Below are positions 1 through 41,853 of a stretch of DNA of 41,853 bases, one piece after another. The stretch spans positions 1 through 41,853 of the forward strand of contig NZ_BOLM01000022.1 of assembly GCF_016861605.1 (NCBI RefSeq), in the 5' to 3' direction. Numbering within the stretch: position 1 is the stretch's first letter; each line of letters begins with the position of its first letter. Under the pieces are notes generated by a model, which was not told the DNA's origin, ran no database searches, and worked only from the letters and a program-made list of their open reading frames with translations. The stretch is from Levilactobacillus wangkuiensis (GTDB lineage Bacteria; Bacillota; Bacilli; Lactobacillales; Lactobacillaceae). A program made the translations under genes and the position numbers.

Positions 1-104
1 GGCAAACGTGTCCCCTTGGATTTAGACCCCAGCTTGTCCCCTAGGGCTTTAAAAATCGCACCGGCCATGATATAATAATCATTAATTAAATTACTTTTGT
101 GGCG
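1..104. other. Left-edge non-coding sequence with TGTCCCCT repeats
   Basis: No gene can be supported here. The octamer TGTCCCCT occurs at 9-16 and 35-42, with a related AGACCCC between them, which resembles spaced iterons of a plasmid replicon cut off by the window edge. Two or three copies are too few to be sure. The downstream parAB genes make a replicon plausible, but no rep gene is in view. Confidence 0.2.
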
Positions 105-135
105 CTCACCGATTACCGTCGGTGGGTGTTTTTTT
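105..135 (+). terminator. Rho-independent terminator
   Basis: The stem CACCGA/TCGGTG (107-112 with 119-124) has a 6-nt loop, can extend by two outer pairs, and is followed by a run of seven T. It would end transcription from a plus-strand gene lying left of the window and insulate parA. Confidence 0.75.
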
Positions 136-221
136 GTATGTATTTTAATAGTCTCTTTGCTTAGCAACCTCTATGCAGTAAGAGTAACCCTTAAGCTGTG
201 GCTTGTCAACTTTATAATAAA

Positions 222-275
222 TTATAAATAATAAATTATTTATTTTAAATTACTTATTATTTATTTTAAATTACT
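222..275. repeat. AT-rich direct repeats upstream of parA
   Basis: A 19-bp sequence ending in TTTTAAATTACT occurs exactly at 236-254 and 257-275, a 21-bp period (two helical turns). It overlaps the motif ATAAATTATTTATTT at 231-245, which recurs after the second par gene at 1331-1345. Repeats on both sides of a two-gene par operon are typical of a centromere or of ParB operator sites, so this is a candidate parS/operator. The role is inferred. Confidence 0.45.
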
Positions 276-315
276 CCGTGCTTGTGTTATTCTAATCTTA
301 TTAGGAGGATATGCT

Positions 316-1104
316 ATGAGCGCTAAAACGTTATTACATTTCAACTTTAAAGGTGGCGTAGGTAAGACCACATTGAGCGTCATGAACACATATTTATTAG
401 GCTCTAATAAAAACAAGGTTTTGCTAATTGACCTTGATCCGCAGGCTAACGCAACTGAAATTATGAAAGCTACTTTTAACAAAGAAATCGAACCAACTGT
501 ATCTCTTTATAACGGGCTTCTAAATTTTGATCTAAGCAAATCAGTAGTTGCTCTGACTGATAATATTTCAATAATTCCAGCTGATTGGGAACTAAGCTTA
601 TGGCCTGGTAAAGCTGAAAAGATTAAATCTCATGATCGCATGCTTATACTAAGCGAGCTGATTAAAAAATTTAAGGAACAATTTGATTACATTATCATCG
701 ATGTTCCACCAACACTTTCAATTTTTACTAACAACGCCATCTTAGCCAGTGACTATATATCATTAGTATTACAAACTCAAAAACAAGCTTACACATCCGT
801 TCTTAAAACTGCTCAGTACATGTTTCAATTAAAGAGCGATTATCAAGCATCATTTAACGTTGCCGGTGTTATTCTTTATCTCGTTAAAAAGGACGCCAAA
901 GTTGATAAAGAAATAACGCAAGCCGCCGTAGATTCATTTGGAGATGCTGTATTTGCTAACAGAATTTGGCAACAAGAGCGAGTTAAGCTTTTTTCAAATG
1001 AAGGAATTAAGAATGAAGACCATTGGGATAAACGAGCAATTGGAATGTACGATATGGTACTAAAAGAACAATTAAAGCGGATTGGAGAAATGGAAAATGG
1101 CTAA
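316..1104 (+). CDS. parA: ParA-type partition ATPase
   Basis: This is a 262-residue deviant Walker-type ATPase of the ParA/Soj/MinD family. The P-loop FKGGVGKTT is at residues 11-19, followed by LLIDLDPQAN (switch I/Walker A' partner) and IIIDVPP (Walker B). The family uses ATP-dependent, non-specific DNA binding to move and space low-copy plasmids or chromosomes. AGGAGG lies 7 nt before the ATG. The length matches small plasmid ParA proteins lacking an N-terminal HTH. The next gene begins inside its last codons, so the two are coupled. Its placement beside a phage lysis module on the opposite strand suggests extrachromosomal maintenance of the element. Confidence 0.9.
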   Translation: MSAKTLLHFNFKGGVGKTTLSVMNTYLLGSNKNKVLLIDLDPQANATEIMKATFNKEIEPTVSLYNGLLNFDLSKSVVALTDNISIIPADWELSLWPGKAEKIKSHDRMLILSELIKKFKEQFDYIIIDVPPTLSIFTNNAILASDYISLVLQTQKQAYTSVLKTAQYMFQLKSDYQASFNVAGVILYLVKKDAKVDKEITQAAVDSFGDAVFANRIWQQERVKLFSNEGIKNEDHWDKRAIGMYDMVLKEQLKRIGEMENG

Positions 1105-1324
1105 TGACTTTTTAGGCAAGTTAGCAAAGCAGGCTAACCAACAACTAGGCGATAACGAAAGCCCATTTAAGCAAAAAAAAGAAAGCACTCGTCCAGTGCA
1201 AGTCCGAGAAACCACTTACAAGCAAGTAAAAGACATTGCCTATCGACAAGAATCCAAGATAGTTGATGTCATAGACTCTATGCTAAAGTTCGCAATCAAT
1301 TCAGACGAATTTAATAATAAATAA
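1097..1324 (+). CDS. Small ParB-like partner protein
   Basis: This 75-residue basic protein overlaps the end of parA by 8 bp. GGAGA at 1084-1088 favours the ATG at 1097 over a TTG at 1082. It has no recognisable long ParB domain. The second half (VQVRETTYKQVKDIAYRQ, then a helix-rich end) looks like the beta-strand plus helices of a ribbon-helix-helix DNA-binding protein, the usual partner of short type Ib ParA ATPases. It would bind the AT-rich repeats flanking the operon. The assignment rests mainly on position and size. Confidence 0.6.
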   Translation: MANDFLGKLAKQANQQLGDNESPFKQKKESTRPVQVRETTYKQVKDIAYRQESKIVDVIDSMLKFAINSDEFNNK

Positions 1325-1353
1325 TAAAAAATAAATTATTTATTTTTTATTAT
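1317..1353. repeat. AT-rich repeat after the par operon
   Basis: The 15-mer ATAAATTATTTATTT at 1331-1345 is identical to 231-245 upstream of parA and lies in a further AT-only stretch. It may be a second ParB-binding cluster, or act as a terminator for the par transcript. Confidence 0.35.
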
Positions 1354-1435
1354 TTTATCCATGCTTACGTGCTCTCAGACAACACGTTCAGCTTTTAGAC
1401 GTATACTTGTCCGTTTAAATGAAGCAGAATGCACA

Positions 1436-1472
1436 CAAAAAAAGCCACCCACCTCGTAATGAGATGAGTGGC
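1436..1472 (-). terminator. Terminator of the phage late operon
   Basis: A 12-bp stem (1444-1455 with 1461-1472, including wobble pairs) is followed on the minus strand by a run of T. It lies just after the last lysis gene and is the natural end of the late transcript. It also meets the par transcript coming from the other side. Confidence 0.8.
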
Positions 1473-1498
1473 CTTTTAGTTGTGCCAATTTTGTAGCA

Positions 1499-1771
1499 CT
1501 ATTTATTTTTTAATTCACGTACATCGCCTTCGACATTGTCTAAGCGTTCGTTGATAACTTTATGCTCGCTTCTGCTAGTAATTAAATCTTCACGCAGCGT
1601 ATTTTGCGAATCAAACAGCCGCTCAATTCGCTGGCTGCTATGCTCCATGCTTCTAGCGATCTCTTTCAGCTGTTCGGTAAACGGCTTCATAATGACCATC
1701 AAAGCTGCATAGATACCCGCGACTATGGCCAAAGCCAAGGTGACTAGTTCGATCCAGCGATCAAAGGTCAT
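1499..1771 (-). CDS. XhlA-like lysis-associated membrane protein
   Basis: This is a 90-residue protein with one N-terminal hydrophobic segment (roughly residues 9-28) followed by a long charged helix (KEIARSMEHSSQRIERL and onward), likely a coiled coil. It starts in an ATGA overlap with the lysin stop. Size, topology and position match haemolysin XhlA-type proteins of Gram-positive phages, which act with the holin at the membrane. It could also be a second holin. The identity comes from architecture, not a diagnostic motif. Confidence 0.6.
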   Translation of the reverse strand: MTFDRWIELVTLALAIVAGIYAALMVIMKPFTEQLKEIARSMEHSSQRIERLFDSQNTLREDLITSRSEHKVINERLDNVEGDVRELKNK

Positions 1772-2595
1772 TGCTTGCCACCCGACTTTCTAACCAGCTT
1801 CACGTAGTCCTTGTTAGCTGAGATGTAACCAACGTCCGTCTTAATCCGGTACACCTTACCGTATTTAACAGCCTTACCATAGATTGTACTTCCCTTGGAG
1901 AAGTGAATACGGCGCTTATTAGCCTTGTCTAAGGCTGGCTTACCATACACGTTAACCTCACTGGTAATCACCTCGTACAGGCCGTTATCAGCCCAGTATG
2001 AGGCTTTCTTAGGCGTTGCCTTGGTAGCCTTACCTGAAAGCTTACCATCAAAATCATGGCTGCAATCCACCCCATGCCCATTCCAATTATCGGTATTTTG
2101 CCAGGCATTGGCGTCGTTTACTCCTGGCCCATAATTATTATAGGCTGCTACCCAGATTGCTTTATCAACTAACTGGTAACGATTAATCCGGCCAGCATTG
2201 AACCAGCTACCTGAACCGTACGTAATCACATTCTTATACCCGTGACTAATCAGGTATCGAAGGAATACGTTAACCTGGCTGGTCGTTGAATAGGGTAAGT
2301 CGGGTGCTTCAACATCAATGGCTAATACCGTGGACTTATCTAAGCCCATTTTCTTCACCCAAGCCAGAAAGTATTGAGCTTCAGCCGTTCCCCGACCATG
2401 GAAGAAATGGTAAACCCCAACGGTATCAAATACTTTGAATCCATTAGCAATCTGGTTACCAGCCTTGGGACTGAGATATCCAGTACCTTCTGTTAGCTTG
2501 ACCATAATCCCATCAGCGCCCCAACCTTTGAGTTGTTTCAGGTAGGCCAGAGAATCAGATTGGTACGATGATAGGTCAACAATTTTCTTAGTCAT
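1768..2595 (-). CDS. lys: Endolysin, GH25 muramidase
   Basis: The N-terminal ~190 residues have GH25 lysozyme features: DLSSYQSD near the start, MVKLTEGTGY, YHFFHG and AIDVEAPD (the catalytic Asp/Glu region), ending with AIWVAAY. It cleaves the glycan strands of host peptidoglycan at the end of infection. The C-terminal ~70 residues (YEVITSEVNVYG... KVYRIKTDVGYISANKDYVKL) look like an SH3-type wall-binding domain. The ATG at 2595, preceded by AAGGGA, is preferred over an upstream in-frame start at 2622 inside the holin gene. There is no signal peptide, so release depends on the holin. Confidence 0.92.
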   Translation of the reverse strand: MTKKIVDLSSYQSDSLAYLKQLKGWGADGIMVKLTEGTGYLSPKAGNQIANGFKVFDTVGVYHFFHGRGTAEAQYFLAWVKKMGLDKSTVLAIDVEAPDLPYSTTSQVNVFLRYLISHGYKNVITYGSGSWFNAGRINRYQLVDKAIWVAAYNNYGPGVNDANAWQNTDNWNGHGVDCSHDFDGKLSGKATKATPKKASYWADNGLYEVITSEVNVYGKPALDKANKRRIHFSKGSTIYGKAVKYGKVYRIKTDVGYISANKDYVKLVRKSGGKQ

Positions 2596-3016
2596 TGCTA
2601 TCAGTCCCTTCTGATGGGGCAATGACCTCCGTTGGTGCCGGGGTAACTACTGGGGCATGATTATCCCCACCGGCTACCTTGTAAGCTTGGTAAGCCTTCT
2701 CAACCAGTCCTGAGATTGTTTGAACATCTAGGTTGAAACCATTGGCCGTTAATTGAGCGTTGACGAAGCGGATTGCTTCCTGCTTCCGGTCAGATAAGGA
2801 TAAGCCAGCCATGACTGCCATTTCTGGGACGATGGTATTAGCCAAGTTTAAGCCAACTTCTAAACCTTGCTTAACGTGAACGTTCTTCTCCGTCTGTACC
2901 TTGTGAGTTAAGAGTGGCTTAACCAACTGGTACACGGCGGGAATTAATACCATTAAGAAGGCAAATACTCCCACATTATTAAGCCAGTTGAACACATCTG
3001 TAATTTCTTTGAACAT
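2588..3016 (-). CDS. hol: Holin, LL-H family
   Basis: This 142-residue protein has an N-terminal hydrophobic segment (VGVFAFLMVLIPAVYQLV), an amphipathic middle and a Pro/Thr-rich acidic tail. The pattern matches the phage LL-H holin family of lactobacilli. It would form membrane lesions that let the endolysin reach the wall. A strong TTAGGAGGA site precedes the ATG, and its stop overlaps the lysin start, giving a classical holin-lysin cassette. Confidence 0.8.
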   Translation of the reverse strand: MFKEITDVFNWLNNVGVFAFLMVLIPAVYQLVKPLLTHKVQTEKNVHVKQGLEVGLNLANTIVPEMAVMAGLSLSDRKQEAIRFVNAQLTANGFNLDVQTISGLVEKAYQAYKVAGGDNHAPVVTPAPTEVIAPSEGTDSND

Positions 3017-3072
3017 AATATTCCTCCTAATTTTGGGTAAATTAAAAGCACTGACTAACTGGCTGAGTGACG

Positions 3073-3240
3073 CTAGTTAGTGGTGCTTGTTGTCGTTGAT
3101 TGAGTTGTTGGTGCTACATATGCTTTGCCAGTGATCTGCTTGTATTGATCGGAATTAATGAATCCATGTTCGACATACCATTCAATATTTGGATATAAGT
3201 AACCGAGTCCGTAGAAAAATGAAATTGTATCAAAGTCCAT
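3073..3240 (-). CDS. XkdX-like small protein
   Basis: This 55-residue protein has the form MDFDTISFFYGLGYL...IEWYVEHGFINSDQYKQITG followed by a Thr/Ser-rich tail. The aromatic start and the pattern W(Y/F)V..G.I....Y..ITG are typical of the XkdX family found between tail-fibre and holin genes in Bacillus and Lactobacillus phages. GGAGGT precedes the start. The function of the family is not established. Confidence 0.75.
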   Translation of the reverse strand: MDFDTISFFYGLGYLYPNIEWYVEHGFINSDQYKQITGKAYVAPTTQSTTTSTTN

Positions 3241-3252
3241 TATGATTACCTC

Positions 3253-3699
3253 CTAATTAGTTGCAGCTGTATCAGTGCTTTTAGCAGCCACTTGTAATTG
3301 CGCCAGTTGGCCACCAATTTTTGCCATTGCCTTATTAGCTTTGTCAACCGTTACTTTTAGCTGTGCTTGGGAACCACCAATTTTAGCGGCCGCCTGAGCG
3401 GTCTGGCCTAGAAGCTTTTTGTATTGAACGTTTTGGTCACTGATGGTGTCAACCTGTTTAAGCACTTGAGTATGCGGGTCATAAGTTACTTCGGCGTCTG
3501 GATCATCCACACACAACATTTGTGGATTACCGTCCGAACCTATGATTTGTTTGCCATTATCATCTAGGGCCGGCGTTTGCTTCATCTTGACCATCTTCCA
3601 ACCGATATATTTGTCTGCCCCGTAGGGCACTGGATCTAAGGCGTACACGGCATAACTGTCCGGCTTATCATCTGCTGCGGTTGCGTAAATTGTTTTCAT
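3253..3699 (-). CDS. Hypothetical protein with coiled-coil C-terminus, downstream of the DGR RT
   Basis: This 148-residue protein begins MKTIYATAADDK. The first ~70 residues resemble small lactobacillus tail-associated proteins (YALDPVPYGADKYIGWKMVKM), and the second half is an Ala/Lys/Gln-rich helix (QTAQAAAKIGGSQAQLKVTVDKANKAM). AAAGGAG supports the ATG at 3699. It overlaps the end of the reverse transcriptase by 32 bp, so the two are probably translated together. It does not look like Avd, the basic four-helix DGR accessory protein. It may be an ordinary baseplate or fibre-assembly protein displaced by DGR insertion. Confidence 0.6.
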   Translation of the reverse strand: MKTIYATAADDKPDSYAVYALDPVPYGADKYIGWKMVKMKQTPALDDNGKQIIGSDGNPQMLCVDDPDAEVTYDPHTQVLKQVDTISDQNVQYKKLLGQTAQAAAKIGGSQAQLKVTVDKANKAMAKIGGQLAQLQVAAKSTDTAATN

Positions 3700-4717
3700 G
3701 CTTGACAATCTCCTTTGCTTTTTTTATCGAACAGTTGGGTTTAACATACTTATGATAGAAGCCATATGAGTTGGTGTGCTTTAGCCAGCCCCAGTAGCTA
3801 ATCATACTGGCCGCATCATGATACGTTAGGCGGTCTTTACGCCCAACTTTGGCGGCCTTCCGACGAATCCGGAGAGCTAAATTACGGCGTAAAGTGACAT
3901 GGTCTCGGTAAAACCGATAGCCCAGAAAGTCAATCGGTCGACTGTCAACTCGAAAAAGCTGCCAGTTAGGCTTGATGACTAGTCCTTCGGATTTAAGATA
4001 GGCATCCATCTGGTCACGGGCTCGATGCAACTTCTTTTTGTTACCACTCAACATGACTAGGTCGTCCATATATCTGACGTAGTACAGTACCCGCCAGTCG
4101 TTTTTTACCTGATGATCAAAATCCTCCAGATAAAAGTTGGCCAGCCATTGCGAAGTATACAACCCTAGTGGTAATCCCGGTGAGTATGAGTCAATAATCG
4201 CCCCCAATAGTCGTAAAACTTGCGGATCTTTAAAACGGTGTTTCAGTTTTAGTTTCAGAATGTCCGTGTTGATTGAAGCGTAAAAGTGGTGAATATCCAT
4301 CTTGAGACAATACTTGGTACGTTTGGGGTCGTTCTGTAACCACTTTGGGATCACCTTGCGCCCCTGAGCCATCCCACGGCCGGGAACGGTGGCCAGATTG
4401 TACTCATACATACTTTTTAAAAAGATTGGTTGCAGCACCAACATAATCGACCAGTGAATAATTTGGTCCGGGAAAAACGGGGTTGTGGTGATTTGACGGT
4501 CCTTGTCCCGATCATGGGTCGTCCATGTTTTGACTTTGGCCGGCTTGAATTCACCCGACAGCAATAAACACTGGATCTGCTGAATCGTTTCTTCTTCATG
4601 GTTGAGTCTTCGGCTCACCGACTTTAGGTGCCGTTTCCCGATGGCCGCCTGGTGCAGTGCTAACTTAATGGTTTCCGGATCTGCAATATCATGGATCAAA
4701 TTACCATAGCGTTTCAA
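3668..4717 (-). CDS. Diversity-generating retroelement reverse transcriptase
   Basis: This is a 349-residue RT of the DGR/group II-like clade. Motif A is KMDIHHFYASI (Asp141). The motif equivalent to QGxxxSP is LGLYTSQ (residues 184-190), the LGxxxSQ form typical of DGR enzymes and linked to their adenine infidelity. The catalytic YMDD is at 216-219. There is no maturase or endonuclease domain, and the length fits DGR RTs. The start is TTG at 4717 after AAGGAAGTGA. It would copy the adjacent TR RNA into cDNA with random bases opposite adenines and feed it into the 3' end of the fibre gene. The 148-nt TR-to-RT spacer is about the size of the spacer reported as required in Bordetella phage BPP-1. 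Confidence 0.93.
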   Translation of the reverse strand: MKRYGNLIHDIADPETIKLALHQAAIGKRHLKSVSRRLNHEEETIQQIQCLLLSGEFKPAKVKTWTTHDRDKDRQITTTPFFPDQIIHWSIMLVLQPIFLKSMYEYNLATVPGRGMAQGRKVIPKWLQNDPKRTKYCLKMDIHHFYASINTDILKLKLKHRFKDPQVLRLLGAIIDSYSPGLPLGLYTSQWLANFYLEDFDHQVKNDWRVLYYVRYMDDLVMLSGNKKKLHRARDQMDAYLKSEGLVIKPNWQLFRVDSRPIDFLGYRFYRDHVTLRRNLALRIRRKAAKVGRKDRLTYHDAASMISYWGWLKHTNSYGFYHKYVKPNCSIKKAKEIVKHENNLRNRSR

Positions 4718-4865
4718 TCAATCACTTCCTTCTGAATTTAAATGACTTATTAACCTCAAGAACTTTCAATTTACTTACTAGCCCCTGCTTTGTAGCGGCG
4801 AATTTTTACCAAGCGGTACGGAGTCGTTGATGCGTTACTTGTGTTTGCCATGTTTCAGTTAATAT

Positions 4866-4963
4866 GGAGGCGAGAGCCGACATCGGAGTTCGCGTTAGTC
4901 GACGAGTTGTTGCCATTCCAGTACCAAAGACCGGAGTTGCCAGCGTCCCAATTCCAGCTGCCT
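4866..4963 (-). repeat. DGR template repeat (TR)
   Basis: This 98-bp non-coding repeat is offset from the VR by exactly 162 bp. Read on the minus strand it would encode a run rich in Asn codons (N at the positions matching residues 846, 851, 858, 860, 861, 865 and 867 of the fibre), the usual AAY bias of DGR templates. The TR has 20 adenines, and 13 of them differ in the VR. No C, G or T of the template differs. The last 24 bp toward the RT side are identical in both copies and would serve as the homing-initiation segment. The TR is probably transcribed with the 148-nt spacer 4718-4865 as a guide/template RNA. Confidence 0.93.
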
Positions 4964-4984
4964 GCATCAACAATCCCAAAAGTC

Positions 4985-5004
4985 CTGGGGGAGAAATCCC
5001 CCAG
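4985..5004 (+). other. GAAA-loop hairpin next to VR (DGR target-recognition cruciform)
   Basis: The palindrome CTGGGGGA-GAAA-TCCCCCAG has a perfect 8-bp stem and a 4-nt loop, 23 bp beyond the VR end and just after the fibre stop codon. DGRs of phage BPP-1 type need a hairpin or cruciform of this size with a GRNA-type tetraloop just downstream of the VR. The GAAA loop appears on the strand opposite the fibre coding strand. There is no T-run on the minus strand, so a terminator role is less likely. Confidence 0.75.
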
Positions 5005-5010
5005 TCCCCC

Positions 5011-7644
5011 TTACAAAGCCTTCTTAAGGAGGCGAGAGCCGACATCGGAGTCCGCGTAAGACGACGAGCCGCTGCCATGCCAGAACCAAAGACCGGAGCG
5101 GCCAGCGTCCCAATCCCAGCCGCCACCAGTGTTGACCACATAGTTACCACTGCCAACAGCACTGCCATAGTCATGATAGTAAGTATTGTATGAAGCACTA
5201 TTGAAAGAAGTTGGCGCCGTTACTCCAGGGTGCTCCTTATCAAATCCAAGGCCAGTAATATTTGTATTATTTGAATCAATTAGTGGATAGTTAACTTTGT
5301 AGTACGGATACGTAAACGTATCCGAAACATACTTGGTTGCGTCATCACACGAGTATAGAGACAAGTTACTAATGTTTAAGCCGTCTGTCCACATTGCCAA
5401 GTTGCCATAGAGATTTTCAATCCCGCGGTAAGTCATTGATCCATAGCCATTACTATGGTTAACGTTGCCGGATGATCCCTTAACACCGTCAGCGGCGCCA
5501 GCAACTTCTGCGCCAGACAGTACGTTATCAGTAACCCCCTTCATAATTGACTGGGAATCGAGAGTAGCGAATTCAATCGTGAACATAACTTGCAAGGCGT
5601 CTAGTGTATGCACGTCCCACAAGTGATAGCCCTTCTTACCATTTGTGTTATTAGCAACTGCTGAACTTCTTAGCTCAACAATGGTTTGGTTAGCTGTTGG
5701 CGTAGCTCCAGTTTTTGACTGTAATTTGCCTGAAACGATCGATCCTTCGTATCGGGAAACATCGACATAGTCTAGCTCTTTATTAGTGTCAAAATCATAG
5801 AAGCAGTTTGGTAGATACCAGTCATCGCCTTGCTTAACCAACGAAACTTGCCAAGTACTTGATGGTTTATTTTGGGTTTTACGGATATAGAATTTTGGTA
5901 CGCGAACAAACGCGTTGCCATACGAATCGGTAACGGTTTTGTCCATTAATCCCCATGGGCCACGAGTATCAAAGTCGTTTTGAGCGCCATTGATACCGGC
6001 TTTTAGACCCACCGCAGCATCGGTCCGCTGTAAGGCCCCAGATGAGGAGCCATTCCAACTAACGCCGTAAATGTTACCGTCTACGGTTGGCAATGGGTCA
6101 CTGACCGTAAAGTAGTCGCTTGACCCGACTGCATTTTCAGCATTAACGCGGAACAAGTAATCGCTTCCAGCTTCAATGCCATCAGTAACCGTCCCAGTAA
6201 GGCTGTCGGGATTTAATGCGACTTTCGTCCAGTCTGTGCCACCTTGCTTTTGATACTCCAGACTGTATCCGGTGATTTCAGAGCCACCATCACTTTTTGG
6301 TGCTATGATCGTGTAGTCGAAGCCTTTTTTGCTAACATCGTACTCAGCCGTCAGTGACGGGATTCCTGGTACCTTCGCCGTTAGACTCCATTTCCATGTG
6401 GTTGTAGTACCGTTATAAGTGAAGCCCCACATCGCCCCGTCTGGACCGATCCCGTAGCCGGTAACTAAGCCGTCAAAATCGCAGAAATATTCTCCAATAA
6501 GCGAATGACCAGTTGGATTATTTTTAGCGTCAATGTCAACTAAGAGCTTGCCGGTATCTTTGGTGCCGATAATTGTTTTCAGTTCGGCATCTACGTCTTC
6601 CCCACTAGCAACCACAAGTTTAGCGGAGCCATCGTCACCAGTTAATTTGTGTTTTTGCCAGTTAGAAGTATCAGTAGTATGGACAACTTTGCTATCGTCA
6701 GCTTTGGTTGCAAGCTGTTGCTGTGTTGCATAATTGCTTAGGTCCACTTGCGTGCCATCTTTACCGGCTGGCCCTTGAGGGCCCTGCGGACCGGTTGCTC
6801 CATCTTTTCCATCCTTACCGGCTGGTCCCTGAATCTGTCCACAATCTTTCCACGCGTTATTCGTCCAGATATACAGTTCTTCGGCAACTAAGTAACCATC
6901 ACCTTCACTTGCTGTTATGGGTAGTTGTGAAGTAGTGTCAACCTTACCTTTAATCTCTAGTCCTTGACCGGTATCCCCTTTTGGGCCTTGAATCCCTTGG
7001 TCACCCTTCGGTCCTTGAGGTCCAGTATCACCTTTTGCTCCAGTATCACCCTTGTCACCCTTGTCACCTTTCGGTCCTTGAATACCTTGTGGACCCTGAA
7101 TTCCTTGTGGACCTTGCAATGTGGAAACTTGGTTAGTTAAGTCAGTCTTAAGCTGGTCGAATTCCTGCTGAAACTCGTCCAAACTCATAACCGGGATAAC
7201 GTCACCAGAATCACTCATAACATTTTCAGTAATTGTGAATCCTTGTGGGTCATCACTTGGGAAGATGGCATTGTACGTAGTCGTTGGGGTAGTAGTATTA
7301 GTAGTTGAACCGTCATCTGTTAAGCCTTCTTGACTACCCGGGGTAATCAGGCTGGATAAGGTCACCCACACTTCAATTGTGTAATCATCGGGTACTAGGG
7401 CATTCATAACCTCAGCATCAACTGGCATGGTAATCAATCCAGCCAATGGTTGCTTAATCGTAGCCATATCAATCGACTTAGTGAATACATAACCGGTGTC
7501 GTTGGCAACCTTTACATCAATTGCTGTGGCATTAGTTAAGTCAAATGCTGAGCCATCTTGGGTAATCGCCAGATTGAAACTGGCTGTGGTATCGAGGTAT
7601 TTTACTTCATTGTTACCATCAGTGAAGTACAGTTCTTTACTCAC
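5011..7644 (-). CDS. DGR-variable receptor-binding tail fibre (BppU-like, collagen repeats, Fn3, lectin fold)
   Basis: This 877-residue fibre is the probable host-recognition protein. GGAGGCG favours the GTG at 7644 over the GTG at 7650. The order is a BppU-type N-terminal domain (residues ~1-100), a short coiled coil, collagen-like Gly-X-Y repeats (QGPKGDKGDKGDTG and similar, ~175-235 and again ~275-300), a chaperone/linker zone, an Fn3-like domain (~430-520), and a C-terminal C-type-lectin/FGE-like domain with YRGIENLYGNLAMWTDG and GGWDWDAGRSGLWFW. The VR covers the last ~33 codons before the six final residues. Residues 844, 846, 851, 856, 858, 860, 861, 864, 865 and 867 (numbered from 7650) differ from the template. 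The conserved Trp and Gly codons lack template adenines and form the fixed scaffold. Confidence 0.9.
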   Translation of the reverse strand: MSKELYFTDGNNEVKYLDTTASFNLAITQDGSAFDLTNATAIDVKVANDTGYVFTKSIDMATIKQPLAGLITMPVDAEVMNALVPDDYTIEVWVTLSSLITPGSQEGLTDDGSTTNTTTPTTTYNAIFPSDDPQGFTITENVMSDSGDVIPVMSLDEFQQEFDQLKTDLTNQVSTLQGPQGIQGPQGIQGPKGDKGDKGDTGAKGDTGPQGPKGDQGIQGPKGDTGQGLEIKGKVDTTSQLPITASEGDGYLVAEELYIWTNNAWKDCGQIQGPAGKDGKDGATGPQGPQGPAGKDGTQVDLSNYATQQQLATKADDSKVVHTTDTSNWQKHKLTGDDGSAKLVVASGEDVDAELKTIIGTKDTGKLLVDIDAKNNPTGHSLIGEYFCDFDGLVTGYGIGPDGAMWGFTYNGTTTTWKWSLTAKVPGIPSLTAEYDVSKKGFDYTIIAPKSDGGSEITGYSLEYQKQGGTDWTKVALNPDSLTGTVTDGIEAGSDYLFRVNAENAVGSSDYFTVSDPLPTVDGNIYGVSWNGSSSGALQRTDAAVGLKAGINGAQNDFDTRGPWGLMDKTVTDSYGNAFVRVPKFYIRKTQNKPSSTWQVSLVKQGDDWYLPNCFYDFDTNKELDYVDVSRYEGSIVSGKLQSKTGATPTANQTIVELRSSAVANNTNGKKGYHLWDVHTLDALQVMFTIEFATLDSQSIMKGVTDNVLSGAEVAGAADGVKGSSGNVNHSNGYGSMTYRGIENLYGNLAMWTDGLNISNLSLYSCDDATKYVSDTFTYPYYKVNYPLIDSNNTNITGLGFDKEHPGVTAPTSFNSASYNTYYHDYGSAVGSGNYVVNTGGGWDWDAGRSGLWFWHGSGSSSYADSDVGSRLLKKAL
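5028..5125 (-). repeat. DGR variable region (VR) of the fibre gene
   Basis: This is the 98-bp 3'-terminal part of the fibre gene matching the TR. Differences on the plus strand are at 5052, 5058, 5061, 5069, 5070, 5072, 5079, 5084, 5099, 5100, 5115, 5121 and 5125. Each is a T in the template, that is, an adenine on the sense strand. Beyond 5125 the two copies diverge at all kinds of bases. The substitutions change ten amino acids, for example Asn to Arg, His, Ser, Gly, Tyr and Asp. Confidence 0.93.
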
Positions 7645-7876
7645 TTGCACCGCCTCCTAGGGCATTCGTGGCTTCAGTTTTCAACCGGGTTAGTACCAAC
7701 TTCTTGAATCCAGCCCACATATCTTCCTTGGTTGACCCAGAGAAGGCTGTAGAAGCTTCATCAGCCGTAGCATCAAAGTTACCGTAGGCTTGGTGATTGG
7801 TACCACTAAAAACGACCGTGTAGGTAACGTGTGTGGTGTTATCGCTGTTCTGCTTGACATCTAAGCTTGTAATCAT
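7637..7876 (-). CDS. Small baseplate-associated hypothetical protein
   Basis: This 79-residue protein (MITSLDVKQNSDNTTHVTYTVVF...) sits between the S74 fibre and the variable fibre, overlapping both by a few bases. It has beta-rich sequence followed by a helix (FKKLVLTRLKTEATNAL). Proteins of this size and place are common in lactobacillus siphophage baseplate operons, but I do not recognise a named family. Confidence 0.7.
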   Translation of the reverse strand: MITSLDVKQNSDNTTHVTYTVVFSGTNHQAYGNFDATADEASTAFSGSTKEDMWAGFKKLVLTRLKTEATNALGGGASE

Positions 7877-8883
7877 TGAACGTTCTTCCTTTCTAATTGT
7901 GAAATTCGGTAGCTGAGTTCATCAATTCGTTGGTTGGACTTCTTTAAGGCCGCCAATAAGATGGAAATGGTATTGGACTCGTTTAAGAAGTAATCTCCGT
8001 TTTCATCCGTGCTGATCATATCGTTGGCAATGCTTGCAGACTTTTTACCAATCGCATTAACATCATCAATAATCGGTCCAATATGTTGAGAATCAGCGGA
8101 GTTATCGGAATCCTTGTACTTCCATTTTTTGACATCGGTGTTCATGACAGCTGATAAGGCTTCATCTGGGGAGTACTCAGATACATCTCGCTTAGCAGAT
8201 AAGGCGGACTTCAATTTTGTGCCGTTGGAATAAACATCAGCGGCATGGATATCTGTTACACTTCCACCACCACCATTTTGTTCTAGGTATAAGGCACCAC
8301 TATCAGAACAGGCTATGGTATGCCCGCTAATTGATAATCCTTTGCTATTAATTCCATTTGAAACGTCTAGGGTGATAGCTCCGGTGTTGCCTTTGGCTAG
8401 CGTAATCATGCCACCGTAGATATCCGTTGTATTCCCATCAATTATGTTACTGGCTTCAAAGCCAGAATTACTCATCGTGAACTTATCTATCCCTGAATCA
8501 ATGGTAATCGTGCCACCATTAATGGTGCTTCCAGATATATTTACACCATTAATATTCCCTGCTTGAACGTTACCTAAATTGGCTGATAAGGCTGACAGAT
8601 ATTCAACCGCCAAGCTTGTTACGTCCCACTTCTTAAGCGCCCAACTGCCACCAGAATAGATATACATACTAGTTGCAACGTCACCACTCATTACCAACCA
8701 CATATCACCGGCGTTGTGTTCTTTGCCGTCATCGAATGGTGTGCTAGTGGATTCGATAATTGTGCCATCCAGTGAAGTTTTGAGGTTTTTAAGCTTATCG
8801 GCTAAGTCATCAGCGCTATTTGAAGCCATTTGGGCTAACTTGGTGGCTTCGTTAATATCCACTGAGCCTGTTGCTATAATCAT
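7873..8883 (-). CDS. Tail fibre/spike with S74 intramolecular chaperone domain
   Basis: This 336-residue protein has a helical N-terminus, a beta-repetitive middle (GNINGVNISGSTINGGTITI and similar, a beta-helix pattern), and a C-terminal domain with LSAKRDVSEY, HIGPIIDDV and NTISILLAALKKSNQRIDEL. That C-terminal order is typical of Peptidase_S74 chaperones of tail spikes and endosialidases, which trimerise and then cut themselves off. Cleavage at the Ser of LSAKRD is expected by analogy. It overlaps the upstream tail-peptidase gene by 4 bp. Confidence 0.8.
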   Translation of the reverse strand: MIIATGSVDINEATKLAQMASNSADDLADKLKNLKTSLDGTIIESTSTPFDDGKEHNAGDMWLVMSGDVATSMYIYSGGSWALKKWDVTSLAVEYLSALSANLGNVQAGNINGVNISGSTINGGTITIDSGIDKFTMSNSGFEASNIIDGNTTDIYGGMITLAKGNTGAITLDVSNGINSKGLSISGHTIACSDSGALYLEQNGGGGSVTDIHAADVYSNGTKLKSALSAKRDVSEYSPDEALSAVMNTDVKKWKYKDSDNSADSQHIGPIIDDVNAIGKKSASIANDMISTDENGDYFLNESNTISILLAALKKSNQRIDELSYRISQLERKNVQ

Positions 8884-11474
8884 CCTTCGACCACCTCCTG
8901 ATAAGTCTCACCGTCATCAATGTTGAAAGAAGAATCGTCATCACTAGCACTATCTGAGTCGTCAGTATCATCAGGGATTACCACAGGTTGTTCTACCTCG
9001 GAGTTTTCACCCTCATCTTCAGCAGGATAAGTGACGGCTAAGTCCTTACTATCGTCACGGATACCAATTGGGATTGACCATAATCCAGAGTGACTAATCA
9101 TGACGTTATGCGCAGCGTCTCGGTATTCACTAACATTGAAGCCAATTATTAACTGGTCATGAGCTAAGTCAGGGTATATCCCTTCTGGTTCAAAGTGGCC
9201 ACCGTACTCAATCGGTACAGATAATTGAATATCTTGACTGGGTTCAATCTGGTAATTAAAAATGACTGACTGGGTAATGAGATTGATACACATTACTAGT
9301 CTGTCATCCTTGTTATTGACGTCCCCAGCAGTAAAGAAGGCGTATGGATATGCAATTGAATTGGCTTGAATGGTATTATACTTGCCATTGTTAGCCACAC
9401 CCGAGGGTACAGGGTTCCAACCAAAGTCTTGCAATTTGAATCGGATAGTTGGAAAATAATTTCCAGCTTTCAAGTCGGAAATATTACATACTTCTACAGT
9501 TCCGTCCATCTGACTCCCAATCCATAGACCATTGGTAAGGTCAACGTTAGGCCGGACAAAAGTCTCCATCTCGCACCACTTAGTCACGGTGCTAGACCCA
9601 CTATTAATCACGGCATGAGGCGTGTATGGGAAGGTTGCTAACCAATTCTTTCCCCCGCTCAAATCCTTAATCTGTGAGTAGATGAGGTTGTTGGCTTCAT
9701 CGTAACCAAAGGAAGAACCATGTTGACCGCCTTGTACAATCATTGAATTAAGTAACTTGCCATTAGCGTCCCAATGTAGGTATTGGCAATCACTTACATT
9801 GGACTGATTTTGCTTTCCTTTGTAGGAATAGCTTGCCAGCACCTCACCATTACTCATTTTGTACGAGAATTGCAATGCCCCAACGTGATTATTGCCAAAC
9901 TCATCAGGGTTACCATCAGTGGTCTCCCACAACTTCTTGAAGGTTCCGTCAGGGTTAACCCCGGTGTCTATCCACATTTCTGACTCAGTTTTAACGAAGG
10001 CATCGTCAATTGATACGACTAATGATCCGACAAATGGGGGAGTAATGGTGACTTCATAGCCATCTTTTGAGTGTTGGCTCTCCCAAGTCAGATTATGGGT
10101 ACCGTCTTGTTGGACGTATTCCCAGTTGAAAGCCGCCGCTGATAAGAATGACGTAACATTCTCACCTTCAATGAACAACCTTGCAATGACTCGCTTAGAA
10201 GTATCAGTATTCGTCCATGATTGACCCAGCGGGGTAATTAAGCTGATACTAGCAGCATTTTGGTTCTTTTTGGCGTCTTCAAACAGCTTTTTTACATGGT
10301 CATTCCACCGCTGTTCCATATTTTTGATGAAATTGGGAGTAACGACTGTAACCGTTGAAAATTCCCCAATCACTACCTTATTCTGAGTCGGGTCACTCTC
10401 ACTAGTTGTCCGTTGGATTACTCTGGCTTGCAAAGTTAGTACTGGGGACATTGTCAGGTCGATTACCTTAATGGTATCGCCTAGTTGAGCGTCAAAATCT
10501 GACGTTACATCAACGGAATAATTGACCCGAGGGTGATTGTACAGTCTGAGTGTCTTCAATCCCAGCGATAGTAAGGCATCAGGTTCACTGACAGTTGAAC
10601 TTGTAATACTTCCTTCTAACCAAGTGTTGGCATCATTGTTGTACAGGGCGTTAGCAGAGGCATCAGTGACAAAGTTACGACCACCATTACCCTTAGCTTT
10701 ACTGATTGAAGTATCACCGGAACCATAGACGTACAACTTGGTAATCAAGGTAGTATCAACTGTTTCCCGTTTAATGGACAGCATGTTGTCGCCGTAAGTG
10801 ATACGTCTACCGGTATTCTGTCCCCGTTGGTCGGATAATTCCAAAATGGTATCAACCACAATCCCAGAACTATCTAATTTTACGTACCCATCGGCTTCAC
10901 AATCGTAGGTCGTCAGGATTGTTTGAAGCAAAGTTTGAGAAGAACTCTCACCATCAATGGAAAAGTCTGAAAGTAGTCCAGAAGTTGCATTATCCACCAG
11001 TGTTATCCCTGTACCAGCAACAATCCAGTTCATAGCGGCCGGTAAGGCACACTCTTTAATCTCTTTTTTGGTGGGAATAGTCTTCCCTAATCGCCAGATT
11101 AAGAGGTTAATGGCATCGGCTGAAACAAGGTTAGTTCCAGAGGTGGTATCCATGGTCTCCTCAACGGTATATATCCGGTACACCCGCCAGCGGTCATTCG
11201 CTTGGTCATAAGCCGCTAAGTGATTGCCTACTTTCAGGTATTGAGCCGCTGGACTGTCTGCTACCATGGTGAGACCGGTAAAGGTATCATTCCATGACTT
11301 GCTGTTAGCGTTGGGGTCAGAGGTATTAGCTAGACTGGCTTCGGCAATGCTGTCGTTTGAGCTATTATCATCGGCAAGTTGTTGCTGAATAGTCTCACCC
11401 CAGAAAATATTCGTATCAGTTGACGTATCTAAGGTGGCGACTCGTTTGAGGTTTTTATCAAGAATGACGTACAC
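8880..11474 (-). CDS. tal: Tail-associated protein (prophage tail endopeptidase/Tal type)
   Basis: This 864-residue protein starts at GTG after AAGGAG. The N-terminal ~350 residues (MYVILDKNLKRVATLDT, then the DANSKSWNDTFTG and VYTVEET-type region) match the phage minor structural/tail endopeptidase fold that forms the gp27-like hub at the tail tip. The C-terminal half is a beta-rich extension, ending in an acidic Asp/Ser/Glu tail (PDDTDDSDSASDDDSS). It follows Dit and precedes the fibres, the standard baseplate order. Confidence 0.82.
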   Translation of the reverse strand: MYVILDKNLKRVATLDTSTDTNIFWGETIQQQLADDNSSNDSIAEASLANTSDPNANSKSWNDTFTGLTMVADSPAAQYLKVGNHLAAYDQANDRWRVYRIYTVEETMDTTSGTNLVSADAINLLIWRLGKTIPTKKEIKECALPAAMNWIVAGTGITLVDNATSGLLSDFSIDGESSSQTLLQTILTTYDCEADGYVKLDSSGIVVDTILELSDQRGQNTGRRITYGDNMLSIKRETVDTTLITKLYVYGSGDTSISKAKGNGGRNFVTDASANALYNNDANTWLEGSITSSTVSEPDALLSLGLKTLRLYNHPRVNYSVDVTSDFDAQLGDTIKVIDLTMSPVLTLQARVIQRTTSESDPTQNKVVIGEFSTVTVVTPNFIKNMEQRWNDHVKKLFEDAKKNQNAASISLITPLGQSWTNTDTSKRVIARLFIEGENVTSFLSAAAFNWEYVQQDGTHNLTWESQHSKDGYEVTITPPFVGSLVVSIDDAFVKTESEMWIDTGVNPDGTFKKLWETTDGNPDEFGNNHVGALQFSYKMSNGEVLASYSYKGKQNQSNVSDCQYLHWDANGKLLNSMIVQGGQHGSSFGYDEANNLIYSQIKDLSGGKNWLATFPYTPHAVINSGSSTVTKWCEMETFVRPNVDLTNGLWIGSQMDGTVEVCNISDLKAGNYFPTIRFKLQDFGWNPVPSGVANNGKYNTIQANSIAYPYAFFTAGDVNNKDDRLVMCINLITQSVIFNYQIEPSQDIQLSVPIEYGGHFEPEGIYPDLAHDQLIIGFNVSEYRDAAHNVMISHSGLWSIPIGIRDDSKDLAVTYPAEDEGENSEVEQPVVIPDDTDDSDSASDDDSSFNIDDGETYQEVVEG

Positions 11475-11490
11475 ACGTCTTAACTCCTTT

Positions 11491-13482
11491 CTATTTGATG
11501 GCTGGCTTGTACTCCAACGTTATATCTGAGTTGGCTGGGTCCGGAGTAAAGTGCATCTCTTGACTGACATCACCTTCAATTGGCGGGAAGGTAGATAGCC
11601 ATGAGACATACTTATCAACATTCCTACCAGCCACGGTAACCGTGTTATCAGCAGAATCAATGATAATTTCTTCACCGGCGTGGGCAATTACATGGGGAAT
11701 GTCATCGGGGTCATCTGATCCATCAGAAGTGTATATTTTGAGGTCGGTTAGCGTTTCAAAGTCAGAATAATATCCAACTGGTGGTTTAACCAAGTCTTCC
11801 TTAATATCATGTTTCATAAAGGTTGCGGCTACGTTAGCCAAGGCAAAGCCAAACTTGCCCGACTTATCTAACTTTTCAGTATGAATGTGAACCTTACCCT
11901 CAGTATTTTTTGAGAAAACAACACCAGTTTTAGGATTGAACTCGTTAATCTCAGCCACCCAATTATCATAAACCTTGCCACCAATGGTCTTCTTTTGACG
12001 CTCCAGCGAGAACTCACCAAAGAAGTTAGAATAAGCGTCTTTGTTCATGTACGTGGTCTCCATGACATAAGTCGTAATAGTTTTGGACTTAGTCCTAACC
12101 TTTGGCTTGGAAACCTTGGTAGATTTACGCTTACCGCCGGACTTCTTCTTGGTAACCTTCTTAGTTGCCTTTTTACGTTTCTTTTTCTTTTTCTTCTTCT
12201 TAGTAGCGGCCTTGAAGGATTCTCGTTGAAGGGTGGCTTGATACAGTCTGGCTGATTTAGCTTCGGTCTTAGCTTTGGAGGTAGTCTTACCTTTAACGGT
12301 CTTAGTTAAATGAACCCTTATATCATGATGATTATAGCCGTTAACTTTGTGGCCACCCTCGTTGTACAAAAGGGTGAGGTAATTGTTCCTATCTGTGGTG
12401 GCATTAAAGGAACTACCCAGTTGAATGTAACCACGAGGGTACCGACCTTCTGCATAATCAGTAATACCCATTCGTCCACATACATTGCCATTAGAGTCCA
12501 GCAGATAGCCTTCAACTTTTCCCATGGCCCGTTCATTTTCCATCCGCTTGATATGGTGGAACCGCATGGATACCTTCCAGTAATTGCTAATCTTGGGGAT
12601 ACCTTGGTGGATAATAACGGGACCGTAGAAGTCCTTGTGCTTGCCAGTAGTCCCCCAGTTGTAATGGCCTTTACTATCCTTGGCAACCATTAATGCTGAG
12701 GCTGTAGCGGTTGCTTTACCATCATTTTCCCCACGATATACCTTAATTGCTTGGGTATCCTGACCGGCTTGAAACCACGTACTCATCGAGTTGCATGGAT
12801 CGTGTACCTGTAATTCTTGGTGAGGCGTTAAGCTAGTGACATGACCGTTAGCATCAGTAACCGTTGAACCATCATCAACATGGTACCCAACCGCTACATA
12901 CTGGTCCCCTAACGTGTAACCAAAGTAGTACAGGTCAGTCTTTGGGATAATGTGAATTACCGGTTGAACAGCAGTGTTACCGGCTGGACTGATAATCTGC
13001 TCATTACTGGTGATCTTAATATCTCGTTGAGGTAGAAACCCTCGTGGATCAGCCAGCATAAAGGTAAGTGTAGTGGTGCAATCCTGTACCCCTTCATTGA
13101 TAAAAGTGGGGGTAGGAATGGCGGTAAAGTGGCCATAATAGACTACCTCTGGCTGGTCGTTGAACCGTAACGGGTACTGAGTATCGGCGTCATCATGGGT
13201 ATTAATTAGAGCCTTCGATAGATTATTCAGTATCCGGTTGTAATCGTCCCTATCAGTGGGGTACATCGTAATCGGAATATCTATCTGTTTTTCCCCATAA
13301 CTATTGCCTAAAAAAACGCCCCCGTATCTACCGGGAACGTCTTGGAAGGATTCGGTTATCGTTGGGGCGATCGGCTTTGATACATGGTTGACCAGAACTT
13401 CCAAATCCTTGTCGGAATTGAAGCCACCGGTACCATTCTCATCAAAGGCATAATCAAAGGTATTAACATCATTGAATGCCAT
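11491..13482 (-). CDS. dit: Distal tail protein (Dit), extended form
   Basis: The first ~150 residues (VLVNHVSKPIAPTITESFQDVPGRYGG, then DIPITMYPTDRDDYNRILNNLSKAL) are typical of Dit proteins of siphophages, which form the hexameric hub between tube and tip. At 663 residues it is about 2.5 times the simple Dit length, with beta-rich insertions that may be carbohydrate-binding. A very basic stretch around residues 430-455 contains nine consecutive Lys plus many more Lys/Arg. It overlaps the tape measure by 14 bp. Confidence 0.82.
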   Translation of the reverse strand: MAFNDVNTFDYAFDENGTGGFNSDKDLEVLVNHVSKPIAPTITESFQDVPGRYGGVFLGNSYGEKQIDIPITMYPTDRDDYNRILNNLSKALINTHDDADTQYPLRFNDQPEVVYYGHFTAIPTPTFINEGVQDCTTTLTFMLADPRGFLPQRDIKITSNEQIISPAGNTAVQPVIHIIPKTDLYYFGYTLGDQYVAVGYHVDDGSTVTDANGHVTSLTPHQELQVHDPCNSMSTWFQAGQDTQAIKVYRGENDGKATATASALMVAKDSKGHYNWGTTGKHKDFYGPVIIHQGIPKISNYWKVSMRFHHIKRMENERAMGKVEGYLLDSNGNVCGRMGITDYAEGRYPRGYIQLGSSFNATTDRNNYLTLLYNEGGHKVNGYNHHDIRVHLTKTVKGKTTSKAKTEAKSARLYQATLQRESFKAATKKKKKKKKRKKATKKVTKKKSGGKRKSTKVSKPKVRTKSKTITTYVMETTYMNKDAYSNFFGEFSLERQKKTIGGKVYDNWVAEINEFNPKTGVVFSKNTEGKVHIHTEKLDKSGKFGFALANVAATFMKHDIKEDLVKPPVGYYSDFETLTDLKIYTSDGSDDPDDIPHVIAHAGEEIIIDSADNTVTVAGRNVDKYVSWLSTFPPIEGDVSQEMHFTPDPANSDITLEYKPAIK

Positions 13483-16400
13483 TTACATAGCCCCTTCCTA
13501 AATTTTTGCTTAACTTTATTTTTGTATTCATGCGATTGTATCCGTTATAAACATCATTAGCAGATACGACAGCAGGTACAGGGTTCTGTTGACCGGATAT
13601 TAATTCAGCCATCAATCCGATAATCTCTTTACCTTGCTTAATCAGCTCGGATAAATCGGTTGATTGAGTTGCTTGGGTAGTGGATTGTTGTGGCTTATCC
13701 GTCTTAGCAAACTCTTTCATCGTTGAGTCCATAATCTGGTATGCTCGGGCACGTTTGGTAATATCCCATGGGACGATTGACTCAGTCTTATTGCCTTCTG
13801 AGATATGTGCTAGTTGGGCAACCCTTGATATGCCACCGTTAGCGTACCAGCCAATACTCTTCTCATGGTTGTATGCCTGAGTGATTGAATGATAATTACC
13901 ATCATTGACGTACCATTTCATCCATTTCAATTGGGTGATTGGATTAGTCTTCCAGTCCGAACCTGATCGGGCCATCTTAGAAGCTGGTAAGGATTGAGGC
14001 AGTCCATAAGCACCAGTACCCGGATTGGTTGCCTTAGGGTTCCAGCCTGATTCCTTGGTAATGATGTAATTGTACATACCGTAATCAGATGTTGGGATAC
14101 CTGCTTGCTTAAGCCAATGCATATGGTCACCAGTAGGCTTAGCGGAACTTCCAGTAGTTGAGGAATTGTCCCCAAACATATCAGCCAACTTGGACATAAA
14201 CTTGAAGAAGCCTGAACCAACTTGAGACTTAATGCCCTTGGTACTGCCAGTTCCCTTCTTAGAAGAGGAGTCGTCACCCTTGCCACCATTCAGCTGAGCA
14301 ATCCGCCGTAATCCGGCAAATCCACCCATGAATCCTTTGATTGGTGCAGATTTAATGCCATCTGTTGGGTTCTCGGCATTCCACATCCGACCAGCACCAT
14401 TAGTAGAGGTAACAATACCTACGTGGTCACTACCACCGGAGCCCCAGAATGCTAAGTCACCGGGAACAGCTTTACCCCAGCTAACAGAATGGGTTGAGTT
14501 GTATTCAGGAACAGTTGTTGAACCAGATAAGGTAACCCCAATGTGCTTAAGGGCTTCATATACCAACCCGGAACAGTCATAGTAGTCGGGTCCTAAGCGT
14601 CCTTTGGTTTCTGAGTACTTGTAATTAGCCCGTTTAGAAAGCTTCATGGCTTCTTCAATAAACTTTTTACGGGTACCTGAACCAGTTGCTCCACCGTCTC
14701 CATCTAAATCAACCATTGACCAGAGGGAACTCCACCAGTTACCAGCTTGCTTCTTAACGTTATTGAACATACCTTTGGTAATATCGGCAACAACGCCAGC
14801 ACCGGCCTTAGTGTAATTGAACATTGAATCCAGACTCTTAATCGGGTGAGCAATAATCTTCTCAGCAGTCGTGAAGAACTTCTTCAATCCGGTTGCCTTC
14901 TTGACTAACCAGCCAGATACATCACCGATACCTGAACCGATACCACTCATCAAATTACCGAACCAGTTACCACTACCTTTGGCAAAGTGGGTAATCCCTT
15001 GCATACCCATGAATAGCTTGGTCTCAGAGGCATTCAGAACCTCTGTACCAGCTGGTAACATGGCTTGGGTATTTCTACCCTGTACAATGCCAGATTGCCC
15101 GTTGGGAAGGAATACAGCCTCCTTGTTACCCGTCTCAGGAGAATCATTGCCATCGTTTAGTACCGCCATGGTTGGCTTAGTGATTGCCTTACGGTTACCA
15201 GATAAGATACCAGTACCAGTAGCAAAGTGTACATGACCAATATCCCCAATGGCTTTCTTCTTGCCACCAAAGGTATGAATAACACCATCAACCAGGTTAA
15301 TACCCGAATTGATAATGTTAATCATGTCGTTCATACCATTTGAAGCCAGCTTTTTAAGGTCTTTCCATAACCCGGTAAAAATACCTTTAACACCTGACAC
15401 TAGACTTTTCCAACCGTTGTTAAAACTCTTCTTGAATGCCCCTAACCAAGTACCCATAGATATACCGAATACCTTGGTATGCTTCAAATCCTTGTTCCAG
15501 TATGAATGAAGCTTGGACCGCATGTTATTCCAATGACTAGTCCAGGAGTGTGAGAAACTACTCTTGAAACTGTTGAAGTGGCTTCCCATTGAGCCGAAGA
15601 AGGATTTAGTATTGTGCACAGAAGTATTCCAAGAATGCTTCAAACTGCTACCAACTGCTGACCAGTGCTTATCCCAAGACTTTTTGAAGCTAGACTTAAA
15701 CTTGTTCCAATTTCTGCTGATTCCATTGATACCATTCTTAACGGATTTACCAATATGGTCAGCCCATTTACCGATTGATTTACCAAGGTGGACAACGGAT
15801 TTTACCGTCTTATTTACCCATTCTCTGAACGGCTTGATGTGCTTGTACGCTTCATAAAATCCCGCAGCCAAAGCCCCAATAGCAACAACTGCAATACCAA
15901 TTGGATTAGCATCCAAGGCTACATTGAACAACCATTGAGCGGATGTAACAAGCTTTTGAACGACCACCAAATTTTTAATTACTCCGATAGCCTCAGTAGT
16001 TGCGGCAATGAATCGAGCAATCTTCGAAACGGCTAAAACACTACCAAAGGCAACGGCAAAGGCAGCGATTGTTTTGGTGTGTTTGGAAGCAAACTCGATA
16101 ATCTTAAGGAATCCACTAGCAAGTTTAGCTACGCCACCAATCAGCCAAGTAAGTCCCTTCTGGGTATCCTTATTATTGAAGGCTTTAGCCATATCTTGAG
16201 CCGCTCTAGTAATAACAGGCAATAGCTTAGAACCCATCATAATTTGAAGCTGTTGACCAGCCATTTTGAATCTCTCTACGTTCATCTTGGCGTTATTCGA
16301 GTTCTTATTGGCCAATTTTTGGACGTACTCGCCTTTTTTGCCAGCCTCAGTAACATCATTCGTTAGCTTTTTAAGTGACCCATCATACTTAGTTAACACT

Positions 16401-17986
16401 TGTGCGGCTTGCATACCGGTTTGACCAAAAATTCGCTTCAAGACATCTGCTTTATCAGCACCACCAAGCTTCTTGGTATGGTCTTCGATAATTTTGAAGA
16501 TTGCTGGCAGAGACTTGAAGTTTCCTTTTGCATCTTGGAAAACTTTGGTAGACTTAATGCCAATTTCTTTCAAAGCGCCCATAGCTGCATTCGTTGGGGA
16601 AGCCAAGCTAGTAATTGTCTTACGTAGACCAGTACCTGCCTTATCAGCTTCCATACCGTGATTAGACAACTCCCCCATTGCCGCAGAAGTCTGCTCAATT
16701 GAGAAGCCGGCATTTTTAGCCGTGTCCCCAACGTATTCCATACCTTTACCTAAGCTATGAAAGTCAGTAGCGGTAACGTCTGAAGCATACGCCAGATCAT
16801 TAACGACCCGTTTTGTATTCTTCATCATTTTAGCCGTGTTATTGGTCTTCATGCCGAAGGCTTCAATCGCCTGTGAAGAAACCTTAATGACATCTTTAAA
16901 GTCGTCTCCGGAAGCCACGGAAGCTTGTAATTCTGACTTCATAACGGCGATAGCTTCGGCACCAGTATGACCACGCTTGATTAAATCTTGGTACTGTTCA
17001 GCAATCTCTTGCTGTGCTACCCCATACTTAACGGAGTATTTAGCGCCATCTCGTTGCATCTTAGAGACTTGGGAAATAGCCTGACGTGCTTTCTCACCAG
17101 AAGTAACTAACAAATTTTGATTGACCTGGTACACCTTGTTTAAATTTGTGGCCTTTTTGGCACCAGCAATCGTCGCAGCACCCAAACTAGTCAAACCGGC
17201 TGCGGCCGTAATTGCGGCGCCTTTAAATGCTTGACCAATATTCGCAATCCTGTGTCTAGCTTTGGCCGCCCCATCTGACATCTTAGCCATACTACTACTC
17301 ATGGTGCCATACTTACCGGCTAATCGGCCGATCTCAGTTTTCTGTTTGGCCATTGAGGCAGTTGTTTGATTAACCCGAACAAGTTGCTTATTGTAGGCTT
17401 CACTGGCCCCACCAGAACTAGTCTTAAGCTTGGCTAACTCATTTTGCTGGATTTTCAACTGATCCGAAAGATTACGGTAGGACTCCCGTAGACCGTTAAG
17501 CTTAGCCCTACCAGCTTGGGCTTTATTTCCTTGATTCTCTAAAGCTTCTGCATAAGACTTGGAGACTGACGTGATTGACTTGTACCGTTCTTGCAAGTCA
17601 GCCAAGCCAGATTGATAATAGTCTACTGATTTTTTGGCACGGCCTTGTTGGGCAGTTAAGGACGCCATCTTATTCTCAGCATTAGCTAAATCCTTAGAAA
17701 GCCGAGCATAGTTATCACTGCCTTTAGTCGTTGAAGTATCAAGGCTTGCTTGACGCTCTTTCAACTTATCAATTTTGGCTTGTAAAGCTTGCATGGTCTT
17801 TCCAAGACCTTCATATTTAGCTTGTGCTGCACCCAAGCTATCATTTGCAGACTTCAAACTAATCTCATTAGCTTTCCATTCATTAGTGGTTGCTTTAATA
17901 GCGTTGTTCAGAGCTTTCAGACTAGAGGCCGCTGAGACGGTATCTAGCTTAACTTCGGTTGCCATTGTGTTCGATACTTTTGCCAT
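13469..17986 (-). CDS. tmp: Tape measure protein with two peptidoglycan hydrolase domains
   Basis: This 1505-residue protein has a coiled-coil N-terminus (~1-240), a TP901-type core with AMGELSNHGMEADKAGTGLRK-like sequence, hydrophobic segments near 650-760 and basic repeats with Trp/Lys (NKFKSSFKKSWDKHW). An NlpC/P60 cysteine peptidase domain (YYDCSGLVYEALKHIG, with DHVGIVT) lies near residues 1100-1220, and a lytic transglycosylase-like domain (YIITKESGWNPKA) near 1300-1390. It sets tail length and opens the cell wall at injection. At about 1.5 angstrom per residue the tail would be near 220 nm. Confidence 0.93.
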   Translation of the reverse strand: MAKVSNTMATEVKLDTVSAASSLKALNNAIKATTNEWKANEISLKSANDSLGAAQAKYEGLGKTMQALQAKIDKLKERQASLDTSTTKGSDNYARLSKDLANAENKMASLTAQQGRAKKSVDYYQSGLADLQERYKSITSVSKSYAEALENQGNKAQAGRAKLNGLRESYRNLSDQLKIQQNELAKLKTSSGGASEAYNKQLVRVNQTTASMAKQKTEIGRLAGKYGTMSSSMAKMSDGAAKARHRIANIGQAFKGAAITAAAGLTSLGAATIAGAKKATNLNKVYQVNQNLLVTSGEKARQAISQVSKMQRDGAKYSVKYGVAQQEIAEQYQDLIKRGHTGAEAIAVMKSELQASVASGDDFKDVIKVSSQAIEAFGMKTNNTAKMMKNTKRVVNDLAYASDVTATDFHSLGKGMEYVGDTAKNAGFSIEQTSAAMGELSNHGMEADKAGTGLRKTITSLASPTNAAMGALKEIGIKSTKVFQDAKGNFKSLPAIFKIIEDHTKKLGGADKADVLKRIFGQTGMQAAQVLTKYDGSLKKLTNDVTEAGKKGEYVQKLANKNSNNAKMNVERFKMAGQQLQIMMGSKLLPVITRAAQDMAKAFNNKDTQKGLTWLIGGVAKLASGFLKIIEFASKHTKTIAAFAVAFGSVLAVSKIARFIAATTEAIGVIKNLVVVQKLVTSAQWLFNVALDANPIGIAVVAIGALAAGFYEAYKHIKPFREWVNKTVKSVVHLGKSIGKWADHIGKSVKNGINGISRNWNKFKSSFKKSWDKHWSAVGSSLKHSWNTSVHNTKSFFGSMGSHFNSFKSSFSHSWTSHWNNMRSKLHSYWNKDLKHTKVFGISMGTWLGAFKKSFNNGWKSLVSGVKGIFTGLWKDLKKLASNGMNDMINIINSGINLVDGVIHTFGGKKKAIGDIGHVHFATGTGILSGNRKAITKPTMAVLNDGNDSPETGNKEAVFLPNGQSGIVQGRNTQAMLPAGTEVLNASETKLFMGMQGITHFAKGSGNWFGNLMSGIGSGIGDVSGWLVKKATGLKKFFTTAEKIIAHPIKSLDSMFNYTKAGAGVVADITKGMFNNVKKQAGNWWSSLWSMVDLDGDGGATGSGTRKKFIEEAMKLSKRANYKYSETKGRLGPDYYDCSGLVYEALKHIGVTLSGSTTVPEYNSTHSVSWGKAVPGDLAFWGSGGSDHVGIVTSTNGAGRMWNAENPTDGIKSAPIKGFMGGFAGLRRIAQLNGGKGDDSSSKKGTGSTKGIKSQVGSGFFKFMSKLADMFGDNSSTTGSSAKPTGDHMHWLKQAGIPTSDYGMYNYIITKESGWNPKATNPGTGAYGLPQSLPASKMARSGSDWKTNPITQLKWMKWYVNDGNYHSITQAYNHEKSIGWYANGGISRVAQLAHISEGNKTESIVPWDITKRARAYQIMDSTMKEFAKTDKPQQSTTQATQSTDLSELIKQGKEIIGLMAELISGQQNPVPAVVSANDVYNGYNRMNTKIKLSKNLGRGYVNGIQ

Positions 17987-17989
17987 TTA

Positions 17990-18576
17990 TTAATTGCCTC
18001 CTCTTAGTCTATTTACCATTGCCATAGGGTCTTCAGCACGTTTATCTTTAGGCTTTGCTTGGTTAATTCTGATCAGTTCGTAATAGTCTTCTCCATCCAA
18101 TTGAGATGGCAGTACCCCAGAATTAGCCATCATCTGTTGCTTAAAGTAGGCTTGGTCTTCTTGGGCATCTTCTAAGTCATGAATTAGAACGTTGAGACGA
18201 CCTATTACTTTTTTGGGCTTTCTTCATCCTCATTTTCTTTCAATGTTTGTTGCCATTGTTCATCAGTTAATCCTTGAATCCGTGCCAATACATAACTGAT
18301 AAAGTTTGACAATTCGTCCATAGTGACGGCATTCATTACCGTGTCTAATTCTTTTTCTGATAACTTTAAAACAGCTTGAAGGAAGCTAGTCATGGCTGTA
18401 ACCGCCTTTTGAGACTGTTCCATGACAGTTAGGGGGTCAGCTTCTGAATCCAATTGCATCTTGTCCATCTTCAACATCAAAATTTGAAGATTAGTGGCTT
18501 CATTGACAACCTTTACCGTGGTTTTTACTTCTGCTGATTTTTTCCTCAAGCCTAGTTTGCTGATATTAATTTTCAT
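17990..18576 (-). CDS. Tail assembly chaperone gpGT, made by -1 frameshift
   Basis: Translation starts as gpG at 18576 and slips back one base at CCCAAAA (18211-18217), three codons before the gpG stop. The -1 frame then stays open for about 72 more codons (VIGRLNVLIHDLEDAQEDQ ... MVNRLRGGN) and ends at 17990, just before the tape-measure ATG. This is the conserved gpG/gpGT arrangement of lambda-like tails. The extension is acidic and helical and would recruit the tape measure. Confidence 0.85.
18205..18576 (-). CDS. Tail assembly chaperone gpG
   Basis: This 123-residue helical protein lies between the major tail protein and the tape measure, the invariant place of gpG. The sequence (LQILMLKMDKMQLD, VMEQSQKAVTAMTSFLQAVLKL) fits lactobacillus tail chaperones. 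It ends ENEDEESPKK, with a slippery heptamer overlapping the last codons, and acts together with its frameshifted form to load tail tube subunits onto the tape measure. Confidence 0.85.
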   Translation of the reverse strand: MKINISKLGLRKKSAEVKTTVKVVNEATNLQILMLKMDKMQLDSEADPLTVMEQSQKAVTAMTSFLQAVLKLSEKELDTVMNAVTMDELSNFISYVLARIQGLTDEQWQQTLKENEDEESPKK

Positions 18577-18620
18577 TTATTTTTCCTTCTTATTTTTTAT
18601 TTTGCCAAAGGTAATGGCTA

Positions 18621-18650
18621 TGTAAAAAGCCACCCCATAAGGAGTGACTT
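18621..18650 (-). terminator. Terminator after the major tail protein gene
   Basis: A 10-bp stem with wobble pairs (18627-18636 with 18641-18650) is followed on the minus strand by five T. It is likely leaky, reducing tail-chaperone and tape-measure expression relative to the abundant tube protein. Confidence 0.7.
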
Positions 18651-18681
18651 AGAATGGTTCTATGATTTTACTGTTGTTGGG

Positions 18682-19296
18682 TTACTTGGCTGGGGTACTA
18701 CTCGCTGTGTATCCACCGAATACTTCGCTCATCATAGCTGCTTTGTCGAATTCTGTGTCAGCGCTTGTCCAGATCTTGTATGGTTGGCCGTCAAAAGTAT
18801 CGGCCTTCAATGGGTCCAATCCTTGATACGTCAGTGTGGTATTAGCATCGGTTTCAGCGTTGTTGTCCGTACCGTGGTTCATACCAGCTTCAATTAGTTG
18901 GCCGTTGGCAAAACCTTCATAAATATCCACACCACCATACGACCGGGAATGTACTAACATTGCAACGTGAGGCTTAGGTAGTTGACGTGTCCAGCCACCT
19001 TTGCCATCGTTAACGAATCCCTTTAACTTCTGCAAAATATCAAAGTTAATATCCAAGAATTCGAGGGCGACTTGGGGTTCCATTGAACCGTTTGATACCC
19101 GCTTAGGGCCGTCATTGGCATAACCGATTGTACCAGCAGCTTCCAACCCGGTTACGTTAGCTTGGGTAGCACCTTCTGCGTCTCCATCTACCAAGTAGAT
19201 ACCAGTGGCAGAAATACCTTTTGTAGCATCTGTAATAATGGCACCTGTTGAATCAATTAAACCAAAGGTGACATCTTTAACACCATGTGTACTCAT
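18682..19296 (-). CDS. Major tail (tube) protein
   Basis: This 204-residue protein (MSTHGVKDVTFGLIDSTGAII ... GAGTIGYANDG-like core) matches the length and style of Gram-positive siphophage major tail proteins. It assembles into the hexameric tube. Context is decisive: it lies after the connector and tail-completion genes and before a terminator and gpG. An AAGAGGT site precedes the ATG. Confidence 0.88.
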   Translation of the reverse strand: MSTHGVKDVTFGLIDSTGAIITDATKGISATGIYLVDGDAEGATQANVTGLEAAGTIGYANDGPKRVSNGSMEPQVALEFLDINFDILQKLKGFVNDGKGGWTRQLPKPHVAMLVHSRSYGGVDIYEGFANGQLIEAGMNHGTDNNAETDANTTLTYQGLDPLKADTFDGQPYKIWTSADTEFDKAAMMSEVFGGYTASSTPAK

Positions 19297-19299
19297 TGA

Positions 19300-19698
19300 T
19301 TAATTACCTCTTTTTATTTTTATATTTTTAAATACAGAAAATGTGGCTGTGACTTGTTCAGTATCTGGATCGACTACGTTGGGGTAGTGAGTAGCGATAA
19401 TCCACCCATTATCATCAAGTAAGTTCATCAGTTCCAGCTGTGCATCTAATACATTGATCGCAACTGTTTTAGAAAAGAAAATCTGCACTTGAATTGACGC
19501 GCTAATCTCAGAAAAAGTATCGTTTTTATATCCAGAGAGTGGCTCAGTAACACTAGTAAGTAACACTAGCGTCTTTGAACCGCTTGTATCAACCACATTT
19601 GGTATGTTTTCTGGATATAATCCATCTATCCAGGATGGTTTATTTGCTTTGATAATCTCGTAAACTTGAGTAACCGGAAGTTTAATGAGAATCACCAC
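19300..19698 (-). CDS. Tail completion/terminator protein (DUF806-like)
   Basis: This 132-residue protein (LPVTQVYEIIKANKPSWIDGLYPENIPN ... FSVFKNIKIKRGN) matches the lactobacillus DUF806 proteins that sit directly before the major tail protein and are thought to cap the tail tube. The start is a GTG near 19698 with a weak ribosome site, overlapping the preceding gene by 17 bp and suggesting coupling. Confidence 0.75.
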   Translation of the reverse strand: MVILIKLPVTQVYEIIKANKPSWIDGLYPENIPNVVDTSGSKTLVLLTSVTEPLSGYKNDTFSEISASIQVQIFFSKTVAINVLDAQLELMNLLDDNGWIIATHYPNVVDPDTEQVTATFSVFKNIKIKRGN

Positions 19699-20101
19699 CC
19701 GTCAATGCCTTATACTTGGCATATTCAGCAGCTAAAACCTTATCTTTGCTTGACTGAATGGCCGTATCGATAAAATGGTCGCCTTTAATATGCACCGTTC
19801 CATTATTAAGAAATAACGCGATTCTGGCATGATTAATTGGATCCTTCTCAAATCCTACCGTTGAACTTCCCGTCGCATATCCATCCACATCGTGATCGTC
19901 AGCAACTACCGCGTCCGCTAAATGCTTAACATGGTTCGTGTTCCGGCCATAACGATAATGTTTAGACTTGGTAGCCTGAAAATAACTATCCCGTAGTTGA
20001 TCAGCGCCAGCCTTAGTAATCACTTGTTGCTGAACTTTATTTGGCACCTTCTTTTTAACTTGTAAAAAGTAATGCTGTAATTGCTCATCTAAGCTAACCA
20101 T
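19682..20101 (-). CDS. HK97 gp10-like head-tail protein
   Basis: This 139-residue protein with HTH-like helices, the pattern YGRNTNHVKHLADAV and a C-terminal KGDHFIDTAIQ matches the HK97 gp10 family of neck or tail-joining proteins. It overlaps both neighbours by a few bases within the connector cluster. Confidence 0.78.
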   Translation of the reverse strand: MVSLDEQLQHYFLQVKKKVPNKVQQQVITKAGADQLRDSYFQATKSKHYRYGRNTNHVKHLADAVVADDHDVDGYATGSSTVGFEKDPINHARIALFLNNGTVHIKGDHFIDTAIQSSKDKVLAAEYAKYKALTGGDSH

Positions 20102-20450
20102 GCTTAGTCACCACCCGATGGCACGTGATTAAATCAAAGCCCTCATTTTGTAAGCCGTCATCTGCCGAGATACTGTCAATCTTGTACAGATCAGATCCGT
20201 GCTGAACTTGCAGCGTCTCGTTAACGGCCGGATTATGGCGAATAAAAAAGACCACTGCATTAGTGATCCCAGCTCCGGCTATGGTTAATTGCTGTTGCAC
20301 ATTCAACGACCACTGGCCCGCCCAACAGCTGAAATCTGCTGAAAATTGTTGAATTGGCGTGCCAGTATTCGGATTAACCTCGCCAGTATCAGCATCATGA
20401 CCAAAGGCGATGCGGAACGTCATTCGTGAAGGATTAATTGCTTTGGTCAT
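20094..20450 (-). CDS. Phage head closure/head-tail adaptor protein
   Basis: This 118-residue protein begins MTKAINPSRMTFRIAFG. GGAGGCGATC in front of 20450 supports this start over 20477. The beta-rich sequence with CWAGQWSLNVQQQL and a C-terminal KIDSISADD fits the SPP1 gp16/phage head-tail joining family, which closes the portal exit after packaging. Position between the gp6-like connector and gp10-like protein agrees. Confidence 0.75.
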   Translation of the reverse strand: MTKAINPSRMTFRIAFGHDADTGEVNPNTGTPIQQFSADFSCWAGQWSLNVQQQLTIAGAGITNAVVFFIRHNPAVNETLQVQHGSDLYKIDSISADDGLQNEGFDLITCHRVVTKHG

Positions 20451-20760
20451 CAGCGATCGCCTCCATTTTAAGTTCATAGAGCCCTCTCAGTTGCCCAATG
20501 ATCGAATCAACCGGTAGATTAATACTAATTGCCGTGGTTGGAACTAACGAACTCCGATAGTTATAGTAGGCTGAGGCCAATGCCATCACGGCGGTGTTAA
20601 ATAAATCAACCACACTGGCATCTTCATAGAAACTATCTAATTCTGTGCCGATCGCCTGCTTGATATAACTTTCAGCCGTATTTAGGTAACCTTTTAGAAG
20701 TTCGTCATCAGCATCACCATCTAAGCGTAATGATAATTTCAAATCATCTAGTGTTGGCAT
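20434..20760 (-). CDS. Head-tail connector, gp6-like
   Basis: This 108-residue all-helical protein (LKLSLRLDGDADDELLKGYLNTAESYIKQAIG ... NTAVMALASAYYNYRSS) is typical of HK97 gp6/phage gp6-like connectors that dock under the portal. It lies directly after the capsid gene and overlaps the next gene by 17 bp. Confidence 0.85.
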   Translation of the reverse strand: MPTLDDLKLSLRLDGDADDELLKGYLNTAESYIKQAIGTELDSFYEDASVVDLFNTAVMALASAYYNYRSSLVPTTAISINLPVDSIIGQLRGLYELKMEAIADDQSN

Positions 20761-20782
20761 TTAGCACTCTCCTTACTAATTA

Positions 20783-22015
20783 TTACTTACCAGGTGTGGT
20801 TGTAGAACCTGCTGCAAAGTTCGCTGGTTGGTCAGCAATCGCCGCAAACGAACCCGCAACAAAAGCTTCGGTATCCGTTGGTTCAACGTCAAACCGATCA
20901 ATCACACGAATCTTAGTTTGATCGGTTTCAAAGGCTCCGCCACCGATGTTTGTCGTCAGCAAGGACATGTTTTCCCGATCAAACAACGTCACAGCTTGTG
21001 ATAGATCACCGTAATACAGTGGGTAAACTGGTGCCGAAGCCGTACCAGTGTTTGGCAACCACTTGTCGGCCACTTCGACAATTCGCTTTCCACGAATTAA
21101 ATAACGATCGGGTTGTGTTGGGTCTGGTTGCAATAAGTAACGGCCCATTGCGTCCTTAACTTCTGACAGCACGTTAAACCCGGACGTGTTCGTCATTAAG
21201 ACTGAAGTAGACTTGATAGCTGGATCAACGGCCGTGTTGATCATCGTAATGATGTCATCAAACTTAGCTAAGGTCGGCTTCTTTGGCGCCTTGTTCATTA
21301 CTTCAATGATCTTAGCGTTGCGAGTAACTACAACCTTCTTGGCAATCCATTGTGATAGCCAAGCCATGATGTTGTCCGCCGTATCCTTTAATAAGGAGTT
21401 CGTCACCGTGCTAATTCCGGCGTAACGATGAATAGCGTACTTGATCAGCGTCAAGTTCGGATCATCATTGTCACCGATTTTAGCCGTTTCATCATCTAAG
21501 TCAGCCAACGGAGTAACGTCCGTCCACTTTTCCCAAACCCGTGACCCGGTCGGTGTTGAAACAGCTTCTCGCTTAACGTATTGTTGCAAAGAATCGTATT
21601 GACGAACTAACGTATTAATCGCAGTTTGAATATCTTGAGGGATCGTCAGCCCAATTGCATTACCCGATTCGTCAGTAGACGATGTGATCAAGTTCATAAC
21701 CTTGGGATCACCCTTAATCATGCCTTGGAAGTTCTTAATGAACTCATCTTTGATGTCTTTTTCTTTATCATCAAGTGGAGTCTTGTCCTTATCATCCATA
21801 TTGGCAATCTCTTGTGCCTTACGTTCTTCTTCCAATTGTGTGTGTAAAGCGTCACGACGAGCAACCGCGTTATCCCGTTCTGCAGTCATGTTTTTGAATT
21901 CTTCTTGGTTAAATTTATCATCTAAAACGGCAGCATTAAGCTTGTCATTTAGATCTGATACCTTTTGCCCTTGGGCAATCCAGGCATCGTTTAAGTCATT
22001 AATATTCGTAGCCAT
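20783..22015 (-). CDS. Major capsid protein, HK97 fold
   Basis: This 410-residue protein has an N-terminal coiled-coil delta domain (residues ~1-110, rich in Glu/Lys/Gln) followed by the HK97 core (PQDIQTAINTLVRQYDSLQQYV, then VLMTNTSGFNVL and DPTQPDRYLIRGKRI). The delta domain would be removed by the protease encoded just upstream. TAATG overlap with the protease stop couples the two. Confidence 0.93.
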   Translation of the reverse strand: MATNINDLNDAWIAQGQKVSDLNDKLNAAVLDDKFNQEEFKNMTAERDNAVARRDALHTQLEEERKAQEIANMDDKDKTPLDDKEKDIKDEFIKNFQGMIKGDPKVMNLITSSTDESGNAIGLTIPQDIQTAINTLVRQYDSLQQYVKREAVSTPTGSRVWEKWTDVTPLADLDDETAKIGDNDDPNLTLIKYAIHRYAGISTVTNSLLKDTADNIMAWLSQWIAKKVVVTRNAKIIEVMNKAPKKPTLAKFDDIITMINTAVDPAIKSTSVLMTNTSGFNVLSEVKDAMGRYLLQPDPTQPDRYLIRGKRIVEVADKWLPNTGTASAPVYPLYYGDLSQAVTLFDRENMSLLTTNIGGGAFETDQTKIRVIDRFDVEPTDTEAFVAGSFAAIADQPANFAAGSTTTPGK

Positions 22016-22740
22016 TAGTTGGCCTCCTCTTTATTTTTCCCCATCAAAATATCCAACTTGCTTTGCATTAGTGCATTAGCAGGTTGGCTTTCTTTAGGTT
22101 GTGTAAGTTTGGGTTGTGACTTGGAAATTAGGTTCATAAATTTGTTAATTGCCGTCTTGGAAGGAATCTCTGAAATTGAATTAGTGAATTGAGGTTGCTT
22201 GTCATCGACAAACATAATCTCGTCAGCGAAACCTTTATCCACTGCATCTTGTGCCGTCATCCAAGTCTCGTTTGCCATCAATTGCAGCACATCATCAGCG
22301 GCCATACCGGTCTTAGCAACATACGCTGCAACAATGGACTGATCAATGCTATCTAACACATTCGATTCATGCGACAGGTCATCCGCGTTGCCTTGGACGC
22401 CTGACCATGCCTTATGAATCATAATTTGTGCTGTGGGTGAGATAGAGACTTTGTCGCCAGCCATCGCAATCACACTAGCAGCACTAGCAGCTAAGCCTTG
22501 CACATTAACCGTGACATTTCCCTGATAATTTTTTAGCATCGTGTAAATTTCACTAGCAGCGAACACATCGCCACCGTTAGACGCAATGTCAACTTCTACA
22601 TCATCATTAGGCCCCACACTATCTAACACATCAGACACGCTGGCTGGTGATACCGCTGGCATACCGAAAAAATGATAGAATGCCGCTGTTTCATTGTCGA
22701 CCACGTCACCTTTAATCATTACCTTCTTCGTTGTTGTCAC
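22015..22740 (-). CDS. ClpP-type prohead protease
   Basis: This 241-residue S14 peptidase has the ClpP-like core: DIASNGGDVFAASEIY, the nucleophile motif GLAASAASVIAM (Ser86) and MIHKAW (His109). It cleaves the capsid delta domain and scaffold during head maturation. The C-terminal ~45 residues are low-complexity and may be scaffold-like. It overlaps the portal gene by 29 bp, which is standard in this module. Confidence 0.92.
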   Translation of the reverse strand: MTTTKKVMIKGDVVDNETAAFYHFFGMPAVSPASVSDVLDSVGPNDDVEVDIASNGGDVFAASEIYTMLKNYQGNVTVNVQGLAASAASVIAMAGDKVSISPTAQIMIHKAWSGVQGNADDLSHESNVLDSIDQSIVAAYVAKTGMAADDVLQLMANETWMTAQDAVDKGFADEIMFVDDKQPQFTNSISEIPSKTAINKFMNLISKSQPKLTQPKESQPANALMQSKLDILMGKNKEEAN

Positions 22741-23866
22741 CTCCTTCCACTGATTGAATAGCTTCTGGCATATCCGCAGGAAAGTATCCTAGTTGTTGCA
22801 GTACCCATGTAGCTTGGTTGTTAGCAATTGTGCCGTCCTTAGCCAATCCAGATAGCGTTGTAGCAAAGGCATCGCCTAATGGATCAATTGCCGGCCGTAA
22901 ATTGGCGGTGATAGTCGCGTTCAACTTGTTGTCTAGCTCCGATATAATACATTGCATATAACGGTTGAGCGCGTTGGCGTACATGCCTTTAATCTGGTCA
23001 ATGCTGCTTTGCTGATCGCCTTGACCGTTTAAATAGCTATCCGGAATACCAAATGCTTTGGCAATCTGCTTGCTGGTCCAATCAGTCTGGCTTAGAAGCT
23101 TAGTTACATCAGCCTTCATTTCGAGTGGCTTATATTCTTCCAGCTCATCAATTACAACTGGTCCGCCATTTGACGTATTGACCTGCCTCATAAAGTTACG
23201 TGATCGACTAGCTTTCATTTTTTCACTCAACAGGCCGCCATGCTGAATAGATAGCACACCAGGCGCACTTATCGAACGTGCTAAAGCAGCTAAGGTTAAG
23301 CCATTGGAAGCGTCCTTAATCTGTAGCTCACTAGTTAGTGCTTCTAAGGGACTGATACCCGTTTGGCCGCCATTAATACTAGTTAAACGAATATGAATCA
23401 TGTCGCCCTGTGGTACGTATTGCCGTACACCCAATTGGGCTTCATCAAAAGTTACGGTATAAGTTAGGCCGCTTCCATCTTCCAACAAGTACGTTTCAAC
23501 TTGACTGGGCCGCAAATATTCCCAACGCATATCTAAGCCATTTGGATTGCGCCATCGGTACGCAAAGCATTCGCCACCTAGTAGTAGCTGGGCAAACATT
23601 GATTGCCAGAACGCATGACCATTGGCCGTGCTACTGGGATTGTTCAGAATTCCTTGTGCTCGTGGCATATTGGCACTAAGCTGTACCGTCGCTAAATCAC
23701 CAGATAACTGGCTGACTACCGAATAAATATCAGAATTTTTTAACGCGTCCGTTGCACTGACATAATCACGTTGACCATTGGGGGTTAAGAAATTAACAAT
23801 GTCACTATCTTCAACGGGCACATTTTGTACTTGGTTCTTAATCTCAGGTGGTCTGAAAACTGGCAT
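22712..23866 (-). CDS. Portal protein, HK97 family
   Basis: This 384-residue portal has recognisable segments: SDIYSVVSQLSGDLATVQL, GNAFWQSMF-like HAFWQSMFAQLLLGGECFAY, IHIRLTSINGGQTGISPLEAL and AKAFGIPDSYLNG. It forms the dodecameric DNA channel at the capsid vertex and docks the terminase. Location between terminase and protease is canonical. Confidence 0.93.
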   Translation of the reverse strand: MPVFRPPEIKNQVQNVPVEDSDIVNFLTPNGQRDYVSATDALKNSDIYSVVSQLSGDLATVQLSANMPRAQGILNNPSSTANGHAFWQSMFAQLLLGGECFAYRWRNPNGLDMRWEYLRPSQVETYLLEDGSGLTYTVTFDEAQLGVRQYVPQGDMIHIRLTSINGGQTGISPLEALTSELQIKDASNGLTLAALARSISAPGVLSIQHGGLLSEKMKASRSRNFMRQVNTSNGGPVVIDELEEYKPLEMKADVTKLLSQTDWTSKQIAKAFGIPDSYLNGQGDQQSSIDQIKGMYANALNRYMQCIISELDNKLNATITANLRPAIDPLGDAFATTLSGLAKDGTIANNQATWVLQQLGYFPADMPEAIQSVEGGDNNEEGND

Positions 23867-23868
23867 TT

Positions 23869-24066
23869 TTAATCACCTCCTTTGTTCTGGGACGTGTTAA
23901 TCACTTCTGACAGCCAGCCAATTACAAACAGTGTCACCGCTACTGCCATGACCCCCCACGGCTTGCCAAATAAAAAGGCCCCGTAGTCTGCCACAATTAG
24001 GGCACTTACGAAGCATAAAAAGTCGAAATAGTGCCAAATCATGGCAAAAAAGCGTTTAAAAATCAT
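23869..24066 (-). CDS. Small membrane protein (DUF1056-like)
   Basis: This 65-residue protein has two hydrophobic segments (FLCFVSALIVADYGAFLF and VMAVAVTLFVIGWL). AGGAG nine bases before the ATG at 24066 favours it over 24075. Small membrane proteins of this type occur between TerL and portal in many lactobacillus phages. Its role is unknown. Confidence 0.7.
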   Translation of the reverse strand: MIFKRFFAMIWHYFDFLCFVSALIVADYGAFLFGKPWGVMAVAVTLFVIGWLSEVINTSQNKGGD

Positions 24067-25570
24067 CAATATCATCTCCTAACAGCCCCGACTCTGGATT
24101 GTTAAACCATTCTAAGACCTGTTCCTTAGTCATACGTTCCACTTGCTTATCAGGATTGTTCACGTCTGAAAAGTCTTCAAAGTGATACATGGCTTGGAAC
24201 AAGGCATCAATTAACGCATCAACTACATCAATTTTCAGTGTGGCCTTAGCCTTATCGACCTGTATGCCGATCTTGTCTTCATAAATCTCAGCATTCAGTA
24301 GCGCCTTTTCCATAATTCGATCATCAAGCCGGTCAACCGATCCCTCAACAAACATCTTTTGTAAAAACTTGGTTGGGTCTTTCAGTTCACTGGTTCGTTG
24401 ACGAATAGCTTCTAACGGCCAACCAGAATTAAGCTCTAGCTGTTTGATAGCTGGTGTGGCGCCCCAGGCGTCATATCCAAAAAAGACTACTTCTAGTTGG
24501 TGACGCTCCACAAAATTTAGCAGCCATTGATAGACTTGTTCGTCATTAATCAGTCCTTGTGGGTGGCTGCTGATCGTACAGAAACCCTTTTGAGCTAAAT
24601 CACGATAGTTGATGCCATCTTGTTTTTCTTTGGCTTCAATCGATCCAGCCTTTTGCCACGGGATAAAACTATGCTGGTAAATAAACCATCGCGGTTTGCC
24701 CTTAGCATCCTGATAAGGAAACACAAATGCCAAAGCCGTATTATCGCTGAACATTGAGTAGTCAAAGCCAATGTAGACTTGACGATCATCGAAACTAAAT
24801 GATGGCACAATGGCTTTTTCAACGTCAGGCAGCTTGAGAAAGCTGTCCACTGATTGCTCTAGCCAAAGGTTAAGGTTCTTGTTCTGAAAATCATTAATCG
24901 TGCCTGACAACGCGTCAGAATCACGCTTATCTGTCAGCCCGTTCATTAAAACTTCATATTGGCTTGGTAAATCAAGCAAAGGATTACTTTTTACCCAAGT
25001 TTCCGGCTTAAACGTCTCGTCTAAACTGTCTTGGGCCCAAATCAATCCTAAGTACGTATCAGCATCACGCAAGTAGTCCTGTTCCATCGCTTGCTGAATC
25101 ATGCGTTCATCATCATGAAATGGCACGGTTGGATCGGGATAAGCTGTTGAAATCTGAACAAATTGCTTATTACGCACCTTAACTTGGCCCGAAACAATCT
25201 TAGAAATCTTCTGCCGTGTTTTTACTTCGCCAATTTCATCAAAAACAGCCGTTGTAAAGTGAAACGAGTCGTACTGACCGGCTTCATGACTGATTGCTCG
25301 CAGCTTGTTGTTAGTTTTGCTCATCGTGACTTGATCGGCCTGTGAGGAAAGTGTCCGTGTATCTAATCCACTATCATGCATTAGCGTTTTAAATGGCTCA
25401 ATGGTTGCGATCTTGGCTAACATCGACTTAATGTAACCCAGAATTTTACTAGTTTGTTTGTAGTTAATGGATGAGACTAAGTAATCTTGGTTAGATAGTC
25501 CTAGTGATTCAATTAAATAGCTATAGGCGGTGATAATTGCCATCAAGTACGTCTTACCTTGACCATTCAA
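24056..25570 (-). pseudogene. terL: Terminase large subunit, C-terminal part after frameshift
   Basis: These ~500 residues cover the rest of the ATPase domain and the whole nuclease domain of a Terminase_1-type TerL: HFTTAVFDEIGE (Walker B-like), QISTAYPD and IGFDYSMFSDNTAL (metal-binding Asp of the RNase H-like nuclease). It begins inside the P-loop (GQGKTYLM), directly after the stop that ends the upstream fragment. An open TTG at 25570 overlaps that stop as TTGA, so reinitiation is conceivable, but the P-loop would be split between two chains. It is most simply one terL gene broken by an 8-bp insertion, or a sequencing error. Confidence 0.85.
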
Positions 25571-25962
25571 CCTCGCGCAACTGAAACAATAGCCCGTGAG
25601 AATCGCTTACCGCCGTCATCATTACGCCAGCCAATTAGCATAGCCATAATAAACTTTTGCCATGGCATGAGCTTAGTTGGTTCGCCTGTATCAACGTTCG
25701 GACAGATGGCAGCAAACTTAAGCACTTGGTCCACTCGTTTTACCGAGTAAGCAAACGGGAATTCAACGCTACCTTGTCGTTGCAAGTCTCTAATATGGCG
25801 AAAAGCCGCTAGCTTAATCAGATAGCCAGTAATTACCTCCTCATCCAGGACTTCAAAAGCATATTTTGTGCCCGGATCAGTGTATTGCTGGCGAACTTCT
25901 GAACAATCTAACGCTTGATAAGCTCCAATAACATCATGGGTTTGGGTTAAATCAATGCGCAA
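25567..25962 (-). pseudogene. terL: Terminase large subunit, N-terminal fragment
   Basis: This fragment holds the first ~131 residues of TerL, ending RAIVSVARG just where the Walker A motif should continue to QGKT. GGAGGTG at nine bases favours the TTG at 25962 over the GTG at 25971. The extra 8 bp at about 25565-25572 (plus strand ATTCAACC, flanked by ACC on both sides) bring in a TGA. Removing them restores ARGQGKTYLM, a normal P-loop. Confidence 0.85.
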
Positions 25963-25996
25963 ATTAATCACCTCCTTTGAGAAACAGTCTTTTTTA

Positions 25997-26452
25997 TCAT
26001 CCTAGAAATTCTTTCATACGATCACTAATACTTCGCTCGTCTTTGTGATCATCTAAGTTTAATTTGAGCAAATCACTACGTGACTTAGGAGATAGTCCCA
26101 ATTCAGCGCCTAACTTTGTTAGATTCTTAACGGCTGAATCATAAATTTGAGTCATCGGGTTTCGCTTATAACCCACGAAGTCTCGACCAATTTTTTTACC
26201 GGTCTGATCTTGTAACGTTTTATAGATTGCTTGGACTTCACCGTTTTCCTGGATATGTTTATACGCATTGCGGTAAATCTCATATTGGGAAGCATATTGT
26301 TCCACAAGACCGCTATCAATGCGCTTAACTGGGGTATTATCCTCTAAAAAAGGCACTAATCGACGCCAAACGACCTTAGCTTGCCGTCCTAAGTAGGCTG
26401 GCGGTGTGCGCGTTAATTGACCATTGTTGACGTCTTTATCCGCTTTTTTCAT
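25997..26452 (-). CDS. terS: Terminase small subunit, P27 family
   Basis: This 151-residue protein (TPPAYLGRQAKVVWRRLVPFLED ... NPMTQIYDSAVKNLTKLGAELGLSPKSR) is typical of phage P27-type small terminases, which recognise cos or pac DNA and load TerL. It lies directly upstream of terL with AAAGGAGG before its ATG. The HNH gene upstream is the usual partner in cos-type packaging. Confidence 0.92.
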   Translation of the reverse strand: MKKADKDVNNGQLTRTPPAYLGRQAKVVWRRLVPFLEDNTPVKRIDSGLVEQYASQYEIYRNAYKHIQENGEVQAIYKTLQDQTGKKIGRDFVGYKRNPMTQIYDSAVKNLTKLGAELGLSPKSRSDLLKLNLDDHKDERSISDRMKEFLG

Positions 26453-26480
26453 TTTCTCTGCCTCCTTTCATTATTGGGTG

Positions 26481-26567
26481 ACCCCCCCTACCTAAAATAT
26501 TTCAAAAAACGTTTGTGTCACAAGATGAGGGTATTGTGTGCGCTCTTCTCGGCCGCTAATAGGGGGG
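26481..26567. other. Possible cos site: G-tract inverted repeat
   Basis: The 278-bp gap between HNH and terS has no gene. It contains CCCCCCTA (26483-26490) and its inverse TAGGGGGG (26560-26567), followed by GCGGGGGTG. Cos sites of Gram-positive phages with HNH-TerS-TerL modules lie here and often carry G/C-rich overhangs. The cut position cannot be read from sequence alone. Confidence 0.35.
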
Positions 26568-26730
26568 CGGGGGTGATTTTTATTTAGCTTTCGATACATT
26601 ACACCTGATTTTTGTATTATTCCTTAGAGTGCAAATTAGACGTGTTTAACTGGACAGTCAGACAATCAGGTGTGTTACCGTTCATCATAATTTTGCAGTC
26701 CGAATACCCGGTAGACCGTTTCCACAATCA

Positions 26731-27243
26731 TCACTCCTTATTCATCAATACATTAATGGCACTCACATCGGTAATCTCAGCAACTTGTCTTAGCTCGTTG
26801 CCTTGGCTTGTGCCATAGTAACTTTGTTCCCAATCCGTCTTCATTCGGTGACACTTACCACAGATGACAGCAAGGTTATCAACATTAGCTTTCAATGTTT
26901 CGTCAAACTCAATCGGTACAATATGATCCACAGTCTTAGCAGGTGTGATAACGCCTTGCACTTTACAGTAAGCACACAAGTAATGGTCACGTTCTAATAC
27001 TTGCTGTCTAAGGTGCGCCCATTGTCTTGTACGATAGAAGTTGTATTGCTGGCGCTTAGTGTCATCGCGATTACGTGTGACCGTGTTGTACTTGTGCGTG
27101 TAATGCTTATCGTGGCTACGTGCCCAACGCTCGCGGCTTGCCAGATATTCTGCTTCATGTTCATAGTGTTGCTTGCAATAGTGATCAGGAAAGTTAACCA
27201 TGGCATGACATCCTGGTTGTCTACAGCATCTTACTCTAGGCAT
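26731..27243 (-). CDS. HNH endonuclease of the packaging module
   Basis: This 170-residue protein has N-terminal CCRQPGC and CKQH Cys/His pairs and a C-terminal HNH domain: CAYCKVQG, VDHIVPIEFD, DNLAVICGKCHRMKT. Such HNH proteins next to terS assist terminase cleavage at cos in HK97-like phages. GAGG at nine bases supports the ATG at 27243. Its position directly upstream of the putative cos region agrees. Confidence 0.9.
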   Translation of the reverse strand: MPRVRCCRQPGCHAMVNFPDHYCKQHYEHEAEYLASRERWARSHDKHYTHKYNTVTRNRDDTKRQQYNFYRTRQWAHLRQQVLERDHYLCAYCKVQGVITPAKTVDHIVPIEFDETLKANVDNLAVICGKCHRMKTDWEQSYYGTSQGNELRQVAEITDVSAINVLMNKE

Positions 27244-27288
27244 CTTCATCATCCTCAAACATTGCTGTGACGTGTGTATGCTGGAGCC

Positions 27289-28179
27289 TTACCCCACGTA
27301 CTTCAGCAACAATTCCTCCCGTCGTGTTCCAACGGCCGTCAGGCTGTGTTTTTTGCCCAAATTAAAAGCCACCTCGGTATGAGGTAGCTTCGTATATTCG
27401 CTTATGTAGATTTGCTTGGCTGGACACTTGGCAAGCCAAGCGTAGAAGGCATCTGGATCCCACCCACCATAGTCCACTCCGGTGCTAACGTAAGGCGGAT
27501 CACAGTAGACAATGTCATCCGGTCGAATGATTAGATCGTGATAATCCAGCGTTGAATATTCCGGTTGTTGCAGTCGTTCCAGTTGTTGCAGTTGGTCCAG
27601 TCGGACCAGTTGGCCCAGTTGTTGGAGGAGGTCATAACGACTGCTAATATTCATCGCCTCGCGCCGCCACTTGTGAAACATCTTATATTTCCCCGCAATG
27701 CTGGTTTCATTTTTTGCATATGAATAAAGGTCATCTAGTTTTGTTCCAGTATTCCCAAAAAAGAGTGCCCGCGTCAGTTGTAGTTTTTCTTTTTCGATTT
27801 TCTTTCCCCACAGATAGTCGCACATATTATTACTAAACGACCAGACAATTAAAACAAGCGTTCGTTCGATGGAATCGGGTTGGTTGTCCCGCCAGTTGTA
27901 AAACGTTTCGCGATCCATATACACATACTTCATTAGATCAAAATGAGGGTTATCTTCGATCAACGCTTTGAGCAAATTAACAACCGTTTTTCGCCGGTCA
28001 TTGTAAACTACTGCGTTCCATTTGCCGGATGAAGCTGCTGTCAAGCTGATTGATCCGCCACCTCCGAACACGTCGATGAACCGTCCACCTGATGGAAATA
28101 TGTCAATGATTTGCTGTGCCTTTTGGCCTTTGTTGCCGACGTACGGCAGGCCGCGCATCCACTTTTCTGAATTTTTCAA
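27289..28179 (-). CDS. dam: DNA adenine methyltransferase, D12 class
   Basis: This 296-residue N6-adenine methylase has LPYVGNKGQKA, the SAM motif DVFGGGGSISL and the catalytic DPPY (VYCDPPYVSTG). It probably protects phage DNA from host restriction. An unusual Leu/Gln/Arg run at residues ~185-208 (LLQQLGQLVRLDQLQQLERL) is encoded by short DNA repeats at 27561-27627. The start is TTG at 28179, overlapping the upstream small gene as ATTGA, with GAGGAAA before it. Confidence 0.9.
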   Translation of the reverse strand: MKNSEKWMRGLPYVGNKGQKAQQIIDIFPSGGRFIDVFGGGGSISLTAASSGKWNAVVYNDRRKTVVNLLKALIEDNPHFDLMKYVYMDRETFYNWRDNQPDSIERTLVLIVWSFSNNMCDYLWGKKIEKEKLQLTRALFFGNTGTKLDDLYSYAKNETSIAGKYKMFHKWRREAMNISSRYDLLQQLGQLVRLDQLQQLERLQQPEYSTLDYHDLIIRPDDIVYCDPPYVSTGVDYGGWDPDAFYAWLAKCPAKQIYISEYTKLPHTEVAFNLGKKHSLTAVGTRREELLLKYVG

Positions 28180-28337
28180 TTTGGTTTCCTCGTTTTATCA
28201 TCTTTCAACTGCATATTAAAAGCGCCATGCTTCTCAGCACGACGCTCACGCTTCTTCTTATCAGCCAACCAACGTTCTAAGTCACGATAGCAATGGTTCT
28301 CTGCTGGGCTAACGTATCCATACTCAGTGTGTTGCAT
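28176..28337 (-). CDS. Small charged hypothetical protein
   Basis: This 53-residue protein (MQHTEYGYVSPAENHCYRDLERWLADKKKRERRAE...) is helical and basic. It overlaps dam downstream and the small membrane gene upstream by short stretches, as in a tight phage operon. I do not recognise a family. Coding is supported by the phasing with its neighbours and the lack of stops. Confidence 0.6.
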   Translation of the reverse strand: MQHTEYGYVSPAENHCYRDLERWLADKKKRERRAEKHGAFNMQLKDDKTRKPN

Positions 28338-28422
28338 GTAACCACACTCCCAACACGATAATGAGTAGCACCATCAGCAGGCCGAATATTAAGTTGTCCC
28401 GTTGATAGTTTCTCATTGCCAT
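28324..28422 (-). CDS. Small single-pass membrane peptide
   Basis: This 32-residue peptide MAMRNYQRDNLIFGLLM... has one membrane segment (FGLLMVLLIIVLGVWL). GGAG lies 5 nt before the ATG, and it overlaps the next small gene by 14 bp. Function is unknown. Confidence 0.5.
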   Translation of the reverse strand: MAMRNYQRDNLIFGLLMVLLIIVLGVWLHATH

Positions 28423-28433
28423 TACTCCAAACT

Positions 28434-28459
28434 AAAAGGCCGCCTCGTTTGAGACGGCC
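28434..28459 (-). terminator. Terminator ending the tRNA/RNA cluster
   Basis: The stem GGCCGTCTC/GAGGCGGCC (one wobble) has a 4-nt AAAC loop and is followed on the minus strand by TTTT. It separates the RNA cluster from the packaging operon, so late mRNA must read through it or start below it. Confidence 0.7.
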
Positions 28460-28465
28460 GTGTAT

Positions 28466-28541
28466 GTGATTGGTGTGGAATCGAACCACACACGGGGTTC
28501 AAACCGCCCTCTTCTGGCAGGCCAACGCCAGTTACAATCAC
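28466..28541 (-). tRNA. tRNA-like element with irregular anticodon and T arms
   Basis: The acceptor stem is a perfect 7 bp (GTGATTG/CAATCAC), the D arm pairs CTGGC/GCCAG with GG in the loop, and the T loop is TTCGATT. However, the T stem has 6 bp rather than 5, and the anticodon stem has a C-C mismatch. If the loop is GTTTGAA the anticodon would be UUG (Gln), but this is not secure. It may be a decaying tRNA or a phage-specific variant. Confidence 0.5.
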
Positions 28542-28546
28542 GTTAT

Positions 28547-28602
28547 GGACGCTACAGCCTTAAATGAACGGGAGAGTCCATCTCCTTTAAGTTATTGCGC
28601 CC
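28547..28602 (-). ncRNA. Structured repeat element B of the RNA cluster
   Basis: An outer 6-bp stem (28547-28552 with 28597-28602) encloses a hairpin GGAGA/TCTCC followed by GTTCATTTAA. The same plan (outer stem, GGAG/CTCC hairpin, then TTCATTTAA) appears in element A at 28720-28781. Both lie between tRNA or tRNA-like units. It is not a recognisable tRNA. Confidence 0.35.
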
Positions 28603-28604
28603 AA

Positions 28605-28678
28605 TGGACCATGTAGGACTCGAACCTACGACCGAACGGTTATGAGCCGTCTGCTCTAACCAACTGAGTTAAAGGTCC
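28605..28678 (-). tRNA. Phage tRNA-Ile2 (CAU anticodon, reads AUA)
   Basis: This 74-nt cloverleaf has anticodon CAT at 28642-28644 in the loop CTCATAA with stem GACGG/CCGTT. This arm resembles the lysidine-type tRNA-Ile2 more than tRNA-Met. One acceptor mismatch (U6-U67) is present and no CCA is encoded. It is about 90% identical to the tRNA at 39070-39143. The anticodon base would need TilS modification to read AUA; if unmodified, it would act as Met. Confidence 0.85.
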
Positions 28679-28682
28679 AAAA

Positions 28683-28703
28683 GACCGGTTATGCAGGCCG
28701 GTC
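28683..28703 (-). terminator. Hairpin between RNA genes
   Basis: The stem GACCGG/CCGGTC with a 9-nt loop is followed on the minus strand by TTTT. It sits 4 bp upstream of tRNA-Ile2 and could be a weak terminator or processing signal between the RNA units. Confidence 0.45.
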
Positions 28704-28719
28704 AATTTTATTTAGGAGT

Positions 28720-28781
28720 TTGGCGAGCTGAACATACGTTTAAATGAAGGGAGTCACCTCCCATTTTGTGATGCTCGCCAA
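28720..28781 (-). ncRNA. Structured repeat element A of the RNA cluster
   Basis: A perfect 9-bp outer stem (28720-28728 with 28773-28781, TTGGCGAGC) encloses the hairpin GGGAG-GTGA-CTCCC and then TTCATTTAA. It is related in plan and core sequence to element B. It is about 60 nt long, similar to the truncated tRNA-like unit beside it, but has no T loop. Confidence 0.4.
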
Positions 28782-28782
28782 C

Positions 28783-28839
28783 ACGTGCAACGGGAGTCGA
28801 ACCCGTATCTTCTTTGCTCTGCCGTTGAGCTATGCACGT
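28783..28839 (-). tRNA. tRNA-like element lacking the anticodon arm
   Basis: The acceptor ACGTGCA/TGCACGT pairs perfectly, positions 8-9 are TA, the D arm is GCTC/GAGC with GG in the loop, and the T arm is ACGGG-TTCGACT-CCCGT directly stacked on the acceptor. Between the D and T arms there are only 9 nt (AAAGAAGAT) instead of about 23, so the anticodon arm is missing. It cannot decode. It may be a tRNA relic or a tRNA mimic. Confidence 0.6.
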
Positions 28840-28887
28840 TCCTTAACGGTTTTCATCTATGATACTAATTTACACCCAAATTAGGGG

Positions 28888-28942
28888 CTAAAAGTATCAA
28901 AATAATATCACAATAGTATCGAATTAATATCATAATAGTATC
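28888..28942. repeat. Five 11-bp direct repeats, putative late-activator binding sites
   Basis: Read on the minus strand, five contiguous 11-mers begin with GATA: GATACTATTAT, GATATTAATTC, GATACTATTGT, GATATTATTTT, GATACTTTTAG. The period of one helical turn puts every copy on the same face. They lie just after the late regulator gene and just before the RNA cluster and packaging genes. A likely target is the ArpU/RinA-like protein, with a TATCAT -10-like box following downstream. Confidence 0.6.
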
Positions 28943-28967
28943 ATGATAATCTTGTATTTTTTCCAAT

Positions 28968-29384
28968 TCAGTATATGCCTAGCATTTTGGCACACTTTTC
29001 AATGAATTCCTTTTTCAAAAGAAAAGCGCTGCTTCGGCTGCAGTTAACTAGCCCATTAGCAACTATTCCCTCTACACTAAGCCGTGGCCATTTTTTAAAA
29101 TACAATTCTTTGATTATTACCTGAGTATCCTCGTCAGAATTGGCATAACACTCCTGAACTGCACTCTTTTTCCGTTTCAACATATTTAGTGGCCCATCTT
29201 CTTCTAGCTTTATTAATACTGTAGTTACACTATCGCCTATCATAGATGATCTGCCACCACCAACATTATCATCTTCCTGTTTTATTGGGTGGCGCAATTC
29301 ATCTTCTCTAGCCTTAATTAACTTATCAATCTTAGGATAATCACGTAGAATATCCTCTACCGTTCTAATCGTTGATCGTTTCAC
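28968..29384 (-). CDS. ArpU/RinA-like late transcription regulator
   Basis: This 138-residue protein ends in an HTH-like region (IIKELYFKKWPRLSVEGIVANGLVNCSRSSAFLLKKEFIEKCAKMLG), typical of the ArpU/RinA/LtrC group of small sigma-4-like activators that switch on phage late genes. It is the last gene before the RNA cluster and terminase module. The start is GTG at 29384 with GGAGG at 8 nt. The adjacent 11-bp repeats are its probable target. Confidence 0.82.
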   Translation of the reverse strand: MKRSTIRTVEDILRDYPKIDKLIKAREDELRHPIKQEDDNVGGGRSSMIGDSVTTVLIKLEEDGPLNMLKRKKSAVQECYANSDEDTQVIIKELYFKKWPRLSVEGIVANGLVNCSRSSAFLLKKEFIEKCAKMLGIY

Positions 29385-29527
29385 CCGTCATTCCTCCATC
29401 TTAAGCTTATTTTAAGTTTGCTTTAATGTTAATGGCATAATATTTTGTTCGATGGCCACGGAGTAAGAGTTAATTTAAATAGCCAATTTGGGGTAAGGGC
29501 TGCCGGTAAGTGGCCCTTTTTCGCTGT

Positions 29528-29743
29528 CTAAAATGGCCGTGTAAGCTCGTGTAGCACGTTAGTAATCTCCACGCTGCTCATCATACCCAAAGCAATGTAA
29601 ACTTCCTTAGGCACGCTGTGCTCGCTTAATCTGGATTGAAACTCGGCTAGCCCCATCAATACATCGTCTTCTGGCACCAATGATTCCAGATAGCTAAGCA
29701 GCATACGTTGGTTACCGTTCATTTCGTCTCGTGTTTTATCCAT
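29528..29743 (-). CDS. Small helical hypothetical protein
   Basis: This 71-residue acidic helical protein (MDKTRDEMNGNQRMLLSYLESLVPEDDVLMGL...) has TAGGAGG before its ATG. No family is recognised. It lies in the variable region between the methylases and the late regulator. The 140 bp after it (to 29385) hold no gene, only a GGGC/GCCC hairpin near 29500-29523. Confidence 0.65.
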   Translation of the reverse strand: MDKTRDEMNGNQRMLLSYLESLVPEDDVLMGLAEFQSRLSEHSVPKEVYIALGMMSSVEITNVLHELTRPF

Positions 29744-29751
29744 ACGTCCTC

Positions 29752-29952
29752 CTACATAAATACCATTGTCAGCTCATGGATAACCTGGTTGCGTTCCTTA
29801 GCCGACAGCTTGTTAATCGCGTTGCGTTTGCTGTTGCTAAGATTGTTAAAGTGGTTGCCACACCACACTAGCGCCTGTGCCACATCGCCACCATAGCTTG
29901 CCATGCCTTGCAGCACGTAATTTCGATACTCGATCTGTTCGTGTGTCATCAT
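29752..29952 (-). CDS. Small hypothetical protein
   Basis: This 66-residue protein begins MMTHEQIEYRNYVLQGM. GGGAGG directly upstream favours 29952 over 30012. Its HFNNLSNSKRNAINKLSAKERNQVIHEL tail is basic and helical. It overlaps the preceding gene by about 107 bp in another frame. No family is recognised. Confidence 0.55.
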   Translation of the reverse strand: MMTHEQIEYRNYVLQGMASYGGDVAQALVWCGNHFNNLSNSKRNAINKLSAKERNQVIHELTMVFM

Positions 29953-30121
29953 TCGTCCTCCCAATCTCAACATCACTCGGTGCCACCTCAATATGCCTAT
30001 GGCTGCCTTCAACTTTCATCATCGCTAACCGCCTATCACCACGAGTGATCCAACATAGCCATGTGGCTGATTGCTTAACGTGGTGGTGTCGGTGGTAATA
30101 CACCTTATCGCCGTGCTTCAT
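29846..30121 (-). CDS. Small basic hypothetical protein
   Basis: This 91-residue protein begins MKHGDKVYYHRHHHVKQSATW, has a His/Arg-rich start and GGAGGCAGCC before the ATG. It starts in an ATGA overlap with the Dam gene upstream. The beta-like first 50 residues look like a small phage OB/SH3-type protein. The last ~35 residues overlap the next gene in another frame and may not be under selection. Confidence 0.5.
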   Translation of the reverse strand: MKHGDKVYYHRHHHVKQSATWLCWITRGDRRLAMMKVEGSHRHIEVAPSDVEIGRTNDDTRTDRVSKLRAARHGKLWWRCGTGASVVWQPL

Positions 30122-30564
30122 TGGCTGCCTCCATAGATAACGATTGCTGAAGGAAACGGTGCCGCATCTTTTGATTCACCATGCAGTTCAAATTTAAGCC
30201 GTCCACGTAAAAAATTTATTTGTGCTTTCCCAAAAATGAAATCATGCCAGTAGCTGGTGTCTGTTCTTGCTGGGATAAGTAGCACAATATAACCATCATT
30301 TTTTTCGAGACTTTCCTCATAAGCTTTCTTAACCCATTTTTTTAATTCTCTACCGTATGGTGGGTTTAAAAATAGGTTACCTTTAAGCTCATGCCATGGC
30401 TTAGCAAGTGAGTTGTCTTCCTCGCTGAAAAAATTCTCACATTTGGTATTATCAGAACTCGCTGCTAGATCAAAACTAAAACGGTACTTGTCATTAAGCT
30501 TCTGAAAAAAGTCATGTGGCGTTTCCCAATAATTCTTTTCTGATGATAGCAATGCATTATTCAT
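30118..30564 (-). CDS. Phage N6-adenine DNA methyltransferase (Dam_2 type)
   Basis: This 148-residue protein has the pattern of small phage Dam enzymes: NYWETPHDFFQKLNDKYRFSFDLAAS, LFLNPPYGRELKKWV (catalytic NPPY) and IVLLIPARTDTSYWHDF. GGAGGGTGAAA supports the ATG at 30564 rather than 30675. With the D12-class enzyme at 27289, the phage carries two adenine methylases, probably for evading restriction. Confidence 0.9.
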   Translation of the reverse strand: MNNALLSSEKNYWETPHDFFQKLNDKYRFSFDLAASSDNTKCENFFSEEDNSLAKPWHELKGNLFLNPPYGRELKKWVKKAYEESLEKNDGYIVLLIPARTDTSYWHDFIFGKAQINFLRGRLKFELHGESKDAAPFPSAIVIYGGSQ

Positions 30565-30868
30565 TTTCACCCTCCAAGTCGCTTTTCTTAACAAACACGC
30601 CATCAATAATTTTTCCATCGCGATCTTTAATCGTGTTGTATGCTTCCTTGACACAATCATCAATCCTAAGCCCATTTTGCAGTGCGTAGATGGTCAATAC
30701 CACGAAGATGTCGCCTAAGCTATCAATCTGATTATCTCGCCATTCCTTGTTATGTGCTTCAGCAAGCTCGCCAACTTCTTCAACTAGCTTGATTAATTGC
30801 TTGTCACTACTTGATTTATCAAGGCCACGATTCTTAGCCCATGCTTCAATTGACTTTACATAATCCAT
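30557..30868 (-). CDS. MazG-like nucleotide pyrophosphohydrolase
   Basis: This 103-residue protein has the MazG-type metal-binding helices LIKLVEEVGELAEAH and DSLGDIFVVLTIYA. The family hydrolyses (d)NTPs, and phage versions may clear modified nucleotides or lower stress signals. It begins directly after the methylase remnant, whose last codons supply its GGAGG. Confidence 0.88.
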   Translation of the reverse strand: MDYVKSIEAWAKNRGLDKSSSDKQLIKLVEEVGELAEAHNKEWRDNQIDSLGDIFVVLTIYALQNGLRIDDCVKEAYNTIKDRDGKIIDGVFVKKSDLEGENE

Positions 30869-30991
30869 TTAATTAAATACCTCCATATTTTCAGCAATTT
30901 CTTTAATAACAGGCACTGTCACACTATTACCGGCCTATTTAATTCCTAGATGGAATCCACCAATTCCAGCAAATAGGTCAATTAATTTCAC
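30869..30991 (-). pseudogene. Internally deleted C5-cytosine DNA methyltransferase
   Basis: Starting at GTG 30991, the frame reads KLIDLFAGIGGFHLGIK (motif I of C5 methylases) and then meets TAG at 30935-30937. Immediately after it, in the same frame, comes AGNSVTVPVIKEIAENM (motif X, the usual C-terminus) and a TAA. The whole middle, including the PCQ and ENV motifs and target-recognition domain, is missing. Only the two ends of a gene normally ~300-400 codons long remain. Confidence 0.85.
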
Positions 30992-31395
30992 TGTTCTGCC
31001 TCCCGTAGCTTTTCTCGCATACAGTGCACCCAATCCTTGTCGCGACCCATAACACTAGCGACTCCTTGGTTGTTAGGACGATTCATATGTTTAACGTTGT
31101 ATTTTAGCTGTATCAATTCATCTGGTGTGGCTTGATAATCCAATTCGTCACGTCTTTTCATTCTTCCACGTAATTGCTGTATATATTGCGGTGTCTTCGA
31201 CCGTTCTTGTGCAATATATTTGTTGGTGTATCCGTGTAAAATAAGGTGGCGTAGAATCTTATTTTCAGCTGTGTGCTGTTCTTCAGTTTGACCGCGGACC
31301 TCCTTTTTAACATTTTCCGGCCAATCATCTGGATTGTCGCCATATTTGGCATAAGCAGCTCTGATTGCGGCCGCCATTTTCTTGTTTGATGACAT
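30988..31395 (-). CDS. Hypothetical HTH-like protein
   Basis: This 135-residue protein (MSSNKKMAAAIRAAYAKYG...) has two short helix-turn-helix-like segments: NKYIAQERSKTPQYIQQLRGRMKR and GVASVMGRDKDWVHCMREKLRE. AGGAG at nine bases fixes 31395. It may be a small DNA-binding regulator. I do not know a named family. Confidence 0.6.
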   Translation of the reverse strand: MSSNKKMAAAIRAAYAKYGDNPDDWPENVKKEVRGQTEEQHTAENKILRHLILHGYTNKYIAQERSKTPQYIQQLRGRMKRRDELDYQATPDELIQLKYNVKHMNRPNNQGVASVMGRDKDWVHCMREKLREAEQ

Positions 31396-31397
31396 AA

Positions 31398-31565
31398 TCA
31401 ATCGCTCCTTTCACGGCTCTGGATAGCCGTAACCACATACTCACCATGAATAAAGGCAACTTCAACATGTTCTATCTGAAATCCTAAGGGAGCTTCCGTG
31501 TGGGCCCGTTCAACCAGTCGATCTAAATTTGTGCCATGAAACACTTCCCATACTCGCTCAATCAT
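31398..31565 (-). CDS. Small hypothetical protein
   Basis: This 55-residue protein (MIERVWEVFHGTNLDRLVERA ... AFIHGEYVVTAIQSRERSD) is a beta-helix-beta-like sequence. It starts in an ATGA overlap with the replisome organiser stop and carries the ribosome site of the next gene in its last codons. No family is recognised. Confidence 0.65.
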   Translation of the reverse strand: MIERVWEVFHGTNLDRLVERAHTEAPLGFQIEHVEVAFIHGEYVVTAIQSRERSD

Positions 31566-32500
31566 GTAGTTTCCTCTTCCCTTTCACTATTCCGTTGATC
31601 TAGCTTAGCCATGCGCTGTTTAAGTGCTGCTTGCTGTTCTGGTGTCAGCTTTTTCTTAGTTGCAGTTGGTGCCTGTTCCGTAGCCCAATCTGGTAGCGTT
31701 TCTTTAGTCCTTACCTGCTTATTAGCCTTAAACTTCCGGTTGGCTTCAGCTGCTAGCCGATCATACTTATCTCGTAACTTCTTACCCGATAAAATGTTAG
31801 CTTGCCAAAAATCATTGTTCTGGCACCAATCCACCATATTATCCAGCTTGTCATAGTCCCGTTTATCTCGATCATGAGCTAAGCGAATATCATTTGCCCA
31901 ATGCTGTAAATTAGGTTGCTTGAAATCCGGGTTATTCTCTCGGATTTTTCCTAAGAGATGTTGAGCAATTTGATAAGGCCGATCATCAGGTCCGTACTTC
32001 GGCTTGTCCGAATGCGGACTATTGTTTTTATTCTTATCTCTAATCTCTAATCTCTTATCTCTAATCTCTGGTGTACTTTTGTCGTACATTTGTACACTTT
32101 TAATTTTTTTAACCGATTTAAGCTTGTCACGATAGGCTTTAACCCGTTCAGCCTCCGTGCTAGATTTTCCAACAAAAAGTTGAATGTCATTCATAAAAAT
32201 TGCTCCATCATCTAGCACTTCAACTAAGCCTAAAGCCTTAAACTTTTCGATTGCGTCTTTAACTTCGCCTACGCTATGGTTGGTAACCGTGGCCAACATT
32301 TCAGCCTTATATGGGATTCTATTTTTAAAAAGCAATGCGCCATTCCCTTGAAGACTCTTCAAATACATCTTTAGCAAAATATCAGAATAAACGTATCCTT
32401 CGTTCTTGCCGCTATTGTAGTTTTGAAGAATTTTTAGCTCGTCGCTTTCAAAAAAATTATCCTTTAGCTTTAGGTAATAGTATTTTTTGTTATCAGACAT
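31562..32500 (-). CDS. Phage replisome organiser (DnaD-like)
   Basis: This 312-residue protein has an N-terminal domain (YYYLKLKDNFFESDELKILQN ... YSDILLKMYLKSL ... ALGLVEVLDDGAIF) typical of the phage replisome organiser N-terminus, a winged-helix origin binder. A charged linker with repeats (residues ~140-160) and a C-terminal half with DNA-replication-like helices follow. It binds the phage origin and recruits the host helicase. The internal DNA repeats at 32035-32069 may be that origin. Confidence 0.85.
   Translation of the reverse strand: MSDNKKYYYLKLKDNFFESDELKILQNYNSGKNEGYVYSDILLKMYLKSLQGNGALLFKNRIPYKAEMLATVTNHSVGEVKDAIEKFKALGLVEVLDDGAIFMNDIQLFVGKSSTEAERVKAYRDKLKSVKKIKSVQMYDKSTPEIRDKRLEIRDKNKNNSPHSDKPKYGPDDRPYQIAQHLLGKIRENNPDFKQPNLQHWANDIRLAHDRDKRDYDKLDNMVDWCQNNDFWQANILSGKKLRDKYDRLAAEANRKFKANKQVRTKETLPDWATEQAPTATKKKLTPEQQAALKQRMAKLDQRNSEREEETT
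32035..32069. repeat. 7-bp tandem repeats within the replisome organiser gene
   Basis: The heptamer TCTCTAA (with one TCTCTTA) is repeated about five times in phase. Origins of lactobacillus and lactococcal phages often lie inside the replisome organiser gene as short iterons, so this is a candidate origin. It encodes the Arg/Asp-rich linker EIRDKRLEIRDK. Confidence 0.4.
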
Positions 32501-33202
32501 TTATTTACTTTCACCTCGGTAATTTCCTCTAACTCCAATTTTTCTCAACGTTTCTTCGTCCAACTTAATCCCGGCAACTGGAATGTGATACTTCTCGCCA
32601 AACGCTGTCGGCCCGATTTTGTGCCATTCTGTATGGTGCTCACGACACAAACAGTTAACTCGTAGTTGCGTATGGTCAAGATGATTCCGATCGCGGCCAG
32701 ATCCAACCGTATCAACGTGGTTAATATCCGAATGTTCACGGCCACACACCATGCACCGACGATGGCGGCAACACTGATATTGGTAATATTCTTGCTCTCT
32801 CGGTAGCAATTCATAGCCTTGTTTGAACGGTACACGCCACGTAAACATGAAGTCGATAACTAGGTCGAGTAACACGTTAGCATCGCTCACGGACGATTCT
32901 GTCGTGTCTGACAGGCTAATCTCATTACCGTTGGTATACTCACGATATTGGCCATAAAACATTGCTTTCAGGAAGTCTTGCGGCACCACGAAGTAATCAG
33001 CAATATCATTTAGCAGGGCAAAGAATAGACGCCGTTGTTGTGGCCTAGCTTTGCGTGTATCGGCTAGTTCCCAATCCAGGTAAAGTTGGTCACGTGAACC
33101 GCTAACGGTCTCGATATGGTCTAAATTTGGCTGGTGGTCAAGCTCAACTAACAAGTATGACTTGCCATTACGTTCAAAGTATTTTGATCGTGACCGCTGC
33201 AT
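32501..33202 (-). CDS. Putative HNHc nuclease of the recombination module
   Basis: This 233-residue protein has an N-terminal half with KARPQQRRLFFALLNDIADYF and a C-terminal Cys/His nuclease region: CCRHRRCMVCGREHSDINHVDTVG and CLCREHHTEWH. This matches the phage HNHc_6-type proteins beside SSB and ERF, thought to act in recombination. It ends next to the replisome organiser start. Confidence 0.82.
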   Translation of the reverse strand: MQRSRSKYFERNGKSYLLVELDHQPNLDHIETVSGSRDQLYLDWELADTRKARPQQRRLFFALLNDIADYFVVPQDFLKAMFYGQYREYTNGNEISLSDTTESSVSDANVLLDLVIDFMFTWRVPFKQGYELLPREQEYYQYQCCRHRRCMVCGREHSDINHVDTVGSGRDRNHLDHTQLRVNCLCREHHTEWHKIGPTAFGEKYHIPVAGIKLDEETLRKIGVRGNYRGESK

Positions 33203-33216
33203 TTAATCACCTCAAA

Positions 33217-33648
33217 TCAGAATGGTAACGAATCATCGGTAATGTCAACATTGCCATCGTTGTTGGCAAACGGATCACTTGTATTATTTTGCGGCCGGTT
33301 GTTTTGACAACTACCGTTACCAGTAGAGTTTTTTGATTCCAAGAACGAGAAGTTTTCAACAATAACTTCTGTGACGTATACGCGTTGGCCTTGCTGATTT
33401 TCATAGTTACGTGTTTGAATAGGTCCTTCAATGCCGACGAGAGAACCCTTGTGGAAAAAGTTGGCAAAGTTTTCTGCCGACTTACGCCAGATAACACAAC
33501 TAACAAAATCAGCTTCGCGCTCACCTTGTTGATTGGTGAACCGCCGATCAACGGCCAGATTGAAAGTAGCTACAGCAGTACCGCCTTGCGTATACCGTAA
33601 ATCCACATCACGGGTTAGTCGTCCGGTCAAAACTACTCGATTAATCAT
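33217..33648 (-). CDS. ssb: Single-stranded DNA-binding protein
   Basis: This 143-residue protein has the OB-fold start [20 protein letters not shown] and ends in the acidic tip DDSLPF used to bind partner proteins. The start at 33648 is preferred over 33666. It coats ssDNA during phage replication and annealing. It overlaps the ERF gene by 8 bp. Confidence 0.95.
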
Positions 33649-34324
33649 TTGAATTCCCCTCCTCACTTTGTTTTTTTAATTGAACAGTCACTAGGCTGAT
33701 CAGTTGGTTAGCACCATCATGCGTCAAGTCGTTGACCTGGCTAACGTTTAATTTTTCCAGATAACCGTTTCTAACAGCTTCAATTGGGGCGCTTGCTGCC
33801 TTACTCATTGCCTCAAACAATCCATTAAGTGTTGTGGTCTGCTGTTTAGTTACAGGCACGGGTTGACGATTGTTTTGTTGTGTACCATTATTCCTATAAG
33901 CTGGTTGTTGTGCCGTACGGTTATTAGGAGCCGCTTTAGTTGCCTGCTGTCCATCGTCATCTTTAGAAGCAGATACGCCAAATGCTGCTGATAAACTATA
34001 TCGTCGTGCATAAGTTTCAGCAGAGCCGAATGCCTGCGCGTCTTTACGCTGCACTGGCATGCTAAGTGGATTGTAAATAATGTACTCGCCACTAGCATCA
34101 AACAGCATAGTCGTAATAGAGACACCATTAGGATCGCTGGTCGCTTCCTGCGTATAACCTAACGTATCTGGCAGCGCCCTATCTACTGCAGCGGTTAAGT
34201 CTTCCAAAGTTACATAATTCCCATAATGGCTTTTTCCATCTTTACTTGGTTGTGCTTTGAGTAAATTCTTACGGAATTGTGCCATACTAGTAGCCAAGTT
34301 TTTAATTGATTCGCTTTTTTCCAT
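33641..34324 (-). CDS. erf: ERF-family single-strand annealing protein
   Basis: This 227-residue protein is a typical ERF recombinase ([43 protein letters not shown]). It anneals complementary strands for phage recombination and genome circularisation. The C-terminal linker is Gln/Asn-rich. GGAGGAAG precedes the ATG. Confidence 0.93.
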
Positions 34325-34333
34325 AACTTCCTC

Positions 34334-34819
34334 CTACTTAATCCGAATCGACCGCGTCTGTACTAACTTTGCGCCAGGGACCTCTTCACCATCATTGAGC
34401 GCCTGTTTAATGGCCGTTTTATCCAGTTTCTTTTCTACCTCGGTAAATTCATCAGGAATAATTTTATCGTCCGTCACAGCAACGCTAACGGGGTTATTTT
34501 GAATCCAAATAGATAAGTCAATATCTTTGACTTTGTCCTTGCCTGCTGTTTCCATTCCGTGCTGTAATGCCAATTTAAGCCGACTAATATTATTGGATAA
34601 AATACGTTTTCGGTCTTGGTCGTGGCTTATTTTTTCTGTCAGTTGCTTCTTGTCAGCTACCAGCTGTTTAATAACTTTACCGTAGCCAATTGCTTTATCA
34701 GCAATGCTGTCTTGTAAACTTTCAATTGTGTCAGCAAACAGTTGCTGATCTTCTGGTTTGGCACTATTTGCCAGTTCAACGACTTGCAATAAATTGCCTT
34801 CAAGTTCGTATAGATTCAT
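34334..34819 (-). CDS. Siphovirus Gp157 family protein
   Basis: This 161-residue protein has a long helical first half (KQLVADKKQLTEKISHDQDRKRILSNNISRLKLALQ) and a C-terminal segment with VTDDKIIPDEF and KTAIKQALNDGEEVPGAKLVQTRSI. This is the standard Gp157 pattern found beside ERF and SSB. The family has been linked to phage resistance in Streptococcus thermophilus, but its mechanism is not known. Confidence 0.9.
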   Translation of the reverse strand: MNLYELEGNLLQVVELANSAKPEDQQLFADTIESLQDSIADKAIGYGKVIKQLVADKKQLTEKISHDQDRKRILSNNISRLKLALQHGMETAGKDKVKDIDLSIWIQNNPVSVAVTDDKIIPDEFTEVEKKLDKTAIKQALNDGEEVPGAKLVQTRSIRIK

Positions 34820-34821
34820 GC

Positions 34822-35034
34822 TTATTCCTCCTCCAAATTGGGCGACCAGGCAACAAGCTCGTCGCTGATACTATATAGACGATCAATCTCATCATTGCTA
34901 AGCCGATCATTCTCGGCCAACAATTGAGCTTCCTTGAACAGATCAGATTTAATGTCATCTAGTTCAGCTAAATTAGTAACAACCACTGCCTTAGGCTGGA
35001 AACGGCTGCTTGTGTGTACCTTGACTACGTCCAT
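34822..35034 (-). CDS. Small acidic hypothetical protein
   Basis: This 70-residue acidic helical protein (ELDDIKSDLFKEAQLLAENDRLSNDEIDRLYSISDEL) has GAGGTG before its ATG and is packed between neighbours. No family is recognised. Confidence 0.65.
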   Translation of the reverse strand: MDVVKVHTSSRFQPKAVVVTNLAELDDIKSDLFKEAQLLAENDRLSNDEIDRLYSISDELVAWSPNLEEE

Positions 35035-35420
35035 GAGATCACCTCCGCACCTTTGAACTCTTCCATAATTTCCGCAAGGTTCCCGTAGTCATAGTCGATT
35101 GGGTCACCGTAGTCCTCATGTTCGTTGTCTAGGAAGTCGTGCATCGAAGCGGCGTCATCCATGACGTACCTGCCATCGTCAAGCGTCCAGTACTTCTCGC
35201 CGTAGATTAGCGGGAATCCGTCAACGTCATACGTTTGCTTGTCCTCAGCGGAATCCTTATCCAAGCGATTCATGTAGTTGTTGAGGTCAAACGTTGCATG
35301 GTCTGGTGCAATCATTGAAGCCACCGTCCTTCTGTAGTAGAATTGAAATAGGATAGTTTTGACAAACGTTTCATCTTTTCGAGTTCTGGCGGCCAGGTCA
35401 GGGCTCTTTTTTTGTGCCAT
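35025..35420 (-). CDS. Acidic hypothetical protein
   Basis: This 131-residue protein starts at MAQKKSPDLAARTRKDETF. The ATG at 35420 comes just after the stop of the upstream membrane peptide, whose last codons carry GAGGAAAG. The second half is strongly acidic (DYGDPIDYDYGNLAEIMEEF). An alternative start is 35315. No family is recognised. Confidence 0.6.
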   Translation of the reverse strand: MAQKKSPDLAARTRKDETFVKTILFQFYYRRTVASMIAPDHATFDLNNYMNRLDKDSAEDKQTYDVDGFPLIYGEKYWTLDDGRYVMDDAASMHDFLDNEHEDYGDPIDYDYGNLAEIMEEFKGAEVISWT

Positions 35421-35424
35421 AATT

Positions 35425-35583
35425 TCACTTGCTTTCCTCGATTCCAAAAAAGTTTTTCCAAAATGGTGCCCATCCGCCGGCACGCACCACTGACTTCCGA
35501 AGCTGATAACCGGCTGAGGCGATCAATACAATTACTGTTAGCCAGAATGTTGGAAAGCCAATTAGCAGGTAAACTTCGTACAT
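35425..35583 (-). CDS. Small single-pass membrane protein
   Basis: This 52-residue protein MYEVYLLIGFPTFWLTV... has one membrane segment (FPTFWLTVIVLIASAGY) and a basic, aromatic tail (APFWKNFFGIEESK). AAAGGA precedes the ATG. Membrane peptides in this early region sometimes act in superinfection exclusion, but nothing in the sequence proves it. Confidence 0.6.
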   Translation of the reverse strand: MYEVYLLIGFPTFWLTVIVLIASAGYQLRKSVVRAGGWAPFWKNFFGIEESK

Positions 35584-35598
35584 ATAACCATTCCTTTC

Positions 35599-35697
35599 TT
35601 ATCTTGTAATCAGCAACGTAACAATCACTGATACAATCGCTGGAACCAATACTCGGCTGATGATCAGCCATGTTAATTCGTGACTATTTTTTTGCAA
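35599..35697 (-). CDS. Possible 32-residue membrane peptide, Fst/TxpA-like
   Basis: The peptide MQKNSHELTWLI... reads from a TTG at 35697 with AAAGGA at 8-9 nt. It has one hydrophobic segment (ISRVLVPAIVSVIVTLLITR). The pattern hydrophobic-R-x-L-x-P-x-I/V-V resembles small type I toxins of lactobacilli and enterococci. No antisense antitoxin RNA has been demonstrated. Coding is uncertain. Confidence 0.35.
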   Translation of the reverse strand: MQKNSHELTWLIISRVLVPAIVSVIVTLLITR

Positions 35698-35755
35698 ATT
35701 ATGTTGTCCTTTCCGTTGTATACTTGAGTTACTCCAATTGATCGAGGTGATACTG

Positions 35756-35962
35756 ATGCATTGTCCTCTTTGTAACAGCACAAATATTGCAAATGTTAAA
35801 GCTCCAGCAGAATGTGATTGCTTTGCTTTAATGCCTTTAGACTCAGAGAAAAAAACCATTCACGCTGATTCACCAATTCCTGTTCAGCTTTTTGCTTGCA
35901 CTAATTGTGGTCACGTGTTTATGCACTCGGATTTTTTCGTTGGGAAGAAAATTGAGCATTAG
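35756..35962 (+). CDS. Zinc-ribbon protein on the opposite strand
   Basis: This 68-residue protein has MHCPLC and ACTNCGHVF, two CxxC pairs about 40 residues apart, forming a probable zinc ribbon. GAGGTG lies six bases before the ATG. It is one of few plus-strand genes in the lytic region and converges with the next gene, overlapping it by 44 bp. It may be a small lysogenically expressed gene. Confidence 0.6.
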   Translation: MHCPLCNSTNIANVKAPAECDCFALMPLDSEKKTIHADSPIPVQLFACTNCGHVFMHSDFFVGKKIEH

Positions 35963-36143
35963 TCACATATGGCGCTTGTACCTCTGCTTTTCCTACGTCA
36001 AGACTGCCATCCGCCAACATTTTAATTCTCGTTTTTTTGATAGAATCCGTTAGATTTTTTCTATCAGATAAGGCTTCCGTGTTACTTGCGATAACACGGA
36101 GGTCTTTTTCAATTGCCCACAAAACGTTAATCAGTTTCTTCAT
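35919..36143 (-). CDS. Small helical hypothetical protein
   Basis: This 74-residue protein starts MKKLINVLWAIEKDLRVIASNTEAL and has AAGGAGG before the ATG. It lies directly after the antirepressor. The C-terminal end overlaps the convergent zinc-ribbon gene. No family is recognised. Confidence 0.6.
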   Translation of the reverse strand: MKKLINVLWAIEKDLRVIASNTEALSDRKNLTDSIKKTRIKMLADGSLDVGKAEVQAPYVTNAQFSSQRKNPSA

Positions 36144-36155
36144 GTTTTTTCCTCC

Positions 36156-36860
36156 TTATGCTGTCTGTTCAACCTTAGTCATGATCCCCTTTGATTCAAG
36201 AAAGTCATAAAGGAAACGTTGCCCTTTTTGTGTCCACTTCATGGTGTTGCGAACTTGTTCCAGTCCTTTACTGTCCTTATATGGAAATGGTTCAACGTGC
36301 GTATATCCCAGATTCTGATACTTGGCATACAGTAGCCATGTTTTGCCTTGTTTGTATTGAATGCCTAATCCATGCAACAGCTTGTTAAATTCACGTGTTG
36401 AGTAGCCGTAGTTCTTAGCGATTACCGATGTTGTTTCCAATCCTGGATTAGCTAACATCTTATCGGTGTAGTCTGCTTTAGGCTGCAGCACTGAAATTTT
36501 TTCTGCTTGGTCAGCGGCCAAACGTAATGCTTCTGGCAACGTAGATGGCACTTGGAATTTAACTTGCTGTTCCATCTCGTTGAACGCATCAATGTACTGC
36601 AGCTTGAATTGAAGCGCTTTGCTACCAGTGAATCCCATTGCTAGTAAGGTGAAACCATCACGATTCATGTAATATCCGCGTCTGTTCCGACCATAAGAAT
36701 CGGGTAAATTGGTTTCCGAGAACATCTGCGCAAAATTGCGCACATCTTTCAGGTCGTCAATTGCTCGCAACACATCACGGTGATTCTTACCAAATGTTTC
36801 TGCTACTTGCAGGCTACTAGTAACTGCTTGTTTGTCTTTCATAATTACTAATTCATTCAT
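36156..36860 (-). CDS. ant: Phage antirepressor, Rha N-terminus with KilAC/ANT C-terminus
   Basis: This 234-residue protein has a Rha-type N-terminal domain (VTSSLQVAETFGKNHRDVLRAIDDL ... NRDGFTLLAMGFTGSKALQFKLQYIDAFNEME) and an ANT/KilAC domain (NYGYSTREFNKLLHGLGIQYKQGKTWLLY, KWTQKGQRFLYDFL). Such proteins relieve CI repression or act as early regulators. AGGA at nine bases supports 36860 over 36869. It is the first gene after cro. Confidence 0.9.
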   Translation of the reverse strand: MNELVIMKDKQAVTSSLQVAETFGKNHRDVLRAIDDLKDVRNFAQMFSETNLPDSYGRNRRGYYMNRDGFTLLAMGFTGSKALQFKLQYIDAFNEMEQQVKFQVPSTLPEALRLAADQAEKISVLQPKADYTDKMLANPGLETTSVIAKNYGYSTREFNKLLHGLGIQYKQGKTWLLYAKYQNLGYTHVEPFPYKDSKGLEQVRNTMKWTQKGQRFLYDFLESKGIMTKVEQTA

Positions 36861-36875
36861 GTGGTTCATTCCTTT

Positions 36876-37127
36876 CTATACTGGTTGTTCGATAGGAAAC
36901 TTCGGTTTTTCCGAAGTCGGGTTTAAAAAAATATCGTTTACAGAAACATGCAAAGCTTTTGCCAGTTCATCTAGTCGATCATAGTTAGCCTTTCGTAGTG
37001 AATAAACATCACTTTCATAGCTAGAAATCGTCCGTTCAGTAATGCCCGTTTCCCTTGATAGATCAGCCTTTGACATGCCTCTAATTCCTCGCCATTGCGA
37101 AAGAGTAAACTTTTCTTCCTTAACCAT
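36876..37127 (-). CDS. cro: Cro-like HTH repressor
   Basis: This 83-residue HTH_3 protein (MSKADLSRETGITERTISSYE) is divergent from cI. GAGGAGATG precedes the start. It competes with CI at the shared operators. Its last codons contain a full copy of the operator palindrome (36899-36918), encoding TSEKPKF. Confidence 0.88.
   Translation of the reverse strand: MVKEEKFTLSQWRGIRGMSKADLSRETGITERTISSYESDVYSLRKANYDRLDELAKALHVSVNDIFLNPTSEKPKFPIEQPV
36899..36918. promoter_or_regulatory. Operator copy inside the cro gene
   Basis: The 20-bp sequence ACTTCGGTTTTTCCGAAGTC is identical to the operator at 37164-37183, with inverted half-sites ACTTCGG/CCGAAGT. It lies in the 3' end of cro, 246 bp from the upstream operator. 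It could allow CI looping or a roadblock, or it could work as an RNA hairpin between cro and the antirepressor. Confidence 0.6.
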
Positions 37128-37156
37128 CGCTTCATCTCCTCTTGTTTACAGTTACT

Positions 37157-37256
37157 AATATACACTTCGGTTTTTCCGAAGTCAACCTGAAAAATCGGAA
37201 AATCCGAAATTGTGTTTCGGAAATACCTTTCGGTTTTTATGAAACAATGCTATAAT
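37157..37256. promoter_or_regulatory. Genetic switch: PR, PRM-like promoter and operators
   Basis: On the minus strand TTGACT (37180-37185) and TATATT (37157-37162) are 17 bp apart and read toward cro. The operator ACTTCGG-N6-CGAAGTC type palindrome at 37164-37183 fills that spacer and overlaps the -35 box. A second site (TCGGAAAATCCGA, 37195-37207) and TTCGG half-sites near 37216 and 37230 follow. Toward cI, TATAAT is at 37251-37256 with only a weak -35 (TTTCGG, 37228-37233), suggesting activation by CI. Confidence 0.75.
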
Positions 37257-37287
37257 TAGCTTATAAATTAAGGGAGGGAAATTAAAA

Positions 37288-38010
37288 ATGTTTTCTGATA
37301 ATCTGAAATACCTGCGAGAGAAAAATAATATGAGTCAAATTGAACTTGCTATAAAGTTGGGACGTAAGAGTACCTCCTCAATCAGCGAATGGGAAAAAGG
37401 AAAATATCAGCCAAAAGCTGGTGTGCTTTCTGATATTGCACACATTTTTAATGTTAATTTAGATGATCTCATGAACAAAGATTTGCGCAATGAGAACGAG
37501 GTGTCCTCTCCTAAGCTTGATGTGTTAAGTATTTTTAATCAACTAAACCTAAAACGTCAACAAGCTTCTTACAATTACATTTCTAATCAATTAAAGGAAC
37601 AGCAAAACAATAATCAAAACGTCATCAAGTTCCCTAAAGACGATGACACCCTCGAAATTACCGCCAACGGTGTCCTCTCTGCTGGCGTTGGTGAGTTCCT
37701 TGATGATTCTACTAAGCCATTCACTGTAACCGTACACAAGCCTGTTCCTAGCGATTACGACTATGCCTTCCAGATCAACGGCCACTCAATGGAGCCTGTC
37801 TACCAGGACAAGCAAGTGGTATTTGTCAAAAAGGAAGACGATTACCGTGATGGTCAGATCATTGCCGCGGTTATGGACGGTTGTGCGTATCTGAAAAAGC
37901 TGTCAGTAGTTGATGGTGAGGCTACGCTGGTATCACTCAACCCACAATATCCTAATATCAAAGTTGATAAAGAAACTGGCGTCAAAGTATTAGGCGTTGT
38001 ATTTAGTTAA
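37288..38010 (+). CDS. cI: CI-like repressor with S24/LexA-type autocleavage domain
   Basis: This 240-residue protein has an N-terminal HTH (MSQIELAIKLGRKSTSSISEWEKG) and a C-terminal LexA-type peptidase domain. The self-cleavage site is Ala122-Gly123 in LSAGVGEF, the serine is Ser167 in NGHSMEP and the lysine is near 203 in YLKKL. It maintains lysogeny and would be inactivated by RecA on DNA damage. GGGAGGG precedes the ATG. Confidence 0.92.
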   Translation: MFSDNLKYLREKNNMSQIELAIKLGRKSTSSISEWEKGKYQPKAGVLSDIAHIFNVNLDDLMNKDLRNENEVSSPKLDVLSIFNQLNLKRQQASYNYISNQLKEQQNNNQNVIKFPKDDDTLEITANGVLSAGVGEFLDDSTKPFTVTVHKPVPSDYDYAFQINGHSMEPVYQDKQVVFVKKEDDYRDGQIIAAVMDGCAYLKKLSVVDGEATLVSLNPQYPNIKVDKETGVKVLGVVFS

Positions 38011-38103
38011 ATGAGTGGTTGACATTAAGACGGATATATTTAGTTCTTTTCAAAGAACTTGTTTAAATGTAGAATGAAATCATTCAGAAAGGAGGGAGCG
38101 CTA

Positions 38104-39006
38104 ATGGCACAGTATGATTTTACTATTCATTACGATGGTGACGGATTGGCAAACAACAGAATACCAATTCGCGATTTAGCCCCCTCTTTGCTTGCAGTAT
38201 CAACAGCGTTTCAGGAAATACAAAAGCTGAATGATCCCCTTGAAGAACCGGTTTCTTTAGATATTAAGGCAAGTGAGCCAGGATCATTCATTGTTGATTT
38301 AGTATTAGCAAATGGTGGGGATTTTATTCAAAAAGCCGTTTCCTTAATAAATAGTTCCAATTCTAATGCACTGTTAAACCTAAAAGATTATGTTTTAATT
38401 TTTGTCGGAGTGATAACATTCATTACCGGAACTGCACATCATAAGCTAAAAAATAAAAAAGATAATGACGATGGTACAGTAGAAATAACAATAGACGATA
38501 ATACTAAAATTACAATCTCAAAAAAAGTGTTAGACGCTTACCAGAATGTCGAAGTTAGAAAAAGCATTAAAGATGCTGTAAAGCCTTTATCAAAAGATGG
38601 TATAGAATCAATTGACTTTTACCATGATAATCACGACAAAGTAACTGTGAGAAAAGCTGATTATCCTCTTTTTAATGTTCCTGATGCTGGTGAAAAAGAA
38701 ATTAACATTAGTGAAGAAGACACCTTTCTGCAAATTATTAGTGTAGCGTTCGAACATGGAAAATGGCAGTTTTCTTCCGGTGGTAACCGGTTCTTCGCTA
38801 AAATTGAAGATAAAAATTTCCTGAACGATGTTGAGAAAAATTTTCAACAGTTTGGCTCAACCGATGTTTTAAAGGTGCGCTTGCGGACACGCCAATATAT
38901 TGATAAAACAGGTCTACTTAAAAGTGAATATACGATTCTGCATGTATTAGATCATCAGCGAGGCGGTCAACAAATCGAATTGAATTTCACGGATACAGAA
39001 GTCTAG
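38104..39006 (+). CDS. Unrecognised lysogeny-region protein with one membrane segment
   Basis: This 300-residue protein begins MAQYDFTIHYDGDGL. AGGAGGG at a good distance favours 38104. The first ~110 residues are soluble, with SLLAVSTAFQEIQKLND. One membrane segment (YVLIFVGVITFITGT) follows near residues 105-120. Then comes an acidic and beta-rich C-terminal half (TVEITIDDNTKITISKKVLDAY ... LKVRLRTRQYIDKTGLLKSEY). It is expressed beside cI and is a candidate lysogenic-conversion or superinfection-exclusion gene. It occupies the place usual for an integrase but has no integrase motifs. Confidence 0.7.
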   Translation: MAQYDFTIHYDGDGLANNRIPIRDLAPSLLAVSTAFQEIQKLNDPLEEPVSLDIKASEPGSFIVDLVLANGGDFIQKAVSLINSSNSNALLNLKDYVLIFVGVITFITGTAHHKLKNKKDNDDGTVEITIDDNTKITISKKVLDAYQNVEVRKSIKDAVKPLSKDGIESIDFYHDNHDKVTVRKADYPLFNVPDAGEKEINISEEDTFLQIISVAFEHGKWQFSSGGNRFFAKIEDKNFLNDVEKNFQQFGSTDVLKVRLRTRQYIDKTGLLKSEYTILHVLDHQRGGQQIELNFTDTEV

Positions 39007-39069
39007 ATTTAATGTTAAATTTCACGTGGGTGTAGTCGCAGACTCGCTTGCCGTCACTCCCTTATTATT

Positions 39070-39143
39070 GGACCTTTAGCTCAGTTGGTTAGGGCAGACG
39101 GCTCATAACCGTCCGGTCGTTGGTTCGAGTCCAACAAGGTCCA
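39070..39143 (+). tRNA. tRNA-Ile2 (CAU anticodon)
   Basis: A canonical 74-nt cloverleaf has acceptor GGACCTT/AAGGTCC, D arm GCTC/GGGC, anticodon arm GACGG-CTCATAA-CCGTC with CAT at 39104-39106, and T arm GTTGG/CCAAC. The anticodon arm fits lysidine-type tRNA-Ile2. No CCA is encoded. A short GTCCCC/GGGGAC hairpin follows at 39147-39165. Its 3' end is not repeated near the left phage end, so it does not show itself to be an attachment site. Confidence 0.9.
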
Positions 39144-39207
39144 TTTAGTCCCCTACATGGGGACTTATCTTAGCATTTCAAAAGAACATACGTTTTATTA
39201 GCCATAC

Positions 39208-39244
39208 AAAAAAGGACAATCTTCTTAATTGAAGATTGTCCTTT
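39208..39244 (-). terminator. Terminator of the S-layer gene
   Basis: An 11-bp perfect stem (GGACAATCTTC/GAAGATTGTCC) has a short AATTA-type loop and six T on the minus strand, just downstream of the S-layer stop. T on the other side also makes it usable by plus-strand transcripts. Confidence 0.9.
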
Positions 39245-39282
39245 CATTTAGACTAGGTAACCCTAGAACTAATTAATTAAAA

Positions 39283-40689
39283 CTATTCAGCGTAATTAGC
39301 GTTACCGTTAACGTTGGTAGTAGTAACGTTACCCTTAACAGGTGAAGGAGTGAAGACGGCCTTTAAAGTAGTACCGAACTTAACGCCCTGGTTGGCCTTA
39401 GTCGTAGCCCCAGAATTGTAAGTGTAGCGGATGTAGTAGTTGTCGCCAGCCTTGATATAAGTACCAGTGATGTCCGCACTAGCAACCTTTTGAGTTGAAG
39501 TGAACGTCTTGCCATTCTTGCCACCAAATAAGCCATCAAGAACAGTACCTGGAACTACATTACCAGCATCGCCTTGTAACGTTTCTTGCTGAGTAGCACC
39601 AAGAGTTGGGAAACCACCTTGGATATCAGTAGCAGCTAACTTAGTTCCCGCAGCAATACCATCAGCAGATGGAGTGTAGAAGGAAACCTTCGAAGTTGCA
39701 ACAGCAGCTACACGAACAGTTAAAGTACCGCCAAACTTAGCTTGTGGAATGCTAACAGCGGTTGGAGCCATTGCATAACTATCAAACCCGTAGCCCGTTG
39801 GAACATTCTTCACAGCAAAGTTAACTAAGTTTTGGCTGTCATGAACTTTACTGATCAACTCGTCCTTCTTAGTACCGGCTACACTAGTCGTGTAAGTAGC
39901 GGTACCAAGAGAGTTACTGTTCGAGTTCAATACGTAGTGAACAGTGATGGAGTTGTCAGCCGTAGCAGCATCAGCAGACTTAGTGAAGCTTAAGCCACCC
40001 ATGTCTTGGTTAGCGTCAGTGACGTTAGCTTGGTAACCCTTGCCAGCGTAAATCCAGCCAGAGATGGATGAGTCCTTAGTGTCAGTTACGTGGTAGTACA
40101 AAGAACCTTCCTTAGTCTTGGTAGCGGCCTTGTCAACCGTGAATGGATCAGTCTTGGAAGCACCGTAAAGGCTAACCTTCTTGGCATTGATATCGGTGTT
40201 CTTAGGAGCAGTCCAAAGAGTGTTCTTTGAAGCATCCTTCAAGTAGTAACCGGTAGTACGTGCTGGGGTAGCAGCAGCAGTCGTAGTTTCAGCAGCTTTG
40301 ATACCACCAGCAACAGTGGCAGTCTTACCTACGTAAACGTAACCACGGTACTTCTTGTCCATAGTAACGATCTTGTAGTATACGGAACCACGGTTAGTGG
40401 TCTTAGTACCATATGCGTAGAAAGTGTCGCTAGACTTCTTAGAAGCAGCTAACTTAGCAACAGTTGCCTTAGAAGCAACAACCTTGGCACCCTTAACAGT
40501 ACCTGGCTTTGAGTAAATGGCATTAGTACCAGTTACAGTAACATTTTGACTCTTATCTGCAAGAGCGGTGTAAGCACCGGCAGTTGCATAGCTCTTAGCA
40601 CTTGCAGTAGTGGTAGTAACAGCTGAAAGACCAGCTAAACCTAACACTGCAGCGCCTACATAAATAGACTTTGCGAATGATGAACGCAT
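39283..40689 (-). CDS. slp: S-layer protein precursor, L. brevis Slp family
   Basis: This 468-residue precursor has a signal peptide (KSIYVGAAVLGLAGLSAV, cleavage after ASA at ~31) and a mature start KSYATAGAYTAL. The N-terminal half has SH3-like repeats with Tyr/Lys (NRGSVYYKIVTMDKKYRGYVYVG; SLYYHVTD...GWIYAGKGY) that bind wall polymers in this family. The Thr/Ala/Val-rich C-terminal half is the self-assembly part. Length and sequence resemble the L. brevis S-layer proteins I recall (465 residues for SlpA). AGGAGG precedes the ATG. S-layers are possible phage receptors. Confidence 0.9.
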   Translation of the reverse strand: MRSSFAKSIYVGAAVLGLAGLSAVTTTTASAKSYATAGAYTALADKSQNVTVTGTNAIYSKPGTVKGAKVVASKATVAKLAASKKSSDTFYAYGTKTTNRGSVYYKIVTMDKKYRGYVYVGKTATVAGGIKAAETTTAAATPARTTGYYLKDASKNTLWTAPKNTDINAKKVSLYGASKTDPFTVDKAATKTKEGSLYYHVTDTKDSSISGWIYAGKGYQANVTDANQDMGGLSFTKSADAATADNSITVHYVLNSNSNSLGTATYTTSVAGTKKDELISKVHDSQNLVNFAVKNVPTGYGFDSYAMAPTAVSIPQAKFGGTLTVRVAAVATSKVSFYTPSADGIAAGTKLAATDIQGGFPTLGATQQETLQGDAGNVVPGTVLDGLFGGKNGKTFTSTQKVASADITGTYIKAGDNYYIRYTYNSGATTKANQGVKFGTTLKAVFTPSPVKGNVTTTNVNGNANYAE

Positions 40690-40764
40690 AGATGAAAACC
40701 TCCTGTAATTTCTTTATTAGCAAAAACATTATGTAAATGTCCACAATCATTCTTGCTAACAAAG

Positions 40765-40793
40765 ATTATAACATACGACGTCTATTATGCCAA
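40765..40793 (-). promoter_or_regulatory. S-layer gene promoter and long leader
   Basis: On the minus strand TTGGCA (40788-40793) and TATAAT (40765-40770) are exactly 17 bp apart. The transcript would have a leader of about 70 nt before the ATG, as known for strongly expressed S-layer mRNAs. Confidence 0.8.
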
Positions 40794-40843
40794 AAGAAAA
40801 CTTTAAGAAGTTCACAAAAAATTCACATTTGTAAAAATGTCCA

Positions 40844-40875
40844 TAAAAAAACCCTTCAACAGGTCAGCGGAAGGG
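40844..40875 (-). terminator. Terminator upstream of the S-layer promoter
   Basis: The stem CCCTTC/GAAGGG (40852-40857 with 40870-40875) is followed on the minus strand by eight T. It blocks read-through into the S-layer gene from the right. Confidence 0.65.
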
Positions 40876-40956
40876 AAGAAATCATGGATTCATCTATGCA
40901 GGAGCAATTATAACCTATATGTAGTAAAAAAACAATATCAATGAAATATTTGTAAC

Positions 40957-40987
40957 AAAAAAGGACGCCCTGCTTGAAGGAGCGTCC
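40957..40987 (-). terminator. Second terminator upstream of the S-layer promoter
   Basis: The stem GGACGC/GCGTCC (40963-40968 with 40982-40987) is followed on the minus strand by six T. No gene is seen between this and 41169, so it works with the previous hairpin as insulation. Confidence 0.6.
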
Positions 40988-41168
40988 AATCTTCAAAGAA
41001 GGAAGAATAAAAACCAACTTTAAAGAAATCACTTCAAGTATAATAGCTTATAATTCCAGTAAAGTCAAACTAATTTTTGCCTTTTTAGGGCTAGTTTTGA
41101 AATTGACCAGACTAGATTTAATATGTTAATATTCAATTGTTCTTCTATGAGATAGTCTGAACGTGCAT

Positions 41169-41210
41169 AAAATATGGATAGCTAATCGTAGGCTATCCAT
41201 ATTTTATTTT
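41169..41210 (+). terminator. Strong bidirectional terminator
   Basis: A 14-bp stem (41169-41182 with 41192-41205) with a 9-nt loop is followed by ATTTTTT. It ends in A and T runs on both sides. No gene is obvious directly upstream in the window. Confidence 0.75.
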
Positions 41211-41214
41211 TTAA

Positions 41215-41333
41215 TTGCTACAATAATTTATAGATGCTATGATGTAAAAGTTCCAATCATTCGGAACGTCCTCATCTTTAGAAAAGCCACTCAAAGTTAC
41301 CCTCAGTACACAACTTCCTTGGTGGCTTTTTTT
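41215..41333 (+). ncRNA. Candidate small RNA with own promoter and terminator
   Basis: TTGCTA (41215-41220) and TATGAT (41238-41243) are 17 bp apart. About 80 nt follow without a convincing coding start, containing the hairpin GTTCC/GGAAC near 41250-41267, and end in the terminator stem AAAAGCCAC/GTGGCTTTT (41282-41290 with 41322-41330) plus T-run. This is an orphan transcription unit by sequence only. Confidence 0.35.
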
Positions 41334-41406
41334 GATTATTTACATTTTTCTAAAAGTGAACTATCATTTTTAGGATAACAAATAAAGTTTCATCCATTCA
41401 TTTACT

Positions 41407-41445
41407 AAAAAGAGGCTTCCAGCATAATACCGGATACCTCTTTTT
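41407..41445. terminator. Bidirectional terminator
   Basis: AAAAAGAGG (41407-41415) pairs with CCTCTTTTT (41437-41445), giving T-runs in both directions. It is a possible end of the minus-strand gene coming from the right edge. The rest of 41446-41621 shows nothing recognisable. Confidence 0.65.
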
Positions 41446-41621
41446 AGTATACCAATTTTTACTTTACATAAGGCGGCTTATCCCAAGTAACCCACATTCA
41501 CCGCGGTACTTCCACATTCCGTTCTTTTTTGATTGTGAACTTGTCCAAAAAAGAAGTGGTATAGGTCGCAGATTGGCTTTAATTGGGGAAAGGTACTTTG
41601 TGAAATTCACTGAAATCATGT

Positions 41622-41852
41622 CTAGACCATTCCCTTGAATTCAACTGTCTCATTCTTTATATTAACCAAAAACTTACCGACATTTCCCTGATATTTAACG
41701 GATACTTTAAAGGAATACTTATAATTTACACGAGTATATCGAATACTACTAATTCTCCCCCGATACCCTTGCTTATGCAAAACTCTCTTCACTTGGTTCC
41801 TTTGTCGATCAGTAATTCTTGCAGAACTCCGATAGATTGTCTTCTTAACGAT
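41622..41852 (-). CDS. C-terminal part of an unknown basic protein, cut by the window edge
   Basis: A minus-strand frame is open from the right edge for 76 codons (KKTIYRSSARITDRQRNQVKRVLHK ... SFKVSVKYQGNVGKFLVNIKNETVEFKGMV) and ends in TAG. Alternating hydrophobic and charged residues suggest beta strands. The start lies outside the window and no family is recognised. Confidence 0.55.
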   Translation of the reverse strand: MVKKTIYRSSARITDRQRNQVKRVLHKQGYRGRISSIRYTRVNYKYSFKVSVKYQGNVGKFLVNIKNETVEFKGMV

Positions 41853-41853
41853 C

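Follow-up and report, generated by a model that had tools for sequence, protein, structure and literature searches.

The closest well-described relative of the locus reported here is the diversity-generating retroelement (DGR) of phage BPP-1 (NC_005357), with the order mtd-avd-TR-brt. The 437 nt between its variable repeat (VR) and template repeat (TR) hold the accessory gene avd (387 nt), and its spacer RNA belongs to the Phage_DGR family. Avd is described as essential to retrohoming in two papers (PMC10053308, PMC12875486). In BPP-1-type phages the hairpin has a GRNA loop and a stem that is free in sequence, according to PMC3240598. One gut DGR without an accessory gene is mentioned in PMC4159848, so that earlier work has noted Avd-less DGRs, at least in passing. 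A literature search for phrases on Avd-less DGRs returned nothing relevant, and a prior description may still exist. For diversity-generating retroelement together with Lactobacillus, neither term stands in any title among the matches listed, and by term count 'reverse transcriptase' and 'diversity-generating' are absent from two L. brevis phage papers (PMC6805780, PMC6563214).

The window, the whole stretch of 41,853 nucleotides from Levilactobacillus wangkuiensis analysed here, carries a real DGR, confirmed beyond the evidence on which the original prediction was made. It is of a distinct, apparently Avd-less type with an RT-18 RNA, and this type is coherent in reverse transcriptase (RT) branch, RNA, hairpin and spacing. 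The target is a tail fibre gene (5011..7650, minus strand) whose 879-aa product combines collagen-like and fn3 parts with a C-terminal domain that is lectin-like. This gene carries the VR (5028-5125, minus strand) at its 3' end, and the TR (4866-4963, minus strand) lies between the fibre and RT genes, with a VR-TR gap of 62 nt and a TR-RT gap of 145-148 nt. The pair is the longest direct repeat in 2500-7000 (100 nt, 87% identity) in a search without adenine preference, and no second TR/VR place is found in the 56 contigs (3.14 Mb) of the assembly, of which the window is contig 22. In the 98-nt core, all 13 TR/VR mismatches fall at the 20 TR adenines (hypergeometric P = 1.4e-11). One of them is the outermost 5' base, which may fall outside the homologous block; without it the count is 12/12. 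Translation of the two repeats gives 10 fibre residues that differ between the TR and VR readings. The original prediction had named the 98-bp TR with its matching VR at the fibre gene 3' end, the 13 mismatches confined to 20 template adenines and ten changed residues in a lectin-like tip, and our recount returns the same coordinates and numbers. Its interval for the element, 3668-5125, encloses a real cassette but cuts off the fibre gene, which continues to 7650. The predicted structure of the tip takes the expected lectin-like fold and matches that of TaqVP, a known DGR target protein, although the model is weak within the VR. The target gene thus has a VR-bearing 3' end and a target domain modelled with a C-type-lectin fold. 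FGE-like fold rows (VIA-align) carry no evidence on function. Two small reading frames of the region were discarded. The ORF at 4806-5198 (minus strand), considered as a hidden accessory protein, is an out-of-frame reading of VR and TR with no Pfam match. For a 26-codon frame in the TR-RT spacer, L003 has ACG at the position of the ATG, and the stretch is RT-18 RNA.

Comparison of the VRs of related phages, a check of the kind proposed with the original prediction, bears out the adenine pattern. RT searches yield relatives both in named genomes and in viral contigs. An RT 94-95% identical to that of the window is carried by L002 from Lentilactobacillus rapi, by L003 from Levilactobacillus angrenensis and by the viral contig L011. 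In the six pairwise comparisons among these three and the window, four phages in all, the VRs differ at 74/120 shared TR-adenine comparisons and at only 3/444 other shared bases, and the three non-adenine differences are a single L002 base, the last of the VR, counted in three pairs. The fibre upstream of the VR differs at 53-102 of 380-400 nt per pair. The VR is therefore more variable at adenines and more conserved elsewhere than its own gene, and repeated copying from the TR explains both. Transfer in the other direction, from VR to TR, was considered as well: the TRs are polymorphic at eight sites, of which four have adenine in most of the four phages, too small a number to argue for or against it. 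The TR/VR mismatches in the window and the VR differences among the four phages thus both concentrate at TR adenines.

The same architecture recurs more widely. A TR/VR pair is found at 48 of the 52 RT loci surveyed, a set that includes near-copies and gives 42 distinct TR/VR pairs. All 48 share the order VR, TR, spacer, RT; no pair is found in L009, L014, L030 and L046. L012, L013 and L048, copies of L003, L002 and L004, were left out. Over the 48 loci the VR-TR spacing is 62-175 nt and the TR-RT spacing 107-218 nt. Some relatives show mismatches at other bases, with only 6/8 at adenine in L053 and 11/13 in L022. The pooled 610/628 mismatches at adenine over the 42 distinct pairs are not counted as evidence because the finder penalised other mismatches, and the same bias affects the per-locus counts in the 52-locus survey, the survey of Avd-type loci and the comparison of L097 and L109. 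In L041, a second adenine-only repeat pair (17/17, with the finder biased to adenine) lies at 9159-10081, outside the first TR/VR, and is perhaps a second template and target; the repeat survey that gave it showed only pairs with more than 80% of mismatches at adenine.

The RT gene (3668-4717, minus strand) adjoins the TR and encodes 349 aa from a TTG start preceded by GAAGGAAG. The frame is open and holds the YMDD motif and LGLYTSQ, as expected from the predicted YMDD and LGxxxSQ, and ends in a basic C-terminal tail. The motif [IVL]GxxxSQ is a mark of DGR RTs, and the enzyme is of the DGR type. Its Pfam match is RVT_1 (E 5e-17), and against PHROG 1423 'Reverse transcriptase' it scores 345 bits. 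The best-matching solved structure is 8ub7, a 328-residue RT which we take to be the BPP-1 bRT, with 90 bits; the next has 51. In searches the RT of the window groups with the RTs of BPP-1 and of Avd-type loci. A tree of 57 rows, which has no non-DGR outgroup and omits nine loci taken as near-copies, places the 12 Avd-type RTs, BPP-1 among them, on one side of a branch with support 99/98 and every row of the RT-18 group on the opposite side. L010 and L068 are short in this tree, and BPP-1 and others are long branches. The RT-18 side includes L. brevis phage LBR48 and L065, which has an RNA score under the cut-off yet is placed in the RT-18 group. L045, with neither an Avd nor an RNA hit, sits next to, just outside, the Avd group. 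The RT-18 label needs five changes on the tree because rows without a hit are interspersed. RT-18-type RTs extend past the bRT end into a basic tail (KP..IKKAKEIV in the window); tails are present also in some Avd-type RTs, and the basic tail may take the place of Avd. At the active site, NIDD replaces YxDD in 4/57 RTs (L054, L055, L056 and L061, the last being LBR48), and at three of these four loci the TR/VR mismatches are at adenine only (7/7, 8/8 and 13/13, with the finder biased to adenine).

Between TR and RT lies a structured RNA of Rfam family RF03021, RT-18 (4743-4818, minus strand), with 52.3 bits against a gathering score of 41.3. It is the sole family passing in this stretch of the window, where Phage_DGR (RF03022) does not pass. 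The name RT-18 conveys only a location beside a reverse transcriptase. The Rfam RT motifs reportedly come from a 2017 paper on structured RNAs, and our literature search found no paper on 'RT-18 RNA'. The RNA lies just upstream of the RT in 38/45 relatives (13/14, 17/17 and 8/14 by batch; near-copies included) and is absent above the gathering score in 7/45; one relative, L030, has just 79 nt before its RT. In an alignment of 28 RNAs the structure pairs 79.9% of cells, compared with 31-44% when it is slid. In the long helix each of the seven pairs changes on both sides, as do three of four in the first hairpin; helix 2 of the model is poorly kept (41.9% paired). Among the 17 bAvd loci above the cut-off RT-18 is found in none. 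Eleven of these 17 have an RT in the fetched stretch, and RT-14 RNA occurs in 9/11. In L066 and L068-L075, Avd-type loci of other Bacillota, RT-14 lies between avd and RT, and it is likely the spacer RNA of the Avd-type class.

A hairpin is located behind the VR, 21 nt before the TR (4985..5004, minus strand). It has an 8-bp, G-rich stem (CTGGGGGA/TCCCCCAG) and a TTTC loop, with a DNA fold z of -2.34. Such a stem within 70 nt of the VR is found in 32/40 loci (eight loci taken as near-copies omitted) versus 0.05 expected from shuffles, and the G-rich 5' arm recurs. A 4-nt GRNA loop on the sense strand is seen in 0/41 top-ranked hairpins of this group (near-copies included) and in 8/9 Avd-type loci. 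The TTTC loop of the window is on the sense strand and reads GAAA on the other strand. In the window this one hairpin may, we speculate, serve both as VR landmark and as template edge.

No Avd is recognized. The Pfam model bAvd recovers BPP-1 Avd at E 2e-37 as a positive control, and at E 0.001 it matches in 0/23 genomes or records with this RT type (the own genome and 22 others, several of the latter being fragments) and in 0/397 Lactobacillaceae genomes, 8 of them RT-bearing. The best bAvd match in the own genome, at E 0.06, fails this cut-off. In 348 Bacillota genomes bAvd matches 30, 17 of them above the curated cut-off, and RT-18 RNA matches 3, 2 above cut-off and the own genome included, a number that may be an undercount since the RT-18 scan used stricter filters. 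The two sets of genomes do not overlap. A second Avd model, PF05635, is uninformative; it fails to find BPP-1 itself. Ten of the 12 Avd-type loci examined, BPP-1 included, have a TR/VR pair, and their VR-TR gap is 437-481 nt. The short gap of the window leaves no room for an avd of BPP-1 size. HRDC and other accessories are judged only from the lack of space and the absence of a shared gene. The reading that we consider very probable is a DGR that likely rewrites the fibre 3' end from a nearby RNA template, with changes at template adenines, in an RT group with no Avd found in these searches and mostly with RT-18 spacers.

An unrelated helper could stand in for Avd, which we regard as a possible but rather unlikely arrangement. 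Its best candidate is a 148-aa ORF (3253..3699, minus strand) whose first 32 nt overlap the end of the RT gene, which makes joint translation possible. The ORF, which has no Pfam family, has a match in 10/397 Lactobacillaceae genomes, and these are 7/8 of the RT-bearing genomes, one of which has it on a contig other than that of the RT, and 3/389 of the others. Against such a role, the ORF family is present in just 10/52 loci and is not lineage-wide, and it persists where the cassette is lost. Most loci share no family except RT and fibre, though divergent small proteins may be missed, and among ten ORFs that follow an RT only one passes the Pfam cut-off, a phage tail assembly chaperone.

The carrier has a ParA gene (316-1104). 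A scan that covered the larger ORFs, except 22015-22740, and few of the small ones finds no integrase family. Positions 1-1324 and 41163-41853 are collinear with two circular plasmids, one of 42.5 kb from Levilactobacillus suantsaii and one of 43.8 kb from L. brevis, and the window ends lie ~480 nt apart in the L. suantsaii plasmid; the contig has no exact terminal overlap. The ParA gene, the lack of a found integrase and the plasmid collinearity together point to a probable phage-plasmid. The RT is not seen in the fetched stretch of either plasmid; one retains only the N-terminal part of the fibre and the other has a different C-terminal part. A 42.7-kb Apilactobacillus plasmid carries a DGR, its pair read as L053 (same RT coordinates), with 6/8 mismatches at adenine. 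Elsewhere in the window, 38059-39006 (plus strand) matches the PADLOC candidate defence family PDC-S42 at E 2e-71, and a 468-aa ORF at 39283-40689 (minus strand) matches nothing in PHROG, Pfam or PADLOC at E 0.001.

Loss of the cassette in relatives bears on whether the element still works. Genome G317, from the same genus, gives no hit for such an RT at E 0.001, and its phage L097 tracks the window at 89-92% but lacks the part that corresponds to window 3728-5009. L109, a 42.6-kb viral contig, holds the same stretch as L097. In both, what is left of the RT gene, its last codons, comes almost directly after the fibre stop and leads into the 148-aa ORF; the hairpin, TR, RT-18 RNA and most of the RT gene are absent, and an orphan VR remains. 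The residual RT codons indicate a deletion rather than an empty site, and the loss in L109 means that the cassette is not needed for persistence. In LBR48 (L061), a single repeat at 526-668 can be aligned with the VR side of L055 as well as with its TR side, and the first 900 nt of the record show no other copy; comparison of the repeats suggests that one was lost, probably by VR-TR recombination. With a cassette lost in one related phage and one repeat lost in another, the element of the window might be a former DGR, inactive now, its VR pattern being a record of past rewriting. We find this improbable, as the RT frame is open with YMDD and the TR, RNA and hairpin are retained. Measured against its own TR, the VR of the window also shows no non-adenine change. 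In the RT-less sister, by contrast, the orphan VR has three that no TR of four relatives explains; the four RT-bearing phages have one change in ~300 non-adenine sites (P 0.025, small numbers). The deleted sister phage and the repeat loss in LBR48 serve as natural controls.

That there is no DGR, and that a group II intron, retron or defence RT lies beside a chance repeat, can be dismissed. The RT does have a group II intron RT as its best NCBIfam family, and defence RTs appear in the PADLOC list, but the NCBIfam match has 87.8 bits against a cut-off of 300, 0/8 listed NCBIfam families reach their own cut-off, the 328-residue 8ub7 leads the solved structures by 90 bits to 51, and the adenine pattern and compact order recur in relatives. 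We take the four-phage comparison to refute such a reading.

For an active DGR working with RT and spacer RNA, the following course can be proposed. The stretch from TR into the RT gene would be transcribed, and the RT-18 spacer RNA would fold behind the template, where the RT would bind it, possibly via its basic C-terminal tail. The RT would then copy the TR to cDNA, misreading adenines. The cDNA would replace the VR, presumably guided by the GC-rich end common to TR and VR and by the G-stem hairpin behind the VR. A face of the lectin-like fibre tip would change in this way, which may affect host binding. Both retrohoming and its working without a helper are inferred. Spacer RNA family, hairpin loop, RT branch and presence of Avd change together, for which we propose at least two mechanistic classes of DGR. 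In the wider form of this proposal, to which we give about even credence, RT-18 is the template-spacer RNA of a whole Avd-independent phage DGR lineage, and RT and RNA form a two-part machine in which the spacer RNA and the basic tail do the job of Avd. The lineage bears the mark of recurrent rewriting, and neither its cassette nor the genome nor the host-family genomes sampled contain a recognisable Avd; it thus becomes testable whether such DGRs function without an Avd helper. If the RT works alone, the DGR machinery would be smaller than that of BPP-1, and comparison of the two would show the purpose of Avd. The proposal also offers a role for RT-18, an Rfam family so far named only for its place, and the same reasoning applies to RT-14.

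Among known systems, LBR48 of L. brevis resembles the window in its RT (52% identical), its RT-18 RNA and a fibre stretch 86% identical; it differs in having NIDD instead of YMDD and one repeat only. The Avd-type DGRs of Bacillota (L066, L068-L075) also have a spacer RNA between TR and RT, but they carry bAvd, RT-14 and mostly GRNA loops. The DGR of Treponema denticola, as described in PMC4891356, is a DGR with an accessory other than Avd, an HRDC gene; there the gene stands between TR and RT, whereas here that space is 145-148 nt with the RT-18 RNA. With the BPP-1 DGR the locus shares an RT, a TR, a VR at the fibre gene 3' end, adenine-directed mismatches, a hairpin behind the VR, a structured spacer RNA and a lectin-like target fold. 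It departs from BPP-1 in having no Avd found, a VR-TR gap of 62 nt rather than 437 nt, RT-18 in place of Phage_DGR RNA, a TTTC rather than a GAAA loop, and an RT on another branch. The original prediction had likened its adenine-only signature to BPP-1; the adenine pattern stands, and the BPP-1 type is rejected because Avd, spacer RNA, hairpin loop and RT branch all differ.
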